Shown here: piece by piece, positions 1 through 64,000 of the stretch
Layout of the letters: every line of letters starts with the position of its first letter
Position numbering within the stretch: the first letter of the stretch is position 1
DNA from: Ryuthela nishihirai
Lineage: Eukaryota > Arthropoda > Arachnida > Araneae > Heptathelidae
DNA: 64,000 bases
Assembly (NCBI GenBank): GCA_038380435.1
Contig: JAWZYU010000719.1
Coordinates: 1 to 64,000 of the forward strand
Direction of reading: 5' to 3'
Made by a program: the position numbers and the translations under genes
Notes under the pieces: generated by a model
Database searches by the model: none
The model's input: only the letters and a program-made list of their open reading frames with translations
What the model was told of the DNA's origin: nothing

Positions 1-87
1 TGATGCTACAAAGCACTGTGGAGGGCAAATCTTGATTCATCTCTGAAGAGCATGGACTGCCATTGTACCTGGGTCCAATTGCATTGC

Positions 88-193
88 TGCTATGAGGTTC
101 AATTGCACGACATGGTGTTTGACATCCTGCTTCTTTGGAGCCATAATACCAGCTAGTAGTCCTCCTTTGGGAGTTGTTGCATGTTGTTCCACT
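88..193 (+). repeat. Interspersed repeat R1, copy 1
   Basis: About 105 bp, from TTGCTGCTATGAGGT to GTTGTTGCATGTTGTT, recurs in the same orientation at 1183-1288 with scattered substitutions. No tRNA-like head or inverted ends are visible. The family is not recognised. Confidence 0.7.
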
Positions 194-307
194 ATCGAAT
201 TGTCTGGATGGGTTCTATCCGTATTGTAATCTCTGCTAATATCTATGCACCACTGAACAGCTCACATTAAGACATCTGGAAACAGCTGCTTGACTTTCAC
301 CTGCTTT

Positions 308-684
308 AGGGTGGCTCAGTCGATAGTGTGCCGGGATTGTAATCTGCAGTTCCCAGGTTTGAGTCCCAGCTGGGCCATCATTGAGATTTTTCTCCACAAA
401 ACTCCCTGCCTTGCCCATGATCAGTAGGAGACACCAATGGGCTTGGAAAGGCTGCCATCCATCAGATGGGATGTTAAGCTATGGCTCCTTGTGTGGGACA
501 GCCATATCCTGGGCACTTTAGAGAATGCACTGGATGGCCTTATGTGAGACTACCATCTGTCTCCCAACAGTTATCCAGTGGGTTCGCTCTCCAAATCTTC
601 CCTGAGCCCTAGGGGCCCTTGTGACCTGGCGATTTAGCCTATTGTGTGCAAGAAAGTGCTCCTCAGAGGTAAAACAACCCAATC
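308..684 (+). mobile_element. SINE-A, near full length, diverged
   Basis: The tRNA-like head (GGTGGCTCAGTCGATAG, B box GGTTTGAGTCC) is followed by the body and the 3' end GGTAAAACAACCCAATC. Many substitutions from the majority sequence mark this as an older copy. Confidence 0.9.
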
Positions 685-1182
685 TGATAAATGATGTCCT
701 GTAGACATACCTAACAAATTTGCTATCTCAAAAATTCCACGTCACACTTTGCAGGAGAACAATTTTGCAGCTTTTAATTCTCAGATGTATTTGCATATAC
801 CATTGCCAGTACCATTCATTTGCATACCCTACCTCAATCCTGCATCATATTTTGCATATATAATGACTTTTGTGTATTTCTATCATTGGAATTTTATTAT
901 ATCGCATTTTGTTTTTTCATTTGTCCCTTAATTTATGGAAACCAGTGTAGTATTTATCTGACTAATATAACAGTAGAAGCATATTGTTGAATGATTGTCA
1001 ATTAAATATATATTATTAAAATATATTTTAAACAGAAATGCAAAAATTAGAAATAATATTTAGGAATGCATAGAAAACAATAAAGCTTCTTAAAAAATTA
1101 TGCAGTGCATCAGTCATCTAGCCTACAAGCACACCTCATGAAGCCTTCAGTGCATGGTAGTAGTGGATATTGGCATACCAGT
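685..1182. other. AT-rich spacer
   Basis: I see no gene, tRNA or element ends here. The only open frame (60 codons) has no recognisable motif. Confidence 0.6.
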
Positions 1183-1288
1183 TGTTGCTATGAGGTCCGA
1201 TTGCACTTGACATGGTGTTGACATCCTGCTCCTTTGGAGCCATAACACCAACTAGTAGCCCTCCCTTGGGGGTTGTTGCATGTTGTTG
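1183..1288 (+). repeat. Interspersed repeat R1, copy 2
   Basis: Direct-orientation partner of 88-193, sharing GACATCCTGCTCCTTTGGAG and GGTTGTTGCATGTTGTT with a few substitutions. Confidence 0.7.
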
Positions 1289-2008
1289 AATAATGTCTAT
1301 AATCTAATCATATAGCATCATAGACTTTGAATCAAGAGGATTACAGAGAAAACTGAAATGTATGTTCTTTTTAGCACTGCAGCAGAAATTTTACTTGCAT
1401 TTAAGTAAAATATGCTCTTTACTGCTGATTGGGTAATTTTATAATAACTTGCAAGCTAATGCCCTATTTAATATAGAAGAAAAAGTGCTAGTAGAAAATG
1501 TTAATTTTGAGTCTAAATGGCCACAAACCCATGATCTCATTACAACTGGTTCAGATGTTAAGCATGTCTGATATATAATCAAGAGATCATGGCATATTCT
1601 AACTCCATGTGAGTAAAGGATATAAAAAAATGACCAAAAACTACTTCTTATTCTCTAACATTTTCATCTCTAGTGCATAAATTTTCATTGACATTGTTTA
1701 CGTTTGTTGATTTGCTGGAATTTTAATAGATAAAGTTTTTAAGACTACAAGTGTTTATTATCAGTCTGTGTTGTTCAAAATTGAAATACTGTAAACTTTA
1801 CAGAGGTAATTATCAAAAATGTCAGTACTGACTGTATGTAATAAATGTTAATCAGATTAAGAGAAAAATTTGTCTTATTCAGTCTTTTGCAAATATAGCA
1901 AATGTCCATGACAGTTTACGATGGAACTCCATATGTTGCATGATAAAAGTAGTTGAGTAGTGGTTCTATCCTAGAGATTCTAGTGGAGTAGATTGAGTAG
2001 TGGTTTAG
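1289..2008. other. AT-rich spacer
   Basis: Low-complexity AT-rich DNA with no supported feature. A short local duplication (GAGTAGTGGTT) sits just before the SINE-C copy. Confidence 0.6.
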
Positions 2009-2170
2009 ACCCTATCTGATCTAGTGGTTAGCGTACCAGACTACTAAGACCAGCGGGGCCATGACCTTGTGTAAGTGTTTATATGAGAAACCAGGATAAG
2101 CCTAATGTAGCTTTTGGTTATCACCGTCCATTGTGTAGGGAAGTACCTTCTTCCTGTATTGAAAAAAGAA
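2009..2170 (+). mobile_element. SINE-C (tRNA-Glu/Asp-like head)
   Basis: CCCTATCTGATCTAGTGGTTAG looks like the start of a tRNA-Glu/Asp gene with an A box, followed by a body without an intact tRNA 3' half. A related head lies at 60285-60349. With only two partial copies the boundaries are approximate. Confidence 0.55.
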
Positions 2171-2183
2171 ACATTGTAATATA

Positions 2184-2908
2184 TGCTGCCTTACCAAAAT
2201 ATTAGAAAATTTCCATATTATGTCAATGGGAATCTAATTGTGAAGCTCTATAACTTCTAAAATCTGCATTTAGTGAAAAAATGTTACTGAGAATGAAGAT
2301 ATTAAAATCAATTTAAATATCGATCATGAAAAATATTCGTTCAGCATTTAAAGAGTTATGGAAGCTGGAATATTTAACAACAAATTATATTGTAAAAATC
2401 TTGCATAATTGTCGCAGGTTATATTTATATCGATATATGTATATCATGGATGTTAGTGTTGTTTTCTGCTGAGGTCCTGCCATCCTCTCAGATCTTCTAC
2501 TATGGCATATAAACTGACAGGCTCCTGTCAGACCTCTGTGGCAAGCAGCTACTTGAGGGGGTATTATTATTATATGTCGAGGTATGTCTTTGATATAATA
2601 AATATAAACTGTGAAATAATCATGTATGCAAACTTCAAGAATGAATGTTTATTAACCGATTTGAAACACTACTTATTAAGTTTTAATTAATTTACGAGGT
2701 AAATTCGTGTGACACATTTCTGTTGTGATATATTCTAGTTTGCATAAATCTTCAAATACTGTACGATATTGTTGAAAATCGCTGTTTAAGTAGATTTGAT
2801 TATGATCTTTAATTTTCTTCAGTCACATTTTCTCATTAATGGGATATTTTAGAAGTTAAATTTCCATTGATTTAATGTAGATATTTTCTGATAATTTGGT
2901 AGGCAGTG
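2184..2908. mobile_element. MITE-1, TA-flanked inverted-repeat element
   Basis: The left end reads TGCTGCCTTACCAAAATATT and the reverse complement of the right end reads CACTGCCTACCAAATTATC, with similarity continuing about 50 bp inward. Both ends abut TA, as in Tc1/mariner insertions. No transposase frame is visible, and a truncated SINE-B lies inside. Related fragments occur at 42960-43100, 52653-52692 and 60940-61050. Confidence 0.65.
2443..2575 (+). mobile_element. SINE-B, head missing
   Basis: It begins near ATCATGGATGTTAGTG and carries the body and 3' end (GCAGCTACTTGAGGGGGTAT), but lacks the tRNA-like head. It lies inside MITE-1. Confidence 0.85.
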
Positions 2909-2910
2909 TA

Positions 2911-3499
2911 GCGGATGAAAATTTATAACGCAATGGCTAGAGCGTAAGACTTTAAATCTCGTCACCAATGCAATCTGTTTTGAAATTTTCTCATAGATGG
3001 CAGCACTGTAGGATTGTAGACCTATAGTTTGTAAATTATCCTTAGTTTTAATCTCTTAGGCCGCTAGGAGTTAAATCCTCTTTTTCTATTACATTTAAAA
3101 ATTGAAATTGTAATATGTTTACTTCAAAAGAAAAGTAGAAACAATGAGGCATACTTCAGATAATGTTTGTATTCGAAAGAACAAATATATGAAGTACAAA
3201 AGCCCAAATGTTATCTGTTGTAGAAGTTGCAGATTCCAGATTAGGTTTAATAAGGAATGAGCAGTGATATAAATAAAGCACGTGGCGTGCCCATTTAGTC
3301 CTACTATGTAGCACATGCAAAAAGTGTCAATGGGAGATAAACACCGTCTAATAGATAATAAGTTACTATATTAATGAAAGCCTTTAAACTCTGCTTCAGG
3401 GATGTATTTTTTTTATAAGCAACGTGGACCCTTTAACCAATCGGGCAATAAAACTGTGCTGTTCGTAGTTCATTAGTCGAGATCACGAAGCATGCATAA
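2911..3499. other. Unassigned spacer
   Basis: No gene is supported. AACGCAATGGCTAGAGCGTAAG near 2930 faintly resembles a tRNA 5' half, but there is no matching B box or fold. Confidence 0.5.
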
Positions 3500-3679
3500 T
3501 TACTGGTGGCTACTGATCTAAGGGACCTGGGTTCGAGCCCCGGATAAGGCATGGATGTATGTGTCGTTTTTCTGCTGAGGTCCTGCCATCCTCTCAGACC
3601 TTCTACTATGACATATAAACTGGCAGGCTCCTGTCAGACCTCTGTGGCAAGCAGCTGCTTGAGGGGGTATTTATTTTTT
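3500..3679 (+). mobile_element. SINE-B, first unit of a dimer
   Basis: The head is degraded, but the B box region (GGGTTCGAGCCCCGG), body and 3' end are clear. The tail TTTATTTTTT runs straight into the next unit at GCCGTCCCGTGG. Confidence 0.9.
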
Positions 3680-3890
3680 GCCGTCCCGTGGCCGAGTGGT
3701 TAGTGCGCTTGGCTACTGATCAACGGGACCTGGGTTCGAGTCCCGGATAAGGCATGGATGTATGTGTCGTTTTTCTGCTGAGGTCCTGCCATCCTCTCAG
3801 ACCTTCTACTATGACATATAAACTGGCAGGCTCCTGTCAGACCTCTGTGGCAAGCAGCTGCTTGAGGGGGTATTTTTTTAAAAAAAAAGA
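3680..3890 (+). mobile_element. SINE-B, second unit of a dimer
   Basis: A complete unit with head GCCGTCCCGTGGCCGAGTGG, B box GGTTCGAGTCC and 3' end GCTGCTTGAGGGGGTATTTT. The junction with the preceding unit is the same as in the 5122-5532 dimer. Confidence 0.92.
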
Positions 3891-5108
3891 AGTGTAAGCA
3901 CATTGCGTGCCAAGCTGATTTCACTAAGATTTTACCTGGAGCCATGTGACTTTTTTCTTCAATTGTCATCATTTCTACCTCTAAAAATGTTAATAATTTT
4001 ATCACTTGTGATTTTAAACCCTCTGAAATAAATTTTTTTGTGTCATTCGTATACGAATCACGCGCCCCTTAAATGAAAATTTTGACACTGTGGGGCCACG
4101 TCATTCAATTATGTATGACGTGGCACCTTCGAACTATTAGCGTCATTCATAAATCATTGCAAACCCAGATTAGAATTCAACGAGGCGATCTCGCTGAATC
4201 TCTGTGGAAGTCAGGCTCCGGTAGTCTGTACCTATCATTAGAAATAGGTCATTGAACCTTTTCGAAAACTTCATTTAAATTATTGTGACTCGCATCGTCA
4301 ACAAAACCGTACGAAAGAAAATCATTACAGTAAGGCACACAAAGTATATTTATCATTAGAAAGCTATAGCAGAAATGTTTTAAAAAAAATTCGTATAATA
4401 TCCACTTCCTAAACTCGCTAATTGGCTTAAAACTGTGCGCGGAAATTTCGCCATTACTTTTCGAACACATTCTTCAAACATCAATTTAGCTAATAGTTTC
4501 AATATAGAAAGAAGAAACGCTCGGAATATTTCCGTGATTCAGAGAATTTCTTTTTACCTCTATAATATAGTCTATATCTTCGCTTTAAAATTTCGACACG
4601 CGCTCACACTCTAGTGGAAGTTTTCGACGCTGTCAGCATTAGCACTTGCTGGCAATAAGCCTCAAGCCGTCGAGATTCTAGGCGTCGAGTATCCTGCAAC
4701 AAATAATTGACTTTTTCCTTTTCCGTCCATTTAGCTCATCTCACGTTCTCGGCTTCTGCCTGAGGACAAAGCCGATGGATTAACGAAGTTAGAGCCGGCG
4801 ACAGTCTCCATTTATTAAAGCTACGGAAGAGTAATAAACATTTTACTAGATGCTGACATAGAGTTGTTTTTTTTTCACTTTGACGTGTTTTATTTAGGTA
4901 CTCCGTTTGCTTTTATGCTCTCCGTGTTCGATGTTCGAGCTGCGTTTTCTTTTGGCATCTTGTTTCTGCGACAGTCGCTAAAATGCTGTAAAAGAAGAGG
5001 GGCTTTGAAGAAATGGGGAAAAGTGACAGATGATAATTCAGTTATGGGATTAAGCTACAGGGAAGGAAAAGTAAATTTACTGATCAACAGTGGTGAAAGT
5101 AGGCCGGT
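3891..5108. other. Spacer without supported features
   Basis: Short open frames on both strands show no recognised domain. The 4030-4800 part is somewhat richer in CpG and could hold host exons, but I cannot define any. Confidence 0.5.
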
Positions 5109-5121
5109 ACGGCGTACCGGA

Positions 5122-5325
5122 GCCGTCCCGTGGCCGAGTGGTTAGTGCGCTTGGCTACTGATCAACGGGACCTTGGTTCGAGTCCCGGATAAGGCATGGA
5201 TGTATGTGTCGTTTTTCTGCTGAGGTCCTGCCATCCTCTCAGACCTTCTACTATGGGATATAAACTGACAGGCTCCTGTCAGACCTCTGTGGCAAGCAGC
5301 TGCTTGAGGGGGTATTTATTTTTTG
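5122..5325 (+). mobile_element. SINE-B, first unit of a TSD-flanked dimer
   Basis: A full unit. The 13 bp before it (5109-5121, ACGGCGTACCGGA) recurs after the second unit at 5533-5545, so the TSD encloses both units. Confidence 0.93.
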
Positions 5326-5532
5326 CCGTCCCGTGGCCGAGTGGTTAGTGCGCTTGGCTACTGATCAACGGGACCTGGGTTCGAGTCCCGGATAAGGCAT
5401 GGATGTATGTGTCGTTTTTCTGCTGAGGTCCTGCCATCCTCTCAGACCTTTACTATGGCATATAAACTGACAGGCTCCTGTCAGACCTCTGTGGCAAGCA
5501 GCTGCTTGAGGGAGTATTTATTTTTTTTATTT
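5326..5532 (+). mobile_element. SINE-B, second unit of a TSD-flanked dimer
   Basis: A full unit joined head-to-tail to the one before it through TTTATTTTTT/GCCGTCCCG. It ends in a T-rich tail directly before the TSD copy at 5533-5545. Confidence 0.93.
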
Positions 5533-5545
5533 ACGGCGTACCGGA

Positions 5546-7227
5546 AAGGCGAACCATTCCTTTTAAGAAAAACTCATCGGTTTTTAATTACATTGCTACA
5601 GTTTAACCCTTTAGATACCAAACTGTTTAGAAACCGGATACTTGAAATTCCATTTCTGCCGACAGGGAGTGCTAGAAAATGGAAGTAGTGCTTTCTTTCT
5701 TTGAACGATTAGCAAGGATATTCGCTATAGAAAGCAGAATTAGACAGACAAAGGCGACTCCAACCAAAGCCGTCTTTCGGGGAGTCGTTAAGAGTTCACA
5801 GACAATACACGTTCCCATCCGCCGTAGCTGTCTGGGTTCGGTCTTAATCACTACCGGAGGCAGAACTGGGAAAACGGAGTGGTAAATCAAAGAAAGTATA
5901 TGAACTCAAAGAAAGGATATGAACTCACTTAGACGTTGAAATCCATTGCAAAGCAGCGTGTACTTGTGGTTTTAAAATTTTCGTTTTCAAAATATATATT
6001 TTTTTATTTTCTGCTGAATGGAAAATTCTAAACATTTCTGGGAATAACGGAAGGCAGCTTAATGGGGGCGATGGGGTACATGCTTCCCCAGATTTAAGTA
6101 ATGAGTTTGAAAGGAGGGGGGGGGGATTTTTTAATATAAATTATGGAAAAACAGATTTTTAAAAATTAGTTTCATCAATTAATCACCTTACATTACGTTA
6201 CTGGAGTAACCATAATAGAAAAACTAATACACGTTCTTTTAATTTTATTGTTCCACAAAAGTTGACACATCATTTTTTTTTATACATAATTTTCGCTTAG
6301 CACACCTCCCTTAATTTTAAGGCAGGAAATAGTTGCTATGAATTTAAATATTAAGTTGTCCTTCGTAACCATTTCAAAATCTGGGGTCTGTTTCATCATC
6401 TCCTAAACATCTGCGAGTTCTAAACAGACATGTACTCAGAGTATACACACACATACACAGTAAGAGAATACGCACACTCCTAAACTCTACGACTGAAATT
6501 ATTTGGAAGATTTAAAAAAAGAATTATGGCGTATATTAATTTATTTTTTTTTAATTTGAATCTAATTAATAAACCTTAACAAAAGAATGTAAATATATTT
6601 ATTTACTCTAGATAAGTTTTTTGAATATTAAATAAAAGATATTATACCCCTATCGAAAATTTTATTCTTATTATTAATTAGCTTTAGGCCCAAGAAAATT
6701 TTCTTTCCACCTGAGTCTTGTCGCCAATATACTACTGGGGAAGACTATTTTTATTTCAGTGCAGTTAATTTGTTTATAGAGTTTGAAGAGAAAACTCCAG
6801 ATTGCAGTAAATTTTCTCTTTGTAAGTAACAACATTCCAATTTTTTTGTTTGTTTGATGTTAAATATTAATAATGAATGCTTTTGAAAAACCTCTTGACT
6901 CTTAATACGTACCTGTAGTATGAGATTTTCGACATCCAAAAAAACCCATACTCAAGGCAATTGCAGTGATGAATCCTCATATTTCATCAGTAGTTTATAC
7001 TGAACTACCAGTTTCGATTTTTATAACCACTTTCACTGAATTCAGCATTTTTGTTAGTATTGACCCGCAGCATGTCAACATTGTCGTCTGTAAAAAAAGA
7101 AGTTTAAAATAATGGATAGCTAATTGTAAAGAAGATAGTTCAAGAATAAGGCCGACAGAAGATTCAAAATGATTAACAAAAACTGCGTCGTTGATAACTG
7201 CCATTTGTTAAATTTATTGAGCTTGAC
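5546..7227. other. Unassigned AT-rich spacer with a G tract
   Basis: No gene is supported. It holds a G run near 6114-6124. Overlapping opposite-strand frames at 5672-5890 include a hydrophobic stretch, but without splice or family support I do not call an exon. Confidence 0.45.
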
Positions 7228-7412
7228 ATCGTCCTTGTGATCAAGTGGTTCACACTCTTCACTTCAAGTTATGGAACCTGGATTTGAGAACCTATAAGTA
7301 TGGCTATTTTCTTTCTGCTGAGATCTCGCCTTCATAATGGGTCATCTGACGTCTTAAATCGACAGGCTCTTATCAGACCAGTGATAAATAGCTGTTTGAG
7401 AGTTGTAAAAAA
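7228..7412 (+). mobile_element. SINE-B, old divergent copy
   Basis: Weak but collinear with SINE-B: CCTTGTGATCAAGTGGTTCA, a GGAACCTGGATTTGAGAACC region, TTTCTGCTGAGATCTCGCC, GACAGGCTCTTATCAGACC and AGCTGTTTGAGAG. It shows how far the family has decayed. Confidence 0.65.
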
Positions 7413-7514
7413 ATTATCAACTAAAAATTTAATTCTCTAATGCTTTTTTCATCATTTGCATCCCTTGGAATTTAACGTTCAATATCAGAATTTATAGTGT
7501 CTATATACATACTA

Positions 7515-7700
7515 AGCCGTCCCACGGCCCAGTGGTTAGCGCGCTTTGCTACTGATATACGGGACCTGGGTTCGAGCCCCAGGTAAAAGCAATGAATGTT
7601 TGTGTTGTTTTTCTGCTGAGGTCCTGCCATTCTCACAGGCTCCTGTCAGACCTCTGTGGCAAAAGCAGCTGCTTGAGGGAGTATTTATTTTTTTAATTAT
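7515..7700 (+). mobile_element. SINE-B with internal deletion
   Basis: The head is GCCGTCCCACGGCCCAGTGG with B box GGTTCGAGCCCC. About 25 bp of body are missing after GGTCCTGCCATTCTC compared with other copies. The 3' end is normal. Confidence 0.9.
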
Positions 7701-8799
7701 ACGTATTAGATACCTCGAGCCGTTTCAGATCCCCAAATATCAGAATCGTTATAATAAAAAGAAATTATGATTATCAACTTATGATAACGATGTTTTTCCT
7801 AGAAACAAAGTTATTATCAACTTTTTAATTACACCACACAATAAATTTGATATAAAAATAATGCTTTAGCATGATTTTTGTTCTGGCTTTAACGAACAAT
7901 GCTGTGGAACTGAGAGAAAAAGCCCAGAAGTTTTGCATTATACAAAAGCGAGGTTACTTTTTTTCTTGGAATCTGTTATCAGAGTGGATTAAGTTTAGGA
8001 GAGAACAGAAAGAATTTTGCCAGGTCCATTAGAGGAGTGGCGTTGCAGTTTACAATTAGCGGCTACCTCTTTAAAAGGGAGAAAGGAAGCAAGCATGAGA
8101 GATGAGGAGAGTTTGGGATGCAATGGTCTTCTGCACATCGGGCTGCGGTGGCCCATCTAATAGTTGCCATTTTCACTCTGTGGTATTAGCGTTGCTGAAT
8201 CGCTAAACATTTCTCATTAAGGTGAAGACAAGGTCTATATTATGGTCAAATCATATGTAAAGTTAAGCGTGCCAACAAATACGTATATCACGTGTAAAAG
8301 TGAAATGATTAATTTTTCTACTACAGGAATGGCCAACCTATATAGTATCCGAAACAAGAGTGGAAAGCTAAATGAATTTGCTTGGCACACAAGAGCGCTC
8401 AACAAAATCATCTCGCAACTTTTTTTTTGACAAATGTCACTCTTTTTCGACCTCATTTTGGATGCGGTAACTTTGCAATTTCGCATCTATTATCGGGGAT
8501 AAGTCGGAGACGAAATTTCCGTATGTAATGTAATCATTGATTAAGCTTTATAAATTTTAAAGGATATTCCAAATATATTACTCCAATAATGTTATTCTGA
8601 AAAAAATGTTATATTTGGCTTCTAAGTTTAAAATATGCAAGTTGAGTATTCAAAATTGCAATACGAGTGAAAGGTTAATTTTTCTTTCTAAAAGTATTTC
8701 TTCAAGTACGAAAATAATTTTAAAAACATATAAATCATATTATTATTTTTTTTCAATAAGACTGAAATCCAAGAATATAACGGAATCAGCAAGTATTTA
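7701..8799. other. AT-rich spacer upstream of the LTR element
   Basis: No recognised gene or repeat. Small frames overlap on both strands near 8235-8486 and have no motif. Confidence 0.5.
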
Positions 8800-8803
8800 A
8801 TAT

Positions 8804-9425
8804 AGTGTTACGACAGAAGAATCTGGCAACCGAAAGCAAAGTTTCAGCCAACGAATAAGAACGTTGGGAGAATTTGGAGAAGAAGAGTGGAGCGTTAACG
8901 GTCGTTGTGTTGTAACGGTCGGTGAGTTCGAAAATGGACGGTGAGCTGTTCTGAGACAGTGCGCGTAAGTATCAAGAAGTAACTTGATGTGTTGTGTATA
9001 CGCGGAAGGATAAAAGTGGGATCTTTTATCGTTACGTATCAAGAAGTAACTTGATGTGTTGTGTATACACGGAAGTATAAAAGTGGGAACTTTTATGGCT
9101 AACTTCGAATGTCTACACGGACTGTCTTTTTGTTCGGCTAGTGTGTGAACAGTTATTAGCACAGGACGAGAATTGGTTTACGAGTGAAGATCTTCGGGTG
9201 ACCTGGTAAATCAAGTAAAAGGTAGTATTTAGTAAAATACACAGAGCTGATATTGTGTGCTCTACGCAGGAAGATTGATGACTTGTGCATGTTAATAGTT
9301 GATTTGTTAATAAGATACTTCATCCATATTTCCTTTGTAACAATTTACCTTGTATTGAATTTGGTTTTGAAATATAGCTTTTAATACTCACGCTCAGTGG
9401 CTATCCATTTTTGTGATCCGCAACA
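8804..9425 (+). repeat. 5' LTR
   Basis: It begins (AG)TGTTACGACAG and ends GATCCGCAACA. The only difference from the 3' LTR that I found is TGTAACGGTCGG against TGTAACAGTCGG near 8930. Two imperfect tandem units of about 67 bp, each starting near TATCAAGAAGTAACTTGATG, lie in the promoter half. Confidence 0.93.
9076..9083 (+). promoter_or_regulatory. Probable LTR TATA box
   Basis: TATAAAAG lies in the second 67 bp unit. The first unit has the weaker GATAAAAG at the matching place. The same arrangement is present in the 3' LTR. Confidence 0.6.
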
Positions 9426-9427
9426 TT

Positions 9428-9446
9428 TGGTGTCAGAAGTGGGATT
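9428..9446 (+). other. Primer-binding site, tRNA-Leu
   Basis: TGGTGTCAGAAGTGGGATT begins two bases after the 5' LTR. It is complementary to a tRNA 3' end including CCA, and matches the acceptor/T-arm sequence typical of animal tRNA-Leu genes (recalled, not searched). Confidence 0.8.
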
Positions 9447-9462
9447 ATGATTAATTAATTGA

Positions 9463-12400
9463 ATGCCGTTAACTAGAAGTATGGATGAATTAGTAAAGTT
9501 GATAAATAGCTTCAAAGCCGATATGACTGCGCTGATGACTGATAGGAAAACCATTATGACTACGCTGATGAATGACATTAAAAGTCAAAATAATGATTTG
9601 AAAGCCGAAATAGCGACACAAAATAGTACATTAGATGAAATGATAGCCGAAATGGCCGCACGAAATAATGAGTTGAGGAATAAAAGAGGTGATCTGGCCG
9701 CACAAAATACTGAGATTAAAGGTGATATGGCCGCCCAAAGCGATAAAATAGGTGACTTGAAAGCCGAAATGGCCGCACAAAATAATGAGTTGAGAACTGA
9801 AATAGTTTCTCAAAAAGATGACTTGAAAGCCGATATGGCTACTCAGATGACTGATATTAAAGGTGATATAGCTGCCCAAAGCGATAAAATAGGTGACTTG
9901 AAAGCCGAAATGGCCGCACAAAATACTGAGATGAGAGCTGAAGTGGCTTCTCAAATTGATAAGTTTATTGATCAGTTCAAGGATAGTAAAACCGAACTCA
10001 ATAGACAATGCAATAGTTTAAATGTTGAATTTGTCAGTGAAAAAGATGATCTTGATAGTGTTAAGTTAGATTGTAAACATGGAAAAGAGAAAGGCAACGC
10101 ATATAAAAATGTGGATCTGCTACTGGAAATCAAGAATCGTAGAGATAGCGCAGATAATGCCTTTGACCACGCAACTACTGGTAATGCATGGCAGAGTGTC
10201 TATGTCGCTGGTGACATGTCTAGGAACTGTGAAGAACAATCACACAGATCAGAGAGCTGCGAGACTATACAGTACGCTTTGCACTTCAAAATACCTAGGT
10301 ATACAAGTCTGTCACGATCTGAAGAGAGATCCACACGAAAGGTATTCTATTCCTCGCCGTCAGCAAAATGCGTCATGGACAATTATCGCAAAGGCAGAGT
10401 AATGAGTGGTAATGAGGGGGAACGAAACAGAGTTTACGTTTCGCAGAGTGGTCCGAGTAAAGAAGAGGCGTCCATTCATCATAGATACAAAGTGCCATTC
10501 GACGTTACCGGGGAAGTCGGAGAGATTTTACCGAAGCATATAGCCACACTCGAATCGTTTATAGAAAGTAGGGATTTAAGGAAGAGGAATTCCGAAGGAT
10601 GGCTTAGAAGCATAACAGGTGATGCTAGTAAAAGAGCTTCAGGCAGAGACAGTACTTCAAAGACTAACTTTCTGGATGAAACTAAGCCTCAGAGTTACGA
10701 TAAGAGAGAAGTAAAGCCCTCAGACAATTTCAACGTAGCCACGCTGAATTTCTTTTCTGAACAGTCAATGTGCAGATTTGGACATTATAACCATTTAGAT
10801 TATAAGGATATAGAAAAGTTTTATCACGATTACAAGAGCTCTAAAGTGGACAATATCATGTTACAAAACTCGTCGCTGATTTCCAGAATGAACAATTTGG
10901 CAATCATGACTGATGTTTCCCTGGCTAATTACAATGAGAGCTCCAAGAAAGTGAATTCCGAAGAAACAGCAACTATGACCTCCTCGGGTCATGTGTTTTG
11001 CTGGAGACCCGAGTGGCGCCATCGGATGGTAGATAAACACAGTACAGGAGGTGTCGGCGACAAAGTGAGTCTTGTCTTGGCTCCTGCACTTGCTGCTTTA
11101 GGTCTCAAGGTCCCTATGATCTCCGGTCGTGCTCTCCAATTGACGGGAGATACTCTGTACAAATTGGAATCCATCCCTGGCTTCACAGTCGACTGCACTA
11201 AAGATAAAATCGAGCAGATGATGGAAGACGTCGGATGCTGCATCGTAGGACAGACAGTGGAGCTGGTGCCAACAGATAAGGAGATTTACCGCTGCAAGGA
11301 TCTGACGGCTACCGTAGATAGCGTTCCTCTAATGAGATGCTCAATTGTGTCCAAAAAGCTGGCTGAAGGAGTGTGCGCTTTGGTTTATGATGTTGAATTC
11401 GGAAAAGGAGCTATTGATCTCATCAGTACAGAAGATGTTGCTGTTGATTTAGTTAAGAAAATGGTTGCAGCATCACAAGCTCGTGGAATGAAGAGTTTGA
11501 GTTGTTCAGCTGTTATCAGCAACATGGATGGAAGTGTTCAGTGTTTCCTTGGTAACGGATCCTTGGAACTGCAAGAGCTCGTCGAAGAGTTAGGAGAACT
11601 TCTGCGTTTTGTGAACATTGTGGATAATAGGGTAGATGAAGCATCACGTGTCCGTAAGGTTCTGCATAACGGCAATGCTTTGAACAAGTTTCGTAACATG
11701 TTAATAGAACAAGGAGTATCTGAAGATGTTGCAAGCTGGCTATGTGAAGGTAAAACAGAAAAAATATTGCTAGCAGCCCGACACATCACTGATTTCACTT
11801 ATACAGGAGAAACAGATAAGGTTGTCGGATTAGAAGCTGCAGTCCTAGCAAGAGTATGGAAGGAGGAGATGGACCGAAGCGCTAAAAAGAATTATGGAGC
11901 TGATATTATATTTGTGAAGCACCTTGGGGATCAATTTGAATCAGGTGAAATATGGCTGAAGGTTCATCACGACAGTTCTGAATTAAGTGAAAGTCAACTG
12001 ACAAAAGGGTCAGATTGCAGGATGAAACTCCTCCCTAGATTTTATGTCACTAATGACTTTCATTCCTTGTTACTGTTGATAGAAGTAAAAATCCAAAGAA
12101 GAAAACTTTCGACAAAGAAGAAAACTTTTTACAGGTTTTGCACGAAAACTCTTAGTCGATTCTTCTCCCTGCAGAGACATAAACGTGTTCACAAGGGCTA
12201 TAGGCCTTACACGTATTATGTTTGTGGACGAGGCTTCAGTCAGAAAAGAAATCTACGTCATAATGAGATTCGCTTTCATTTTGACACAAACGTGGTATAT
12301 CGCATTCGTCGACGTCCAGCTACAAAGTGCAAGGTGGTTCACGTGGATCGTTTGGCCCCGTTTCATCGAAGAACTGAAGAAACTTTGGAATCCAGAATTG

Positions 12401-12525
12401 TTCGGGACGAACAAGACCTGGGAAGGGGGCAGTGTTACGACAGAAGAATCTGGCAACCGAAAGCAAAGTTTCAGCCAACGAATAAGAACGTTGGGAGAAT
12501 TTGGAGAAGAAGAGTGGAGCGTTAA
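9463..12525 (+). CDS. Chimeric Gag-like / thymidine phosphorylase / zinc finger / integrase-tail protein, 1020 aa
   Basis: The sole gene of the LTR element. The ATG is the first in frame after the primer site. Residues 1-180 form a charged, Gag-like coiled coil with a 47-residue internal repeat (units start near 87 and 134). Residues 181-504 are polar and unrecognised. Residues 507-848 match animal thymidine phosphorylase from within its N-terminal third onward: KHSTGGVGDK at 525-534 and SIVSKKLAEG at 627-636. About 90-100 N-terminal residues and a short internal stretch near MDGSVQCF are absent. The enzyme family cleaves thymidine with phosphate. Phosphate-site His526, Ser627 and Lys631 remain, but Lys612 replaces the usual Arg, and the signature at 554-569 (SGRALQLTGDTLYKLE) departs at several conserved positions, so activity is doubtful. 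Residues 895-939 are a C2H2 finger with Tyr918 in place of the first Cys. Residues 943-968 (VVHVDRLAPFH) are a gypsy integrase C-terminus. The last 30 codons lie in the 3' LTR. Confidence 0.85.
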   Translation: MPLTRSMDELVKLINSFKADMTALMTDRKTIMTTLMNDIKSQNNDLKAEIATQNSTLDEMIAEMAARNNELRNKRGDLAAQNTEIKGDMAAQSDKIGDLKAEMAAQNNELRTEIVSQKDDLKADMATQMTDIKGDIAAQSDKIGDLKAEMAAQNTEMRAEVASQIDKFIDQFKDSKTELNRQCNSLNVEFVSEKDDLDSVKLDCKHGKEKGNAYKNVDLLLEIKNRRDSADNAFDHATTGNAWQSVYVAGDMSRNCEEQSHRSESCETIQYALHFKIPRYTSLSRSEERSTRKVFYSSPSAKCVMDNYRKGRVMSGNEGERNRVYVSQSGPSKEEASIHHRYKVPFDVTGEVGEILPKHIATLESFIESRDLRKRNSEGWLRSITGDASKRASGRDSTSKTNFLDETKPQSYDKREVKPSDNFNVATLNFFSEQSMCRFGHYNHLDYKDIEKFYHDYKSSKVDNIMLQNSSLISRMNNLAIMTDVSLANYNESSKKVNSEETATMTSSGHVFCWRPEWRHRMVDKHSTGGVGDKVSLVLAPALAALGLKVPMISGRALQLTGDTLYKLESIPGFTVDCTKDKIEQMMEDVGCCIVGQTVELVPTDKEIYRCKDLTATVDSVPLMRCSIVSKKLAEGVCALVYDVEFGKGAIDLISTEDVAVDLVKKMVAASQARGMKSLSCSAVISNMDGSVQCFLGNGSLELQELVEELGELLRFVNIVDNRVDEASRVRKVLHNGNALNKFRNMLIEQGVSEDVASWLCEGKTEKILLAARHITDFTYTGETDKVVGLEAAVLARVWKEEMDRSAKKNYGADIIFVKHLGDQFESGEIWLKVHHDSSELSESQLTKGSDCRMKLLPRFYVTNDFHSLLLLIEVKIQRRKLSTKKKTFYRFCTKTLSRFFSLQRHKRVHKGYRPYTYYVCGRGFSQKRNLRHNEIRFHFDTNVVYRIRRRPATKCKVVHVDRLAPFHRRTEETLESRIVRDEQDLGRGQCYDRRIWQPKAKFQPTNKNVGRIWRRRVER
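10981..12006 (+). other. Transduced thymidine phosphorylase segment inside the ORF
   Basis: This part of the chimeric ORF aligns by eye with animal TYMP over about 340 codons. There is no intron and no frame change, as expected of a copy made from spliced mRNA. The entry point is near SGHVFCWRPEWRHRM, which parallels the stretch just before KHSTGG in vertebrate TYMP. The exit is shortly after GEIWLKVHH, the usual C-terminal region. Confidence 0.85.
12420..12430 (+). other. Polypurine tract
   Basis: GGGAAGGGGGC directly precedes the 3' LTR, the position used to prime plus-strand synthesis in LTR elements. Confidence 0.75.
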
Positions 12526-13052
12526 CGGTCGTTGTGTTGTAACAGTCGGTGAGTTCGAAAATGGACGGTGAGCTGTTCTGAGACAGTGCGCGTAAGTATC
12601 AAGAAGTAACTTGATGTGTTGTGTATACGCGGAAGGATAAAAGTGGGATCTTTTATCGTTACGTATCAAGAAGTAACTTGATGTGTTGTGTATACACGGA
12701 AGTATAAAAGTGGGAACTTTTATGGCTAACTTCGAATGTCTACACGGACTGTCTTTTTGTTCGGCTAGTGTGTGAACAGTTATTAGCACAGGACGAGAAT
12801 TGGTTTACGAGTGAAGATCTTCGGGTGACCTGGTAAATCAAGTAAAAGGTAGTATTTAGTAAAATACACAGAGCTGATATTGTGTGCTCTACGCAGGAAG
12901 ATTGATGACTTGTGCATGTTAATAGTTGATTTGTTAATAAGATACTTCATCCATATTTCCTTTGTAACAATTTACCTTGTATTGAATTTGGTTTTGAAAT
13001 ATAGCTTTTAATACTCACGCTCAGTGGCTATCCATTTTTGTGATCCGCAACA
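12431..13052 (+). repeat. 3' LTR
   Basis: Same length and sequence as 8804-9425 apart from one visible substitution. The flank after it begins ATATTAAT, giving the short target duplication. Confidence 0.93.
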
Positions 13053-13182
13053 ATATTAATATTTATTTCACATTAAAAATCCCTGAATCATTCACTATTT
13101 GCGGAAAACATGGGAAATGAGAAAATCTAAGAGCATTGTACTTTCGTCGCCACACACTTTAAGTTATTAACCCCTGTAAGAT

Positions 13183-13569
13183 AAGGGGCGGGGGTGGCTC
13201 AGTCGGTAGCGCGCCAGGCTCGTAATCTGTAGTTCCCAGGTTCGAGTCCCAGCTGGGTCAGCGTTGAGATTTATCTCCGCAAAATTCCCCGCCCTGCCCA
13301 CGGTCAGTAGGGGACACCGATGGGCTTGGAAAGGCCGCCGTCCGTCGGATGGGACGTTAAGCCGTGGCCCCGTGTGCTGGAGAGCCATACCCTGTGCACG
13401 TTTAAAGAACACGCTGGATGGCCTTGACGGGAGGCTACCATCTGTCTCCCAACAGCTGTTCTAGTGGGGCCCCTCCCCCCAACCTTCTCTGAGCCTTCGG
13501 GGTCCATGTGACCTGGCCATTTAGCCCATAGTGTGCAAAAAAGTGCCGCTTAGAGGTAGAACAACCCAA
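13183..13569 (+). mobile_element. SINE-A, full length, TSD 11 bp
   Basis: A good reference copy. Head GGGGCGGGGGTGGCTCAG, B box GGTTCGAGTCC, body with CACGGTCAGTAGGGGACACC, 3' end GAGGTAGAACAACCCAA. CCCTGTAAGAT at 13172-13182 and 13570-13580 is the target duplication, as made by LINE-driven integration. The anticodon region reads GGCTCGTAATCTG; some copies read CTCATAATCTG, which suggests tRNA-Met or tRNA-Thr ancestry. Confidence 0.95.
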
Positions 13570-13661
13570 CCCTGTAAGATGACCACTGGAATGATCGTCT
13601 GTGTGTGATTTTCCACACATAGCTATGTTTTGAAGCGTACCGCTAAGAAATAAAATTACTT

Positions 13662-13840
13662 TCACTACTGCTGATCAAAGGGATCTGGGTTCGAGCCCCG
13701 GATAAGGCATGGATGTTTGTGTTGTTTTTCTGCTGAGGTCCCGCCATCCTCTCAGATCTACTACGGCGTATAAACTGACAGGCTCTTTATCAGACCTCTG
13801 TGGCAAGCAACTGCTTGAGGGGGCATTTATTTTATTGTGC
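13662..13840 (+). mobile_element. SINE-B, partial head
   Basis: It starts inside the head at TACTGCTGATCAAAGGG. B box GGTTCGAGCCCC and the normal 3' end are present. Confidence 0.9.
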
Positions 13841-13898
13841 GACAGAAATTAGATTTTGGAGGGGAAACGGCATAGTATATTTATGGCTTTCAAAATGG

Positions 13899-14277
13899 TT
13901 GGGTTTTATCTCTGAGCGGCACTTTTTTGCACACCATGGGCTAAATGGCCAGGTCACAAGAACCCCGAAGGCTCAGAGAAGGTTGAGAGGAAGAGACCCA
14001 CTGGAACAGCTGTTGGGAGACGGTAGCCTCCTGTTGAGGCCATCCAGCGTGTTCTTTAACGTGCACAGGTATGGCTCTCTCGCACATGGGGCACGGATTA
14101 ACGTCCCATCTTACGGACGGCAGCCTTTCCAAGCCTATCGGTGTCCCCTACTGACCGTGGACAGGGCGGGGAGTTTTGGCGGAGATAACTCTGTCTCAAC
14201 GCTTACCCAGCTGGGACTCGAACCTGGGAACTGCAGATTACGAGTCTGGCGTGCTACTGACTGACCACCCCCGCCCC
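13899..14277 (-). mobile_element. SINE-A, TSD 12 bp
   Basis: Near full length, flanked by CTTTCAAAATGG at 13887-13898 and 14278-14289. Confidence 0.94.
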
Positions 14278-14367
14278 CTTTCAAAATGGAATATTTGGTT
14301 CCTTGTAAGAGTATTTGCAAGAGTTTTTCAAACATACGAGTAACAGACGATAGACGATTACATGTCC

Positions 14368-14446
14368 CAGATTCTTCTATTATTAGATCCAGATTCTTCT
14401 ATTATTATTGTATCCAGATTCCAGATTCTTCTATTATTATTGTAAA
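14368..14446. repeat. Short tandem repeat
   Basis: Imperfect repeats of CCAGATTCTTCTATTATTA with variable spacing, about three units. Confidence 0.75.
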
Positions 14447-14801
14447 TAGTAGAAAGCCCTTTGAAAACATTGGGAAAAATCAGTTGTAATACTTTCAAAT
14501 TTTATTGGATACCAGAAGTGATGAGGTCTTAATCTACAGTATATGACTCAACGTTGTTTCCATTTTGCGTAAAACTTCATTTGGGGGGGGGGGGAATCCC
14601 CTGTTAATCCGCCATCCATATAAAACGTACAGGAACTTCAAAGTTTTTAGAAAATATTGTAGCATGGACTTACTTTATTCGTTTAAAATAGGACAGCAAG
14701 ATGTTTGGTTTTTCCTTTCATTCGCCGAAAGGCGAATGAATTTTTACTGTCGCATCGTACATTATTACATATATTATTTTTTTCAACATCCCGATTAATC
14801 C

Positions 14802-15188
14802 ATGGGCGGGGGTGGTTCAGTCGGTAGCGCGCTAGGCTCATAATCTGTAGTTCCCAGGTTCGAGTCCCAGCTGGGTCAGCGTTGAGATTTATCTCCGCAA
14901 AATTCCTCGCCCTGCCCACGGTCAGTAGGGGACACCGATGGGCTTTGAAAGGCCGTCGTCCGTCGGATGGGACGTTAAGCCGTGAACCCGTGTGCGGGAG
15001 AGCCATAACCCTGTGCACGTTAAAGAACACGCTGGATGGCCTTGACGGGAGGCTACCATCTGTCTTCCAACAGCTGTTCCAGTGGGTTCCCTCCCCCAAC
15101 CTTCTCTGAGCCTTCGGGGTCCATGTGACCTGGCCATTTAGTCCATGGTGTGCAAAAAGTGCCGCTCAGAGGTAAAACAACCCAACAA
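14802..15188 (+). mobile_element. SINE-A, TSD 12 bp
   Basis: Full length, flanked by CCCGATTAATCC at 14790-14801 and 15189-15200. The anticodon position reads CAT (GGCTCATAATCTG). Confidence 0.95.
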
Positions 15189-15453
15189 CCCGATTAATCC
15201 GACTTTGATAATCGAGAGTCTGATAGTTTATGCCACTAGCGATTAACTTTCGTTGAATGTCCACTTCAAATAATGCGACCTAACCTCGTGCAACCACATT
15301 ATTTTTTCCTAATGGTCAAATGTATGTACTAACAACTCTCCAATTCTAAAACGACGATAAATTTAAACCAACGAATCTTATCCGGCGTCATTAATTATTG
15401 TCTTTGATATGGTTGTAAATGCATCGTTAGTAGTACCACGCCTGAAAGAAATA

Positions 15454-15592
15454 ACGATGGATGTATGTGTCGTTTTTCTGCTGAGGTCCTGCCATCCTCT
15501 CAGACCTACTCTGGCATATAAACTGACTGGTTCCTGTCAGACCTCTGTGGCAAGCAGCTGCTTGAGGGGGTATTATTTTTATTAATGATCCA
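15454..15592 (+). mobile_element. SINE-B, head missing
   Basis: It starts at ACGATGGATGTATGTGTCG and runs to GCTTGAGGGGGTATTATTTT. Confidence 0.88.
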
Positions 15593-15700
15593 TTAATATT
15601 TATCAAAATACCGATTTCTAGCCACCTATTCAACCTATCGAGTTAATATTTAGTACTGCACATCCTCGGGCTAATCTGAAGACCCGGCCAAAATTTCGGG

Positions 15701-16096
15701 TTGTATTGGATTTGGGTTGTTTTACCTCTGAGCGGCACATTTTTGCACACCATGGGCTAAATGGCCAGGTCACATGGACCCCGAAAGCTCAGAGAAGGTT
15801 GGGGGGAGGGGCCCCACTAGAACAGCTGTTGGGAGACAGATGGTAGCCTCCCGTCAAGGCCATCCAGCGTGTTCTTTAACGTGCACAGGGTATGGCTCTC
15901 CCGCACACGGGGCCACGGCTTAACGTCCCATCCGACGGGCGGCGGCCTTTCCAAGCCCATCGGTGTCCCCTTACTGACCGTGGGCAGGGCGGGGAAATTT
16001 TGCGGAGATAAATCTCAATGCTGACCCAGCTGGGACTCGAACCTGGGAACTACAGATTACGAGCCTGGCGCGCTACCGACTAAGCCACCCCCGCCC
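15701..16096 (-). mobile_element. SINE-A, TSD 12 bp
   Basis: Full length, flanked by CCAAAATTTCGG at 15688-15699 and 16097-16108. Confidence 0.95.
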
Positions 16097-16108
16097 CCAA
16101 AATTTCGG

Positions 16109-16419
16109 ATTTCTAGCCCTATAATGTGAAGAGTTATGGCTACCATAGAACATAATCCTTTTATTATTATAGATACAGATCTATCTATCTTTATAAATTG
16201 GCCCTGGGCAATATCGTTTTTTTGACAGCGAATTATTTCATTCCAATTCAAAAGTTTAAACTCGTGTTCTGTTACAGATAAAAATTTAAATTTTTTAATG
16301 AAGAGAATTTTTTCAAATTCCAAAAATTGGTTTGTCTAGGTAAGGAATTTCCAAACTTTTCGGCATCATGCCACCCTTTTGGGTTTTGAGAAACGCTCAC
16401 GTCACCCCACATTTAACGG
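16109..16419. other. AT-rich spacer
   Basis: Nothing recognisable apart from a short CTATCTATC stretch near 16180. Confidence 0.5.
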
Positions 16420-16685
16420 AAATTTATCTCCCTAAATCAGTAGGAGTGGGTTTGGAAACGCTGACATCCGTCAGATGGGGCGTTAAGCCGTGGCCCCGTG
16501 TGCAGGAGAGCCATACCCTGTGCACGTTAAAGAACACACTGGATGATCATGACGGGAGGCTGTCATCTGTCTCCTAACAGCGGTCCAGTGGACCCCTTAA
16601 CCTCTGAGCACGTGGGATCTTTGTGACCTGGCTATTTAACCATTGTGTGTAAAAGTGCCGTTCAGAGGTAAAATAACCCATCCCT
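16420..16685 (+). mobile_element. SINE-A, head missing, diverged
   Basis: From ATTTATCTCCCTAAATCAG through CGTTAAGCCGTGGCCCCGTG to GGTAAAATAACCCATCC. Confidence 0.85.
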
Positions 16686-17009
16686 CTCATTTATCATCAG
16701 CCAATTCCGCTTTTAACAACAATTTCATTTCAAAATAAAAAATTATCAGAAAAATTTTCGCATTTTTGCGCTCCATTGAATTGTTTTCACCTTCCGAAGG
16801 AGGTCTCTCTCAGTTTTGGAACCCCAAGTCTAAGCTAGTCCTGAGCAAACCTTTTAGCTGAAAGGCTGCATAGAAAATTGAAATGAAAGGGCGCGGCCGC
16901 CAAAGAAATATATAATCGATAACGTATGTGTAAACAAACAAACGATTTTCTCGTTCAAAAATTTATTTGTCAGTAGCAGCTCACGGGCCGTAGTTTCTCC
17001 GGGTCTGGT

Positions 17010-17399
17010 GGGGGCGGGGTGGCTCAGTCGGTAGCGCGCCAGGCTCGTAATCTGTAGTTCCCAGGTTCGAGTCCCAGCTGTGTCAGCGTTGAGATTTATC
17101 TCCGCAAAAATTCGCCGCCCTGCTCACGGTCAGTAGGGGACACCGATGGACTTAGAAAGGCCACCGTCCGTCGGATAGGACGTTAAAGACGTGGCACCGT
17201 GTGCGGGAGAACCATACCCAGTGCACGTTAAAGAACACGCTGGATGGCCTTGACGGGAGGCTACCATCTGTCTCCCAACAGCTGTTGCAGTGGGTCCCCT
17301 CCCCCAACCTTCTCTGAGCCTTCGGGGGTCCATCTGACCTGGCCATTTAGCCCATGGTGTGCAAAAAAGTGCCGCTCAGAGGTAAAACAACCCAACCCA
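17010..17399 (+). mobile_element. SINE-A, full length
   Basis: Head to tail complete, ending AAAACAACCCAACCCAACC. I found no clear TSD. Confidence 0.93.
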
Positions 17400-17419
17400 A
17401 CCTGATCGTATGATTACCC

Positions 17420-17585
17420 TCCAGACTGACGTCAGCCTTTCTAAGCCCATCGGTGTCCCCTTTCTGGCCGAAGGGCAAAGTAGTTAGCGAAGATAAATCT
17501 GAATGCTGCACCAGGTAGGACTCGAACCTGGGAACTGCATTTTACGAGCCTAGCATGATATCGACTAAAGCAACCCCCGTCCCTA
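17420..17585 (-). mobile_element. SINE-A, head half only, diverged
   Basis: Contains CAGCCTTTCTAAGCCCATCG, GGACTCGAACCTGGGAACTG and a degraded A box. The 3' half is missing. Confidence 0.8.
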
Positions 17586-18146
17586 TTAGTAGATGAGAAC
17601 CAAGTGCTCCATGTATTACCACTAACTGATAGTTCAGACCATTTAATAGTTAGTAAGGAGAAACCTTTCTCCGATAATAAAAGGAAAATTGTTTGCTACC
17701 TTATGCAACTTGCTAGTGGAAGCTAGGAAATTAATATCGCCATGCTTGGTCGTAATTCATTTTGATTGGTCTCAGAATTGTCTGGTTCGAAATTTGAATA
17801 ATAAAAATTCTTGTCGGAGTACCGTAGTTGTATTCGGATGAATAGATTCAGATTAAAACATGTTCATAAAGGACCTAATTAGTACGAACTCCAGTCTTCC
17901 GCATTCACTGCAAGAACCAAAAATCGCCGTATTTCGATTCATTTCTTGAACCATGCATTTGTTTCGTCAAGACAGAGATTTTGAATTAAAGCTTGTTTCG
18001 TATGAATGATAATTATTCCTGACATGTAAGTAATCTCCAGATTATTTGAGAAACTTTTAACAACTGGGATAAAAGTTATTTGTTTAACATTACGTGGTGT
18101 ATTCACTGTCTTGACGCATGTCATGGACAGAAATAAGGATTGGATT
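17586..18146. other. AT-rich spacer
   Basis: No gene or element ends recognised. Confidence 0.5.
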
Positions 18147-18679
18147 GGGTTGTTTTACCTCTGAGCGGCACTTTTTTTGCACACAATGGGCTAAATGGCC
18201 AGGTCACAAGGACCCCGAAGGCTCAGAGAAGGTTGGGGGAGGGGACCCACTGGAACAGCTGTTGGGAGACAGATGGTAACCTCCCGTCAAGGTTGGGTTG
18301 TTTTACCTCTGAGCGGCACTTTTTTGCACACCATGGGCTAAATGGCCAGGTCACATGGACCCCGAAGGCTCAGAGAAGGTTGGGGGAGGGGACCGATTGG
18401 AACAGCTGTTGGGAGACAGATGGTAGCTTCCCATCAAGGCCATCCAGCATGTTCTTTAACGTGCACAGGGTATGGCTCTTCAGCACACAAGGCCATGGCT
18501 TAACATCCCATCCAACGGATGATGGCCTTTCCAAGCCCATCGGTGTCCCCTACTGACTGTGGACAGGGCAGGGAATTTTAATGCGGAGATAAATCTCAAC
18601 TCTGACCTAGCTGGGACTCGAACCTGGGAATTGCAGATTATGAGCCTGGCGCGCTACCGACTGAGCCACCCCCGCCCCA
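18147..18679 (-). mobile_element. SINE-A with one extra 3' unit (dimer of the tail)
   Basis: From left to right, a ~147 bp 3' segment (18147-18293, from TGGGTTGTTTTACC to CCCGTCAAGG) is followed directly by a complete minus-strand SINE-A starting again at TTGGGTTG. Confidence 0.9.
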
Positions 18680-18685
18680 CTGCGT

Positions 18686-19058
18686 GTGGGAGTGGCTCAG
18701 TCTATAGTGCGCCAGGTTCATAATCTGTAGTTTCCAGGTTCGAATCCCAGCTGGGCAAGCGTTGAGATTTATATCTGCAAAACTCCCCGCTCTTCTCTCA
18801 GTCAGTAGGGGATGCCGATGGGCTTGGAAAGGCCGCCGTCCGTCGGATGGGACGTTGAGATGTGTGCGGAGAGCCATACTGTGCTCGTTAAAGAACACGC
18901 TAGGAGGCCTTGATGAGATGCTACCATCTGTCTCGTAACAGATCTCCAGTGATAAGGAAGAAGGAATATCCCTCCCACAACCTTTGATCCCTCAGGGTCT
19001 TTGTGACTGGCCAGTTGTATGAAAAAAGTGCCGCTCACAGTTGAAACAACCCAACCCA
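18686..19058 (+). mobile_element. SINE-A, diverged
   Basis: Head GGGAGTGGCTCAGTCTATAG with a CAT anticodon position. The body carries several small deletions. It ends TTGAAACAACCCAACCC, abutting the preceding minus-strand copy. Confidence 0.88.
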
Positions 19059-19171
19059 TTACAAAAAAAAAACGCCGATAAGAGATGACACAATGCAAAG
19101 TGTGTCTTGCGAATAGGGAATTCTCGTTTGCAAAAAATAAGAACGCCGCTTCCCTAAGCAGGTAAGAAGAG

Positions 19172-19552
19172 GTTGGGTTGTTTTACCTCTGAGCGGCACT
19201 TTTTGCACACCATGGGCTAAATGGCCAGGTCAAATGGACCCCGAAGGCTTAGAGAAGGTTGGGGGAGGGGACCCACTGGAACAGCTGTTGGGAGACAGAT
19301 GGTAGCCTCCCGTCAAGGCCATCCAGCATGTTCTTTAACGTGCACAGGGTATGGCTGTCCCGCACACGGGGCCACGGCTTAACGTCCCATCCGAAGGACG
19401 GCGACCTTTCCAAGCCCATCGGTGTCCCCTACTGACCGTGGGCAAGGCGGGGAATTTTGCGGAGATAAATCTCAACGCTGACCCAGCTGGGACTCGAACC
19501 TGGGAACTACAGATTACGAGCCTGGCGCGCTACCGACTGAGCCACCCCCGCC
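19172..19552 (-). mobile_element. SINE-A, TSD 13 bp
   Basis: Full length, flanked by CAGGTAAGAAGAG at 19159-19171 and 19553-19565. Confidence 0.95.
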
Positions 19553-19689
19553 CAGGTAAGAAGAGAAAAATTTATTTTTGTCATTGGATATTTTACATTA
19601 TTGGATATAATCATTCGGAGCCAGAAGTTTATTGCGCAAAAGTTGTTCAAGTCGCCAGAATCACATAAGTAAGTAAAAAGCATCGAAAT

Positions 19690-20290
19690 GGAGAATGAGG
19701 CAACATCATCGATTTTAATAAATGAGAAAATGCGGTTGAAGCAATATCACCGATTTGGATAAAGAAAAAAAACTGCAGATGAGGCCAATATCACCAATTT
19801 GGAAGAAGGAGAAAAACTGTGGAGAAAGCAATATCACCGATTTTGATAAACTAGAAACTGCGGATGAGGCAATATTGTACCGATTTGGATTGGGTTGGGT
19901 TGTTTTACCTCTGAGCGGCACTTTTTTGCACACCATGGGCTAAATGGCCAGGTCACATGAACCCCGAAGGTTGGGGGAGGGGACCCACTGGAATCTGCTG
20001 GGAGACAGATTGTAGCCTCCCGTCAAGGCCATCCAGCGTATTCTTTAACGTGCACAGGGTATGGCTCTCCCACACACGGAACCACTGCTTAACGTCCCAT
20101 CCGACGGACGGCGGCCTTTCCAAGCCCATCGGTGTCCCCTACTGACCGTGGGCAGGGCGGGGAATTTTGCGGAGATAAATCTCAACACTGACCTAGCTGG
20201 GACTCGAACCTGGGAACTACAGTTTACGAGCCTGGCGCGCTACCGACTGAGCCACCCCCGTCCCACCGATTTGGATGAATGAGAAAAAGC
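19690..20290. repeat. Minisatellite of about 44-50 bp units, split by a SINE
   Basis: Units resembling GCAATATCACCGATTTGGAT plus a purine-rich stretch (AGAAAAAACTGCAGATGAGG) recur four times at 19690-19890. A further unit resumes at 20265 after the SINE-A insertion. Confidence 0.75.
19891..20264 (-). mobile_element. SINE-A inside a minisatellite, TSD 12 bp
   Basis: Flanked by ACCGATTTGGAT at 19879-19890 and 20265-20276. About 10 bp of the body near CCCCGAAGGTTGGG are missing. Confidence 0.95.
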
Positions 20291-20525
20291 TCCATATAAT
20301 AATGATTAGTAGCAGCTGGTCGTTTGTTTTTACCTCTTTATCATCCAACACATAATCGATACTAAAAATCAAATTAAAAAAACGAACGCTTCATTCTTTA
20401 GAATAAACCGTTCGATAAAATACCGAAAGTGATTGTTCATGCAAAAGCTTTAAATGCTAACGAAAATAAGGAAAAAGGAACAGCCAGAAGCTCAGAACTA
20501 ATAAACGTTACAGCTTCTCTGAATG

Positions 20526-20909
20526 GGTTGGGTTGTTTTACCTCTGAGCGGCACTTTTTTGCACACCATGGGCTGAATGGTCAGGTCACATGGACCACGA
20601 AGGCTCAGAGAAGGTTGGGGGAGGGGACCCACTGGAACAGCTGTTGGGAGTCAGATGGTAGCCTCCCGTCAAGGCCATCCAGCATGTTCTTTAACGTGCA
20701 CAGGGTATGGCTGTCCCGCACATGGGGCCACGGCTTAACGTCCCATCCGACGGACGGCTGCCTTTCCAAGCCCATCGGTGTCCCCTACTGACCGTGGGCA
20801 GGGCGGGGAATTTTGCGGAGATAAATCTCAACGCTGACCCAGCTGGGACTCGAACCCGGGAACTACAGATTACGAGCCTGGCGCGCTACCGACTGAGCTA
20901 CCCCCGACC
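20526..20909 (-). mobile_element. SINE-A, TSD 12 bp
   Basis: Full length, flanked by CTTCTCTGAATG at 20514-20525 and 20910-20921. Confidence 0.95.
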
Positions 20910-20921
20910 CTTCTCTGAATG

Positions 20922-21390
20922 AATTTGTCAGTTGCAACCATACCAACTGAATGTTCAATATTTCTATGAAGCACTGAAAGTTTTGTTGTTGCAGAATAAT
21001 CGAAATATCTTTCAGTTGAAAGTCGTTATTCTGAGAGCCAGTTCCAAGCGAGTTTTTGTTGAAGCTTCTGACAGAATGATTTGCGGTCCCTAAACTCAAT
21101 AAATCTTGTCCTATTTTAAGAACAGAATAAATCGTGAACTATTGAATTTTACTCTACTGGATTAGACTAAAAAAGCATGCATGCACTACAAAGCGATAAA
21201 ATGGATTTTAAAAATAGTCTGCTAGAATAATTACTTGTTACAATCGACACATGATTTTTAAATGGAAATTTTTATTCCTGAACTTTATCGTCATTATCAG
21301 CAAAAATATGTAGTTGTTCCTTTGTGTTCCCCCCCCCCCCCAAACACACACACACACTTCCTGGTCTTTAAGGATCCCTCCTTTATGAAT
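20922..21390. other. AT-rich spacer with a C tract
   Basis: A C run at about 21330-21341 is followed by a short CA repeat. No gene is supported. Confidence 0.5.
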
Positions 21391-21401
21391 GCCCAGGGAG
21401 A

Positions 21402-21760
21402 CGCGCCAGGCTCGTAATCTGTAGTTCCCAGGTTCGAGTCCCAGCTGGGTCAGCGTTGAGATTTATCTCCGCAAAATTCCCCGCCCTGCCCACGGTCAGT
21501 AGGGGACACCGATGGGCTTGGAAAGGCCGCCGTCCGTCAGATGGGACGTTAAGCCGTGGCCCCGTGTGCGGGAGGGCCATACCCTGTGCACGATAAAGAA
21601 CACCCTAGATGGCCTTGACGGGAGGCTACCATCTGTCTCCCAACAGCTGTTCCAGTGGGTCCCCTCCCCCAACCTTCTCTGAGCCTTCAGGGTCCATGTG
21701 ACCTGGCCATTTAGCCCATGGTGTGCAAAAAAGTGCCGCTCAGAGATAAAACAACCCAAA
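21402..21760 (+). mobile_element. SINE-A, 5' truncated, TSD 11 bp
   Basis: It lacks the first ~30 bp of the head yet is flanked by GCCCAGGGAGA at 21391-21401 and 21761-21771. That is the mark of incomplete target-primed reverse transcription. Confidence 0.94.
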
Positions 21761-22492
21761 GCCCAGGGAGAAGTCCATTTCAACACGACATCCTTCAAGT
21801 AGTGTCTCTCCATTTTTTCGATGAAAGCTTGAATAACTTTTTTTTTTCAAACGAGCCCATTTCTCCTCAGTTGGACATATCTCCTTTTTTTTTATCTCCA
21901 TCTTTTTCGCAGCATTAATTAGATCCATTCTTCATATTCATTTTTTTCGTTTGGATTGTTCCTCCCTTTTCCTATTCAATCCTGTTTACTTCCCTTTTAA
22001 ATTCCATCTCTCATTCATCTTTGTTTGCTACACCGGATCCCGCACACCTCACATTTTGTTATTTTCAATATCTGTATTTGATTAATATTTTATTTCTTTC
22101 TTTTAATATCCATCTTACAATAATCATTGACTCGGTTCTTCGTATATTTATCTTTTTTCCTCCTTAGTTGGGTCTCATTTCACATCCATCTTTCATTTAT
22201 CATTGATGTTTTCCTTCTCTTTTCATATCGCCCATCCTTCATTATTTCCGTTTCTATTCATATCCATCTTCCTTCCTTCCCTCTGTGGTTTCCTATATAT
22301 ATATTTTTTTCATATTATCTTCCTTACCTTCCTATTCTTTCTATATCCATCTCAGGTTCCGTATCTTTTTTACATTAAATCTTCCTTCCCTTCTTGGTCT
22401 TTCATCCATCCTTGTTTGCCCTCTTTTCATATCCATCTTCCACCTTTAGTTGCTTCCCTATCTACATTCATCTGTGGATGGGATTTACCATA

Positions 22493-22922
22493 CAGGGTGA
22501 ATCTGAAAAAGTCGGCAAAACTTTACGAGGTAGTAGAACGCAGCTATACGAGCAATATTCGTCATAGAATGTATGGTCGGAACGCAAGCGGTGAGAAGTT
22601 AAAAGGTAGTTTTCCACTGTCACATTTAAAGAATGAACACAAGAAGGAGAGGAGATACTTTGTGCCTCACTTACATTCCCGTCCGCCGCACCGTACACAA
22701 AGTGCATATCCGCCATTTCGTGGTTAGTATAACCAGCCATCCTCTCGGCAATCCACGGTAGAAATGCCGTTGGGTGCGAGGACCGACCCTTTTATACCAT
22801 TTCCAACGCCACCTAGCGGCTCGCCGTTTGCGTTCCGCCCATACTTTCTATGACGAATATTGCTCGTATAGCTGCGTTCTATCACCCCGTAAAGTTTTGC
22901 CCACTTTTTCAGATTCACCCTG
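22493..22922. mobile_element. MITE-2, ~100 bp inverted ends, TA-flanked
   Basis: CAGGGTGAATCTGAAAAAGT at the left and its complement at the right continue as an inverted repeat of about 100 bp. TA borders both ends, as in Tc1/mariner-type insertions. The middle carries the coding remnant listed next. Confidence 0.8.
22640..22740 (-). pseudogene. Remnant resembling a DUF4817-type N-terminal domain
   Basis: The minus frame reads YTNHEMADMHFVYGAADGN. This looks like the start of the DUF4817 helix-turn-helix domain common in arthropod transposon proteins; that is a recalled likeness, not a search. The match is lost after about 25 residues. Confidence 0.45.
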
Positions 22923-23300
22923 TATATCCATCTTTCCTTGACAGTCCCTTCCTTTTTCTTGTTTTATTTTTTGTTTCTTCAGAGCATTGCCCCCTTCTCA
23001 ATCTTCGCGACCTTCGAATATCCTCTCATTTCCAAATCTGTCATCCACATTGCCTTTCATTCACCTTTTACTTTTGACTCAATCTTTGTAATCTTGATGA
23101 CATCTCTTACTTTTCATATTCATTTTCCTCCATCCTTTTCATCTTCTTCTTTCACACATCCTCGGCATCCTATCTTGCTCGCAATCATGGGATGTACCTT
23201 ACTTTTCACCTCTAATTTGCTGAATCCGCGGAGTATCTCAGACTATCGCTTCTCCTTCTCTATCTCCATCCATCTGCGTGAGGCCCTTTAATTTTCATCA

Positions 23301-24017
23301 TTCGTGGGTGACAAGACATTCATTACGCGACTTCAAGAAAATAAAACAAGTCAACAGCGATGTCCTGTTAGGCGCGTTGCGAATCGCGTTTTATTTTCTC
23401 TCCTCCTCCCAAGAAGAAGAACGAGTACATCTCCTGGTATGTGCATAAAAGAAGATGCAGAGAACGCATAATGATCCTCTGGTATGTGAGAGGTTCGTGT
23501 TTTCCGAAATAGTTCATTGTGAAGGAAAAGAAAAATTCTCATAAATAAACACGAACGAAATACCCAAGATTTTCGATTCGAAAATATACCACCCACGTTT
23601 TGCAAGTGTCTCGAAGAATGTTTCCATGGAGACAAGAAAACAAGATTTTCTTTTCCTCTTCCTTTATTGCCAGATACCCAGAAAAAGATTGTTATTCCTT
23701 TTGTCTCCTGCATTCGATGAAAAATAAATATTTATTCACTCAAAAATGCTTTCAAAAGAGTTTATAATTTTCATGTTTTTGTGAAACAGTTTGCTGGGAC
23801 TGCGCGGTGTTCTCGGCCATCTGCCTCACGATTGCATGACAACAATGTGACATATAAACGTGGCACAAATGACAAAATATTTGAAAAACAGTGTTAAAAT
23901 TCTGGAAATTATTTGTATGCCTAATTTTCTGAGAGCTAGCAGAGATTGGAAGAATTGAGTAAGGTTTCCCAATTACTAAAATACTCCACCGAGAGAAATA
24001 TTTTAAATTATATTCTA
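23301..24017. other. Spacer with an uncertain open frame
   Basis: A 120-codon minus frame lies at 23351-23713. It contains a short internal duplication (CTCTGGTATGTG-like) and no known motif, so I do not call it a gene. Confidence 0.45.
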
Positions 24018-24029
24018 TATTGAATAAAC

Positions 24030-24235
24030 AGCCGTCTCATGGCCGAGTGGTTAGCGCACTTGGCTACTGATCTAAGGGACCCGGGTTCGAGTCCCGGGTA
24101 AGGCATGGATGTTCGTGTTGTTTTTCTGCCGAGGTCCTGCCATCCTCTCAGACCTTCTACTGTGGCATATAAACTGACAGGCTATAGGTCAGACCTCTGT
24201 GGCAAGCAGCTGCTTGAGGGGGTATTTATTTATTT
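24030..24235 (+). mobile_element. SINE-B, full length, TSD 11 bp
   Basis: Head GCCGTCTCATGGCCGAGTGG. Flanked by TATTGAATAAA before (about 24018-24028) and after (ending at 24247). Confidence 0.93.
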
Positions 24236-24247
24236 TTATTGAATAAA

Positions 24248-24705
24248 ATAATGAAATTATTTAGATTTTAAATCTAATTTTTTTTTTGTTTCGGGCATAT
24301 AAAATAGGTCTTATAAATTATCGTCTTATAAGAACTCTCGACCGAATTTTAGGGGAGAGTATGTCCGGAAATCCCCACCCCCTGAGTATGTCTTTGTGGG
24401 AGGAGTACTTATGGTCACCTTATCCTTTTTGAAAATCCTTATTAGCATTAAAAACGCACCCATGTACATATTTGATCTTTTAATTATTATTATATTTAAA
24501 ACCTTATCCTTTTTAAACTTTATCTATTATTTAAAACTTTATCCTTTAAATATATATACTATATTATACTATTATTTAAAATTTATTTTCTCTTAAATAC
24601 CAGGAGGAGAAATAATAATATTTAAATATATATTATATTATACTATATATTTAAATATATATACTATTATTTAAAACTTTATCCTTTTAAAACCTTATCC
24701 TTTTA
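24248..24705. other. Very AT-rich stretch
   Basis: Repeated short words (TTATCCTTTT, ATTTAAATATATA) with some local duplication. No gene. Confidence 0.55.
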
Positions 24706-24790
24706 AATGTCAAACTTCTGTGGCAAACAGCTGCTTGCCACAGAAGTTTGACATTTAAACGGCACAGTAGAAGATCGTGAGGATGGCTTT
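24706..24790. repeat. Hairpin made of two opposed SINE-B 3' fragments
   Basis: AATGTCAAACTTCTGTGGCA is followed a few bases later by its inverted copy ending GAAGTTTGACATT, centred on the SINE-B motif CAGCTGCTTG. The right arm continues into a degraded minus-strand SINE-B. Confidence 0.75.
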
Positions 24791-24791
24791 G

Positions 24792-25145
24792 GATTGGATT
24801 GTTTTACCTCTGAGCGGCACTTTTTTGCCCACCATGGGCTAAATGGCCCCGAAGGACCCCGAAGGCTCAGAGAAGGTTGGGGGAGGAGACCCACTGGAAC
24901 AGCTGTTGGGAGACAGATGATAGCCTCCCGTCAAGGCCATCCAGCGTGTTCTTTAACGTGCACAGGGTATGGCTCTCCCGCACACGGAGCCACGGCTTAA
25001 CGTCCCATCCGACGGACGGCGGCTTTTCCAAACCCATCTGTGTTCCCTACTGACCGTGGGCAGGACGGGGAATTTTGCGGAGATAAATCTCAACGCTGAC
25101 CCAGCTGGGACTCGAACCTGGAGCGCTACCGACTGAGCCACCCCC
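24792..25145 (-). mobile_element. SINE-A with a small head deletion
   Basis: The 3' end is GGATTGTTTTACC on this strand. About 25 bp between the B box (CTCGAACCTGG) and the A box are missing. Confidence 0.9.
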
Positions 25146-25385
25146 TCTTTGATCAGTAGCTAAGCGTGCTAATAACTTTCAAACGGGGAACAAGACCAAT
25201 TAGTCTGAAGATAAATAAAGAAATTGGCGAATACTAAAGAATTATTTTCACATACTTCTAAGGCATACACTTATATTATTAAACGGCCTGAAACAATACC
25301 TGTTATATTTGTTTCAATTAACTACCGAAGGAAATTTTCATGATTAGCACTGCTATTGTTAAATATTCAATTACCACATTTCTGT

Positions 25386-25669
25386 TGGGTTGGGATGTTT
25401 TACCTCTGAGCGGCACTTTTTGCACACCATGGGCTAAATGGCCAGGTCGCATGGACCCCGAAGGCTCAGAGAAGGTTGGGGGAGGGGACCCACTGGAACA
25501 GCTGTTGGGAGACAGATGGTAGCCTCCCGTCAAGGCCACTCAGCGTGTTCTTTAATGTGCACTGGGTATGACTCTCCCGCACACGGGGCCACGGTGTAAC
25601 GTCCCATTCGACGGACGGCGCACTTTCCAAGCCCATCGGTGTCCCCTACTGATCGTGGGCAGGGCGGGG
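25386..25669 (-). mobile_element. SINE-A, 5' truncated, TSD 11 bp
   Basis: It stops in the body at GGGCAGGGCGGGG without the tRNA-like head, yet is flanked by CACATTTCTGT at 25375-25385 and 25670-25680. Confidence 0.94.
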
Positions 25670-25680
25670 CACATTTCTGT

Positions 25681-26086
25681 AAATGGGTAACGAATATCAT
25701 TAAGTAGAAGAAAAACGTATCATTTCTAGTGCATATGTCATGCTTGTTTGAAAAGAGAATGAAGCTTTATATTCCCCCCCCCCCCCTTTAGCGTCGTCTA
25801 ATAATGGAAATTATAATTAATGGACGATTCGTTAAGTCCAAATAGTATGATTTTGTTAGTACTTATACATCACGAAAAGAATTTTCTCATAAAAAAAATA
25901 ATTGTCTTTTACACCACCCACTTGGGGGTTAGAGAGCAAATCTTTACACTTTACCACTAAATTTTCAAATTTGGAGCATAAATAGGTCGTTTACAATGTT
26001 TGTTAACAGATTTTGCATTTTCTACCGTTAGAGGGTGCTTTTAAAACTCTTAAGAGATTCCGAAAATGCAAATCGTAATATTTTAC
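25681..26086. other. Spacer with a C tract
   Basis: A C run at about 25775-25787. No gene is supported. Confidence 0.5.
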
Positions 26087-26690
26087 CTCTTAAAAAAACG
26101 AGTGGCATTTTTTTTTTTCACGCAATGGCTAAATTGCCAGATCACAAGAACCCCGAAGGCTCAGAGAAGCTTGGGAAGAGAGTCCCGCTGGACAGCTGTT
26201 AGGAAACAGATGGTGGCTTCCCATCAAGGCCTTTCAACGTGTTCTGTAACGTGCACATGGGGCCACCACTTAACGACCCATCCGACGGGCTTCTTCTTTT
26301 ACATCCGTCTTTCTGGTCTGGACCTATAGAAAAATCTATAGGTCCAGACCAGAAAGACGGATGTAAAAGAAGAAGAAGCCCGTCGGATGGGTAAATATAA
26401 AAATAAATAAATAGAAAAATAAATATAGAAAATAGAAATAAAAATAGAAAAATAAAATAAATAGAAAAATCTATAGGTCCAGACCAGAAAGACGGATGTA
26501 AAAGAAGAAGAAGAAGAAGCCCGTCGGATGGGTCGTTAAGTGGTGGCCCCATGTGCACGTTACAGAACACGTTGAATGGCCTTGATGGGAAGCAGCTGTC
26601 CAGATGATGAGAAGCAGCTGACCTAACAGCTGTCCAGCGGGACTCTCTTCCCAAGCTTCTCTGAGCCTTCGGGGTTCTTGCGACTGCTTT
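26087..26690. repeat. Foldback: SINE-A fragment in inverted duplicate
   Basis: A diverged minus-strand SINE-A fragment (26087-26290) plus ~45 bp of unique sequence meets its reverse complement at about 26331 (AAAAATCTATAGGTCCAGAC). After an A/T-rich spacer of about 80 bp, the unique sequence appears a third time and runs into a plus-strand copy of the same SINE-A fragment (26520-26690). The arms are close to 240 bp. Confidence 0.85.
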
Positions 26691-26820
26691 TCCAAGCCCA
26701 TTGGTGTTTCTTACCGACCGAGAGCAAGGCGGGGAATTTTGCGGAGATAAATCTCAACACTGGTCCAGTGTGATTCGAACCTGGGAACTGCAAATTACGA
26801 GCTTTGCCACCCCCCCCCCC
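26691..26820 (-). mobile_element. SINE-A head fragment
   Basis: From TTCCAAGCCCATTGGTG to the B box region TGATTCGAACCTGGG, ending in a C run. Confidence 0.8.
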
Positions 26821-27571
26821 CCCGAAAAAAAATTTTTTTTTTTTTAAAGTCTACAGACATACAGATGACAGCCTCGTTTTATGAAAACGAGATTCAAATA
26901 GATTTGATTCAGATCTTTATCTTCAGTCTTTTTTTTTCTTGTAAAAATCTAAAAATTGCAGACTTTCGAAAATGGTTTACCACTGACAATAAAACCTGGG
27001 ATTGTAACTTAAGTTTTGATCGCCAGTGTATATTTTCTGAGTAGTTTGAAGACAAATCGTCTGAGAAAATGCACTTGTCAGAAACCGAAAGAAAAGCCCA
27101 CAAAGAATGGCGAAAAATCTCGTTGGTTTGAATTCTTTCTATGAAAGCGAATGACTATTCTGAAGATCTATTCCCTGAAATAGATTCTTTCCCAGAATTT
27201 GGTCACAGCTGCGTTTTTGTATCGACTCTATTCTGTTTCGGTTTGCTCAAAAAATCGTTGACATCAGCAGAAACACTGCAAACGAAAATGGTACTTTTTT
27301 TTTCATTTTCAGTTCAACAGAAAAAACAAAGGCACATTCAAAATAAACACAGACACAGAAAAAGTTTCAACTGGCGATCCGGTAGAAAACTATAGTTTGT
27401 ATAGTGATAACTTTAGCTTGTATAGTTTTATAGCAAGGAGAATGCAGGACGTGCTTAAAAATAATAGGGAATCGTAAATTGGATATATTGTTAGAAATAA
27501 ATTCTTTTCACCAGGGTGGAAAACTGTTTTTAAAATTTTCGATTTTGTATGCATCAATAGAGCAGAACCTA
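26821..27571. other. AT-rich spacer
   Basis: No gene supported. Short frames at 26909-27395 lack motifs. Confidence 0.5.
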
Positions 27572-27810
27572 GGGGCGGGGGTCGCTTAGTCAGTAGCGAG
27601 CCAGGCTCGTAATCTGAGAGTTCCCAGGTTCGAGTCTCAACTGCATCAGCGTTCAAATTTAACTCCACTAACCTCCACTTTGCCTAGGTCAGAAAGGGTA
27701 CACCTTGGACTTGGAAAGTTCACCTTCCGTCGGTTGTGACGTTAAGCCTTAGTCCAGTGTTCAGGAAAGCCATACTTCGTGCATGCTGAAAAACACACTG
27801 GATGGTATCG
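27572..27810 (+). mobile_element. SINE-A, 3' half missing, diverged
   Basis: Head GGGGCGGGGGTCGCTTAGTC. Broken off after CACTGGATGGTATCGATGG, where a minus-strand copy begins. Confidence 0.85.
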
Positions 27811-27812
27811 AT

Positions 27813-28558
27813 GGGTTGGGTTGTTTTACCTCTGAGCGGCACTTTTATGCACATCATGGGCTAAATGGCCAGGTCACATGGACCCCCAAGGCTCAGAGAA
27901 GGTTGGGGGAGAGGTTGGGTTGGGTTGTTTTACCTCTGAGCGGCACTTTTTTGCACACCATGGGCTAAATGGCCAGGTCACATGGACCCCGAAGGCTCAG
28001 AGAAGGTTGGGGGAGGGGACCCACAGGAATAGCTGTTGGGAGACAGATGGTAGCCTCCCGTCAAGGCCATCCAGCGTGTTCTTTAGCGTGCACAGGGTAT
28101 GGCTCTCCAGCACACTGGGCCACGACTTAACGTCCCATCCGACGGACGGCGGCCTTTCCAAGCCCATCGGTGTCCCCTACTGACCGTGAGCAGGGCGGGG
28201 AATTTTTGCGGAGATAAACCTCAACGCTGACCCAGCTGGGACTCGAACCTGGGAACTACAGATTACGAGCCTGGCGCGCTACCGACTGAGCACCTCCGGC
28301 CCCTTGGGGGAGAGGACCCACTGAAACCCAGCGTGTTCTTTAACGTGCACAGGGTATGGCTCTCCCGCATGCAGGGCCACGGCTTAACGTCCCATCCGAC
28401 GGACGGTGGCCTTTCTAAGTCCATCAGTGTCCCCTACTGATGGTGGGCAGGGTGGGGAATTTTGCGGAGATAAATCTCAACGCTGACCCAGCTGGGACTC
28501 GAACCTGGGAACTACAGATTACGAGCGTGACGCGCTACCGACTGAGCCACCCCCGCCC
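27813..28558 (-). mobile_element. SINE-A, outer copy split by a second SINE-A
   Basis: The left part 27813-27914 and right part 28304-28558 are collinear pieces of one copy; the second SINE-A sits between them. Confidence 0.88.
27915..28303 (-). mobile_element. SINE-A, inner nested copy, TSD 12 bp
   Basis: Inserted into the outer copy, with TTGGGGGAGAGG duplicated at 27903-27914 and 28304-28315. Confidence 0.93.
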
Positions 28559-28989
28559 CACAATGGTGGAGAGTCTCAGGTTCAAGGTCGTGTGCAGTGC
28601 TAAGCGTGGGTGATGTTGGATGCTGATTGCACAAAGGAAAACTAAATATCAGAAGCAACTGATCCAGCTGTAGATATCTGCATTTAATTGATATAAAAAA
28701 ATCTTACCAACTGGTAGTCCAGATGTTCATCAATCTCTGTAGAAAATTCAAAGTCTGCACTCGAAATATATATTCAAAAACAAGGCAAAACTCAGGAGCT
28801 CAAAACTCTTCGTGTTTACTGATTAGTTGCCACTCACATGGCAAGGCCAAAAGGACCCCAAGGGTTCAGACCTGACCATTTAACCAGTACAGGAAAATCT
28901 CGGGCCTCTGCCTCGAGAGAATTGTCTCATAGACCCTTTTGGAAAAATCGCCATTAGCTTTCATTTTGTTTCATAAAAAAAAAAATATA
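28559..28989. other. Spacer
   Basis: A short SINE-A-like scrap (ACATGGCAAGGCCAAAAGGACCCC) near 28837 is the only resemblance. No gene. Confidence 0.45.
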
Positions 28990-29120
28990 AAATAAATACC
29001 CCCTCAAGCAGCTGCTTGCCACAGATGTCTGACAGGAGCCTGTCAATTTATATGCCAAAGTAGAAGGTCTGAGAGGATGGCAGGACCTCAGCAGAAAAAC
29101 GACACATACATCCATGCTAT
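28990..29120 (-). mobile_element. SINE-B, head missing
   Basis: From AATAAATACCCCCTCAAGCA to CGACACATACATCCATGC. Confidence 0.9.
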
Positions 29121-29353
29121 TATTATATTTAGTTTTCATTTTAATACCTCTGTTATAAGATTTTTTGTACTTCTTAATAATTTAAAGTTTTAAAACCCAC
29201 AGTTATTTAACATAGAGCCAAAATAATAAACACTTTGCTGCATAAAATGCAAATGGGTGCGTTTTGATTCAAGCGATTATCGTAATTTTAAACCTATGCA
29301 AAATACTTATAAAACACTTATTAATCATAGATTGGAAATTTTGTTCCTTAGAT

Positions 29354-30461
29354 CAGTGGTTCTCAACCTTTTATGCTTCACGTACCCCCTGGAAATGTGT
29401 ATGTAACTGGCATACCCCTTGTATAGATAGATAAAACTATAGTTATAGTATAACAATGGGAATATAATAAAACATATATATCAGTGGTTCTCAACCTTTT
29501 ATGCTTCACGTACCCCCTGGAAATGTGTATGTAACTGGCATACCCCTTGTATAGATAGATAAAACTATAGTTATAGTATAACAATGGGAATATAATAAAA
29601 CATACATATCAGTGGTTCTCAACCTTTTATGCTTCACGTACCCCCTGGAAATGTGTATGTAACTGGCGTACCCCTTGTATAGATAGATAAAACTATAGTT
29701 ATAGTATAACAATGGGAATAAAATAAAACATATATAGCAGTGGTTCTCAACCTTTTATGCTTCACGTACCCCCTGGAAATGTGTATGTAACTGGCATACC
29801 CCTTGTATAGATAGATAAAACTATAGTTATAGTATAACAATGGGAATATAATAAAACATCTATCTCAGTGGTTCTCAACCTTTTATTCTTCACGTACCCC
29901 CTGGAAATGTGTATGTAACTGGCGTACCCCTTGTATAAATAGATAAACTATAGTTATAGTATAACAATGGGAATAAAATAAAACATATATATCAGTGGTT
30001 CTCAACCTTTTATGCTTCACGTACCCCCTGGAAATGTGTATGTAACTGGCGTACCCCTTGTATAAATAGATAAACTATAGTTATAGTATAACAATGGGAA
30101 TAAAATAAAACATATATATCAGTGGTTCTCAACCTTTTATGCTTCACGTACCCCCTGGAAATGTGTATGTAACTGGCGTACCCCTTGTATAGATAGATAA
30201 AACTATAGTTATAGTATAACAATGGGAATAAAATAAAACATATATATCAGTGGTTCTCAAAACTTTTATGCTTCACGTACCCCCTGGAAATGTGTATGTA
30301 AATGGCGTACCCCTTGTATAGATAGATAAAACTATAGTTATAGTATAGCAATGGGAATAAAATAAAACATATATATACATATGACATATATCTAGCGACT
30401 TTTGAGCTGTCACGGCGTACCCCAAAAACTTTTACCGCGTACCCCACGTTGAGAACCCCTA
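29354..30461. repeat. Eight-unit, 128 bp tandem array built on an hAT-type terminus
   Basis: Units start CAGTGGTTCTCAACC at 29354, 29482, 29610, 29738, 29866, 29993, 30120 and 30248. The unit start matches the terminal repeat of many hAT elements. Just beyond the array, GTTGAGAACCCCTA (ending 30461) is the inverted partner. So one end of a small hAT-like element has been multiplied while the other is single. I see no clear 8 bp TSD. Confidence 0.85.
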
Positions 30462-30539
30462 GTCTATGAAAACAGCTAAATATTTAAAGGAATCAACTCC
30501 CTTAATAGTTGAACAGGAAAAATTTTAACTAATACATTC

Positions 30540-32275
30540 CAAAGCATGGTAAAAAATTGTTGTTATATAGATAATCATATTGCCCTTTTAACTTAAAATA
30601 TATATATTTTGTTTTATTTGCATTTAAAAATAATTAATTTTTCAATCTCATTAGACTTAACGTATTCTTGCCGGTCCAATTCCTAATTTTAATCATATCA
30701 AACCAATTCCTATAAAAAAAAAAAAAAATTCCTAAAATAAAAGCCAGTTCCTAATTTTAATCATATCTAAATTTATACTAATTATTAAAGCGTCTAAATC
30801 TTCGACAGTATCAATTAAAACTTTGCCGATCAGTAAAAGCAATTAAATTCCCTACGATATCAATTTTACATAAAACATTTATATATACTAAAAATAAACG
30901 AGATCCTGAAACTGAACCTTAAGGAACACCAAACTGCACAATTTCTTCCATATTCATAAAATCATTTATTTTAACTATCTGGGCCCTATCATTTAAATAA
31001 CTTTTAAACCAATTATACATTTTTTTCCCTTTAAAACCACATTTTCCCCTTTAAAACCACATTTTTCGAGTTTAAATAACATTCTGTCAGGTGGAACAGA
31101 ATTAAACGCTTCATGTACCATCAAAAAAGCAATAATCTCTCATTTATTCCTTTATGAACTATTGAATATAAAAAAAATAAATACCCCCTCAAGCAGCTGC
31201 TTGCCACAGAGGTCTGACAGGAGCCTGTCAGTTTATATGCCATAGTAGAAGGTCTGCGAGGATGGCAGGACCTCAGCTGAAAAACAACACAAACAGCCAT
31301 GCCTTACCCGTGGCTCGAACCCAGGTCCCGTAGATCAGTAGCCAAGCGCGCTAACCACTAGGCCACGTACATTTCATTAAATCCCTTATAATCTCAGTAA
31401 AATATTTATTGAATAATTTAACAAACACCAAAGGGTTATCGTGAAACCAAATCCAAATTTCTATAATTTACCTCCATAGGAAATATTTTTCTCAACGCCA
31501 GATATTTCATGAATAATTAATTTCCCATGGTTTTTTCTATATTTCCAAAATTTTTTGATATTTTACTATCAAAATAATTTGATTTTGTCTATTTATGTTC
31601 GTAAATTGTTCCCTTAAAATTTTATTAGAAGGTTGTGCCTGATATAATTTATGCAATTTGTTCCTTTTTTCCTGTCGAATTTAATAATGCACATGTAATC
31701 CAGGGTTTTAAATTTTTTCGAATGTGAAGATTTAATATAACTGGAAACTCTAATTATTTTTTGTAATTTTCCTACAAATAATTAAAATTGAATATTTAAA
31801 TCATTATGATTTTGTTTACAATTTCCCAATCTTAACTAACATTTTTATTTATTAATATAGCCAAATCTGTTTTAATTATTCCTTTACTATTTATTTGACT
31901 TTTATATGAATCAAGTTTGAAACGAATACCTAGGTAATAATGATCAGTTATATGCGTTCGAATAAGTTAAGTATTTAGTTTATTTGGTTTTGGTATTCTC
32001 ACAAAAATATGATCTCAGCAGGTTTTTGCAGCCTCTCTACTTACTAATTATTTCCTAAAGGAGAATCCCAGGTGATTAATTAAATTCATATATTTCTCAT
32101 CTGTTTGATCCCTAGCTCTGATATCTATATTCTTATCACCAGTTATAATAGCATATTTTTTTTTATTTTATTTAATTTACATTGTAATTCTTCAATAAAA
32201 TCTGACTTTGTACAAATTTGTGACCTGTAAAATGCCAACAATGTACAGATAATACTACAGAATGTAACTTCCATT
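30540..32275 (-). pseudogene. Decayed LINE (jockey/CR1-like) with EN, linker and RT remnants
   Basis: Pieces read on the minus strand keep LINE order. Endonuclease-like text lies around 32040-32270 (QTDEKYMNLINHLGFS-like). A linker of the KPWIT..LLNS type is near 31690. RT text is at 30880-31150, with FNSVPPDRMLFKLEKCGF, a WFKSYLND-like stretch and QFGVPQGSVSG; a stop codon falls inside the last motif. The catalytic YADD is degraded. Many stops and frame changes make it non-functional, and a SINE-B splits it. Confidence 0.65.
31165..31370 (-). mobile_element. SINE-B inserted in the decayed LINE
   Basis: Complete, ending with the head complement (CTAACCACTAGGCCACG). Confidence 0.92.
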
Positions 32276-32283
32276 TCTACCAG

Positions 32284-32658
32284 GGCCGGGGGTGGCTCAG
32301 TCGGTAGCGCGCCAGGCTCGTAATCTGCAGTTCCCAGGTTCGAGTCCCAGCTGGGTGAGCGTTGAAATTTATCTCCGAAAAACTCTCCGCTCTGCCCACG
32401 GTCAGTAGGGCACACCGAGGCTTGGAATTAGGCCGCCGTCTGTCAGAAGAGAAATAAAGCCGTGGCACCGTGTGCGGGAGAGCCATACCCCGTGCACGTT
32501 AAAAGAACACGCTGGATGGCCTTGACGGGAGGCTACCATATGCCTTTCAACAGCTATTCCAGTGGGTCCCCTGCCCCAACTTTCTCTGAACCTGCGGGGT
32601 CCTTGTGACCTGGCCATTTAGCCCATGGTGTGCAAAAAGGTGCCGCTCAGAGGTAAAA
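32284..32658 (+). mobile_element. SINE-A, near full length
   Basis: Head GGCCGGGGGTGGCTCAGTCGG. The 3' end is shortened to GAGGTAAAAGAG. Confidence 0.92.
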
Positions 32659-32811
32659 GAGTTACAAAGTGTTAGAAGATAAAAGTGTTACAAGAAATAA
32701 GACACCTCCAGATCCGTTTCCTAATTGGCATTTAAAATAAATACTATACCCCTGCAATTGTATTTCATTTTCTTTTATCCAGATTTCAAGTTAATAGAAT
32801 TATTAAAAAAA

Positions 32812-32862
32812 AAAAAACATAAATAAATACCCTCTCAAGCAGCTGCTTGCCACAGAGGTCTA
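32812..32862 (-). mobile_element. SINE-B 3' fragment
   Basis: Only the last ~45 bp (AATACCCTCTCAAGCAGCTG to AGAGGTCTAGG), an extreme 5' truncation. Confidence 0.85.
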
Positions 32863-33390
32863 GGTAAATAATATTTTTGAAACACAATTTTATTTATTAA
32901 TATTGCTTTTTGAAGAAGCGGTCGCCATCTTATCATTTCTCCTGGTAAAAGCAAACAACGAAAAATCAAGTTGCCATCCTTGCACGGAATCGAGTGATTA
33001 GCGACGTAACAACTTGATCACGTGACACGTAACTCTCCCATGTAACCAATTCGAGAGGCGGAGAATCGTTCGTCCGGGTCAGTGTACAATAATAACTTGT
33101 CAAATCTAGCAAGAACATCTGGACGATCTCGACCATGATTGGTGCACTGGAGCCATCCTTACGGATATTGGAAGCTGGAGAAAGTTTGCTCAGCAACCTC
33201 TTCGACCCCGTCTGATGCTTGCCAAGAGATTAAAGAAGCTGCAGTCCCTATATCAGAAGCAGTTGATTAGTCGCAATAGAGTCTGTTGTTAGCAGGGGTA
33301 ATCAGACGCAATAGAGTTTAGTTAATTTAACCTTTAGGAAAGTCTGATATTTGTGTATCGGTGTTGGTTTTGTTTTTTCCCGTATAGTTT
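32863..33390. other. Unassigned spacer with higher GC
   Basis: A 76-codon minus frame at 32966-33196 has no recognised domain. A short duplication (CGCAATAGAGT) lies near 33275 and 33310. Confidence 0.45.
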
Positions 33391-33748
33391 GGGGCGGGGG
33401 TGGCTCAGTCGGTAGCGCGCCAGGCTCGTAATCTGTAGTTCCCAGGTTCGAGTCCCAGCTGGGTCAGCGTTGAGATTTATCTACGCAAAACTCTCCGCCC
33501 TGCCCACAGTCAGTAGGGGACACCGATGGGCTTGAAAGGCCGCCGTCCGTCGGATGGGACGTTAAGCCGTGGCCCCGTGTGCAGGAGAACGCTGGATGGC
33601 CTTGACGGGAGGCTACCATCTGTCTCCCAACAGCTGTTCCAGTGGGTCCCCTCCCCCAACCTTCTCTGAGCCTTCGGGGTCCATGTGACCTGGCCATTTA
33701 GCCCATGGTGTGCAAAAAAGTGCCGCTCAGAGGTAAAACAACCCAACT
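33391..33748 (+). mobile_element. SINE-A with a ~30 bp internal deletion
   Basis: Head complete. The stretch holding GCACGTTAAAGAACA is absent (GTGCAGGAGAACGCTGGATG). Confidence 0.93.
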
Positions 33749-34192
33749 CAATTTGCTGTTATGTTTATTGGTTATTTCTATGAGTTATTTCAAAATCGAT
33801 TTCAGCACCCAGGCAAAGAGAACATCTTTCCTTTTCTGCAGTCTAATGGAAAATTTTCCTCAGCAATTTATTTGCATATGTCATATTAATACCTTTGCTA
33901 CCATTTGAATGATAAAGTCAAACAAGATTATCGGTTGAAATTTCGGCCATGCACTTGTAAACAACGCAAGAATGTTCGTATTTTTAGGCTCCGGGAAGAT
34001 TTCGTGAACTCCAGACTCAATGCCAGAAAAGGAATTGCAATGAGCATGGCGGTGTCAAAGAACTTTTGAATTGGGGTGTCTATAGAATGCTTGAAGAGAG
34101 AGATAGAGAGTGTAAATACTGCGGACATCGATTACGATCCGAGGAGGCGTTCTTTAATTGCATTGAAAATTTGCAATGAGAGATTTGCACAG
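33749..34192. other. AT-rich spacer
   Basis: No supported feature. Confidence 0.5.
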
Positions 34193-34866
34193 GGTTGGGT
34201 TGTTTTACCTCTGAGCGGCACTTTTTTGCACACCATGGGCTAAATGGCCAGGTCACATGGACCCGGAAGGCTCAGAGAAGGTTGGGGGAGGGGACCCACT
34301 GGAACAGCTGTTGGGAGACAGATGGCAGCCTCCCGTCAAGGTTGGGTTGTTTAACCTCTGAGCGGCACTTTTTTGCACACCATGGGCTAAATGGCCAGGT
34401 CACATGGACCCCGAAGGCTCAGAGAAGGTTGGGGGAGGGAACCCACTGGAACAGCTGTTGGGAGACAGAGGGCAGCCTCCCGTCAAAGTTGGGTTGTTTA
34501 ACCTCTGAGCGGCACTTTTTTGCACACCATGGGCTAAATGGCCAGGTCACATGGACCCCGAAGGCTCAGAGAAGGTTGGGGGAGGGGACCCACTGGAACA
34601 GTTGTTGGGAGACAGATGGTAGCCTCCCGTCAAAGCCATCCAGCGTGTTCTTTAACGTGCACAGGGTATGGCTCTCCCGCACACGGGGCCACGGCTTAAC
34701 GTCCCATCCGACGGACGGCGGCCTTTCAAAGCCCATCTGTGTCCCCTACTGACCGTGGGCAGGGCGGGGAATTTTGCGGAGATAAATCTCAACGCTGACC
34801 CAGCTGGGACTCGAACCTGGGAACTACAGATTACGAGCCTGGCGCGCTACCGACTGAGCCACCCCT
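34193..34866 (-). mobile_element. SINE-A with two extra 3' units (trimer of the tail)
   Basis: Units restart with TTGGGTTGTTT at 34193, about 34342 and about 34489 (period 147-149 bp). The third continues into a complete SINE-A. Both junctions join CCCGTCAARG to TTGGGTTG. Confidence 0.93.
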
Positions 34867-34974
34867 ATGTTGAAAGGTCTTAAAGAGGAGTGAAAGAAAA
34901 ATAGATGATACACATATCTCAGACGAATTATTTTTCTCTTCAACCTTGCTGCTTTGAATCGATTATTTCGTATT

Positions 34975-35490
34975 TCAAGATCTTTCGAGGGGCAATCATG
35001 CACTTTTCTTTAATATGCATAAGGTTAAAACGAAAACTTCTAGGATGATAATCGTGCACTCTTTTAGAACACTTATGCTTGAAATTGAATATCTAGAGAG
35101 TAATCGTTTACTCTCTTGAAATGCATAAGCTAACAACGACAGCGTTTTTCGGTAATAATCGTTCATAAAAAAAATAAATACCCCCTCAAGCAGCTGCTTG
35201 CCACAGAGGTCTGACAGGAGCCTGTCAGTTTATATGCCACAGTAGAAGATCTGAGAGGATGGCAGGACCTCAGCAGAAATACGACACACACATTCATGCC
35301 TAAATCCGGGGCTCGAACTCAGGTCCCTTAGATCGTAGCCAAGCGTGCTAACCACTCGGCCACGGGACGGCCAAATAATCGTTTACTCTCTAGAAATGCG
35401 TAAGCTAATAACGAAAACATTTTTAAGGTAATCGTTTACTCTCTTCAAATGCGAAAGCTAACAACGAAAACGGTTTTAGGGTAATAATAA
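34975..35490. repeat. Minisatellite of about 65 bp units, split by SINE-B
   Basis: Repeated text GTAATCGTTTACTCTCTT, AATGCATAAGCTAACAACG and ACGTTTTTCGG-like ends. At least four imperfect units lie on the two sides of the SINE-B at 35164-35373. Confidence 0.75.
35164..35373 (-). mobile_element. SINE-B, full length, TSD 10 bp
   Basis: Flanked by AATAATCGTT at 35154-35163 and 35374-35383, a word that belongs to the surrounding minisatellite. Confidence 0.93.
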
Positions 35491-35525
35491 TGCATTGTCC
35501 TAGAAAATCTGTCTGTGTGTGTGTG

Positions 35526-35646
35526 TTGGGGGGGGGGGGCTCAGCCGGTAGCCGCAAAGCTCGTAATATGCAGTTCCCAGGTTCATCTCAACTGTTCCAG
35601 CGTTGAGATTTACCTCTGATATACCCCTCACACACGCCCGGTCACA
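35526..35646 (+). mobile_element. SINE-A head fragment, old
   Basis: A G run followed by GCTCAGCCGGTAGC and GTTCCCAGGTTCATCTC. It breaks off where a fresh SINE-A begins. Confidence 0.75.
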
Positions 35647-36199
35647 GGGGCGGGGGTGGCTCAGTCGGTAGCGCGCCAGGCTCGTAATCTGTAGTTCCCA
35701 GGTTCGAGTCCCAGCTGGGTCAGCGTTGAGATTTATCTCCGCATAACTCCCCGCCCTGCCCACGGTCAGTAGGGGACACCGATGGGCTTGGAAAGGCCGC
35801 CGTCCGTCGGATGGGACGTTAAGCCGTGGTCCCGTGTGCGGGAGAGCCATACCCTGTGCACGTTAAAGAACACGCTGGATGGCCTTGACGGGAGGCTACC
35901 ATCTGTCTCCCAACAGCTGTTCCAGTGGGTCCCCTCCCCCAACCTTCTCTGAGCCTTCAGGGTCCATGTGACCTGGCCATTTAGCCCATGGTGTGCAAAA
36001 AATTGCCACTCAGAGGTAAAACAACCCAACGTTAAAGAACACGCTGGATGGCCTTGACGGGAGGCTACCATCTGTCTCCCAACAGCTGTTCCAGTGGGTC
36101 CCCTACCCCAACCTTCTCTGAGCCTTCAGGGTCCATGTGACCTGGCCATTTAGCCCATGGTGTGCAAAAAAGTGCCGCTGAGAGGTAAAACAACCCAAC
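35647..36199 (+). mobile_element. SINE-A with one extra 3' unit
   Basis: A full copy to about 36030 (AAACAACCCAAC), then a restart inside the body at GTTAAAGAACACGCTGG and a second run to the 3' end. The junction differs from that of the 147 bp series. Confidence 0.92.
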
Positions 36200-36401
36200 C
36201 CATGGACTTCTTTATACTCATGCATCACTCGATTATATGGACCTATGGATCGACTGATATTCATATATCGCTCGATCTAAATCACCAGAGTCTCTGATAT
36301 CTGTAGCCTATGGAGAAGAAAAAACTGGTTTCTACAGTTTTAAATTTTGCTAACTTTACAAGAAACATTACTAATTACAACAATAAACTTCTAGTAGAGT
36401 A

Positions 36402-36588
36402 CAGTCGCTCAAAAAAGTATCCGAACACTATGGTTGATTACAGAATTCAGAAAAAATACCTGGCAACGTTTTTTTTAGAAATTAGTGATCTGGCAACCTT
36501 CCTGTCACGTGACACGAAGATCGTTGCCAGATATTTTTTCTGAATTCTGTAATCAACCATAATGTTCGGATATATTTTTGAGCGACTG
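36402..36588. mobile_element. MITE-3, short palindromic form
   Basis: A 187 bp near-perfect palindrome with ends CAGTCGCTCAAAAAAGTATC, centred on GTCACGTGAC. TA flanks both ends (36400-36401 and 36589-36590), pointing to Tc1/mariner-type mobilisation. There is no coding capacity. Confidence 0.85.
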
Positions 36589-36680
36589 TACTTCTATGTT
36601 AAGGATGTATATGCTCGATGCCAAGGTATTATTAGTGGAATAAAGTTAGAAAACATTAAACCTTCTCCATTACATCGGAG

Positions 36681-37485
36681 TTGGGTTGGGTTGTTTTACC
36701 TCTGATCGGTACTTTTTTTCACACCATGGGCTAAATGGCCAGGTCACAAGGACCCCGAAGGCTCAGAGAAGGTTGGGGGAGGAGACCTACTGGAACAGCT
36801 ATTGGGAGACAGATGGTAGCTTCCCGTCAAGGTTGGGTTGTTTTACCTCTGGTCGGCACTTATTTGCACACTATGGGCTAAATGGCCAGGTCACAACGAC
36901 CCCGAAGGCTCAGAGAAGGTTGGGGGAGGAGACCTACTGGAACAGCTATTGGGAGACAGATGGTAGCTTCCCGTCAAGGTTGGGTTGTTTTACCTCTGAT
37001 CGGCACTTATTTGCACACTATGGGCTAAATGGCCAGGTCACAAGGACCCCGAAGGCTCAGAGAAGGTTGGGGGAGAGGACCCACTGGAACAGCTGTTGGG
37101 AGACAGATGGTAGCTTCCCGTCAAGGTTGGGTTGTTTTACCTCTGATCGGCACTTTTTTGCACACCATAGGCTAAATGGCCAGGTCACAAGGACCCCGAA
37201 GGCTCAGAGAAGGTTGGGGGAGGGGACCTACTTTAGCATCTGTTGGGAAACAGATGGTACCCTCCCGTCAAGGCCATCCAGCGTGTTCTTTAACGTGCAC
37301 AGGGTATGACTCTCCCACACACCGGACCACGGCTTAACGTCCCATCCGACGGACGGCGGCCTTTCCAAGCCCATCGGTGTCCCCTACTGACCGTGGGCAA
37401 GACGGGAATTTTGCGGAGATAAATCTCAACACTGACTCAGCTGGGACTCGAACCTGGGAACTGCAGATTACGAGCCTGGCGCGCT
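36681..37485 (-). mobile_element. SINE-A with three extra 3' units, one TSD around all four
   Basis: Four 3' units restart at about 36681, 36832, 36980 and 37127. The last runs into the body and stops inside the head (GGCGCGCT). CATTACRTCGGAG (36668-36680 and 37486-37498, one mismatch) encloses the whole block. Confidence 0.92.
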
Positions 37486-37498
37486 CATTACGTCGGAG

Positions 37499-37929
37499 AT
37501 ACCTTCCCCTTCTCCATATTAAGTTGTGAGCATGGCAGTCAAGCCCCACACTGTCATAACCCTTCTTCTGTTCCTCTTGCTAGAGCCTGCTGGGCTGCAT
37601 ATACCTGCCGAGCTGTTGCATGTATGCCACACCATCGGTTGATTATCTTAAGAAGCTTACCCAGTTCGTACGAACTGGGTGGAACGTTCACCACACTTGG
37701 TTGCGACCTGTTTAATGGTGCGTGGGTTCGACCCTCAAGGGGGATACAGAGAGACACCTTATTGTTAAACAATGGACACGACTTAGAAAAAAAAAAGTGT
37801 CGGTTCCCCATTACAGGTCTTCTTTATTTCAGCTCTTCTCAGCTCTTCTCTCGACGCCCTCAGGAGAGAACGGGTAATAAGTTCACGCGAAACGATGCAC
37901 GGATATGGCGCTGATACGAAGAATCTAAG
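37499..37929. other. Unassigned stretch with a perfect 22 bp palindrome
   Basis: The palindrome at 37659-37680 is centred on GTAC (CCAGTTCGTACGAACTGG). A B-box-like GGTTCGACCCTCAAGGG lies at about 37725, so this may be a fragment of another tRNA-headed repeat. No gene is called. Confidence 0.45.
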
Positions 37930-37931
37930 TA

Positions 37932-38730
37932 TAGTCGCTCAAGAAAGTATCCGAACGCTATGGTTGATTACAGAATTCAGAAAAAATATCTGGCAACGAT
38001 TTTTTTTAGAAATTAGTGATCTGGCAACCTTCGTGTCACGTGACACGAAGGTTGTCAGATCACTAATTTCTAAAAAAAACGTTGCCAGATATTTTTTCTG
38101 AAATCTCGTCATCAACCATAGTGTTCGGATACTTTTTTGAGCGACTGTAGATGGTCATATTATTTTGATACTAGGTCGTGTGGGCTCACTCACGGAAATA
38201 TTGAGCGTGTTCAGATACCGTTCACAGCAAACTGGAGCGGTTGCGGTTATTGTTCACAGCACATTGGATCGTGTGAGCTCACAAAGACCAAGATCGTGTG
38301 GGCTCACTCACGGAAATATTGAGCGTGTGCAGTTACCGTTCACAGCAAACTGGAGCGGTTGCGGTTAATGTTCACAGCACATTTGATCGTGTGAGCTCAC
38401 AAAGACCAAGATCGTGTGGGCTTACTCACGGAAATATTGAGCGTGTGCAGTTACCGTTCACAGCAAACTGGAGCGGTTGCGGTTAATGTTCACAGCACAT
38501 TGGATCGTGTGAGCTCACAAAGACCTAGATCGTGTGGGCTCACTCACGGAAATATTGAGCGTGTGCAGTTACCGTTCACAGTAAACTGGAGCGTGTGCAG
38601 TAACTAACTGCACACGCTCCAGTTTGCTGTGAACGGTAACTGGAGCGTGTACAGTTGCTGTACACGCTCCAGATATTTTTCCTGAATTCTGTAATCAACA
38701 ATAGTGTTCGGATACTTTTTTGAGCGACTC
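37932..38730. mobile_element. MITE-3, long composite form
   Basis: An outer end near GTCGCTCAAGAAAGTATCCG is followed by a first palindrome like that at 36402 (to 38147), then GGTCATATTATTTTGATACT, a 118 bp tandem array, short inverted repeats and a closing end GAGCGACTC before TA (38731-38732). The same order recurs at 46081-46600. Confidence 0.8.
38174..38600 (+). repeat. 118 bp tandem array inside MITE-3
   Basis: Units restart at about 38174, 38292, 38410 and 38528 (RGATCGTGTGGGCTCACTCA). Each contains GCAGTTACCGTTCACAGC. There are about 3.6 units. Inverted single or double units are found at 61437-61690 and 63345-63535. Confidence 0.9.
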
Positions 38731-38734
38731 TATC

Positions 38735-39249
38735 CTAAGTTCCCTCATCTCAACGGATACTCGAAGCTGATAATTTTAAGTATCGAACTTGATTGAGTCT
38801 CCTTTCTGAATTCAGAATATTACAGATCTAACCAATCGTTCATGCCGCATCAACGATTAAAAACAGTTTTCCAATTCTGGAATCCATTTTCCAAATAATT
38901 TTCTAAATTCAAAATGTGTTGCCCTTTAGGGTACGCCGCCACGAGCTATCATTTGGAATCAGGGCCAGATCTGGGGGGGGGGGGGAGTCCTTTAAGAACG
39001 CTAATAAAGGCAAAGAATTATTAAACTTATGAATTTTTCATGCCTTTTTTAAGAACGCCTTTAAAGACCTCTGAAACAGAAGGATAAATGTCCTGCTGTA
39101 ATGGAAATCCATTCTCTTGCACCCCCACCACCTCCTCCCTCATTTTACTTTTTTCCTGCTCTAGTTGTTAATTGTAATGCTGTCGGTCAGAGTGATGTTT
39201 TGGAGAGGGGGGGGGGGGGGGGTTCTTCACTCCCTTATTCAAAAAATTC
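38735..39249. other. Spacer with two long G tracts
   Basis: G runs near 38971-38983 and 39209-39222. No gene. Confidence 0.5.
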
Positions 39250-39965
39250 TATCGTCTTATACGAAATCTCAACCTTGTCTATCTGCTTTCAAATCTAAAT
39301 CAATTGTCAATGTATAATTCTATTTTAACGCCATATTTTATGTCCGACACTAAACACAGATTAAAAAAATATAAAATATCATTCCATATAGAATATCATT
39401 TTAATCTTTCCTGTCCGGTGGAATATTTTAGCAATTGGGAAACCCTCTAAGTCCTATTCTCAGATATTCCCTCCCTACGAAATGATATTCTCGGAATCTC
39501 CCCACAAAGCAAAATTCTCGCCCCCCCTTCCCCCCCACCACCACCAAAACTAAATTCTCGGGCCACACAAAGCAAAATCCCCTCAACACACACAGAAAAG
39601 CAAAATTCTGGAGTCCCCACAAAGCAAAATTCTCGCTCTACCGCCATCAAAACTAAATTCTCTGGCCCCACAAAGCAACCCCCCCCCCAACACACACACA
39701 CAAAAAAAAAAACAAAATTCTGGAGTCCCCACAAAGCAAAATTCTCCCTCTACCATCACCAAAACTAAATTCTTGAATCCTCACAAATCAAAATTCTCGC
39801 CCCCCCCTCCCACACCAAAACTAAATTCTCAGATCCCCACAAAGCAAAAATCCCCCCCCCCCCCCACACACCAAAACTAAATTCTCCGGTGACCACAAAA
39901 AAACAAAAATTCTCGGAACACCCAACTTCCTCCCACGAAACCTAATCCTGGGTACGTGGCTAGTC
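39250..39965. repeat. Repeat R2 with an expanded minisatellite
   Basis: GTCTTATACGAAATCTCAAC to CCTAATCCTGGGTACG parallels 45254-45460. Here about 490 bp (39440-39930) are added as imperfect units of CCCCACAAAGCAAAATTCTC plus CCAAAACTAAATTCTC with variable C runs. Confidence 0.75.
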
Positions 39966-40437
39966 TGACATAAGAGGAATGTAATTTAAAAGGCGTTTAA
40001 ATATTTTCAAATACAAGTTTAAAAAACAGCCATGCACGATTATTTTCTTAAATTAGAAACTTGAATCTCTTCACCGTCCCCAGAAATGATCAGAAAACGC
40101 CATTTCAACATTTAGCAACCGGAAGGTATTCTGGGTCGAATCTTAATCTTTTATGCTCTAATAACTTGACGCATTAGTTCCAATGGCTTGGCGTCTCCTC
40201 TTCAGATCCCTTATTATCCACTTGGACTATTTCACAAATCCTGGATCATTAGCGTATGGGATTTTTGTGACCTCGCTGTTTAAGGTTCTTCAAGCTGTGA
40301 GCGGCGGGGTCCAAGTGGGCCATTACGTTTTTCTGTGGAAACTGCTTCGTGGCTTTAATCTAAATTTCTTTATAAAAAAAACAGTAAAAAAACAATTTGT
40401 TTTGACTACACTACTGTGTCTTGGTGTGAAGCAGAGT
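39966..40437. other. Unassigned spacer
   Basis: An 85-codon plus frame at 40183-40440 contains no recognised domain. I do not call it. Confidence 0.45.
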
Positions 40438-40733
40438 TAAGGTTGTTTTGCCGCTAAGCAGCACTTTTTTGCACACAGTGGGCTAAATGGCTAGGTCACA
40501 AGGACCCCGAGAAGGTTGGGGGGGGGGAGAAAGGACCCACTGGACAGCTGTTGGGAGACAGATGGTACCCTCCCGTCAAGGCACTGCAGCGTGTCCATTA
40601 ACGTTCACAGCGTATGGCTCTCCCGCACACGGGCCCACGGCTTAACGTCCTATTCGACATTCACATACGTTACTGCCCTCCTCACCGAGGGTAGCGCGGT
40701 TAATTTTTCGGAGATAAATCTCAACGACGAGGA
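40438..40733 (-). mobile_element. SINE-A, diverged, head missing
   Basis: Starts GGTTGTTTTGCCGCTAAGCA on this strand and stops at GATAAATCTCAACGACGAGG. Confidence 0.85.
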
Positions 40734-40735
40734 TT

Positions 40736-41120
40736 GGGTTGAGTTGTTTTACCCGTGAGCGGCACTTTTTTTGCACACCATGGGCTAAATGGCCAGGTCA
40801 CATGGACCCCGAAGGCTCAGAGAAGGTTGGGGGAGGGACCCACTGGAACAGCTGTTGAGAGATAGATGGTAGCCTCACGTCAAGGCCATCCAGCGTGTTC
40901 TTTAACATGCAGAGGATTGGCTATCCCACACATGGGGCCACGGCTTAACGTCACATCCGACGGACGGTGGCCTTTTCAAGCCCATCAGTGTCCCCTACTG
41001 ACCGTAGACAAATCGGGGAGTTTTGCGGAGATAAATCTCAACGCTGACCCAGTTGGGACTCGAACCTGGGAACTTCAGATTAGAGCCTGGCGTGCTACCG
41101 ACTGAGCCATCCCCATCCCC
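40736..41120 (-). mobile_element. SINE-A, near full length
   Basis: Adjacent to the previous copy. CAACGACGAGGA (40722-40733) and CAACGGCGAGGA (41126-41137) may be its imperfect TSD. Confidence 0.9.
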
Positions 41121-41129
41121 ACCCCCAAC

Positions 41130-41255
41130 GGCGAGGAAGGCGGAACCTCAGCAGAAAGATAATACAAGAGAAAGGGCCTACCATACCTTATATGGGCTCG
41201 AACCCGGGCTCCCTTTGATTAGTAGTCAAGCCCTCTAATCATTCGTCCACCAGGA
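41130..41255 (-). mobile_element. SINE-B, diverged, body shortened
   Basis: GGCGGAACCTCAGCAGAAAG, the B-box complement GGCTCGAACCCGGG and a degraded head. The 3' part is missing. Confidence 0.75.
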
Positions 41256-41563
41256 TATAACATTAGCAGTAATAATGCTATTTTCAATTTTAATAATAAT
41301 TTTTAATTTTAAATATGTAATTTTTATAATCATTAATATTATTTCATAATAAATATTTATTTTGATTTCTGTGCTGTTTGTCTCATATTTACCCTCCCTC
41401 ATGCCATTGCTGCAAAGAAAAAAACCAATCAAGAGTAAAAAAAGTAATTATTTTTCAATGCACTCGTTATCTGTACAAAAAAAAAATATCCCGAGTGCCA
41501 TTCGACGTAAGGAACGAAATCGTGCAGTAAATAAACGTTCCATACTCAAGATTCAAACAGAAT
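41256..41563. other. AT-rich spacer
   Basis: No supported feature. Confidence 0.5.
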
Positions 41564-42348
41564 GGGGCGGGGGTGGCTCAGTCGGTAGCGCGCCAGGCTC
41601 GTAATCTGCAGTTCCCAGGTTCGAGTCCCAGCTGGGTCAGCTTTGAGATTTATCTCCGCAAAATTCCCCGCCCTGTCCACGGTCATTAGGGGACACCGAT
41701 GGGCTTGAAAAGGCCACCGTCCGTCGGATGGACGTTAAGCCGTGGTCCCCGTGTGCGGGAGAGCCATACCCTGTGCACTTTAAAGAACACGCTAGATGGC
41801 CTTGACGGGAGGCTACCATCTGTCTCCCAACAGCTGTTCCAGTGGGTCCCCTCCCCTAACCTTCTCTGAGTCTTTGGGTTCCATATGATCTGGCCATTTA
41901 GCCCATAGTGTGTAAAAAAAGCGCCATTGAGAGGTTGGGTTGGGTTGTTTTACCTCTGAGCGGCACTTTTTTGCACACCGTGGGCTAAATGGCCAGGTCA
42001 CATGGACTCCGAAGGCTCTGAGAAGGTTGGGGGAGGGGACCCACTGGAACAGCTGTTGGGAGACAGATGGTAGCCCCCCGTCAAGGCCATCCAGCGTGTT
42101 CTTTAACGTGCACAGGGTATGGTTCTCTCGCACACGGGGCCACGGCTTAACGTCCCATCCGACGGACGGCGGTCTTTCCAAGCCCATCGGTGTCCCCTAC
42201 TGACCATGGGCAGGGCGGGGAATTTTGCGGAGATAAATCTCAACGCTGACCCAGCTGGGACTCGAACCTGGGAACTACAGATTACGAGCCTGGCGCGCTA
42301 CGAACTGAGCCACCCCCGCCCCGCCACTCAGAGGTAAAACAACCCAAA
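41564..42348 (+). mobile_element. SINE-A, outer copy split by an opposite SINE-A
   Basis: The plus-strand copy runs 41564-41934 and resumes at 42323 with GAGGTAAAACAACCCAA. Confidence 0.92.
41935..42322 (-). mobile_element. SINE-A, inner nested copy
   Basis: Inserted near the 3' end of the outer copy. GCCATTGAGAGG (41923-41934) and GCCACTCAGAGG (42323-42334) are its TSD, with two mismatches. Confidence 0.92.
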
Positions 42349-43161
42349 CTGAGAATAATTTAATTGCCAGAGAAGAAAATTGAGAACGTCAAAAGAAGAG
42401 ATCAGAAAAGAAAACATCAACAAAATATCCTATTGAACTAATTAATTTTCTCACAGAAAACAGGACAACAAAGAAGTCCTTTTTTTCGTGTTACCCTATT
42501 ACTTCTGTTGAAGCGAAGCTGAAGGGCCATTGCGAGGTTAAATCTTGCTTCTCTGCTTCAGATACTTGTTCAGAGCGGAACGCAGCGCTTAAATGCACAG
42601 CAAGAAGTTTATTCTGCACACATACGGGACCTTAACACTTTGAGTAGAGTTTTTTGTTAATTGGATGGGGGGAACAGAAAGTCGTTGTTCCACGTGGTGG
42701 GTAGCTACCAATTTGTCGGTTGTGAATTCTTAGCTAGTTTCGAAGATGGATAAGGAATTAACTGAAATATCAGGTTAAAATAATTAATAATGAGGGTGTA
42801 ATGATTGTGTTCTACATTTAAGTAGGGGGAAAAAAGATCCTTCTATAAAATATTAATATTAAAAATAAAAATTAAAAATTAGTCAATATTCGTATATAAA
42901 GTTCGATTGCTTATGTAAATCGGTGATTTAAAAAAATCATGAATATTTTTTTAGCGTATCTAGGAATGTGTTTTGCAGACATGAAGTCCCATGTTAAGTC
43001 AATGAAGAGGGAAATTCGAAGATCTATAATTTCTACAATAAGATTTTTATAGGAAATTAGGACTAAATAAATTTAAATATCATTCAAATTTTTCTAAATC
43101 TTGATTTTCAACAATATTTGTTGGCTATTATAATGGTAAGGTCTATGGAAGCTCGTGCACT
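42349..43161. other. Spacer with a MITE-1-like piece
   Basis: 42960-43100 (CCATGTTAAGTCAATGAAGA to AATTTAAATATCATTC) matches the reverse complement of 60940-61050 and resembles the interior end of MITE-1. The rest is unassigned. Confidence 0.55.
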
Positions 43162-43545
43162 TGGATTTCATTATACCTCTGAGCAGCACTTTTTTTTCTG
43201 CCCCCAATGGGCTAAATGACCAAGTCACAAGGACCCCACAGCTTAGAGAAAGTTGGGCGGAAGGGACTCACTGAACAGTTATTAGGAGACAGATGGTAGG
43301 TTCCAGTCAAAACCATCCAGCATGTTATTTAACGTTCGCAAGGTATGTCTTTCCTTCACGCGGAACCACGGATTAACATCCTCATCCGACGGACGACGGC
43401 CTTTTTAATCCCAGTTGTGTCCTCTACTGATCTTGAGCAGGGCGGGAATTTTGCAGAGATAAACGTCAACGCTAGTCCACCTGGGACTCGAACCTGGGAA
43501 CTGCAGATTACGAGCCTGGCGCGCTACCGCATTCAACCACGTGCG
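43162..43545 (-). mobile_element. SINE-A, old copy
   Basis: Collinear throughout, with many substitutions, from TTATACCTCTGAGCAGCAC to the head complement. A G run of about 17 follows at 43555. Confidence 0.85.
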
Positions 43546-43782
43546 TCGTATTCCGGGGGGGGGGGGGGGGGGCTTAAGGTGCTATATCTCCCCGCTTAAA
43601 TTTTTGAAAGCTCGAAATTAAAACACTTTTGAAAAAATAGGATTACACTTATCTCAGATGTGCACTTTCCTCAAGGATAACACTTTTCTTTCGAGGGTTT
43701 GGAGAAAATGCACAAAAAATTACGTTATTGATGCATATGAAATTTGTTATATTAATATCTAAAATAATAACTTCCTGTTCTC

Positions 43783-44592
43783 GCTCAGTAGGGGATACCG
43801 ATGGGTTTGGAAAAGCTGCCGTCCCTCGGATGGGACCTCGTGTGCCGGTTTGGGTTGGGTTGTTTTACCTCTGAGTGGCACTTTTTTGCACACCATGTGC
43901 TAAATGGCCAGATCATATGGACCCCTCCAAGGCTCTGAGAAGGTTGGGGGAGGAGACCCACTGGAACAGCTGTTGGGAGACAGATGGTAGTCTCCCGTCA
44001 AGGCCATCCAGCGTGTTCTTTAACGTGCACAGGGTATAACACTTTTTTGCACACCATGGGCTAAATGGCTAGGTCACATGGACCCCGAAGGCTCAGAGAA
44101 GGTTGGGGGAGGAGACCCACTGGAACAGCTGTTTTGGGACAGATGGTAGCCTCCCGTCAAGGCCATCCAGCGTGTTCTTTAACGTGCACAAGGTATGGCT
44201 CTCCCGCACACTGGCCGAACGTCCCATCCGACGGTCGGCGGCCTTTCCAAGTCCATCGGTGTCCCCTACTGACCGTGGGCAGGGCGGGGAATTTTGCGGA
44301 GATAAATCTCAACACTGACCCAACTGGGACTCGAACCTGGGAAGTGCATATTACGAACCTGGCGCGCTACTGACTGAGCAACCCCGCCCCCCTCGTCTGC
44401 GGGAGAGCCAATAGTCTGTGCACGTTAAGGAACACGCTAGATGGCCTTGATGGGAGGCTACCATCTTCTAACAAATGCTCCAGTGGGTCCCTTTCCCCCA
44501 ATTTTCTCTGAGCCTTCGGGGTCCTTGTGAGTTAACCATTGAGCCCATTGAATGCAAAAAAATTTGCTGCTCAGAAGAGAAACCATCCAATA
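43783..44592 (+). mobile_element. SINE-A, outer copy split by a minus-strand SINE-A
   Basis: Left part 43783-43848 (CAGTAGGGGATACCGATGGG). It resumes at 44394 with CTGCGGGAGAGCC and continues to a degraded 3' end near 44592. Confidence 0.85.
43855..44393 (-). mobile_element. SINE-A, inner copy with one extra 3' unit
   Basis: The first unit runs to CACAGGGTATAA, then restarts at CACTTTTTTGCACACC and continues into a full copy. The flanks CCTCGTGTGCCGG and CCTCGTCTGCGGG are a probable imperfect TSD. Confidence 0.87.
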
Positions 44593-45560
44593 TTCCCTCA
44601 TTTTTTACTGTAGGGGCAAAAACTTGTTTTACAATTGCAGTTAATTGCGCTGTTCTTGGAAATTATTCTCAAGTTAGAAGAAATGTTTTTTTTCAGCGTT
44701 TAAAATATAAATGAGTAACAAATGCATACGACGCAAATATTTCGAGTTTATTTATCCAAGAAGCTTTCATTTTTTTTCATTCCTCATGACAATTCTGATT
44801 CGAATAATTGTCACAAAAGTGTTTTACATGTTACTTAATGAACTTACACCGTTGGAGTGAGAGAATCAGCAGAGGGATTTTATTTCCATCATATCCTGGA
44901 AATGTTCAGCTTCTCTCATTCCCAAAACTCGCACTACAAGGAAAAGGATTATTTAATTAACTCGGAAAGCACGAGGTGGAGGACACAATTAGTCTAATCA
45001 AGCTCGTTGTCATAGCGACTGGAGGGAACACTGTGCGAAGGTTGTTGAATCCACGAACAGTAAATGGAAATATCCAAGTCCAGAGCTTGCAGCAATCCGC
45101 AATAAAGAAGGCGGGATTATGTTGAAAGAATAAACACAATAAGCAATGAAACAGATCAGATGTAGATTGCGTGTTTGCGAATATACCTATCCCTCGATTC
45201 AGGAAAAAAAAGTACTACGGGGGACAAGTTATACGCTTCCCTTGAAATCTGGAAGTCTTATACGAAATCCCAAAGTGGTCTGCCTGCTTTGAAATTCAAA
45301 ATAGTTGGTTTTGTATAATTTTATTTCAGCCCCATAATCTATGTCCGATACAAAAAATGGATTCAAAACGCAACTGTTAAATTCCATTCCATATGAAATA
45401 TAGAATATCAGATTCTTGGCCCCTCTCCCCACGAAACTAAATCCTGGGTACATCCCTACCTAGATTTGCAAGCTACTCAGCTTACAAGGTTTTGGTTTTA
45501 CACGGTCAATAACATGCAACCAGTTTCGATTCACACGGTGATAAATTCGGTTTTATACCG
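44593..45560. other. Spacer containing R2
   Basis: Apart from R2 at 45228-45465, no gene or repeat is recognised. Confidence 0.5.
45228..45465. repeat. Repeat R2, unexpanded copy
   Basis: TCTTATACGAAATCCCAAAG, TCTATGTCCGATAC and CTAAATCCTGGGTAC are shared in order with 39250-39965, without the minisatellite. Confidence 0.7.
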
Positions 45561-45935
45561 TTGGGTTGTTTTACATTTAAGCGGTACTTTTTTTGCACAC
45601 CATGGGCTAAATGGCCAGGTCACAAGGATCCCGAAAGCTCAGAGAAGGTTGGGGGAAGGGGACCCACTGGGACAGCTGTTGGAAGACAGATGGTAGCCTT
45701 CAGTCAAAGGCCATCCAGCGTGTTCTTTAACGTCCACTGGGTATGGCTCTCACACACACGGAGCCACGGCTTAACGTCCCATCCGACGGACGGCGATCTT
45801 TCAAAGTCCATCGGTGCTGATACGACAGAACGTGGAATTTTGCGGAGATAAATCTCAACGCTGGTCAACTGGAACTCGACCTTGGGAATGGCATGTTACG
45901 AGCCTGGGTCGATTATAGCCATCCCCGCCCTCATC
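45561..45935 (-). mobile_element. SINE-A, diverged head
   Basis: The 3' end is complete. The head region is degraded (GGAACTCGACCTTGGG). Confidence 0.9.
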
Positions 45936-46080
45936 TTTCATAGTAAGAATATATTAGCTAAGCTGGTAATTATTGAAGTTAGTAAATTTTCGTCACTTAT
46001 TAGTTAGTTAGTTCAGTTAGTAAATAATCGTCAAGAAAGTCGTCTTTCCATCGTCGAGATTTTTACGTCAGAGCAATGTA

Positions 46081-46600
46081 CAGTCGCTCAAAAAAGTATC
46101 CGAACGCTACGGTCGATTACAGAATTCAGAAAAAATATCTGGCAACGATTTTTTTTTAGAATCAGTGATCTGGCAACCTTCGTGTCACGTGACACGAAGG
46201 TTGCCAGATCACTAATTTCCAAAAAAAAAGATCGTTGCCAGATATTTTTTCTGAATTCTGTAATCGACCATAGTGTTCGGATATTTTTTTTTGAGCGACT
46301 ATAGGTGGTCATATTATTTTGATACTAGATCGTGTGGGCTCATTCACGGAAATATTGAGCGTGTGCAGTTACCGTTCACAGCAAACTGGAGCGTGTGCAG
46401 TAACTGCACACCCTCCAGTTTGCTGTGAACGGTAACTGGAGCGTGTACAGTTGCTGTACACGCTCCAGATATTTTTCCTGAATTCTGTAATCACGTGACA
46501 CGAAGGTTGCCAGATCATTAATTTCTAAAAAAACGTTGCCAGATATTTTTTCTGAATTCTGTAATCAACCATAGTGTTCGGATACTTTTTTGAGCGACTG
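46081..46600. mobile_element. MITE-3, composite form, TA-flanked
   Basis: CAGTCGCTCAAAAAAGTATC at the left and its complement at the right, with TA on both sides (46079-46080, 46601-46602). The left palindrome, GGTCATATTATTTTGATACT, a single GTGTGGGCTC unit and the short inverted repeats follow the order of 37932-38730. Confidence 0.87.
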
Positions 46601-46629
46601 TACATATATTAAACCGCTAGAGGGAGTAC

Positions 46630-46975
46630 AAAACCATAAAATTAGATGCCTATGTTAAGAAAGAAAAAAAGAGAAAGTATAATTCAGGATTATCGAATAT
46701 TGGGCATCTTGCAAGTGAGAAAACTATATATTTTTAATGTGATCCAACATGTAAATAAAACTTGGAATGAACAAAACATCAGAGCCTTTGCGGTTAATAC
46801 TAGATTATCCAAAAAACTTTTCTATTGGAAGAGCTTTTTGCAACAAAGAATATTAGTATCAGGCATTACATTTATATCACCAAGATTATTTAATTTGATT
46901 CCAAATTATATAAAGGATTTAGGAAACGTAAATGAATTTGTTTAAGAATTTAGAAAATGAACATTGGAGCTAAAC
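46630..46975 (+). pseudogene. Possible LINE reverse transcriptase C-terminal remnant
   Basis: A 99-codon frame (46646-46945) ends RLFNLIPNYIKDLGN, preceded by NTRLSKKLFYW. Many jockey/CR1-like LINE proteins end with a segment of the type NTR...GPKLWNSLP..IK. The match is by pattern only. No RT core lies upstream; MITE-3 does. Confidence 0.45.
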
Positions 46976-47083
46976 TTAGAAATTTTCAAATTTTAATGAA
47001 AAAGAAAAATAATTATCATGTTTTTCATTTATAAACCTCACAAACGAGTTTTCGTCGTGTGGGATGATCCTATTATATAAGAT

Positions 47084-47483
47084 GGGTTGGGTTGTTTTAC
47101 CTCTGAGCTGCACTTTTTTGCACACCATGGGCTAAATGGCCAGGTCACATGGACCCCGAAGGCTCAGAGACGGTTGGGGGAGATGACCCACTGGAACAGC
47201 TGTTGGGAGACAGATGGTAGCCTCCCGTCAAGGCCATCCAGCGTGTTCTTTAACGTGCACACTTCGTCCAATCCGGTATGGCTCTCACGCACACGGGGCC
47301 ACGGCTTAACGTCCCATCCGACGGACGGCGGCCTTTCTAAGCCCATCGGTGTCCCCTACTGACCGTGGGCAGGGCGGGGAATTTTTGCGGAGATAAATCT
47401 CAACGCTGACCCAGCTGGGACTCGAACCTGGGAACTACAGATTACGAGCCTGGCGCGCTACCGACTGAGCCACTCCCGCCCCA
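47084..47483 (-). mobile_element. SINE-A with a ~12 bp insertion
   Basis: Full length, with CACTTCGTCCAATCCGG where other copies read CACAGGG. TATAAGATG before (about 47075) and after (about 47488) is a likely TSD. Confidence 0.92.
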
Positions 47484-47749
47484 GTTTATAAGATGTATAG
47501 TAATGTTATTGTAATGGCAAAATGCAAGAAAAAAATGCACGATAACAAACAATTTGATTGTAAGAAATGAGATGCAGAGTATAAAGTTATATATGTAAAA
47601 ATATATATTCAAGCTCATTTGTATTATAGAGCAAAGAGTTGTTATTTTAATTATTACTTTGTGACAACCATGCACTCTATGTGTATATAAAACAGAAAAT
47701 AAACTTACTTACTTTCAGAGATGTCTTCGCTAAAGCTTCCATCTTAGCC

Positions 47750-48008
47750 TCAGAAAAGGAATAGCGATGGCTTTTGAGAAGCCGACGTCCGTTGGATGAG
47801 GTGTTAAGCAGTGGGCAGAAGAGCCATACCCTGTGCACGTTAAGAACACACTGAATGACCTTGATAGGAGCTATCATTTGTATCCTAACAGCTTGCCCAC
47901 TGGGTCTCTTCCCTCAACTTCTTCTGAGTCCTTGAGGTCCTTGTGACCTGATCATTTAGCCCATTGTGTGCAAAAGAGTGACGCTCAGAGGTAAAAAAAG
48001 CCCAATCC
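47750..48008 (+). mobile_element. SINE-A, 5' truncated, diverged
   Basis: From AAGGAATAGCGATGGC to GGTAAAAAAAGCCCAATCC. Confidence 0.82.
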
Positions 48009-48052
48009 AATATTTCCCCCTATGCACCATACAAATTCTTACGGATTTCAAA

Positions 48053-48768
48053 GGGGCGGAAGTGGCTCAGTCGGTAGCGCACCAGGATCGTAATCTGTAG
48101 TTCCCAGGTTCGAATCCCAGCTGGGTCAGCGTTAAGTTTTATCTCCGCAAAATTCCTCGCCCTACCCACCGTCAGTAGGGGACATCGATGGACTTAGAAA
48201 GACCACCGTCCATCGGATGGGACGTTAAACTGTGGCCCCGTGTGCGGGAGAGCCATACCCTGTGGCCTTGACGGGAGGTTACCATCTGTCTCCCAACAGC
48301 TGTTCCAGTGGGTCCCCTCCTCCAACCTTCTCTGAGCCTTCGGGGTCCATGTGACCTGGCCATTTAGCCCATGGTGTGCAAAAAAGTGCCGCCCAGAGGT
48401 TAAACAACCCAACCCTGTGCACGTTAAAGAACACACTGGATGGCCTTGACGGGAGGCTACCATCTGTCTCCCAACAGCTGTTCCAGTGGGCCCCCTCCCC
48501 CAACCTTCTCTGAGCCTTCGGGGTCCATGTGACCTGGCCATTTAGCCCATGGTGTGCAAAAAAGTGCCGCCCAGAGGTTAAACAACCGAACCCTGTGCAC
48601 GTTAAAGAACTCACTGGATGGCCTTGACGGGAGGCTACCATCTGTCTCCCAAGAGCTATTCCAGTGGGTCCCCTCCTCACAACCTTCTCTGAGCCTTCGG
48701 GGTCCTTGTGACCTGGCCATTTAGTCCACTGTGTGCACAAAAATGCTGCTCAGAGGTAATCAACCGTT
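48053..48768 (+). mobile_element. SINE-A with two extra 3' units (trimer)
   Basis: A head and body, then two restarts at CCTGTGCACGTTAAAGAAC (about 48413 and 48593) directly after ACAACCCAA/ACAACCGAA. The period is about 180 bp and the junction differs from that of the 147 bp series. Confidence 0.92.
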
Positions 48769-48771
48769 GGT

Positions 48772-49111
48772 GGGGCGGGGGTGGCTCAGTCGGTAGCGCG
48801 CCAGGCTTGTAATCTGTACTTCCTAGGCTCGAGTCCCAGCTGGGTCAGCGTTAAGACTTATCTCGCAAAACTTCCCGCCCTGCCCACGGTCAGTAGGGGA
48901 CACCGATGTGTTTGGAATAGCCTACCGTCCGTCGGATGGGACGTTAAGCCGTGGACCCGTGTGCGTGAGAGTCATACCCTGTGCACGTTAAAGAATACGC
49001 TGAATGGCCTTGACGGGAGTCTACCATCTGTCTCCCAACAGCTATTCCAGTGGATCCCCTCCCCACAACCTTCTCTGAGCCTTCGGGGTCCTTGTGACCT
49101 GGCCATTCCAG
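48772..49111 (+). mobile_element. SINE-A, 3' end missing
   Basis: The head is intact. It breaks off after GACCTGGCCATT. Confidence 0.92.
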
Positions 49112-49182
49112 AATATGTCTCCGAACACGGATGATTGCAACAAGAATGTCCAAATAAACGAGGCTATTATTGTAGAAATTTT

Positions 49183-49547
49183 GGCTGGTGGGATGGCTCA
49201 GTCGGTAGCTTTGTTGGCTGAAGATCTGCAGTTCCCGGAATCGATTCCAAACATGTCCCAGAGCTGAGATTTATTTTCGCTAAATCTCCATCTTACTCTA
49301 GGTCATGTACCAGTCGATGATCTTGGAAAGATAGTTGTCCGTCGGGAGGAACATAAAGCATGACCTTTTGTGCAAGTTAAAGAACACTGTGGATGGTTTT
49401 GATGGAAGGATTCCATCTGTCTCCGAACAGTTGTCCAGTGGGCCCCTTTTACCTCAACTTTCTCCGAGCCTTTGGGTCTTTGTGACCTGGCAATTGAGAC
49501 TATTGTGTGAAAAAAAAACTGGCACTCGGAAGTAAACCAACCCAATT
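49183..49547 (+). mobile_element. SINE-A, old diverged copy
   Basis: Head TGGGATGGCTCAGTCGGTAG. The body has many substitutions. The 3' end is GAAGTAAACCAACCCAATT. Confidence 0.85.
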
Positions 49548-49549
49548 TA

Positions 49550-50195
49550 AAGAACATCTGGATTGACGGGGACTTCCATCTCCTAACACTTGTCCAGTGA
49601 GTTCCTCATCCTTGTCATCTCTGATGCTTTGGTGTCCTTTGTAACTGGCCATTTAGCCAACTTAACGAACACGCTGGATGGCCTTGAGTTTCATCTGTCT
49701 CCGAACAGTTGTCCAGTAGATCTTCTTCAACCTGGGGCGGGGGTGGCTCAGTCGGTAGCGCGCCAGGCTCGTAATCTGTAGTTCCCGGGTTCGAGTCCTA
49801 CCTGGGTCAGCGTTGAGATTTATTTCCGCAAAATTCCCCGCCCTGCCTACGGTCAGTAGTGGACACCGATGGGCTTGGAAAGGCCGCCGTCCGTGGGATG
49901 GGACGTTAAGCCGTGGTCCCGTGTGCAGGAGAGCCATACCCTGTGCACGTTAAAGAACACGCTGGATGGCCTTGACGGGAGGCTACCATCTGTCTCCCAA
50001 CAGATGTCCTGTGGGTCCCCTCCCCCAAGCTTCTCTGAGCCTTCGGGGTCCATGTGACCTGGCCATTTAGCCCATGGTGTGTAAAAAAGTGCCGCTCAGA
50101 GGTAAAACAACCCAACCCTTCTTCAACCTTCTCTGAGACTTTGGGGTCTTGTGACCTGGCCATTTAGCCCATTGTGTGAACAGAACAACCCAACT
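49550..50195 (+). mobile_element. SINE-A 3' fragments, outer copy split by a fresh SINE-A
   Basis: Diverged 3' pieces at 49550-49733 (holding two partial tail units) resume at 50118-50195, ending AACAACCCAACTG. Confidence 0.82.
49734..50117 (+). mobile_element. SINE-A, nested, TSD 12 bp
   Basis: Full length, flanked by CTTCTTCAACCT at 49722-49733 and 50118-50129. Confidence 0.95.
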
Positions 50196-50907
50196 GTAGA
50201 AAACTCATTTCATTTTTGTGTGTAACAAAGATTCTCTAATATAAAAAAAAGTGATCGAAGTAATAGCAATAATCCGCAAGTGCTGGCAAAGAGAAAAACT
50301 TCGAGCCTGCGCGATTGCAATCGAGAGACCAACATTCCTAATTAGGAAATTCTTCTCTCCCGCCAAAATCGATACGAACTACGGAAAGGGGAGAATCATT
50401 TGCGGGAGACAACCTCCCGAGAGACTTGTCTGTTCCTTATCCCTCGACACTGCCCCCGTGATGCATTGCGTCTTCACGTAGAGTCGTCACAGACCAAAGT
50501 CTCCCGTCATCATCCGAACCAATAACACAATTGATCCACTCATCTAAGAGTTCTCAGGAAGTCGGGATGGTATCCACAGCAACGGAGCGGAAGACCGGGA
50601 GCTCATGCACATGACGATGAAAAGTGTTCTCGATGGGCTTCATTTCATTCGCGAGCCTCAGGTGGGTTAATATCTTTTTTTCTTTGCTCGTTTCTCCGTT
50701 CGCTCTTTCACTTACTAATTATTTAGGAATTAGTATTCGTAAGTAGATGCTTACTTTACTGGAGAGCAGAACAGTGCCATTTCAATAGGGAATCAGAAAC
50801 TTCCTAAATAATCTTTTTCTGTATGTGGAGAAATTTGACTTAAAGTAAAGATCTCAAGAAGTTTAACCTCGTTTTTTTTAACAATATTTATTTGTTATTT
50901 TTTTAAT
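50196..50907. other. Unassigned spacer, partly GC-richer
   Basis: No repeat family from this window occurs here. A 76-codon frame at 50251-50481 has no known motif. This is a candidate for unique host sequence. Confidence 0.45.
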
Positions 50908-50919
50908 TATGGAACTTGG

Positions 50920-51202
50920 GTTGGGTTGTTTTACCTCAGAGCGGCACTTTTTTGCACACCATGGGCTAAATGGCCTGGTCACATGGACCCCGAAGGCTCA
51001 GAGAAGGTTTTGGGAGGGGACCCACTGGAACAGCTGTTGGGAGACAGATGGTAGCCTCCCGTCAAGGCCATCTAGCGTGTTCTTTAACGTGCACAGGGTA
51101 TGGCTCTCTCGCACACGGGGCCAAGGCTTAACGTCCCGTCCGACGGACGGTGGCCTTTCCAAGCCCATCGGTGTCCCCTACTGACCGTGGCAGGGCGGGG
51201 AA
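50920..51202 (-). mobile_element. SINE-A, 5' truncated, TSD 12 bp
   Basis: It stops in the body at GTGGCAGGGCGGGG. Flanked by TATGGAACTTGG at 50908-50919 and 51203-51214. Confidence 0.95.
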
Positions 51203-51227
51203 TATGGAACTTGGAATACATATATAA

Positions 51228-51705
51228 GTAGTGTTGTCCCAGAATAGCGTACCCCCACGCACAATGCTTTCCCCCTATGACGCCATCGACCACGCCCCTT
51301 ATTAATACCCATAACTGATCACGCCCATTATTGAATATTAATAAGCGGGCGTGGTATATGACGTAATAGAGGAAGCACTGTGCGTGAGGGTTCGCTATGT
51401 AGTAGTGTTGTCCCAGAATAGCGTACTGCCACGCATAGTGCTTTCCCCCTGTGACGTCATCGACCACACCCTTATTAATATCCACAAATGTCCACGCCCA
51501 TTTATGAATATTAATAAGCGGGCGTGGTATATGACGTCATAGGGGAAGCACTGTGCGTGGGGATTCGCTATGTAGCAGTGTTGTCCCAGAATAGCGTACT
51601 GCCACGCACAGTGCTTTCCCCCTGTGACGTCATCGACCACATCCCTTATTAATATCCACAAATGGCCACGCCCATTTATGAATATCAATAAGGGGCGTGG
51701 AGGTA
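51228..51705. repeat. 174 bp tandem array of palindromic units
   Basis: Units restart at about 51228, 51402 and 51575 (GTGTTGTCCCAGAATAGCGT). Inside each, CACGCACARTGCTTTCCCCC and TGACGTCATCGACCACGCCC are inverted later in the unit as GGGCGTGG, ATGACGTCAT and GGGGAAGCACTGTGCGTG. The third unit is incomplete. Confidence 0.88.
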
Positions 51706-52403
51706 AAACAACCCCTCAGAGGTAAAACAACCCAAACCTTTCCCCCTATACATTTCTGAATCATTGGGTTCTTTGTGACCTGGTCTTTTAAAAAATAAAT
51801 GCAACAAATGTGCCACCTTAGAAAGGTCCAAAATACTCAGTTCCTTTGACCAAAAAAGAAATTGCTACAAAGAATTGCAAAATGAGTTGCTTTACCTTAG
51901 AGGCAAAACAACTCATTCACGTGACCATCCTCACCACGCTGAGACGTAACCTTCCTCTTTATCTGACCATTTCAGTTCATCACGCAACAGAAAAAAGTGT
52001 TTCTAATGATTAAAACAAACACATTCCGTTTGCTATTCAGTCCCTTAGTCAAACAGATTGTCAGACGAATGATGACCACACTCACTAGAACGGAAACGGA
52101 AATGATCTCTCATCAAGCGAGAATGACGTCATTACGGAACTACTCCCTTTTTTACGTCTCGCTCTTTCAGTTCAAGCACGATGGGAATTTGTAACTGATT
52201 CAATCAGTGCGATCTCGTGCATAGAAATTCAACCATGAAAGCGAAGACCTGAAAGAAAACGTTTTTGAATTTCGGGAGCTCTTTTTTTTTTGACAGTTTG
52301 TGGCGATATATTTGGGGCTTTTCTCTTTTTAAACGAAGTCGAGTTGATCTTTTTTTTGCGGGCAGTAAAACTTCGAAATTTGATCTCAGATTTCAAAGGC
52401 TAA
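51706..52403. other. Spacer starting with a SINE-A scrap
   Basis: GGTAAAACAACC appears twice at 51700-51735, followed by degraded SINE-A text to about 51790. The rest shows no gene or repeat. Confidence 0.5.
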
Positions 52404-52604
52404 ATAAATAAATACCCCCTCAAGCAGCTGCTTGCCACAGAGGTCTGATAGGAGCCTGTCAGTTTATATGCCATAGTAGAAGATCTGAGAGGATGGCAGG
52501 ACCTCAGCAGAAAAACGACACATACATCCATGCCTTACCCGGGGCTCGAACCCAGGTCCCTTAGATCAGTAGCCAAGCGCGCAAACCACTCGGCCATGGG
52601 ACTG
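52404..52604 (-). mobile_element. SINE-B, full length
   Basis: From AAATAAATACCCCCTCAAGC to the head complement CCACTCGGCCATGGGAC. Confidence 0.93.
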
Positions 52605-52652
52605 ATCAATAATCATGGAGATTCTTCATTGAAAATGAAAAGCTTAAATGTA

Positions 52653-52692
52653 CACTGTCCTACCAAAATATTAGAGAATTTCCATGTTACTT
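52653..52692. mobile_element. MITE-1 terminal fragment
   Basis: TA then CACTGTCCTACCAAAATATT and AGAGAATTTCCATGTTAC matches the left end at 2184. It is broken off by the SINE-A at 52693. Confidence 0.65.
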
Positions 52693-53072
52693 TGGGGTGG
52701 GGATGGCTCAGTCGATAGAGCGCCAGGTTCGTAATCTACAGTTCCCAGATTCGAGTCCCAGCTGGGTCATCGTTGAGATTTATCTCCGAATTCCTCCGCG
52801 CCCTGCCCACGGTCAGTTGGGGACACCGATGGGCTTGGAAAGGTTGCCGTCCATGGATGAGGCATTAAGCCGTGTGCAGATGAGCCATTCCCTGTTCACG
52901 TTAAAGAACACGCTGGATGACCTTGACAGGAGGTTACCATCTATCTCCCAATAGCTGTTCCAGTGGGTACCCTCCCCCAACCTTCTCTGAGTATTCGAGG
53001 TCCTTGTGACCTGGCTATTTAGTCCATTGTGTGCAGAAAAAAGTGCTGTTCAGAGTTAAAACAACCAACACA
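52693..53072 (+). mobile_element. SINE-A, near full length
   Basis: Head GGGGTGGGGATGGCTCAGTC. A ~10 bp deletion lies near GCCGTGTGCAGATG. The 3' end is AGTTAAAACAACCAAC. Confidence 0.9.
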
Positions 53073-53152
53073 AAAATGTATAGCTCAGAGGTAAAGCAAC
53101 ACTTATACCGGTACTATACTCTTATACTACCGATCACTCTAAAATCTCTCAG

Positions 53153-53619
53153 CGTTATTAGCGCGCTTGGCTACTGATCTACGGAACCTGGGTTCGAGCC
53201 CCGGGTAAGGCATGGATGTTCGTGTTGTTTTTCTGCTGAGGTCCTGCCATCCTCTCAGACCTTCTACTCTGGCATATAAACTGACAGGCTCCTGTCAGAC
53301 CTCTGTGGCAAGCAGCTGCTTGAGGGGGTATTTATTTTTTTATTTTGCCCACGGTCAGTAGGGGACACCGATGGGCTTGTGAAAGGCCGCCGTCCATCGG
53401 ATGGGGCATTAAGCCGTGGCTTCATGTGCGGGAGAGCCATACCCTGTGCACGTTAAAGAACACTCTGGATGGCCTTGACGAGAGGTTACCATCTGTCTCT
53501 CAACAGCTATTCCAGTGGGTCCCCTCCTCCAACCTTCTCTGAGCCTTCGGGGTCCATGTGACCTGGCCATTTAGCCCATGGTGTGCAAAAAAGTGCCGCT
53601 CAGATGTAAAACAACCCAA
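53153..53619 (+). mobile_element. Chimera of SINE-B and 5'-truncated SINE-A within one TSD
   Basis: SINE-B (53153 to about 53340, partial head GTTATTAGCGCGCTTGG, T-rich tail) passes through TTTATTTTTTTATTTTG directly into the SINE-A body at CCCACGGTCAGTAGGGG, which runs to AAAACAACCCAA. CTCTAAAATCTCTCAG (53137-53152) and CTCTAAAATCTCAG (53620-53633) flank the pair. Confidence 0.88.
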
Positions 53620-53633
53620 CTCTAAAATCTCAG

Positions 53634-54297
53634 ATACTCAGACAGCTCAGTAAATCACACCTCGTTTAAAAAACATCGGAATTCTGCCAAAAAAAAAAAA
53701 CTGAGGAAAAAGACAACATCATCGACGATATTGATTTCAGACTCGCTCTCTCTCTCATTGATTCCATTTTTCTCTCTTTCTTCCTGTTGCCCACGATACA
53801 TCAAAAATAGAAGACGAGTGATCAACCACCGAGCCACTTAAAGGCTGAGATTTGAAAAGGCGGAGTCTCGGCCATTGTTGTCACGCCCGGGTGCTTTGTA
53901 ATGGCCTGGGAGGAATAAAAACCAGCATTTATGAAGAGATTTGAAGCTTATCGTATGTGTTGAATGGAGACGGTTCGCAAAGCTGAAGTCTTTTTATTAC
54001 TGCTCGATTAGATACGGCTTTACCCTGAAGGAGAATCCGCTAGCAACATTTTAACGAAACTGCAGCAGTTCAACCCTTGTAAGTTGCAGTTTTCTTTCTT
54101 TCTTGAACAGAATGCGTGAAAAATGTGCCACCTGAAATAAAACAAATGACACGTTACACATAGTTCCTCATTTCCTTGTGATGTTAAAAGGATATCCAGG
54201 ATTATTTTTAGATTGGGTGGGCTGCTAAACCTAAAGTTTTTTGGATGACCTTGAAAAATATTTTGGCGCACTACATAGAGTAGGGCCGTAAAATCTA
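53634..54297. other. Unassigned spacer
   Basis: No repeat family from this window and no gene motif seen. An A run lies at about 53690. Confidence 0.45.
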
Positions 54298-54880
54298 ATC
54301 GGTCAGTAGGGGACAACGATGGCCTTGGAAAAAGCCGTCGTCCGTCGGATGGGATGTTAACCATGGTTCCGTGTGCGGATTTTGGTTGGTGTTTTACCTC
54401 TGAGCGGCACTTTTTTGCACACCATGGGCTAAATGCCCAGGTCACAAGGACCCCGAAGGCTCAGAGAAAGTTGGAGGAGGGGACACCTGTTGGGAAATGG
54501 ATGGTAGCCTCCCGTCAAGGCCATCCAGCGTGTTCTTTAAAGTGCACAGGGTATCGCTCTCTCCCGCACACAGCACCACGGCTTAACGTCCCATCCGACG
54601 GACGGCGGCATTTCCAAGCCCATCGATATCCCATACTGACCGTGAGCAGGGCGGGGAATTTTGCGGAGGTAAATCTCAACGCTGACCAAGCTGGGATTCG
54701 AACCTGGAAACTACAGCCCGTGTGCGGGAGAATCATACCTTGTAAAGAACACGCTGGACGGCCTTTAAGGAAGGTTACCATCTGTCTCCTAAGAGCTGTC
54801 CATTGGGTCTCATTCCACACACTTCTCAGAGTCCTTGTGACCTGGTCATTTAGTCCACTTTGTGCAGAAAAAGTGCCTTC
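54298..54880 (+). mobile_element. SINE-A, outer copy split by an opposite SINE-A
   Basis: The part 54298-54378 ends at CCGTGTGCGG and resumes at 54718 with the same word, running to GTGCAGAAAAAGTGCC. Confidence 0.87.
54379..54717 (-). mobile_element. SINE-A, inner nested copy, 5' truncated
   Basis: From TTTTGGTTGGTGTTTTACC to the B-box region GGATTCGAACCTGGAAACTA. TSD CCGTGTGCGG at 54369-54378 and 54718-54727. Confidence 0.9.
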
Positions 54881-54889
54881 CATCAACGC

Positions 54890-55010
54890 AATTCAGCGTG
54901 TTCTTTAACGTGCACCGTGTATGGCTCTATTGCGTATATCGTAACGGTTCTTCAGGCGATCGGCAGCCTTCCAAAGCCCACCTGATTTCCCTTTCTGATA
55001 GAGACCAGAT
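54890..55010 (-). mobile_element. SINE-A internal fragment, old
   Basis: CAGCGTGTTCTTTAACGTGC to CCAAAGCCCACCTG, both ends missing. Confidence 0.75.
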
Positions 55011-55216
55011 CTCATAAATAACGTAAATTATTTACGAAAGAATCCATTTTCTAGGGGATGGAAGGGTCCCCCTCACCCTTCTTGTAATTAGCATTCTAAC
55101 ATCTAAATTCTAAAATCTTCTATTGGAGAGAGAGTAAAGGATTTTCGAAGCGACGCAAAATTTCAAAAACATGAAATTAGGTTAACTCTTTAGCAAATAT
55201 TTTCCCCTTAATTTCA

Positions 55217-55250
<34 letters not shown>

Positions 55251-55262
55251 AGCAGCCATGTG

Positions 55263-55784
55263 CTACGGAGGTCCAACCAGACTGTGCAATTTAGTTCTCC
55301 AAGTAAGTCTATCCTGAGCTACATCTACTGCATCTGGCCACTGCACACCAATTCTAACAAGGTCCTGTTTGACATTGTCTGCCCACCGCATCCTAGGTCT
55401 CCCCTTCTTTCTGAGGCCTTTAGGCACACTGTTCATAACCCTATTCGCCAATCTATAATTATTCATACGGGCAACATGGCCAAACCAACGGAGTCTCTCT
55501 CTGCACAATATGCTGCTTAAAGGAGGTTGCAGACTCCTTTGCCTAACCTCATCATTAGTTGCGAAGTTGAACCACCTAATGCCCAAGATGCTGCGTAAGC
55601 ATCTGGAATCAAAAGCATCTAGTTTCCTGTTATCTTGTTTACAAAGTGTCCAAGTTTCACTACCATAACTAACCCTAGAAAGAACCAAACTGTTATACAG
55701 TCTAATTTTAGTCTTTAGGTGTATACGCCTATTTATCCACACTCTCCATAGATTCTTAAAAGTCCGGCAGCAATCCCTATCCAT
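55263..55784 (-). pseudogene. LINE RT C-terminal domain fragment
   Basis: The frame holds RLYNSLVLSRVSYGSETWTL, LRWFGHVARM and GRPRMRWADNV, the thumb and C-terminal region typical of RTE-like LINE proteins. It ends at a TAG at 55263-55265, only about 12 bp before the terminal repeat. It overlaps the RT core frame at 55733-55784, showing a one-base frame change between INRW and DRDCCRTF. Confidence 0.88.
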
Positions 55785-56760
55785 CTGTTAATCTCATGCC
55801 ACACATCACCATTATCTGTTGCATAGCTCCCAAGATAATTAAACTGTGACACCTGCTCAAGACCGCAACCATTCAGATTAACTGAATCACAACCTGCCTG
55901 ACCAATTTTCATCACTTTAGTTTTCTCTCTGTTTATAACCAAATCTACTCTACTACCAGTCTCATCAACAGTTCGAATGAAAGAGTTCATCTCATCAACA
56001 TCATTTGACAAAAGGGCTAAATCATCAGCATAATCTAAATCAGAAATTTTCATATCTCCACCCCATTTAAGGCCAAAATCTTTCCCTTGAAGTGAAATTC
56101 GCATAACATAATCAATAACCAAGCTAAAGAGAAAAGGAGACAAAATGCACCCTTGTCGAACACCAGAAGTAATGCGAAACCAATTGTTACAAGCCTTACC
56201 AACTCTCACACACGACTCAGTGTTATTATAGAGAGCTTTCATTATGCTAACTAACTTGTCAGGTATACCATATGATCTCACAATCAACCACAAATTATGA
56301 CGATCAACAGAGTCGAAAGCCTTTTTGAAATCAACAAAGCTAGCAACCAAAGGTTTCTGAAACTCTAAACATTTCTCAAGAATCTGCCTAAGTGAAAATA
56401 TCTGATCCACACATCCCCTACCACTTCTGAATCCACATTGCTCATCACGCAATTGACTGTCAAACAGATTCTTAATTCTATTAAGTACAATCATGGAAAG
56501 AACTTTACCTGGAACAGAAAGTAGGCCAATGCCCCTACAGTTATCACAAGAACTGCGATCACCCTTTTTGAAAATAGGGATAATAATAGCTCTGGTAAAA
56601 TACTTAGAAACCATGCCTTTATCATAAAAGTTATTTAAAATTTCAGTCATCCAAGTGGTAACCGAAACATTCCCAGCTGTAAGCATTTCTGTAGTAATTT
56701 CATCTACACCTGGGGATTTATGAAGTTTAAGTTTAGAAATAACCAAAATAACTTCAGATT
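55733..56760 (-). pseudogene. LINE reverse transcriptase core
   Basis: This is the enzyme that copies LINE RNA at the nicked target. Motifs in order: KLHKSPGVDEI, PIFKKGDRSSCDNCRGI, GFRSGRGCVDQI, SFVDFKKAFDSVDR (catalytic Asp), SGVRQGCILSPFLF and LDYADDLALLS (catalytic Asp pair). The core itself is uninterrupted for about 340 codons. The open frame enters from PITKSEV just downstream of the Tc1 insertion, and upstream of that a one-base frame change disconnects it from the linker. Confidence 0.9.
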
Positions 56761-56797
56761 TTGTTATAGGGCAACATTAAAGCCACCAATGCATCTA

Positions 56798-57426
56798 CAG
56801 TACTGTGCAAATTAGTTGGGACAATAGGAAAATGCAGTAACAAAGACACACCAAAAATATTTATTTGTTTAATAGTGTAGTTAATAGTGAATGTGACCCC
56901 CCTTAGCTTTAATTACTTCTTTCACTCTCTCAACCATTGATGCCACTAGCTTTCCACACATCTCCTTCACTTCAGGGTCGTGGTATCACACTTTCATGAC
57001 ACTTTCTATCATTTTGGTTTTCGTCGTGCAATCCCTCTTAGATATGCGCGCTTTAATAATGGTCCAAAAAATTTTATTGAGGTTTAGATCGGGTGAATTT
57101 CCTGGCCACTCCAACACCTTCAAATGTTGCTGGGTAAGGAAGCTCTTAGCAAGCTTAGAATTGTGGCATGGAGCCAGATCCTGTTGAAATACCCCATCGC
57201 CGTTAGGAAACAGCTTCTGCAGTGTTGGGACCATTTTCGCCTCCAGAACGCCTATGTACTTTTTGCTGTCCATCATTCCTTCAATGGGGTAAAGCGTCTG
57301 TGGCCCGGAAGCTGTGAAACATCCCCAAAACATGACCTTGGGTGGGTGTTTGGAGAATTGCTGGATGTGGCCGGATCGAAAAGGTTCTCCAGGCTTCGCT
57401 TGTCCCAACTAATTCGCACAGTACTG
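56798..57426 (-). mobile_element. Deleted Tc1-like element with half a transposase
   Basis: 629 bp with inverted ends CAGTACTGTGCRAATTAGTT (25 of 26 bases match) and TA at 56796-56797 and 57427-57428. It sits in the LINE linker. The minus frame keeps the transposase C-terminal half: KVMFWGCFTASGP, FQQDLAPCHNS with the second catalytic Asp, and NSPDLNLNKIFW, where Lys stands in place of the family's Glu. The N-terminal half with the first Asp is gone, and a stop cuts the frame near 56986. It cannot make active transposase. Confidence 0.9.
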
Positions 57427-57428
57427 TA

Positions 57429-57862
57429 TTATTATTGCAAACAATGGGAGTAAAACTACCCGTATTGTTTAGAACATAACTGAAATGCTCAGACCACCTA
57501 GCCATGATAGAATCCTCACCTTCTATAACCGTACTTTGTTTATCCTTCAATCCCTGTATACCTTTCCGTTTTCTACCACACAAAACATTAACTATCTGGT
57601 ACAGCTCTCTGTTGTTGTGCTGTCTAACTGCTTCCTCAGCTTTGTCAGCCAAGCCATCAAGCCAAAGATTTTTATCAGCAGCTAACTGATCCTTTACACG
57701 TTTATTAAGCTCTCTGTAATGCTTTCTATTAGGACTATTAGGGTATTGATTAAGGACATTCCTGCAGTTCTTTCTTTCTAAAATAAGCTCAAGTGCTTTA
57801 TCACTCAAATAATTCTGTCTCCTCTGCTCCTTTTTCTCTAAAAGAGTACTGTTAGTGTCCAA
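57429..57862 (-). pseudogene. LINE linker region between endonuclease and RT
   Basis: The frame contains KEQRRQNYLSDKALELILER, RELNKRVKDQLAADKNLW and DSIMARWSEHFSYVLN, the usual stretch between the two LINE enzymes. The Tc1 element interrupts it just after PIVCNNN. It is in the same frame as the endonuclease piece upstream, separated only by a TAA at 57884-57886. Confidence 0.85.
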
Positions 57863-57883
57863 AAAAGCCTGTTTAAAATGGTC

Positions 57884-58468
57884 TTATTCTTCCTCAACTT
57901 CAGTAGTAAGCAAACCATGACTGTCATAATGACTAAGTAACCTATCATGGTAAGCTTTAGCTATAACTGGGTCTTTCAGAGCTTCAGTATTAAAGGTAAA
58001 ATTTTTAAACCTAGCACAACACCTTTTAAGTTTAAGTTGCAAGACACTTTTAACAAGATAATGGTCAGATCCAATTTCAGCTCCCCTATATGACCTGGTA
58101 TTCCTAACAGAACTAGCCCATTTGCTGTTAATTAATATATAATCAATCATATTCTTATGCAGCCCATCGGGTGAAACCCATGTGTACTTATGTATGTCGC
58201 AGTGTTTGTAATAAGTGTTAGTTATTCTGAATCCATTGAGTTTACTTACCAGTAGGAGACGTTGCCCATTGCAGCTACCAATACCAAAAGGGCCTATTAC
58301 TCCTCCCCAAAGGTCAGAGTCAGTACCAACTTTGGCACTGAAGTCACCTAGAACAAGGGTAATATCTCCTTTCTTGATAGAATTCCAAAGTATCCTGAAG
58401 TTGTCCGTAAAACCTATCCTTCTCATCCTCATCGGCATCCTCATTGGGGGCATAACAGCAGATAACAT
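57884..58468 (-). pseudogene. LINE AP-type endonuclease C-terminal part
   Basis: This enzyme nicks the target DNA. Visible motifs: LVLGDFSAKVG (where the family has GDFNA), YTWVSPDGLHKNMIDYILI and GSDHYLVKS (the C-terminal Asp-His). Upstream, in other frames, lie YAPNEDADEDEKDRFY and ECINERFLTAKF, so at least two frame changes break the N-terminal half. The frame ends at TAA 57884-57886. Confidence 0.87.
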
Positions 58469-58625
58469 TCAAGTCTTTAACGCTTGTCTGAAATTTTGCT
58501 GTAAGAAACCTTTCATTAATGCACTCATATCCTAGAGAGCATCACTAGCGTGTCTGCTGAGAAGCTGAGGATGGTCGGGGAGGGGCTACCCTCCCCCACC
58601 ATTGAGAATGCTAGTAAGGGTAATG

Positions 58626-59022
58626 GGGGGCAGGGGTGGCTCAGTCGGTAGCGCGCCAGCTCGTAATCTGCAGTTCCCAGGTTCGAGTCCCAGCTGGGTC
58701 AGCGTTGAGACTTATCTCCGAAAAACTCCCCGCCCTGCCCACGGTCAGTAGGGGACACCGATGAGCTTGGAAAAGCCGCCGTCCGTCGGATGAGCCGTTA
58801 AGCCGTAACCCCGTGTGCGGGAGAGCCATACCCTGTGCACGTTAAAGAACACGCTGGATGGCCTTGACTTGAAGTTACCATCTGTCTCCCAACAGCTGTT
58901 CCTCTCCCCCAGAGTCCCCTCCCCCAACCTTCTCTGAGCCTTCAGGGTCCTTGTGACCTGGCCATTTAGCCCGTGGTGTGCAAAAAAGTGCCGCTCAGAG
59001 GTAAAACAACACAAGCCAACCT
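58626..59022 (+). mobile_element. SINE-A, full length
   Basis: Abuts the broken 5' end of the LINE. GGTAATGG before (ending 58625) and after (about 59024-59031) may be a short TSD. The body has small insertions near CTCTCCCCCAGAGTCCCC. Confidence 0.92.
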
Positions 59023-59031
59023 AAAGGTAAT

Positions 59032-59384
59032 GGAGACAAGAAAATATAAAACTTGTGTACGTAATAAAAATACGTTGTTTCACGTATTAAAAAAATTAAG
59101 AGGTTTCTAAAACGTAAGGCAAAATTTCCCAACATATGGTCCTCGAAACTCCATGATTATTTTTTCGGACACCCTGTACTGAAAGTGCAGAAAACACGAG
59201 AAAGCAACTTGAGAAATAAAATATAGCCTCGGTTTGTGAGTATTTCATTTCTATGATTTTATGAAAGTACTCTGAATTTTTATCAATTATTATTAATCAA
59301 TTGTAATACTTAATATTGTAGATCGTTAACAATAGATACTTCAAGTTTTGACATTTTTCAATTTTATAGTTCTATATAAAACGT
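59032..59384. other. AT-rich spacer
   Basis: No gene or repeat recognised. Confidence 0.5.
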
Positions 59385-59596
59385 AGCCGTCCCGTGGCCG
59401 AGTGGTTAGCACGCTTGGCTACTGATCTACGGGACCTGGGTTCGAACCCTGGGTAAGGCATGGATGTGTGTGTCGTTTTTCTGCTGAGGCCCTGCCATCC
59501 TCACAGACCTTCTACTATGGCGTATTAAACTGACAGGCTCCTGTCAGACCTCTGTGGCAAGCAGCTGCTTGAGGGGGTATTTATTTTATTTATTTA
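59385..59596 (+). mobile_element. SINE-B, full length, TSD 12 bp
   Basis: Head GCCGTCCCGTGGCCGAGTGG. Flanked by TATATAAAACGT at 59373-59384 and 59597-59608. Confidence 0.95.
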
Positions 59597-59608
59597 TATA
59601 TAAAACGT

Positions 59609-60284
59609 TGGAAATTAAATCTATTGGGAGATTCGGGAAAAATGCAAAGCTTACTATTTCCTCAAAAAAAATGAAACGTTTTCATTTATCTCTAGGAACA
59701 GAAAAAAAATATATATAATTTCAGACCGACAGATGAGATGTAAACAATTGTCGTTTTTTGGAAAACGGGTTTAAAATAACAATTTTTGCGGGTCTTTTTA
59801 AACAAGCCTGTCAATCGAAACGATGAAATATTCCTCTTCCATCTCTTATGTAACTGAATAATGACATTCTACGTCGTTTTTCTGTTGTCGGATTCCACGT
59901 TTAGATTAAATAACCGAAATTTCATTTTCGCAAATGCCACAAAAAATAGAAGCTGCGAAAGAAGTGGAAAGGGAGAGTAAACACAATTCTGAAAATTTGA
60001 AGAGCGAATTTTCTTCTCGTTTCTTTACCGAAAAAAAGGCTTCAATATGCATCGGCACAGATAAAAATTCTCCACGTCTCGTGATAAAACATAGAGATTA
60101 AAGTTAAACAGTTTTAACACTTGATCGATGACTCCTCGCACTTCTTTTTTTTTGTTTTCTTATTACATTGGGTGGAATTTAATGCTCGCTTTGGAACGAC
60201 ATAAAAATAATAAGAATTTATTGTAAATGTTTTCAATATGCATTTTTTCATCTTTGTGAGGAGGTTTTTGGTTTGTTTTATTTG
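59609..60284. other. AT-rich spacer
   Basis: No supported feature. Confidence 0.5.
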
Positions 60285-60349
60285 ACCCTATCTGGTCTAG
60301 CGGATAGCGTATTTGATTGCTAAGATCAGCTGGTATGTCCTTGTGTGTT
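60285..60349 (+). mobile_element. SINE-C head fragment
   Basis: CCCTATCTGGTCTAGCGGATAG parallels the head at 2021. It is cut off by the SINE-A at 60350. Confidence 0.55.
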
Positions 60350-60736
60350 GGGGGCGGGGGTTGCTCAGTCGGTAGCGCGCCAGGCTCATAATCTGTAGTT
60401 CCCAGGTTCGAGTCCCAGGTGGGTCAGCGTTGAGATTTATCTCCGCAAAATTCCCCGCCCTGCCCACGGTCAGTAGGGGACACCGATGGGCTTGGAAAGG
60501 CCGCCGTCGGTCGGATGGGACGTTAAGCCGTGGCCCCGTGTGCGTTAGAGCCATATCCTGTGCACGTTAAACAACACGTTGGATGGACTTGACGGGAGGC
60601 TACCATCTGTCTCCCAAAAGCTGTTCCAATGGGTCCCCTCTCCCAACCTTCTCTGAGCCTTCGGGGTCCATGTGACCTGATCATTTAACCCATGGTGTGC
60701 AAAAAAGTGCCGCTCAGAGGTAAAACAACCCAACCC
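60350..60736 (+). mobile_element. SINE-A, full length
   Basis: Head GGGGCGGGGGTTGCTCAG with a CAT anticodon position. It ends AAAACAACCCAACCC. Confidence 0.94.
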
Positions 60737-61203
60737 TCAATTCAAACTTTAAAAAGAAAATAATTCAAGCCGTTTAATAAGATAAGTGTATTCTTTAGAA
60801 TTTTGCGAAAATATTTCTTCAATAATTGTCAGTTTTGCACAAATCTTTTAGGCCTGTCCTTGCTGCTGTTAAGTATTCGAGCTCCCATAGCTCTTTAAAA
60901 AAACCAACAAATATTAGAAGTCAGTATTTGGATAGATTTGAATGAGATTTAAATTTATCTAGTCCTATTTTCCTATAAAAAGCTTATTGTAGAAATTAAG
61001 GATCTTCGAATTTGATTTTTCATTGACTTAACATAGGAATGTTGCCATTTATTTGTCTAGTGTCTGTATATTTATTTTTTTTTCCGCATCCGTTCCGGGA
61101 AAGGCGCGACCCCCATCCCTCCCCCACTAAGATCCGATCCTGAATTTAGGCACCACTTTACGGATGTATTAAAATATATTCTGCGTACAAACGTTTTAGA
61201 TTG
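60737..61203. other. Spacer with a MITE-1-like piece
   Basis: 60940-61050 matches 42960-43100 in inverted orientation (TTCATTGACTTAACATAGGA). No gene. Confidence 0.55.
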
Positions 61204-61205
61204 TA

Positions 61206-61927
61206 CGGTCGCTCAAAAAAAGTATCCGAACGCTATGGTTGATTACAGAATTCAGAAAAAATATCTGGCAAGGATTTTTTTAGAAATTAGTGATCTGGCA
61301 ACCTTCGTGTCACGTGATTACAGAATTCAGCAAAAATATCTGGAGCGTGTACAGCAACTGTACACGCTCCAGTTACCGTTCGCAGCAAAGTGGAGCGTGT
61401 GCAGTTACTGCACACGCTCCAGTTTGCTGTGAACGGTAACTGCACACGCTCAATATTTCCGTGAGTGAGCCCACACGATCTAGGTCTTTGTGAACTCACA
61501 CGATCCAATGTGCTGTGAACATTAACCGCAACCGCTCCAGTTTGCTGTGAACGGTAACTGCACACGCTCAATATTTCCGCGAGTGAGCCCACACGATCTA
61601 GGTCTTTGTGAGCTTACACGATCCAATGTGCTGTGAACATTAACCGCAACCGCTCCAGTTTGCTGTGAACGGTAACTGCACACGCTCCATATTCATTGCA
61701 TTATATATTCATACGCATTATATATATTAAAAAATATCCGAACACTATGGTTGATTACAGAATTCAGAAAAAATATCTGGCAACTATTTTTTTTAATTAG
61801 TTATCTGGCAACCTTTGTGTCACGAAGGTTGCCAGATCATTAATTTCTAAAAAAAAAGTCGTTCCCAGATATTTTTTTTTTAATTCTGTAATCAACCATA
61901 GTGTTCGGATACTCTTTTGACCGACTT
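61206..61927. mobile_element. MITE-3, rearranged long form
   Basis: Outer ends resemble GTCGCTCAAAAAAAGTATCC, with TA at 61204-61205 and 61928-61929. Inside, two inverted 118 bp units (GTGAGCCCACACGATCTAGG) lie between short GAGCGTGTGCAG hairpins and a second MITE-3 palindrome at 61735-61927. Confidence 0.8.
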
Positions 61928-61929
61928 TA

Positions 61930-62269
61930 ACTTGTATTTAAGACATAAAATAAAAAGCTTTAATATTATTCATTAAATCCACAAACAAATTTATCACTGG
62001 AATTTATTTAATTTCCAGAAATATAAGACTTTGAAATTAACATAATCAGATAAATACACACTTTTTCAGCCTCTATGTATTGGTAACATTACAGGTCATT
62101 ATTACATATTATGGTTTGTAGCAGTATGTAATCGGATTATTCAAATCTTATGTATAATCCAAAATCAATAATTCAATATTTTCATTTAAAAGGCATTTAT
62201 AATTACTTTTCCATTACTGCTATTTATTGTAGTTTAGGATTCAGAGTTCATTCACTTCGTATACGGTGC
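61930..62269. other. AT-rich spacer
   Basis: No supported feature. Confidence 0.5.
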
Positions 62270-62480
62270 AGGGGATGGCTCAGTCAATAACGTGCCAGGT
62301 TTGTAATCTGCGTTTCCCAGGTTCGAGTCTCACTCGGACCTGAGTTGAGATTTATCCCTATAAAACGCCCTACTCTCGGTGAGTAGTGGAATGTCGATGG
62401 ATTGGAAAGATGCCGTCCGTCGGATGGACCGTAACGCCGCGGCTTCGTGTGCGGGAAAGCCATATCTTCGTGTCCTTCCA
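62270..62480 (+). mobile_element. SINE-A, head half, old
   Basis: GGGGATGGCTCAGTCAATAA, GGTTCGAGTCTC and GTCCGTCGGATGG. The 3' half is missing. Confidence 0.82.
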
Positions 62481-62541
62481 GGGTCGGATCTATGAAGACT
62501 GCCAAATATCGTGGTCCCGGAGGACGATGCAATTAGTACTT

Positions 62542-62928
62542 GGGGCGGGGGTGGCTCAGTCGGTAGCGCGCCAGGCTCGTAATCTGTAGTTCCCAGGTTC
62601 GAGTCCCAGCTGGGTCAGCGTTGAGATTATTCTCCGCAAAACTCCCCGCCCTGCGCACGGTCAGTAGGGGATACCGATGGGCTTGGAAAGGCCGCCGTCC
62701 GTCGGATGGGACGTTAAGCCTTGGCCACGTGTGTGGGAGAGCCATACCCTGTGCACTTTAAAGAACACGCTGGATGGCCTTGATGGGAAGCTACCATCTG
62801 TCTCCCAACAGCTGTTCCAGTGGGTCCCCTTTCCCAACCTTCTCTGAGCCTTCGGGGTCCATGTGACCTGGCCATTTAGCCCATGGTGTGCAAAAAAGTG
62901 CCGCTCAGAGGTAAAAACAACAACAGCG
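62542..62928 (+). mobile_element. SINE-A, TSD 10 bp
   Basis: Full length, ending GGTAAAAACAACAACAG. Flanked by ATTAGTACTT at 62532-62541 and 62929-62938. Confidence 0.93.
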
Positions 62929-63051
62929 ATTAGTACTTTGAGACCTTCACCCTCACTTCGGTGAAAAGACACGTTTGCGGGTTTCTAGGCCCGGGGCATT
63001 GTATGCCTGATGTTCGCTGCGTTGAATAATGAATAACAAATAAATAAAAAT

Positions 63052-63246
63052 AATAAATACCCCCTCAAGCAGCTGCTTGCCACAGAGGTCTGACAGGAGC
63101 CTGTCAGTTTATATGCCATAGTAGAAGGTCTGTGAGGATGGCAGGACCTCAGCAGAAAAATGACACAAACAGCCATGCCTTACCCGGGCTCGAACCTAGG
63201 TCCCTTAGATCAGTAGCCAAGCGCGCTAACCACTCGGCCATGGGAC
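63052..63246 (-). mobile_element. SINE-B, full length
   Basis: From AATAAATACCCCCTCAAGCA to the head complement CCACTCGGCCATGGGACG. Confidence 0.93.
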
Positions 63247-63344
63247 GTTGTGAATGACAACAGTCCATCAATTAATCGCACGTGAGTTACATAGGGACGA
63301 CACAATTTTTATTCACACTATATACAGCTGCCGTTACTTTTTTT

Positions 63345-63535
63345 AATATATATAATGCGTATGAATATATAATGCAATGAATATGGAGCGTGTGCAGTTA
63401 CCGTTCACAGCAAACTGGAGCGGTTGCGCTTAATGTCCACAGCACATTAGATCGTGTGAGGTCACAAAAACTTGGATCGTGTGGGCCCACTCACAGAAAT
63501 ATTGAGCGTGTGCAGTTGCTGTACATGCTCCAGAT
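63345..63535 (-). mobile_element. MITE-3 internal fragment
   Basis: The reverse complement of the interior of 61206-61927: ATAATGCGTATGAATATATA, one 118 bp unit and a GCAGTTGCTGTAC hairpin. Outer ends are absent. Confidence 0.8.
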
Positions 63536-63804
63536 ATTTTTTTTTAATTAAAAACTACACTCACTACTACACTACTATGAAAAAAAAATTTAAAAACTAC
63601 ACTCACCAAAAAATTAAAAACTACTGAATCCTCACTTTACATACCTTAAAAACACGGCTAAAGGATAGCCAACCTTTGCTAGTCATTGACGGCCATAAAA
63701 GACTTCTGGAGCTGATTTCATTACTTGCATGCAGTCGCTTTAGACCCGAAAAACAACCACGTGTGTCTTTCCCAGCACACGAACACACTCAATGCATAAA
63801 AACA

Positions 63805-64000
63805 TATCATCATCATCATCCTCAAGCAGCCATGGGCTACGGAGGTCCAACCAGACCGTGCAATTTAGTTCTCCAAGCAAGTCTATCCTGAGCTACATCT
63901 ACTGCATCTAGCCACTGCACACCAATTCTAACAAGGTCCTGTTTGACATTGTCTGCCCACCGCATCCTAGGTCTCCCCTTCTTTCTGAGGCCTTTAGGCA
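63805..64000 (-). mobile_element. 3' end of a second RTE-like LINE, cut by the window edge
   Basis: A (CAT)n run, then CTCAAGCAGCCATGGGCTAC and coding sequence nearly identical to 55250-55431, including the end of the RT C-terminal domain (GRPRMRWADNV on minus). Only a few substitutions are visible. The rest lies beyond position 64000. Confidence 0.9.

Follow-up and report, generated by a model that had tools for sequence, protein, structure and literature searches.

Structure of the element

The DNA analysed here, a stretch of 64,000 nucleotides referred to as the window, carries a 4.25-kb long terminal repeat (LTR) element at positions 8806-13052. Its LTRs (5' LTR, TG...CA, 8806-9425; 3' LTR, 12433-13052; + strand) are 620 bp each and differ from one another by 1 mismatch, the 300-bp core of the pair being identical. 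The original prediction had described a near-identical pair of this kind and had set the limits of the element at 8804 and 13052; comparison with other copies leaves the end in place and moves the start to 8806, since in most other copies the 5' LTR begins to match at base 3 of the query. The target-site duplication of this copy is imperfect (ATAG/ATAT). Two bases past the 5' LTR lies the PBS-like sequence TGGTGTCAGAAGTGGGAT (9428-9445, +), putatively a tRNA-Leu primer site, and the 3' LTR is preceded by the predicted polypurine tract, GGGAAGGGGGCAG (12418-12432, +), both recognised by sequence.

As predicted, the internal region is occupied by one long frame, a chimeric ORF of 1020 aa (9463-12525, +) made up of a Gag-like coiled coil, a captured segment and an integrase tail. 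The Gag-like N-terminal coiled coil (9463-10082) contains tandem repeats and is common to a set of 6.2-kb sibling elements described below. It is followed by a captured cargo of about 2.2 kb (10082-12289, +), which stands where the siblings have the rest of gag, the protease (PR), the reverse transcriptase (RT), RNase H (RH) and the integrase (IN) core. The frame closes with the C-terminal tail of the sibling pol, an integrase p58 C-terminal domain that runs into the 3' LTR (12290-12525). This tail had been read as that of a gypsy integrase, and the match holds: Integrase_p58_C aligns to aa 943-966 at 24.5 bits in the window copy against a Pfam cut-off of 27, and at 27.2 bits in another copy (L015), and over 78 aa the tail of the window ORF shares 96% identity with the end of the pol of sibling L010. 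RT, protease and integrase core were likewise absent from the window ORF in a Pfam search at E <= 1, in agreement with what had been claimed.

Copies and mobility of the family

The source assembly (3.11 Gb in 1680 contigs) was searched with the window LTR and with the thymidine phosphorylase (TP) segment of the cargo. The LTR query returned at least 40 matches on at least 26 contigs (1103 first-look candidates), and the TP query at least 40 matches, at 92-100% identity, on at least 23 contigs (2060 candidates). The 20 best LTR loci besides the window were then fetched, ranked by their likeness to the window LTR and leaving out 13 lower rows. Cargo-bearing elements account for 16 of these 20 loci, elements of the sibling form for three (L010, L021 and L027) and a solo LTR for one (L017); because of the ranking, the 16:3 proportion of cargo to sibling form is not a genome-wide ratio.

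The family proposed from the single copy was expected to be mobile and young. Perfect 4-bp target-site duplications, mostly ATAT, flank 18 of 21 sites, the exceptions being the window copy, L015 and L019, and together with the dispersed TP matches these duplications bear out the mobility of the family. The LTR pairs of 20 elements, the window copy included, are 0-3 substitutions apart and 11 of the 20 pairs are identical, in keeping with the claim of youth; L014, L022 and L028 also show LTR length differences of about 17-19 bp. The number of copies rules out an assembly error as the origin of the chimera. A second class of junction, suggested by TP matches that stop at query base 950, proved to be an alignment artefact, since TP is complete in the three such loci examined, and zinc finger and tail are present there too.

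Individual copies show some further peculiarities. In L019, which carries the cargo, a large part of the interior is deleted, yet the LTRs on both sides are identical. L012 and L013, on contigs C1 and C5, occupy the same position in a tandem array whose period is about 128 bp, and their flanks are 97-98% alike.

Relationship to the gag-pol siblings

The siblings, which the original prediction did not include, are elements of about 6.2 kb that encode gag-pol and are without the cargo. L010 has a 1666-aa ORF in which Pfam recognises a zinc knuckle, protease (441-532), RVT_1 (773-933), RNase H (996-1124), integrase (1262-1432) and the p58 C-terminal domain; the assignment of the family to the Ty3/gypsy type is made by this PR-RT-RH-IN domain order in the autonomous relative. 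L027 likewise has one ORF (1694 aa); in L021 gag and pol are split between ORFs of 444 and 1216 aa. In long alignments these two elements match L010 at 96.6-97.4% identity, the Pfam domain scan covering L010.

When the cargo form is compared with the siblings, identity is 98-99.5% in the LTRs and 98.3-99.5% over the last 763-767 bp. The gag repeats vary more, identity in the aligned 5' parts, LTR included, being 88-97%. Homology stops at about position 10082 of the window and picks up again at about 12290, and the later part of the sibling Gag, with its zinc knuckle, is missing from the window ORF. The non-autonomous character of the family, part of the original prediction, is supported; a young, non-autonomous, gene-capturing LTR family is real. 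Because LTRs and 3' ends are shared at 98-99.5%, mobilisation of the cargo form in trans by sibling proteins appears to be the best reading.

Composition and origin of the cargo

The TP segment (10960-12006, +; aa 500-848) is the most readily recognised part of the cargo, matching the human TYMP chain 2j0f at E 3.8e-67 and Pfam Glycos_transf_3 at E 8.5e-27. It is a single open stretch covering residues of about 93-451 of 2j0f and is without introns, as had been claimed, and by both matches the catalytic a/b domain is present. An in-frame 42-bp deletion within it is private to the window copy among 28 aligned copies. Upstream, at 10789-10959 (+), a full-length TP profile reaches toward the TP N-terminal domain, a match that alone is not significant. 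This profile, built from six spider-type TPs with 456 positions, aligns to aa 443-848 of the window ORF (profile positions 17-423) and to aa 434-856 in L015. The N-terminal domain PF02885 gave no Pfam match in the ORF, and the scores of an N-terminal TP profile, 3.0 bits for L015 and 1.2 for the window copy, stayed below the 4.3 of the best of 300 shuffles; up to about aa 500 the similarity is therefore not significant.

Downstream of TP is a degenerate C2H2 zinc-finger fragment (12139-12243, +; aa 893-927). Pfam zf-H2C2_2 matches it at E 1e-4 with the whole ORF and 8.6e-6 with the piece, both under the Pfam cut-off, and PDB zinc-finger chains match the window ORF down to 5e-21, a value summed over repeated fingers. 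The first part of the cargo (10082-10788, +) gave no match at E <= 1e-3 among 1552 candidates drawn from proteins of about 565-1800 aa, and no PDB match at E <= 10. Its Pfam leads are sub-threshold, a PANTS-like domain in 13 of 19 copies (best 0.0016) and NSUN2 Pre-PUA in 19 of 19 (best 0.0094), and an AlphaFold model was uninformative (mean pLDDT 29). Judged by its sequence, then, the cargo is a mosaic of TP, a C2H2 zinc-finger fragment and a stretch of about 0.7 kb without a named match. The original prediction of a captured TP in place of pol is accordingly correct as to TP and its position and too narrow as to the cargo, which also holds the finger and the other stretch.

Among the best 120 of 8000 matches, the named proteins nearest to the TP segment are TPs from spiders, 43-46% identical to it. 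A tree built from 34 rows (three copies and 31 selected proteins) places the cargo with six rows, three of which are named spiders; the grouping with spider-type TPs has support of 99/97 and a branch of 1.05, and long-branch effects are possible. The genome's own TYMP was sought with three weak searches: a spider N-terminal query (0 matches), the motif HTGGTLDK (0 matches) and the motif TGGTLDK (1 match, in an element copy). The donor gene was not found by these queries, so that the original claim of a host origin for TP is not supported and it is the absence of introns that points to an mRNA as the source of the segment. Horizontal entry from a different species, of the element or of the cargo, in place of capture in this lineage, would accommodate the grouping with spider-type enzymes on a long branch and the missing TYMP; the host may itself be a chelicerate, the TYMP searches have little force, and we regard such a transfer as quite unlikely.

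The single TGGTLDK match, a candidate for the host TYMP, turned out to be yet another copy of the element, one whose LTRs have diverged further (L043, C8:89333100-89343000; LTRs about 96% like those of the window). L043 keeps TGGTLDK where 26 aligned copies have TGD, which suggests that the TGD change probably arose within the family.

Taken together, the family is very probably a non-autonomous one of Ty3/gypsy type, in which the 2.2-kb mosaic has taken the place of the interval that runs from mid-gag through the integrase core. An ancestor of the 6.2-kb siblings would have exchanged this interval for most of an animal TP coding sequence and a C2H2 fragment, both of them in one frame with the Gag N-terminus upstream and the integrase tail downstream. 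The capture may have taken place by template switching onto a packaged cellular mRNA, and packaging, reverse transcription and integration would since have been supplied in trans by sibling proteins.

Residue changes in the captured TP

The motifs KHSTGG, HTGGTLDK, CR[DE]ITATV and SKK hold conserved TP active-site residues, several of which have changed. Among 26 open copies the histidine of KHSTGG is H in 9, N in 10 and Y in 7; the lysine preceding it is E in 5 and the serine following it is altered in 8. The GG of HTGGTLDK is GD in all 26, and the R of CR[DE]ITATV is K in all 25 readable open copies.

A functional TP could in principle benefit the element, for example by changing thymidine or dTTP pools while reverse transcription proceeds. 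Such a role would fit an a/b domain of which most is present and whose frame is open in 26 of the 28 copies, and SKK lysines that are retained in all 25 copies not deleted there. The substitutions just listed, the missing or unrecognisable N-terminal domain and the lack of residue-level constraint (see below) nevertheless make this explanation very improbable. Because active-site residues are changed and the N-terminal domain is missing or unrecognisable, the best reading is that TP is carried as an enzymatically dead passenger. The original wording, that TP had replaced the pol enzymes, implied a working substitute; that implication is not supported, since active-site residues are lost and residue-level selection on TP is lacking.

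Selection on residues and on the reading frame

Variants among the copies were classed against the majority of each segment, and the neutral expectation was taken from that segment's own substitution types. For 10063-10984, 23 copies were used (6 of 29 were dropped for deletions), for TP 28 (L019 was dropped) and for zinc finger plus tail 29. The ratio of non-synonymous to synonymous variants (N/S) over the neutral expectation was 0.94, 1.41 and 0.96, respectively, and 1.10 for the pooled cargo (interval 0.83-1.47; N 187, S 67). Pairwise pN/pS for TP in 26 copies was 0.89, so that the exact value of the TP ratio, 1.41 by the majority-based count, is soft. As a positive control, the PR-RT-RH-IN region of the siblings gave 0.22, 0.32 and 0.25 in three pairs, and the cargo differs from pol (L010-L027 pair) at p 0.0009. 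Residue change in the cargo is near-neutral and looks unconstrained.

The reading frame presents a different picture. One ORF of at least 897 aa is kept in 14 of 17 complete cargo elements and broken in 3; in L011 the longest ORF begins at a later ATG. Of 255 variants 1 is a nonsense change, against an expectation of 10.4 given the substitution types observed (pooled P 0.0003, with related copies pooled). The deficit is clear by itself at 10063-10984 only (0 against 4.6 expected, P 0.01), the values for TP (1 against 4.4, P 0.07) and for zinc finger plus tail (0 against 1.4, P 0.24) being non-significant. Indel events are in frame in 9 cases and frame-shifting in 5, 4 of which are in L014 and 1 in L035. 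These data hint at constraint on the frame, a claim that is softer than that of neutral residues because related copies are pooled.

The open frame might simply reflect youth, too little time having passed for stops to accumulate, in which case frame selection would be unneeded. This explanation is plausible, although we lean against it: LTR pairs only 0-3 substitutions apart, the 3 broken frames of 17 and the mostly non-significant segment tests all fit it, whereas the pooled shortage of nonsense variants and the excess of in-frame indels, with 4 of the 5 frame-shifts confined to one copy, do not. If the frame is indeed under constraint, open-frame copies would leave more progeny, perhaps because their RNA escapes the destabilising effect of premature stops, or because it is helped into particles by the Gag-headed fusion. 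A captured gene would then serve purely as an ORF, its residues free and its frame kept translatable for RNA stability or packaging; we put this forward tentatively, as possible but somewhat doubtful. It would follow that, in a trans-mobilised LTR family, pol could be replaced by whatever cellular coding sequence had a suitable length.

Alternatively the chimeric protein itself, without TP activity, may be used, the Gag-headed fusion joining or interfering with sibling particles and the cargo acting as a spacer. The placement of the cargo, flanked in frame by the Gag coiled coil and the integrase tail, is consistent with such a use, as are the retention of most frames while residues drift and the 16 cargo forms to 3 siblings among the fetched loci. 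That proportion, however, comes from loci ranked by likeness to the window LTR, and the window ORF lacks the later sibling Gag, zinc knuckle included; a use of this kind seems unlikely.

Comparison with known elements

The maize element Bs1 has a low copy number and is without intact pol. It is described as an LTR retroelement that transduced pieces of three cellular genes and has a hybrid ORF (PMC13317346), and on that description it is the closest known case. In both elements cellular gene pieces are fused in frame with element sequence inside an LTR element; unlike Bs1 as described there, the present family is from an animal, carries TP and zinc-finger pieces, is represented by at least 40 dispersed matches and has gag-pol siblings with the same LTR. 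LTR-mediated retrocopies in animals, which are explained by template switching in particles (Tan et al., as recounted in PMC5408686), likewise have cellular mRNA sequence between LTRs. The cases in that account are gene retrocopies, whereas here the chimera became a replicating family. Rice and sorghum LTR elements with captured gene segments (PMC3726574; PMC13317346) are presented as plant captures in a bulk survey, in contrast to the one family considered here, with its near-neutral residues and mostly open frame. The LTR elements of bdelloid rotifers with additional ORFs (PMC5408684) are similar in being animal elements with extra coding sequence, but as described their extra ORFs stand beside conserved ones, while here pol is gone. 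The long ORF kept in most complete cargo elements also separates the family from LARD and TRIM elements, which are non-coding.

Among 87 long TP-containing proteins in public data, none had RT or integrase by their listed Pfam domains, which is weak evidence of rarity since the element's own ORF is also missing from that set. Within the library covered, a literature search pairing thymidine phosphorylase with LTR retrotransposon returned fungus-genome work alone, and nothing when 'captured' was added. What is new here is the TP and zinc-finger cargo, the animal host, the abundant young family and the hint of a frame-only constraint. In this family Bs1 appears to have an animal equivalent, one that is present in many young copies and shares its genome with a likely helper, so that gene capture, helper parasitism and selection on chimeric frames are open to study in one system. 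The pairing of an open frame with free residues also poses a testable question, namely what leads a non-autonomous LTR element to retain a long ORF.

Other features of the window

Just downstream of the element, at 13280-14178, is a set of nested inverted repeats with arms of 91, 42 and 119 bp that are about 90% complementary. Sequence resembling that which lies 130-400 bp downstream of the window copy recurs in the flanks of several other copies. Two open stretches, at 34180-34752 and 36650-37309 (+), match Pfam Csx1_HEPN, the first over 24 residues (E 1.7e-9) and the second over 43 (E 1.9e-8); such matches are odd for an animal genome and perhaps due to composition or chance. tRNA-like sequences at 3683-3754, 5328-5399, 17013-17085 and 24034-24105 (+) and at 20842-20901 (-) are perhaps tRNA-derived SINEs. 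A separate retroelement is present at 55736-56776 (-), where a 347-aa open stretch matches RVT_1 at E 9.9e-35.
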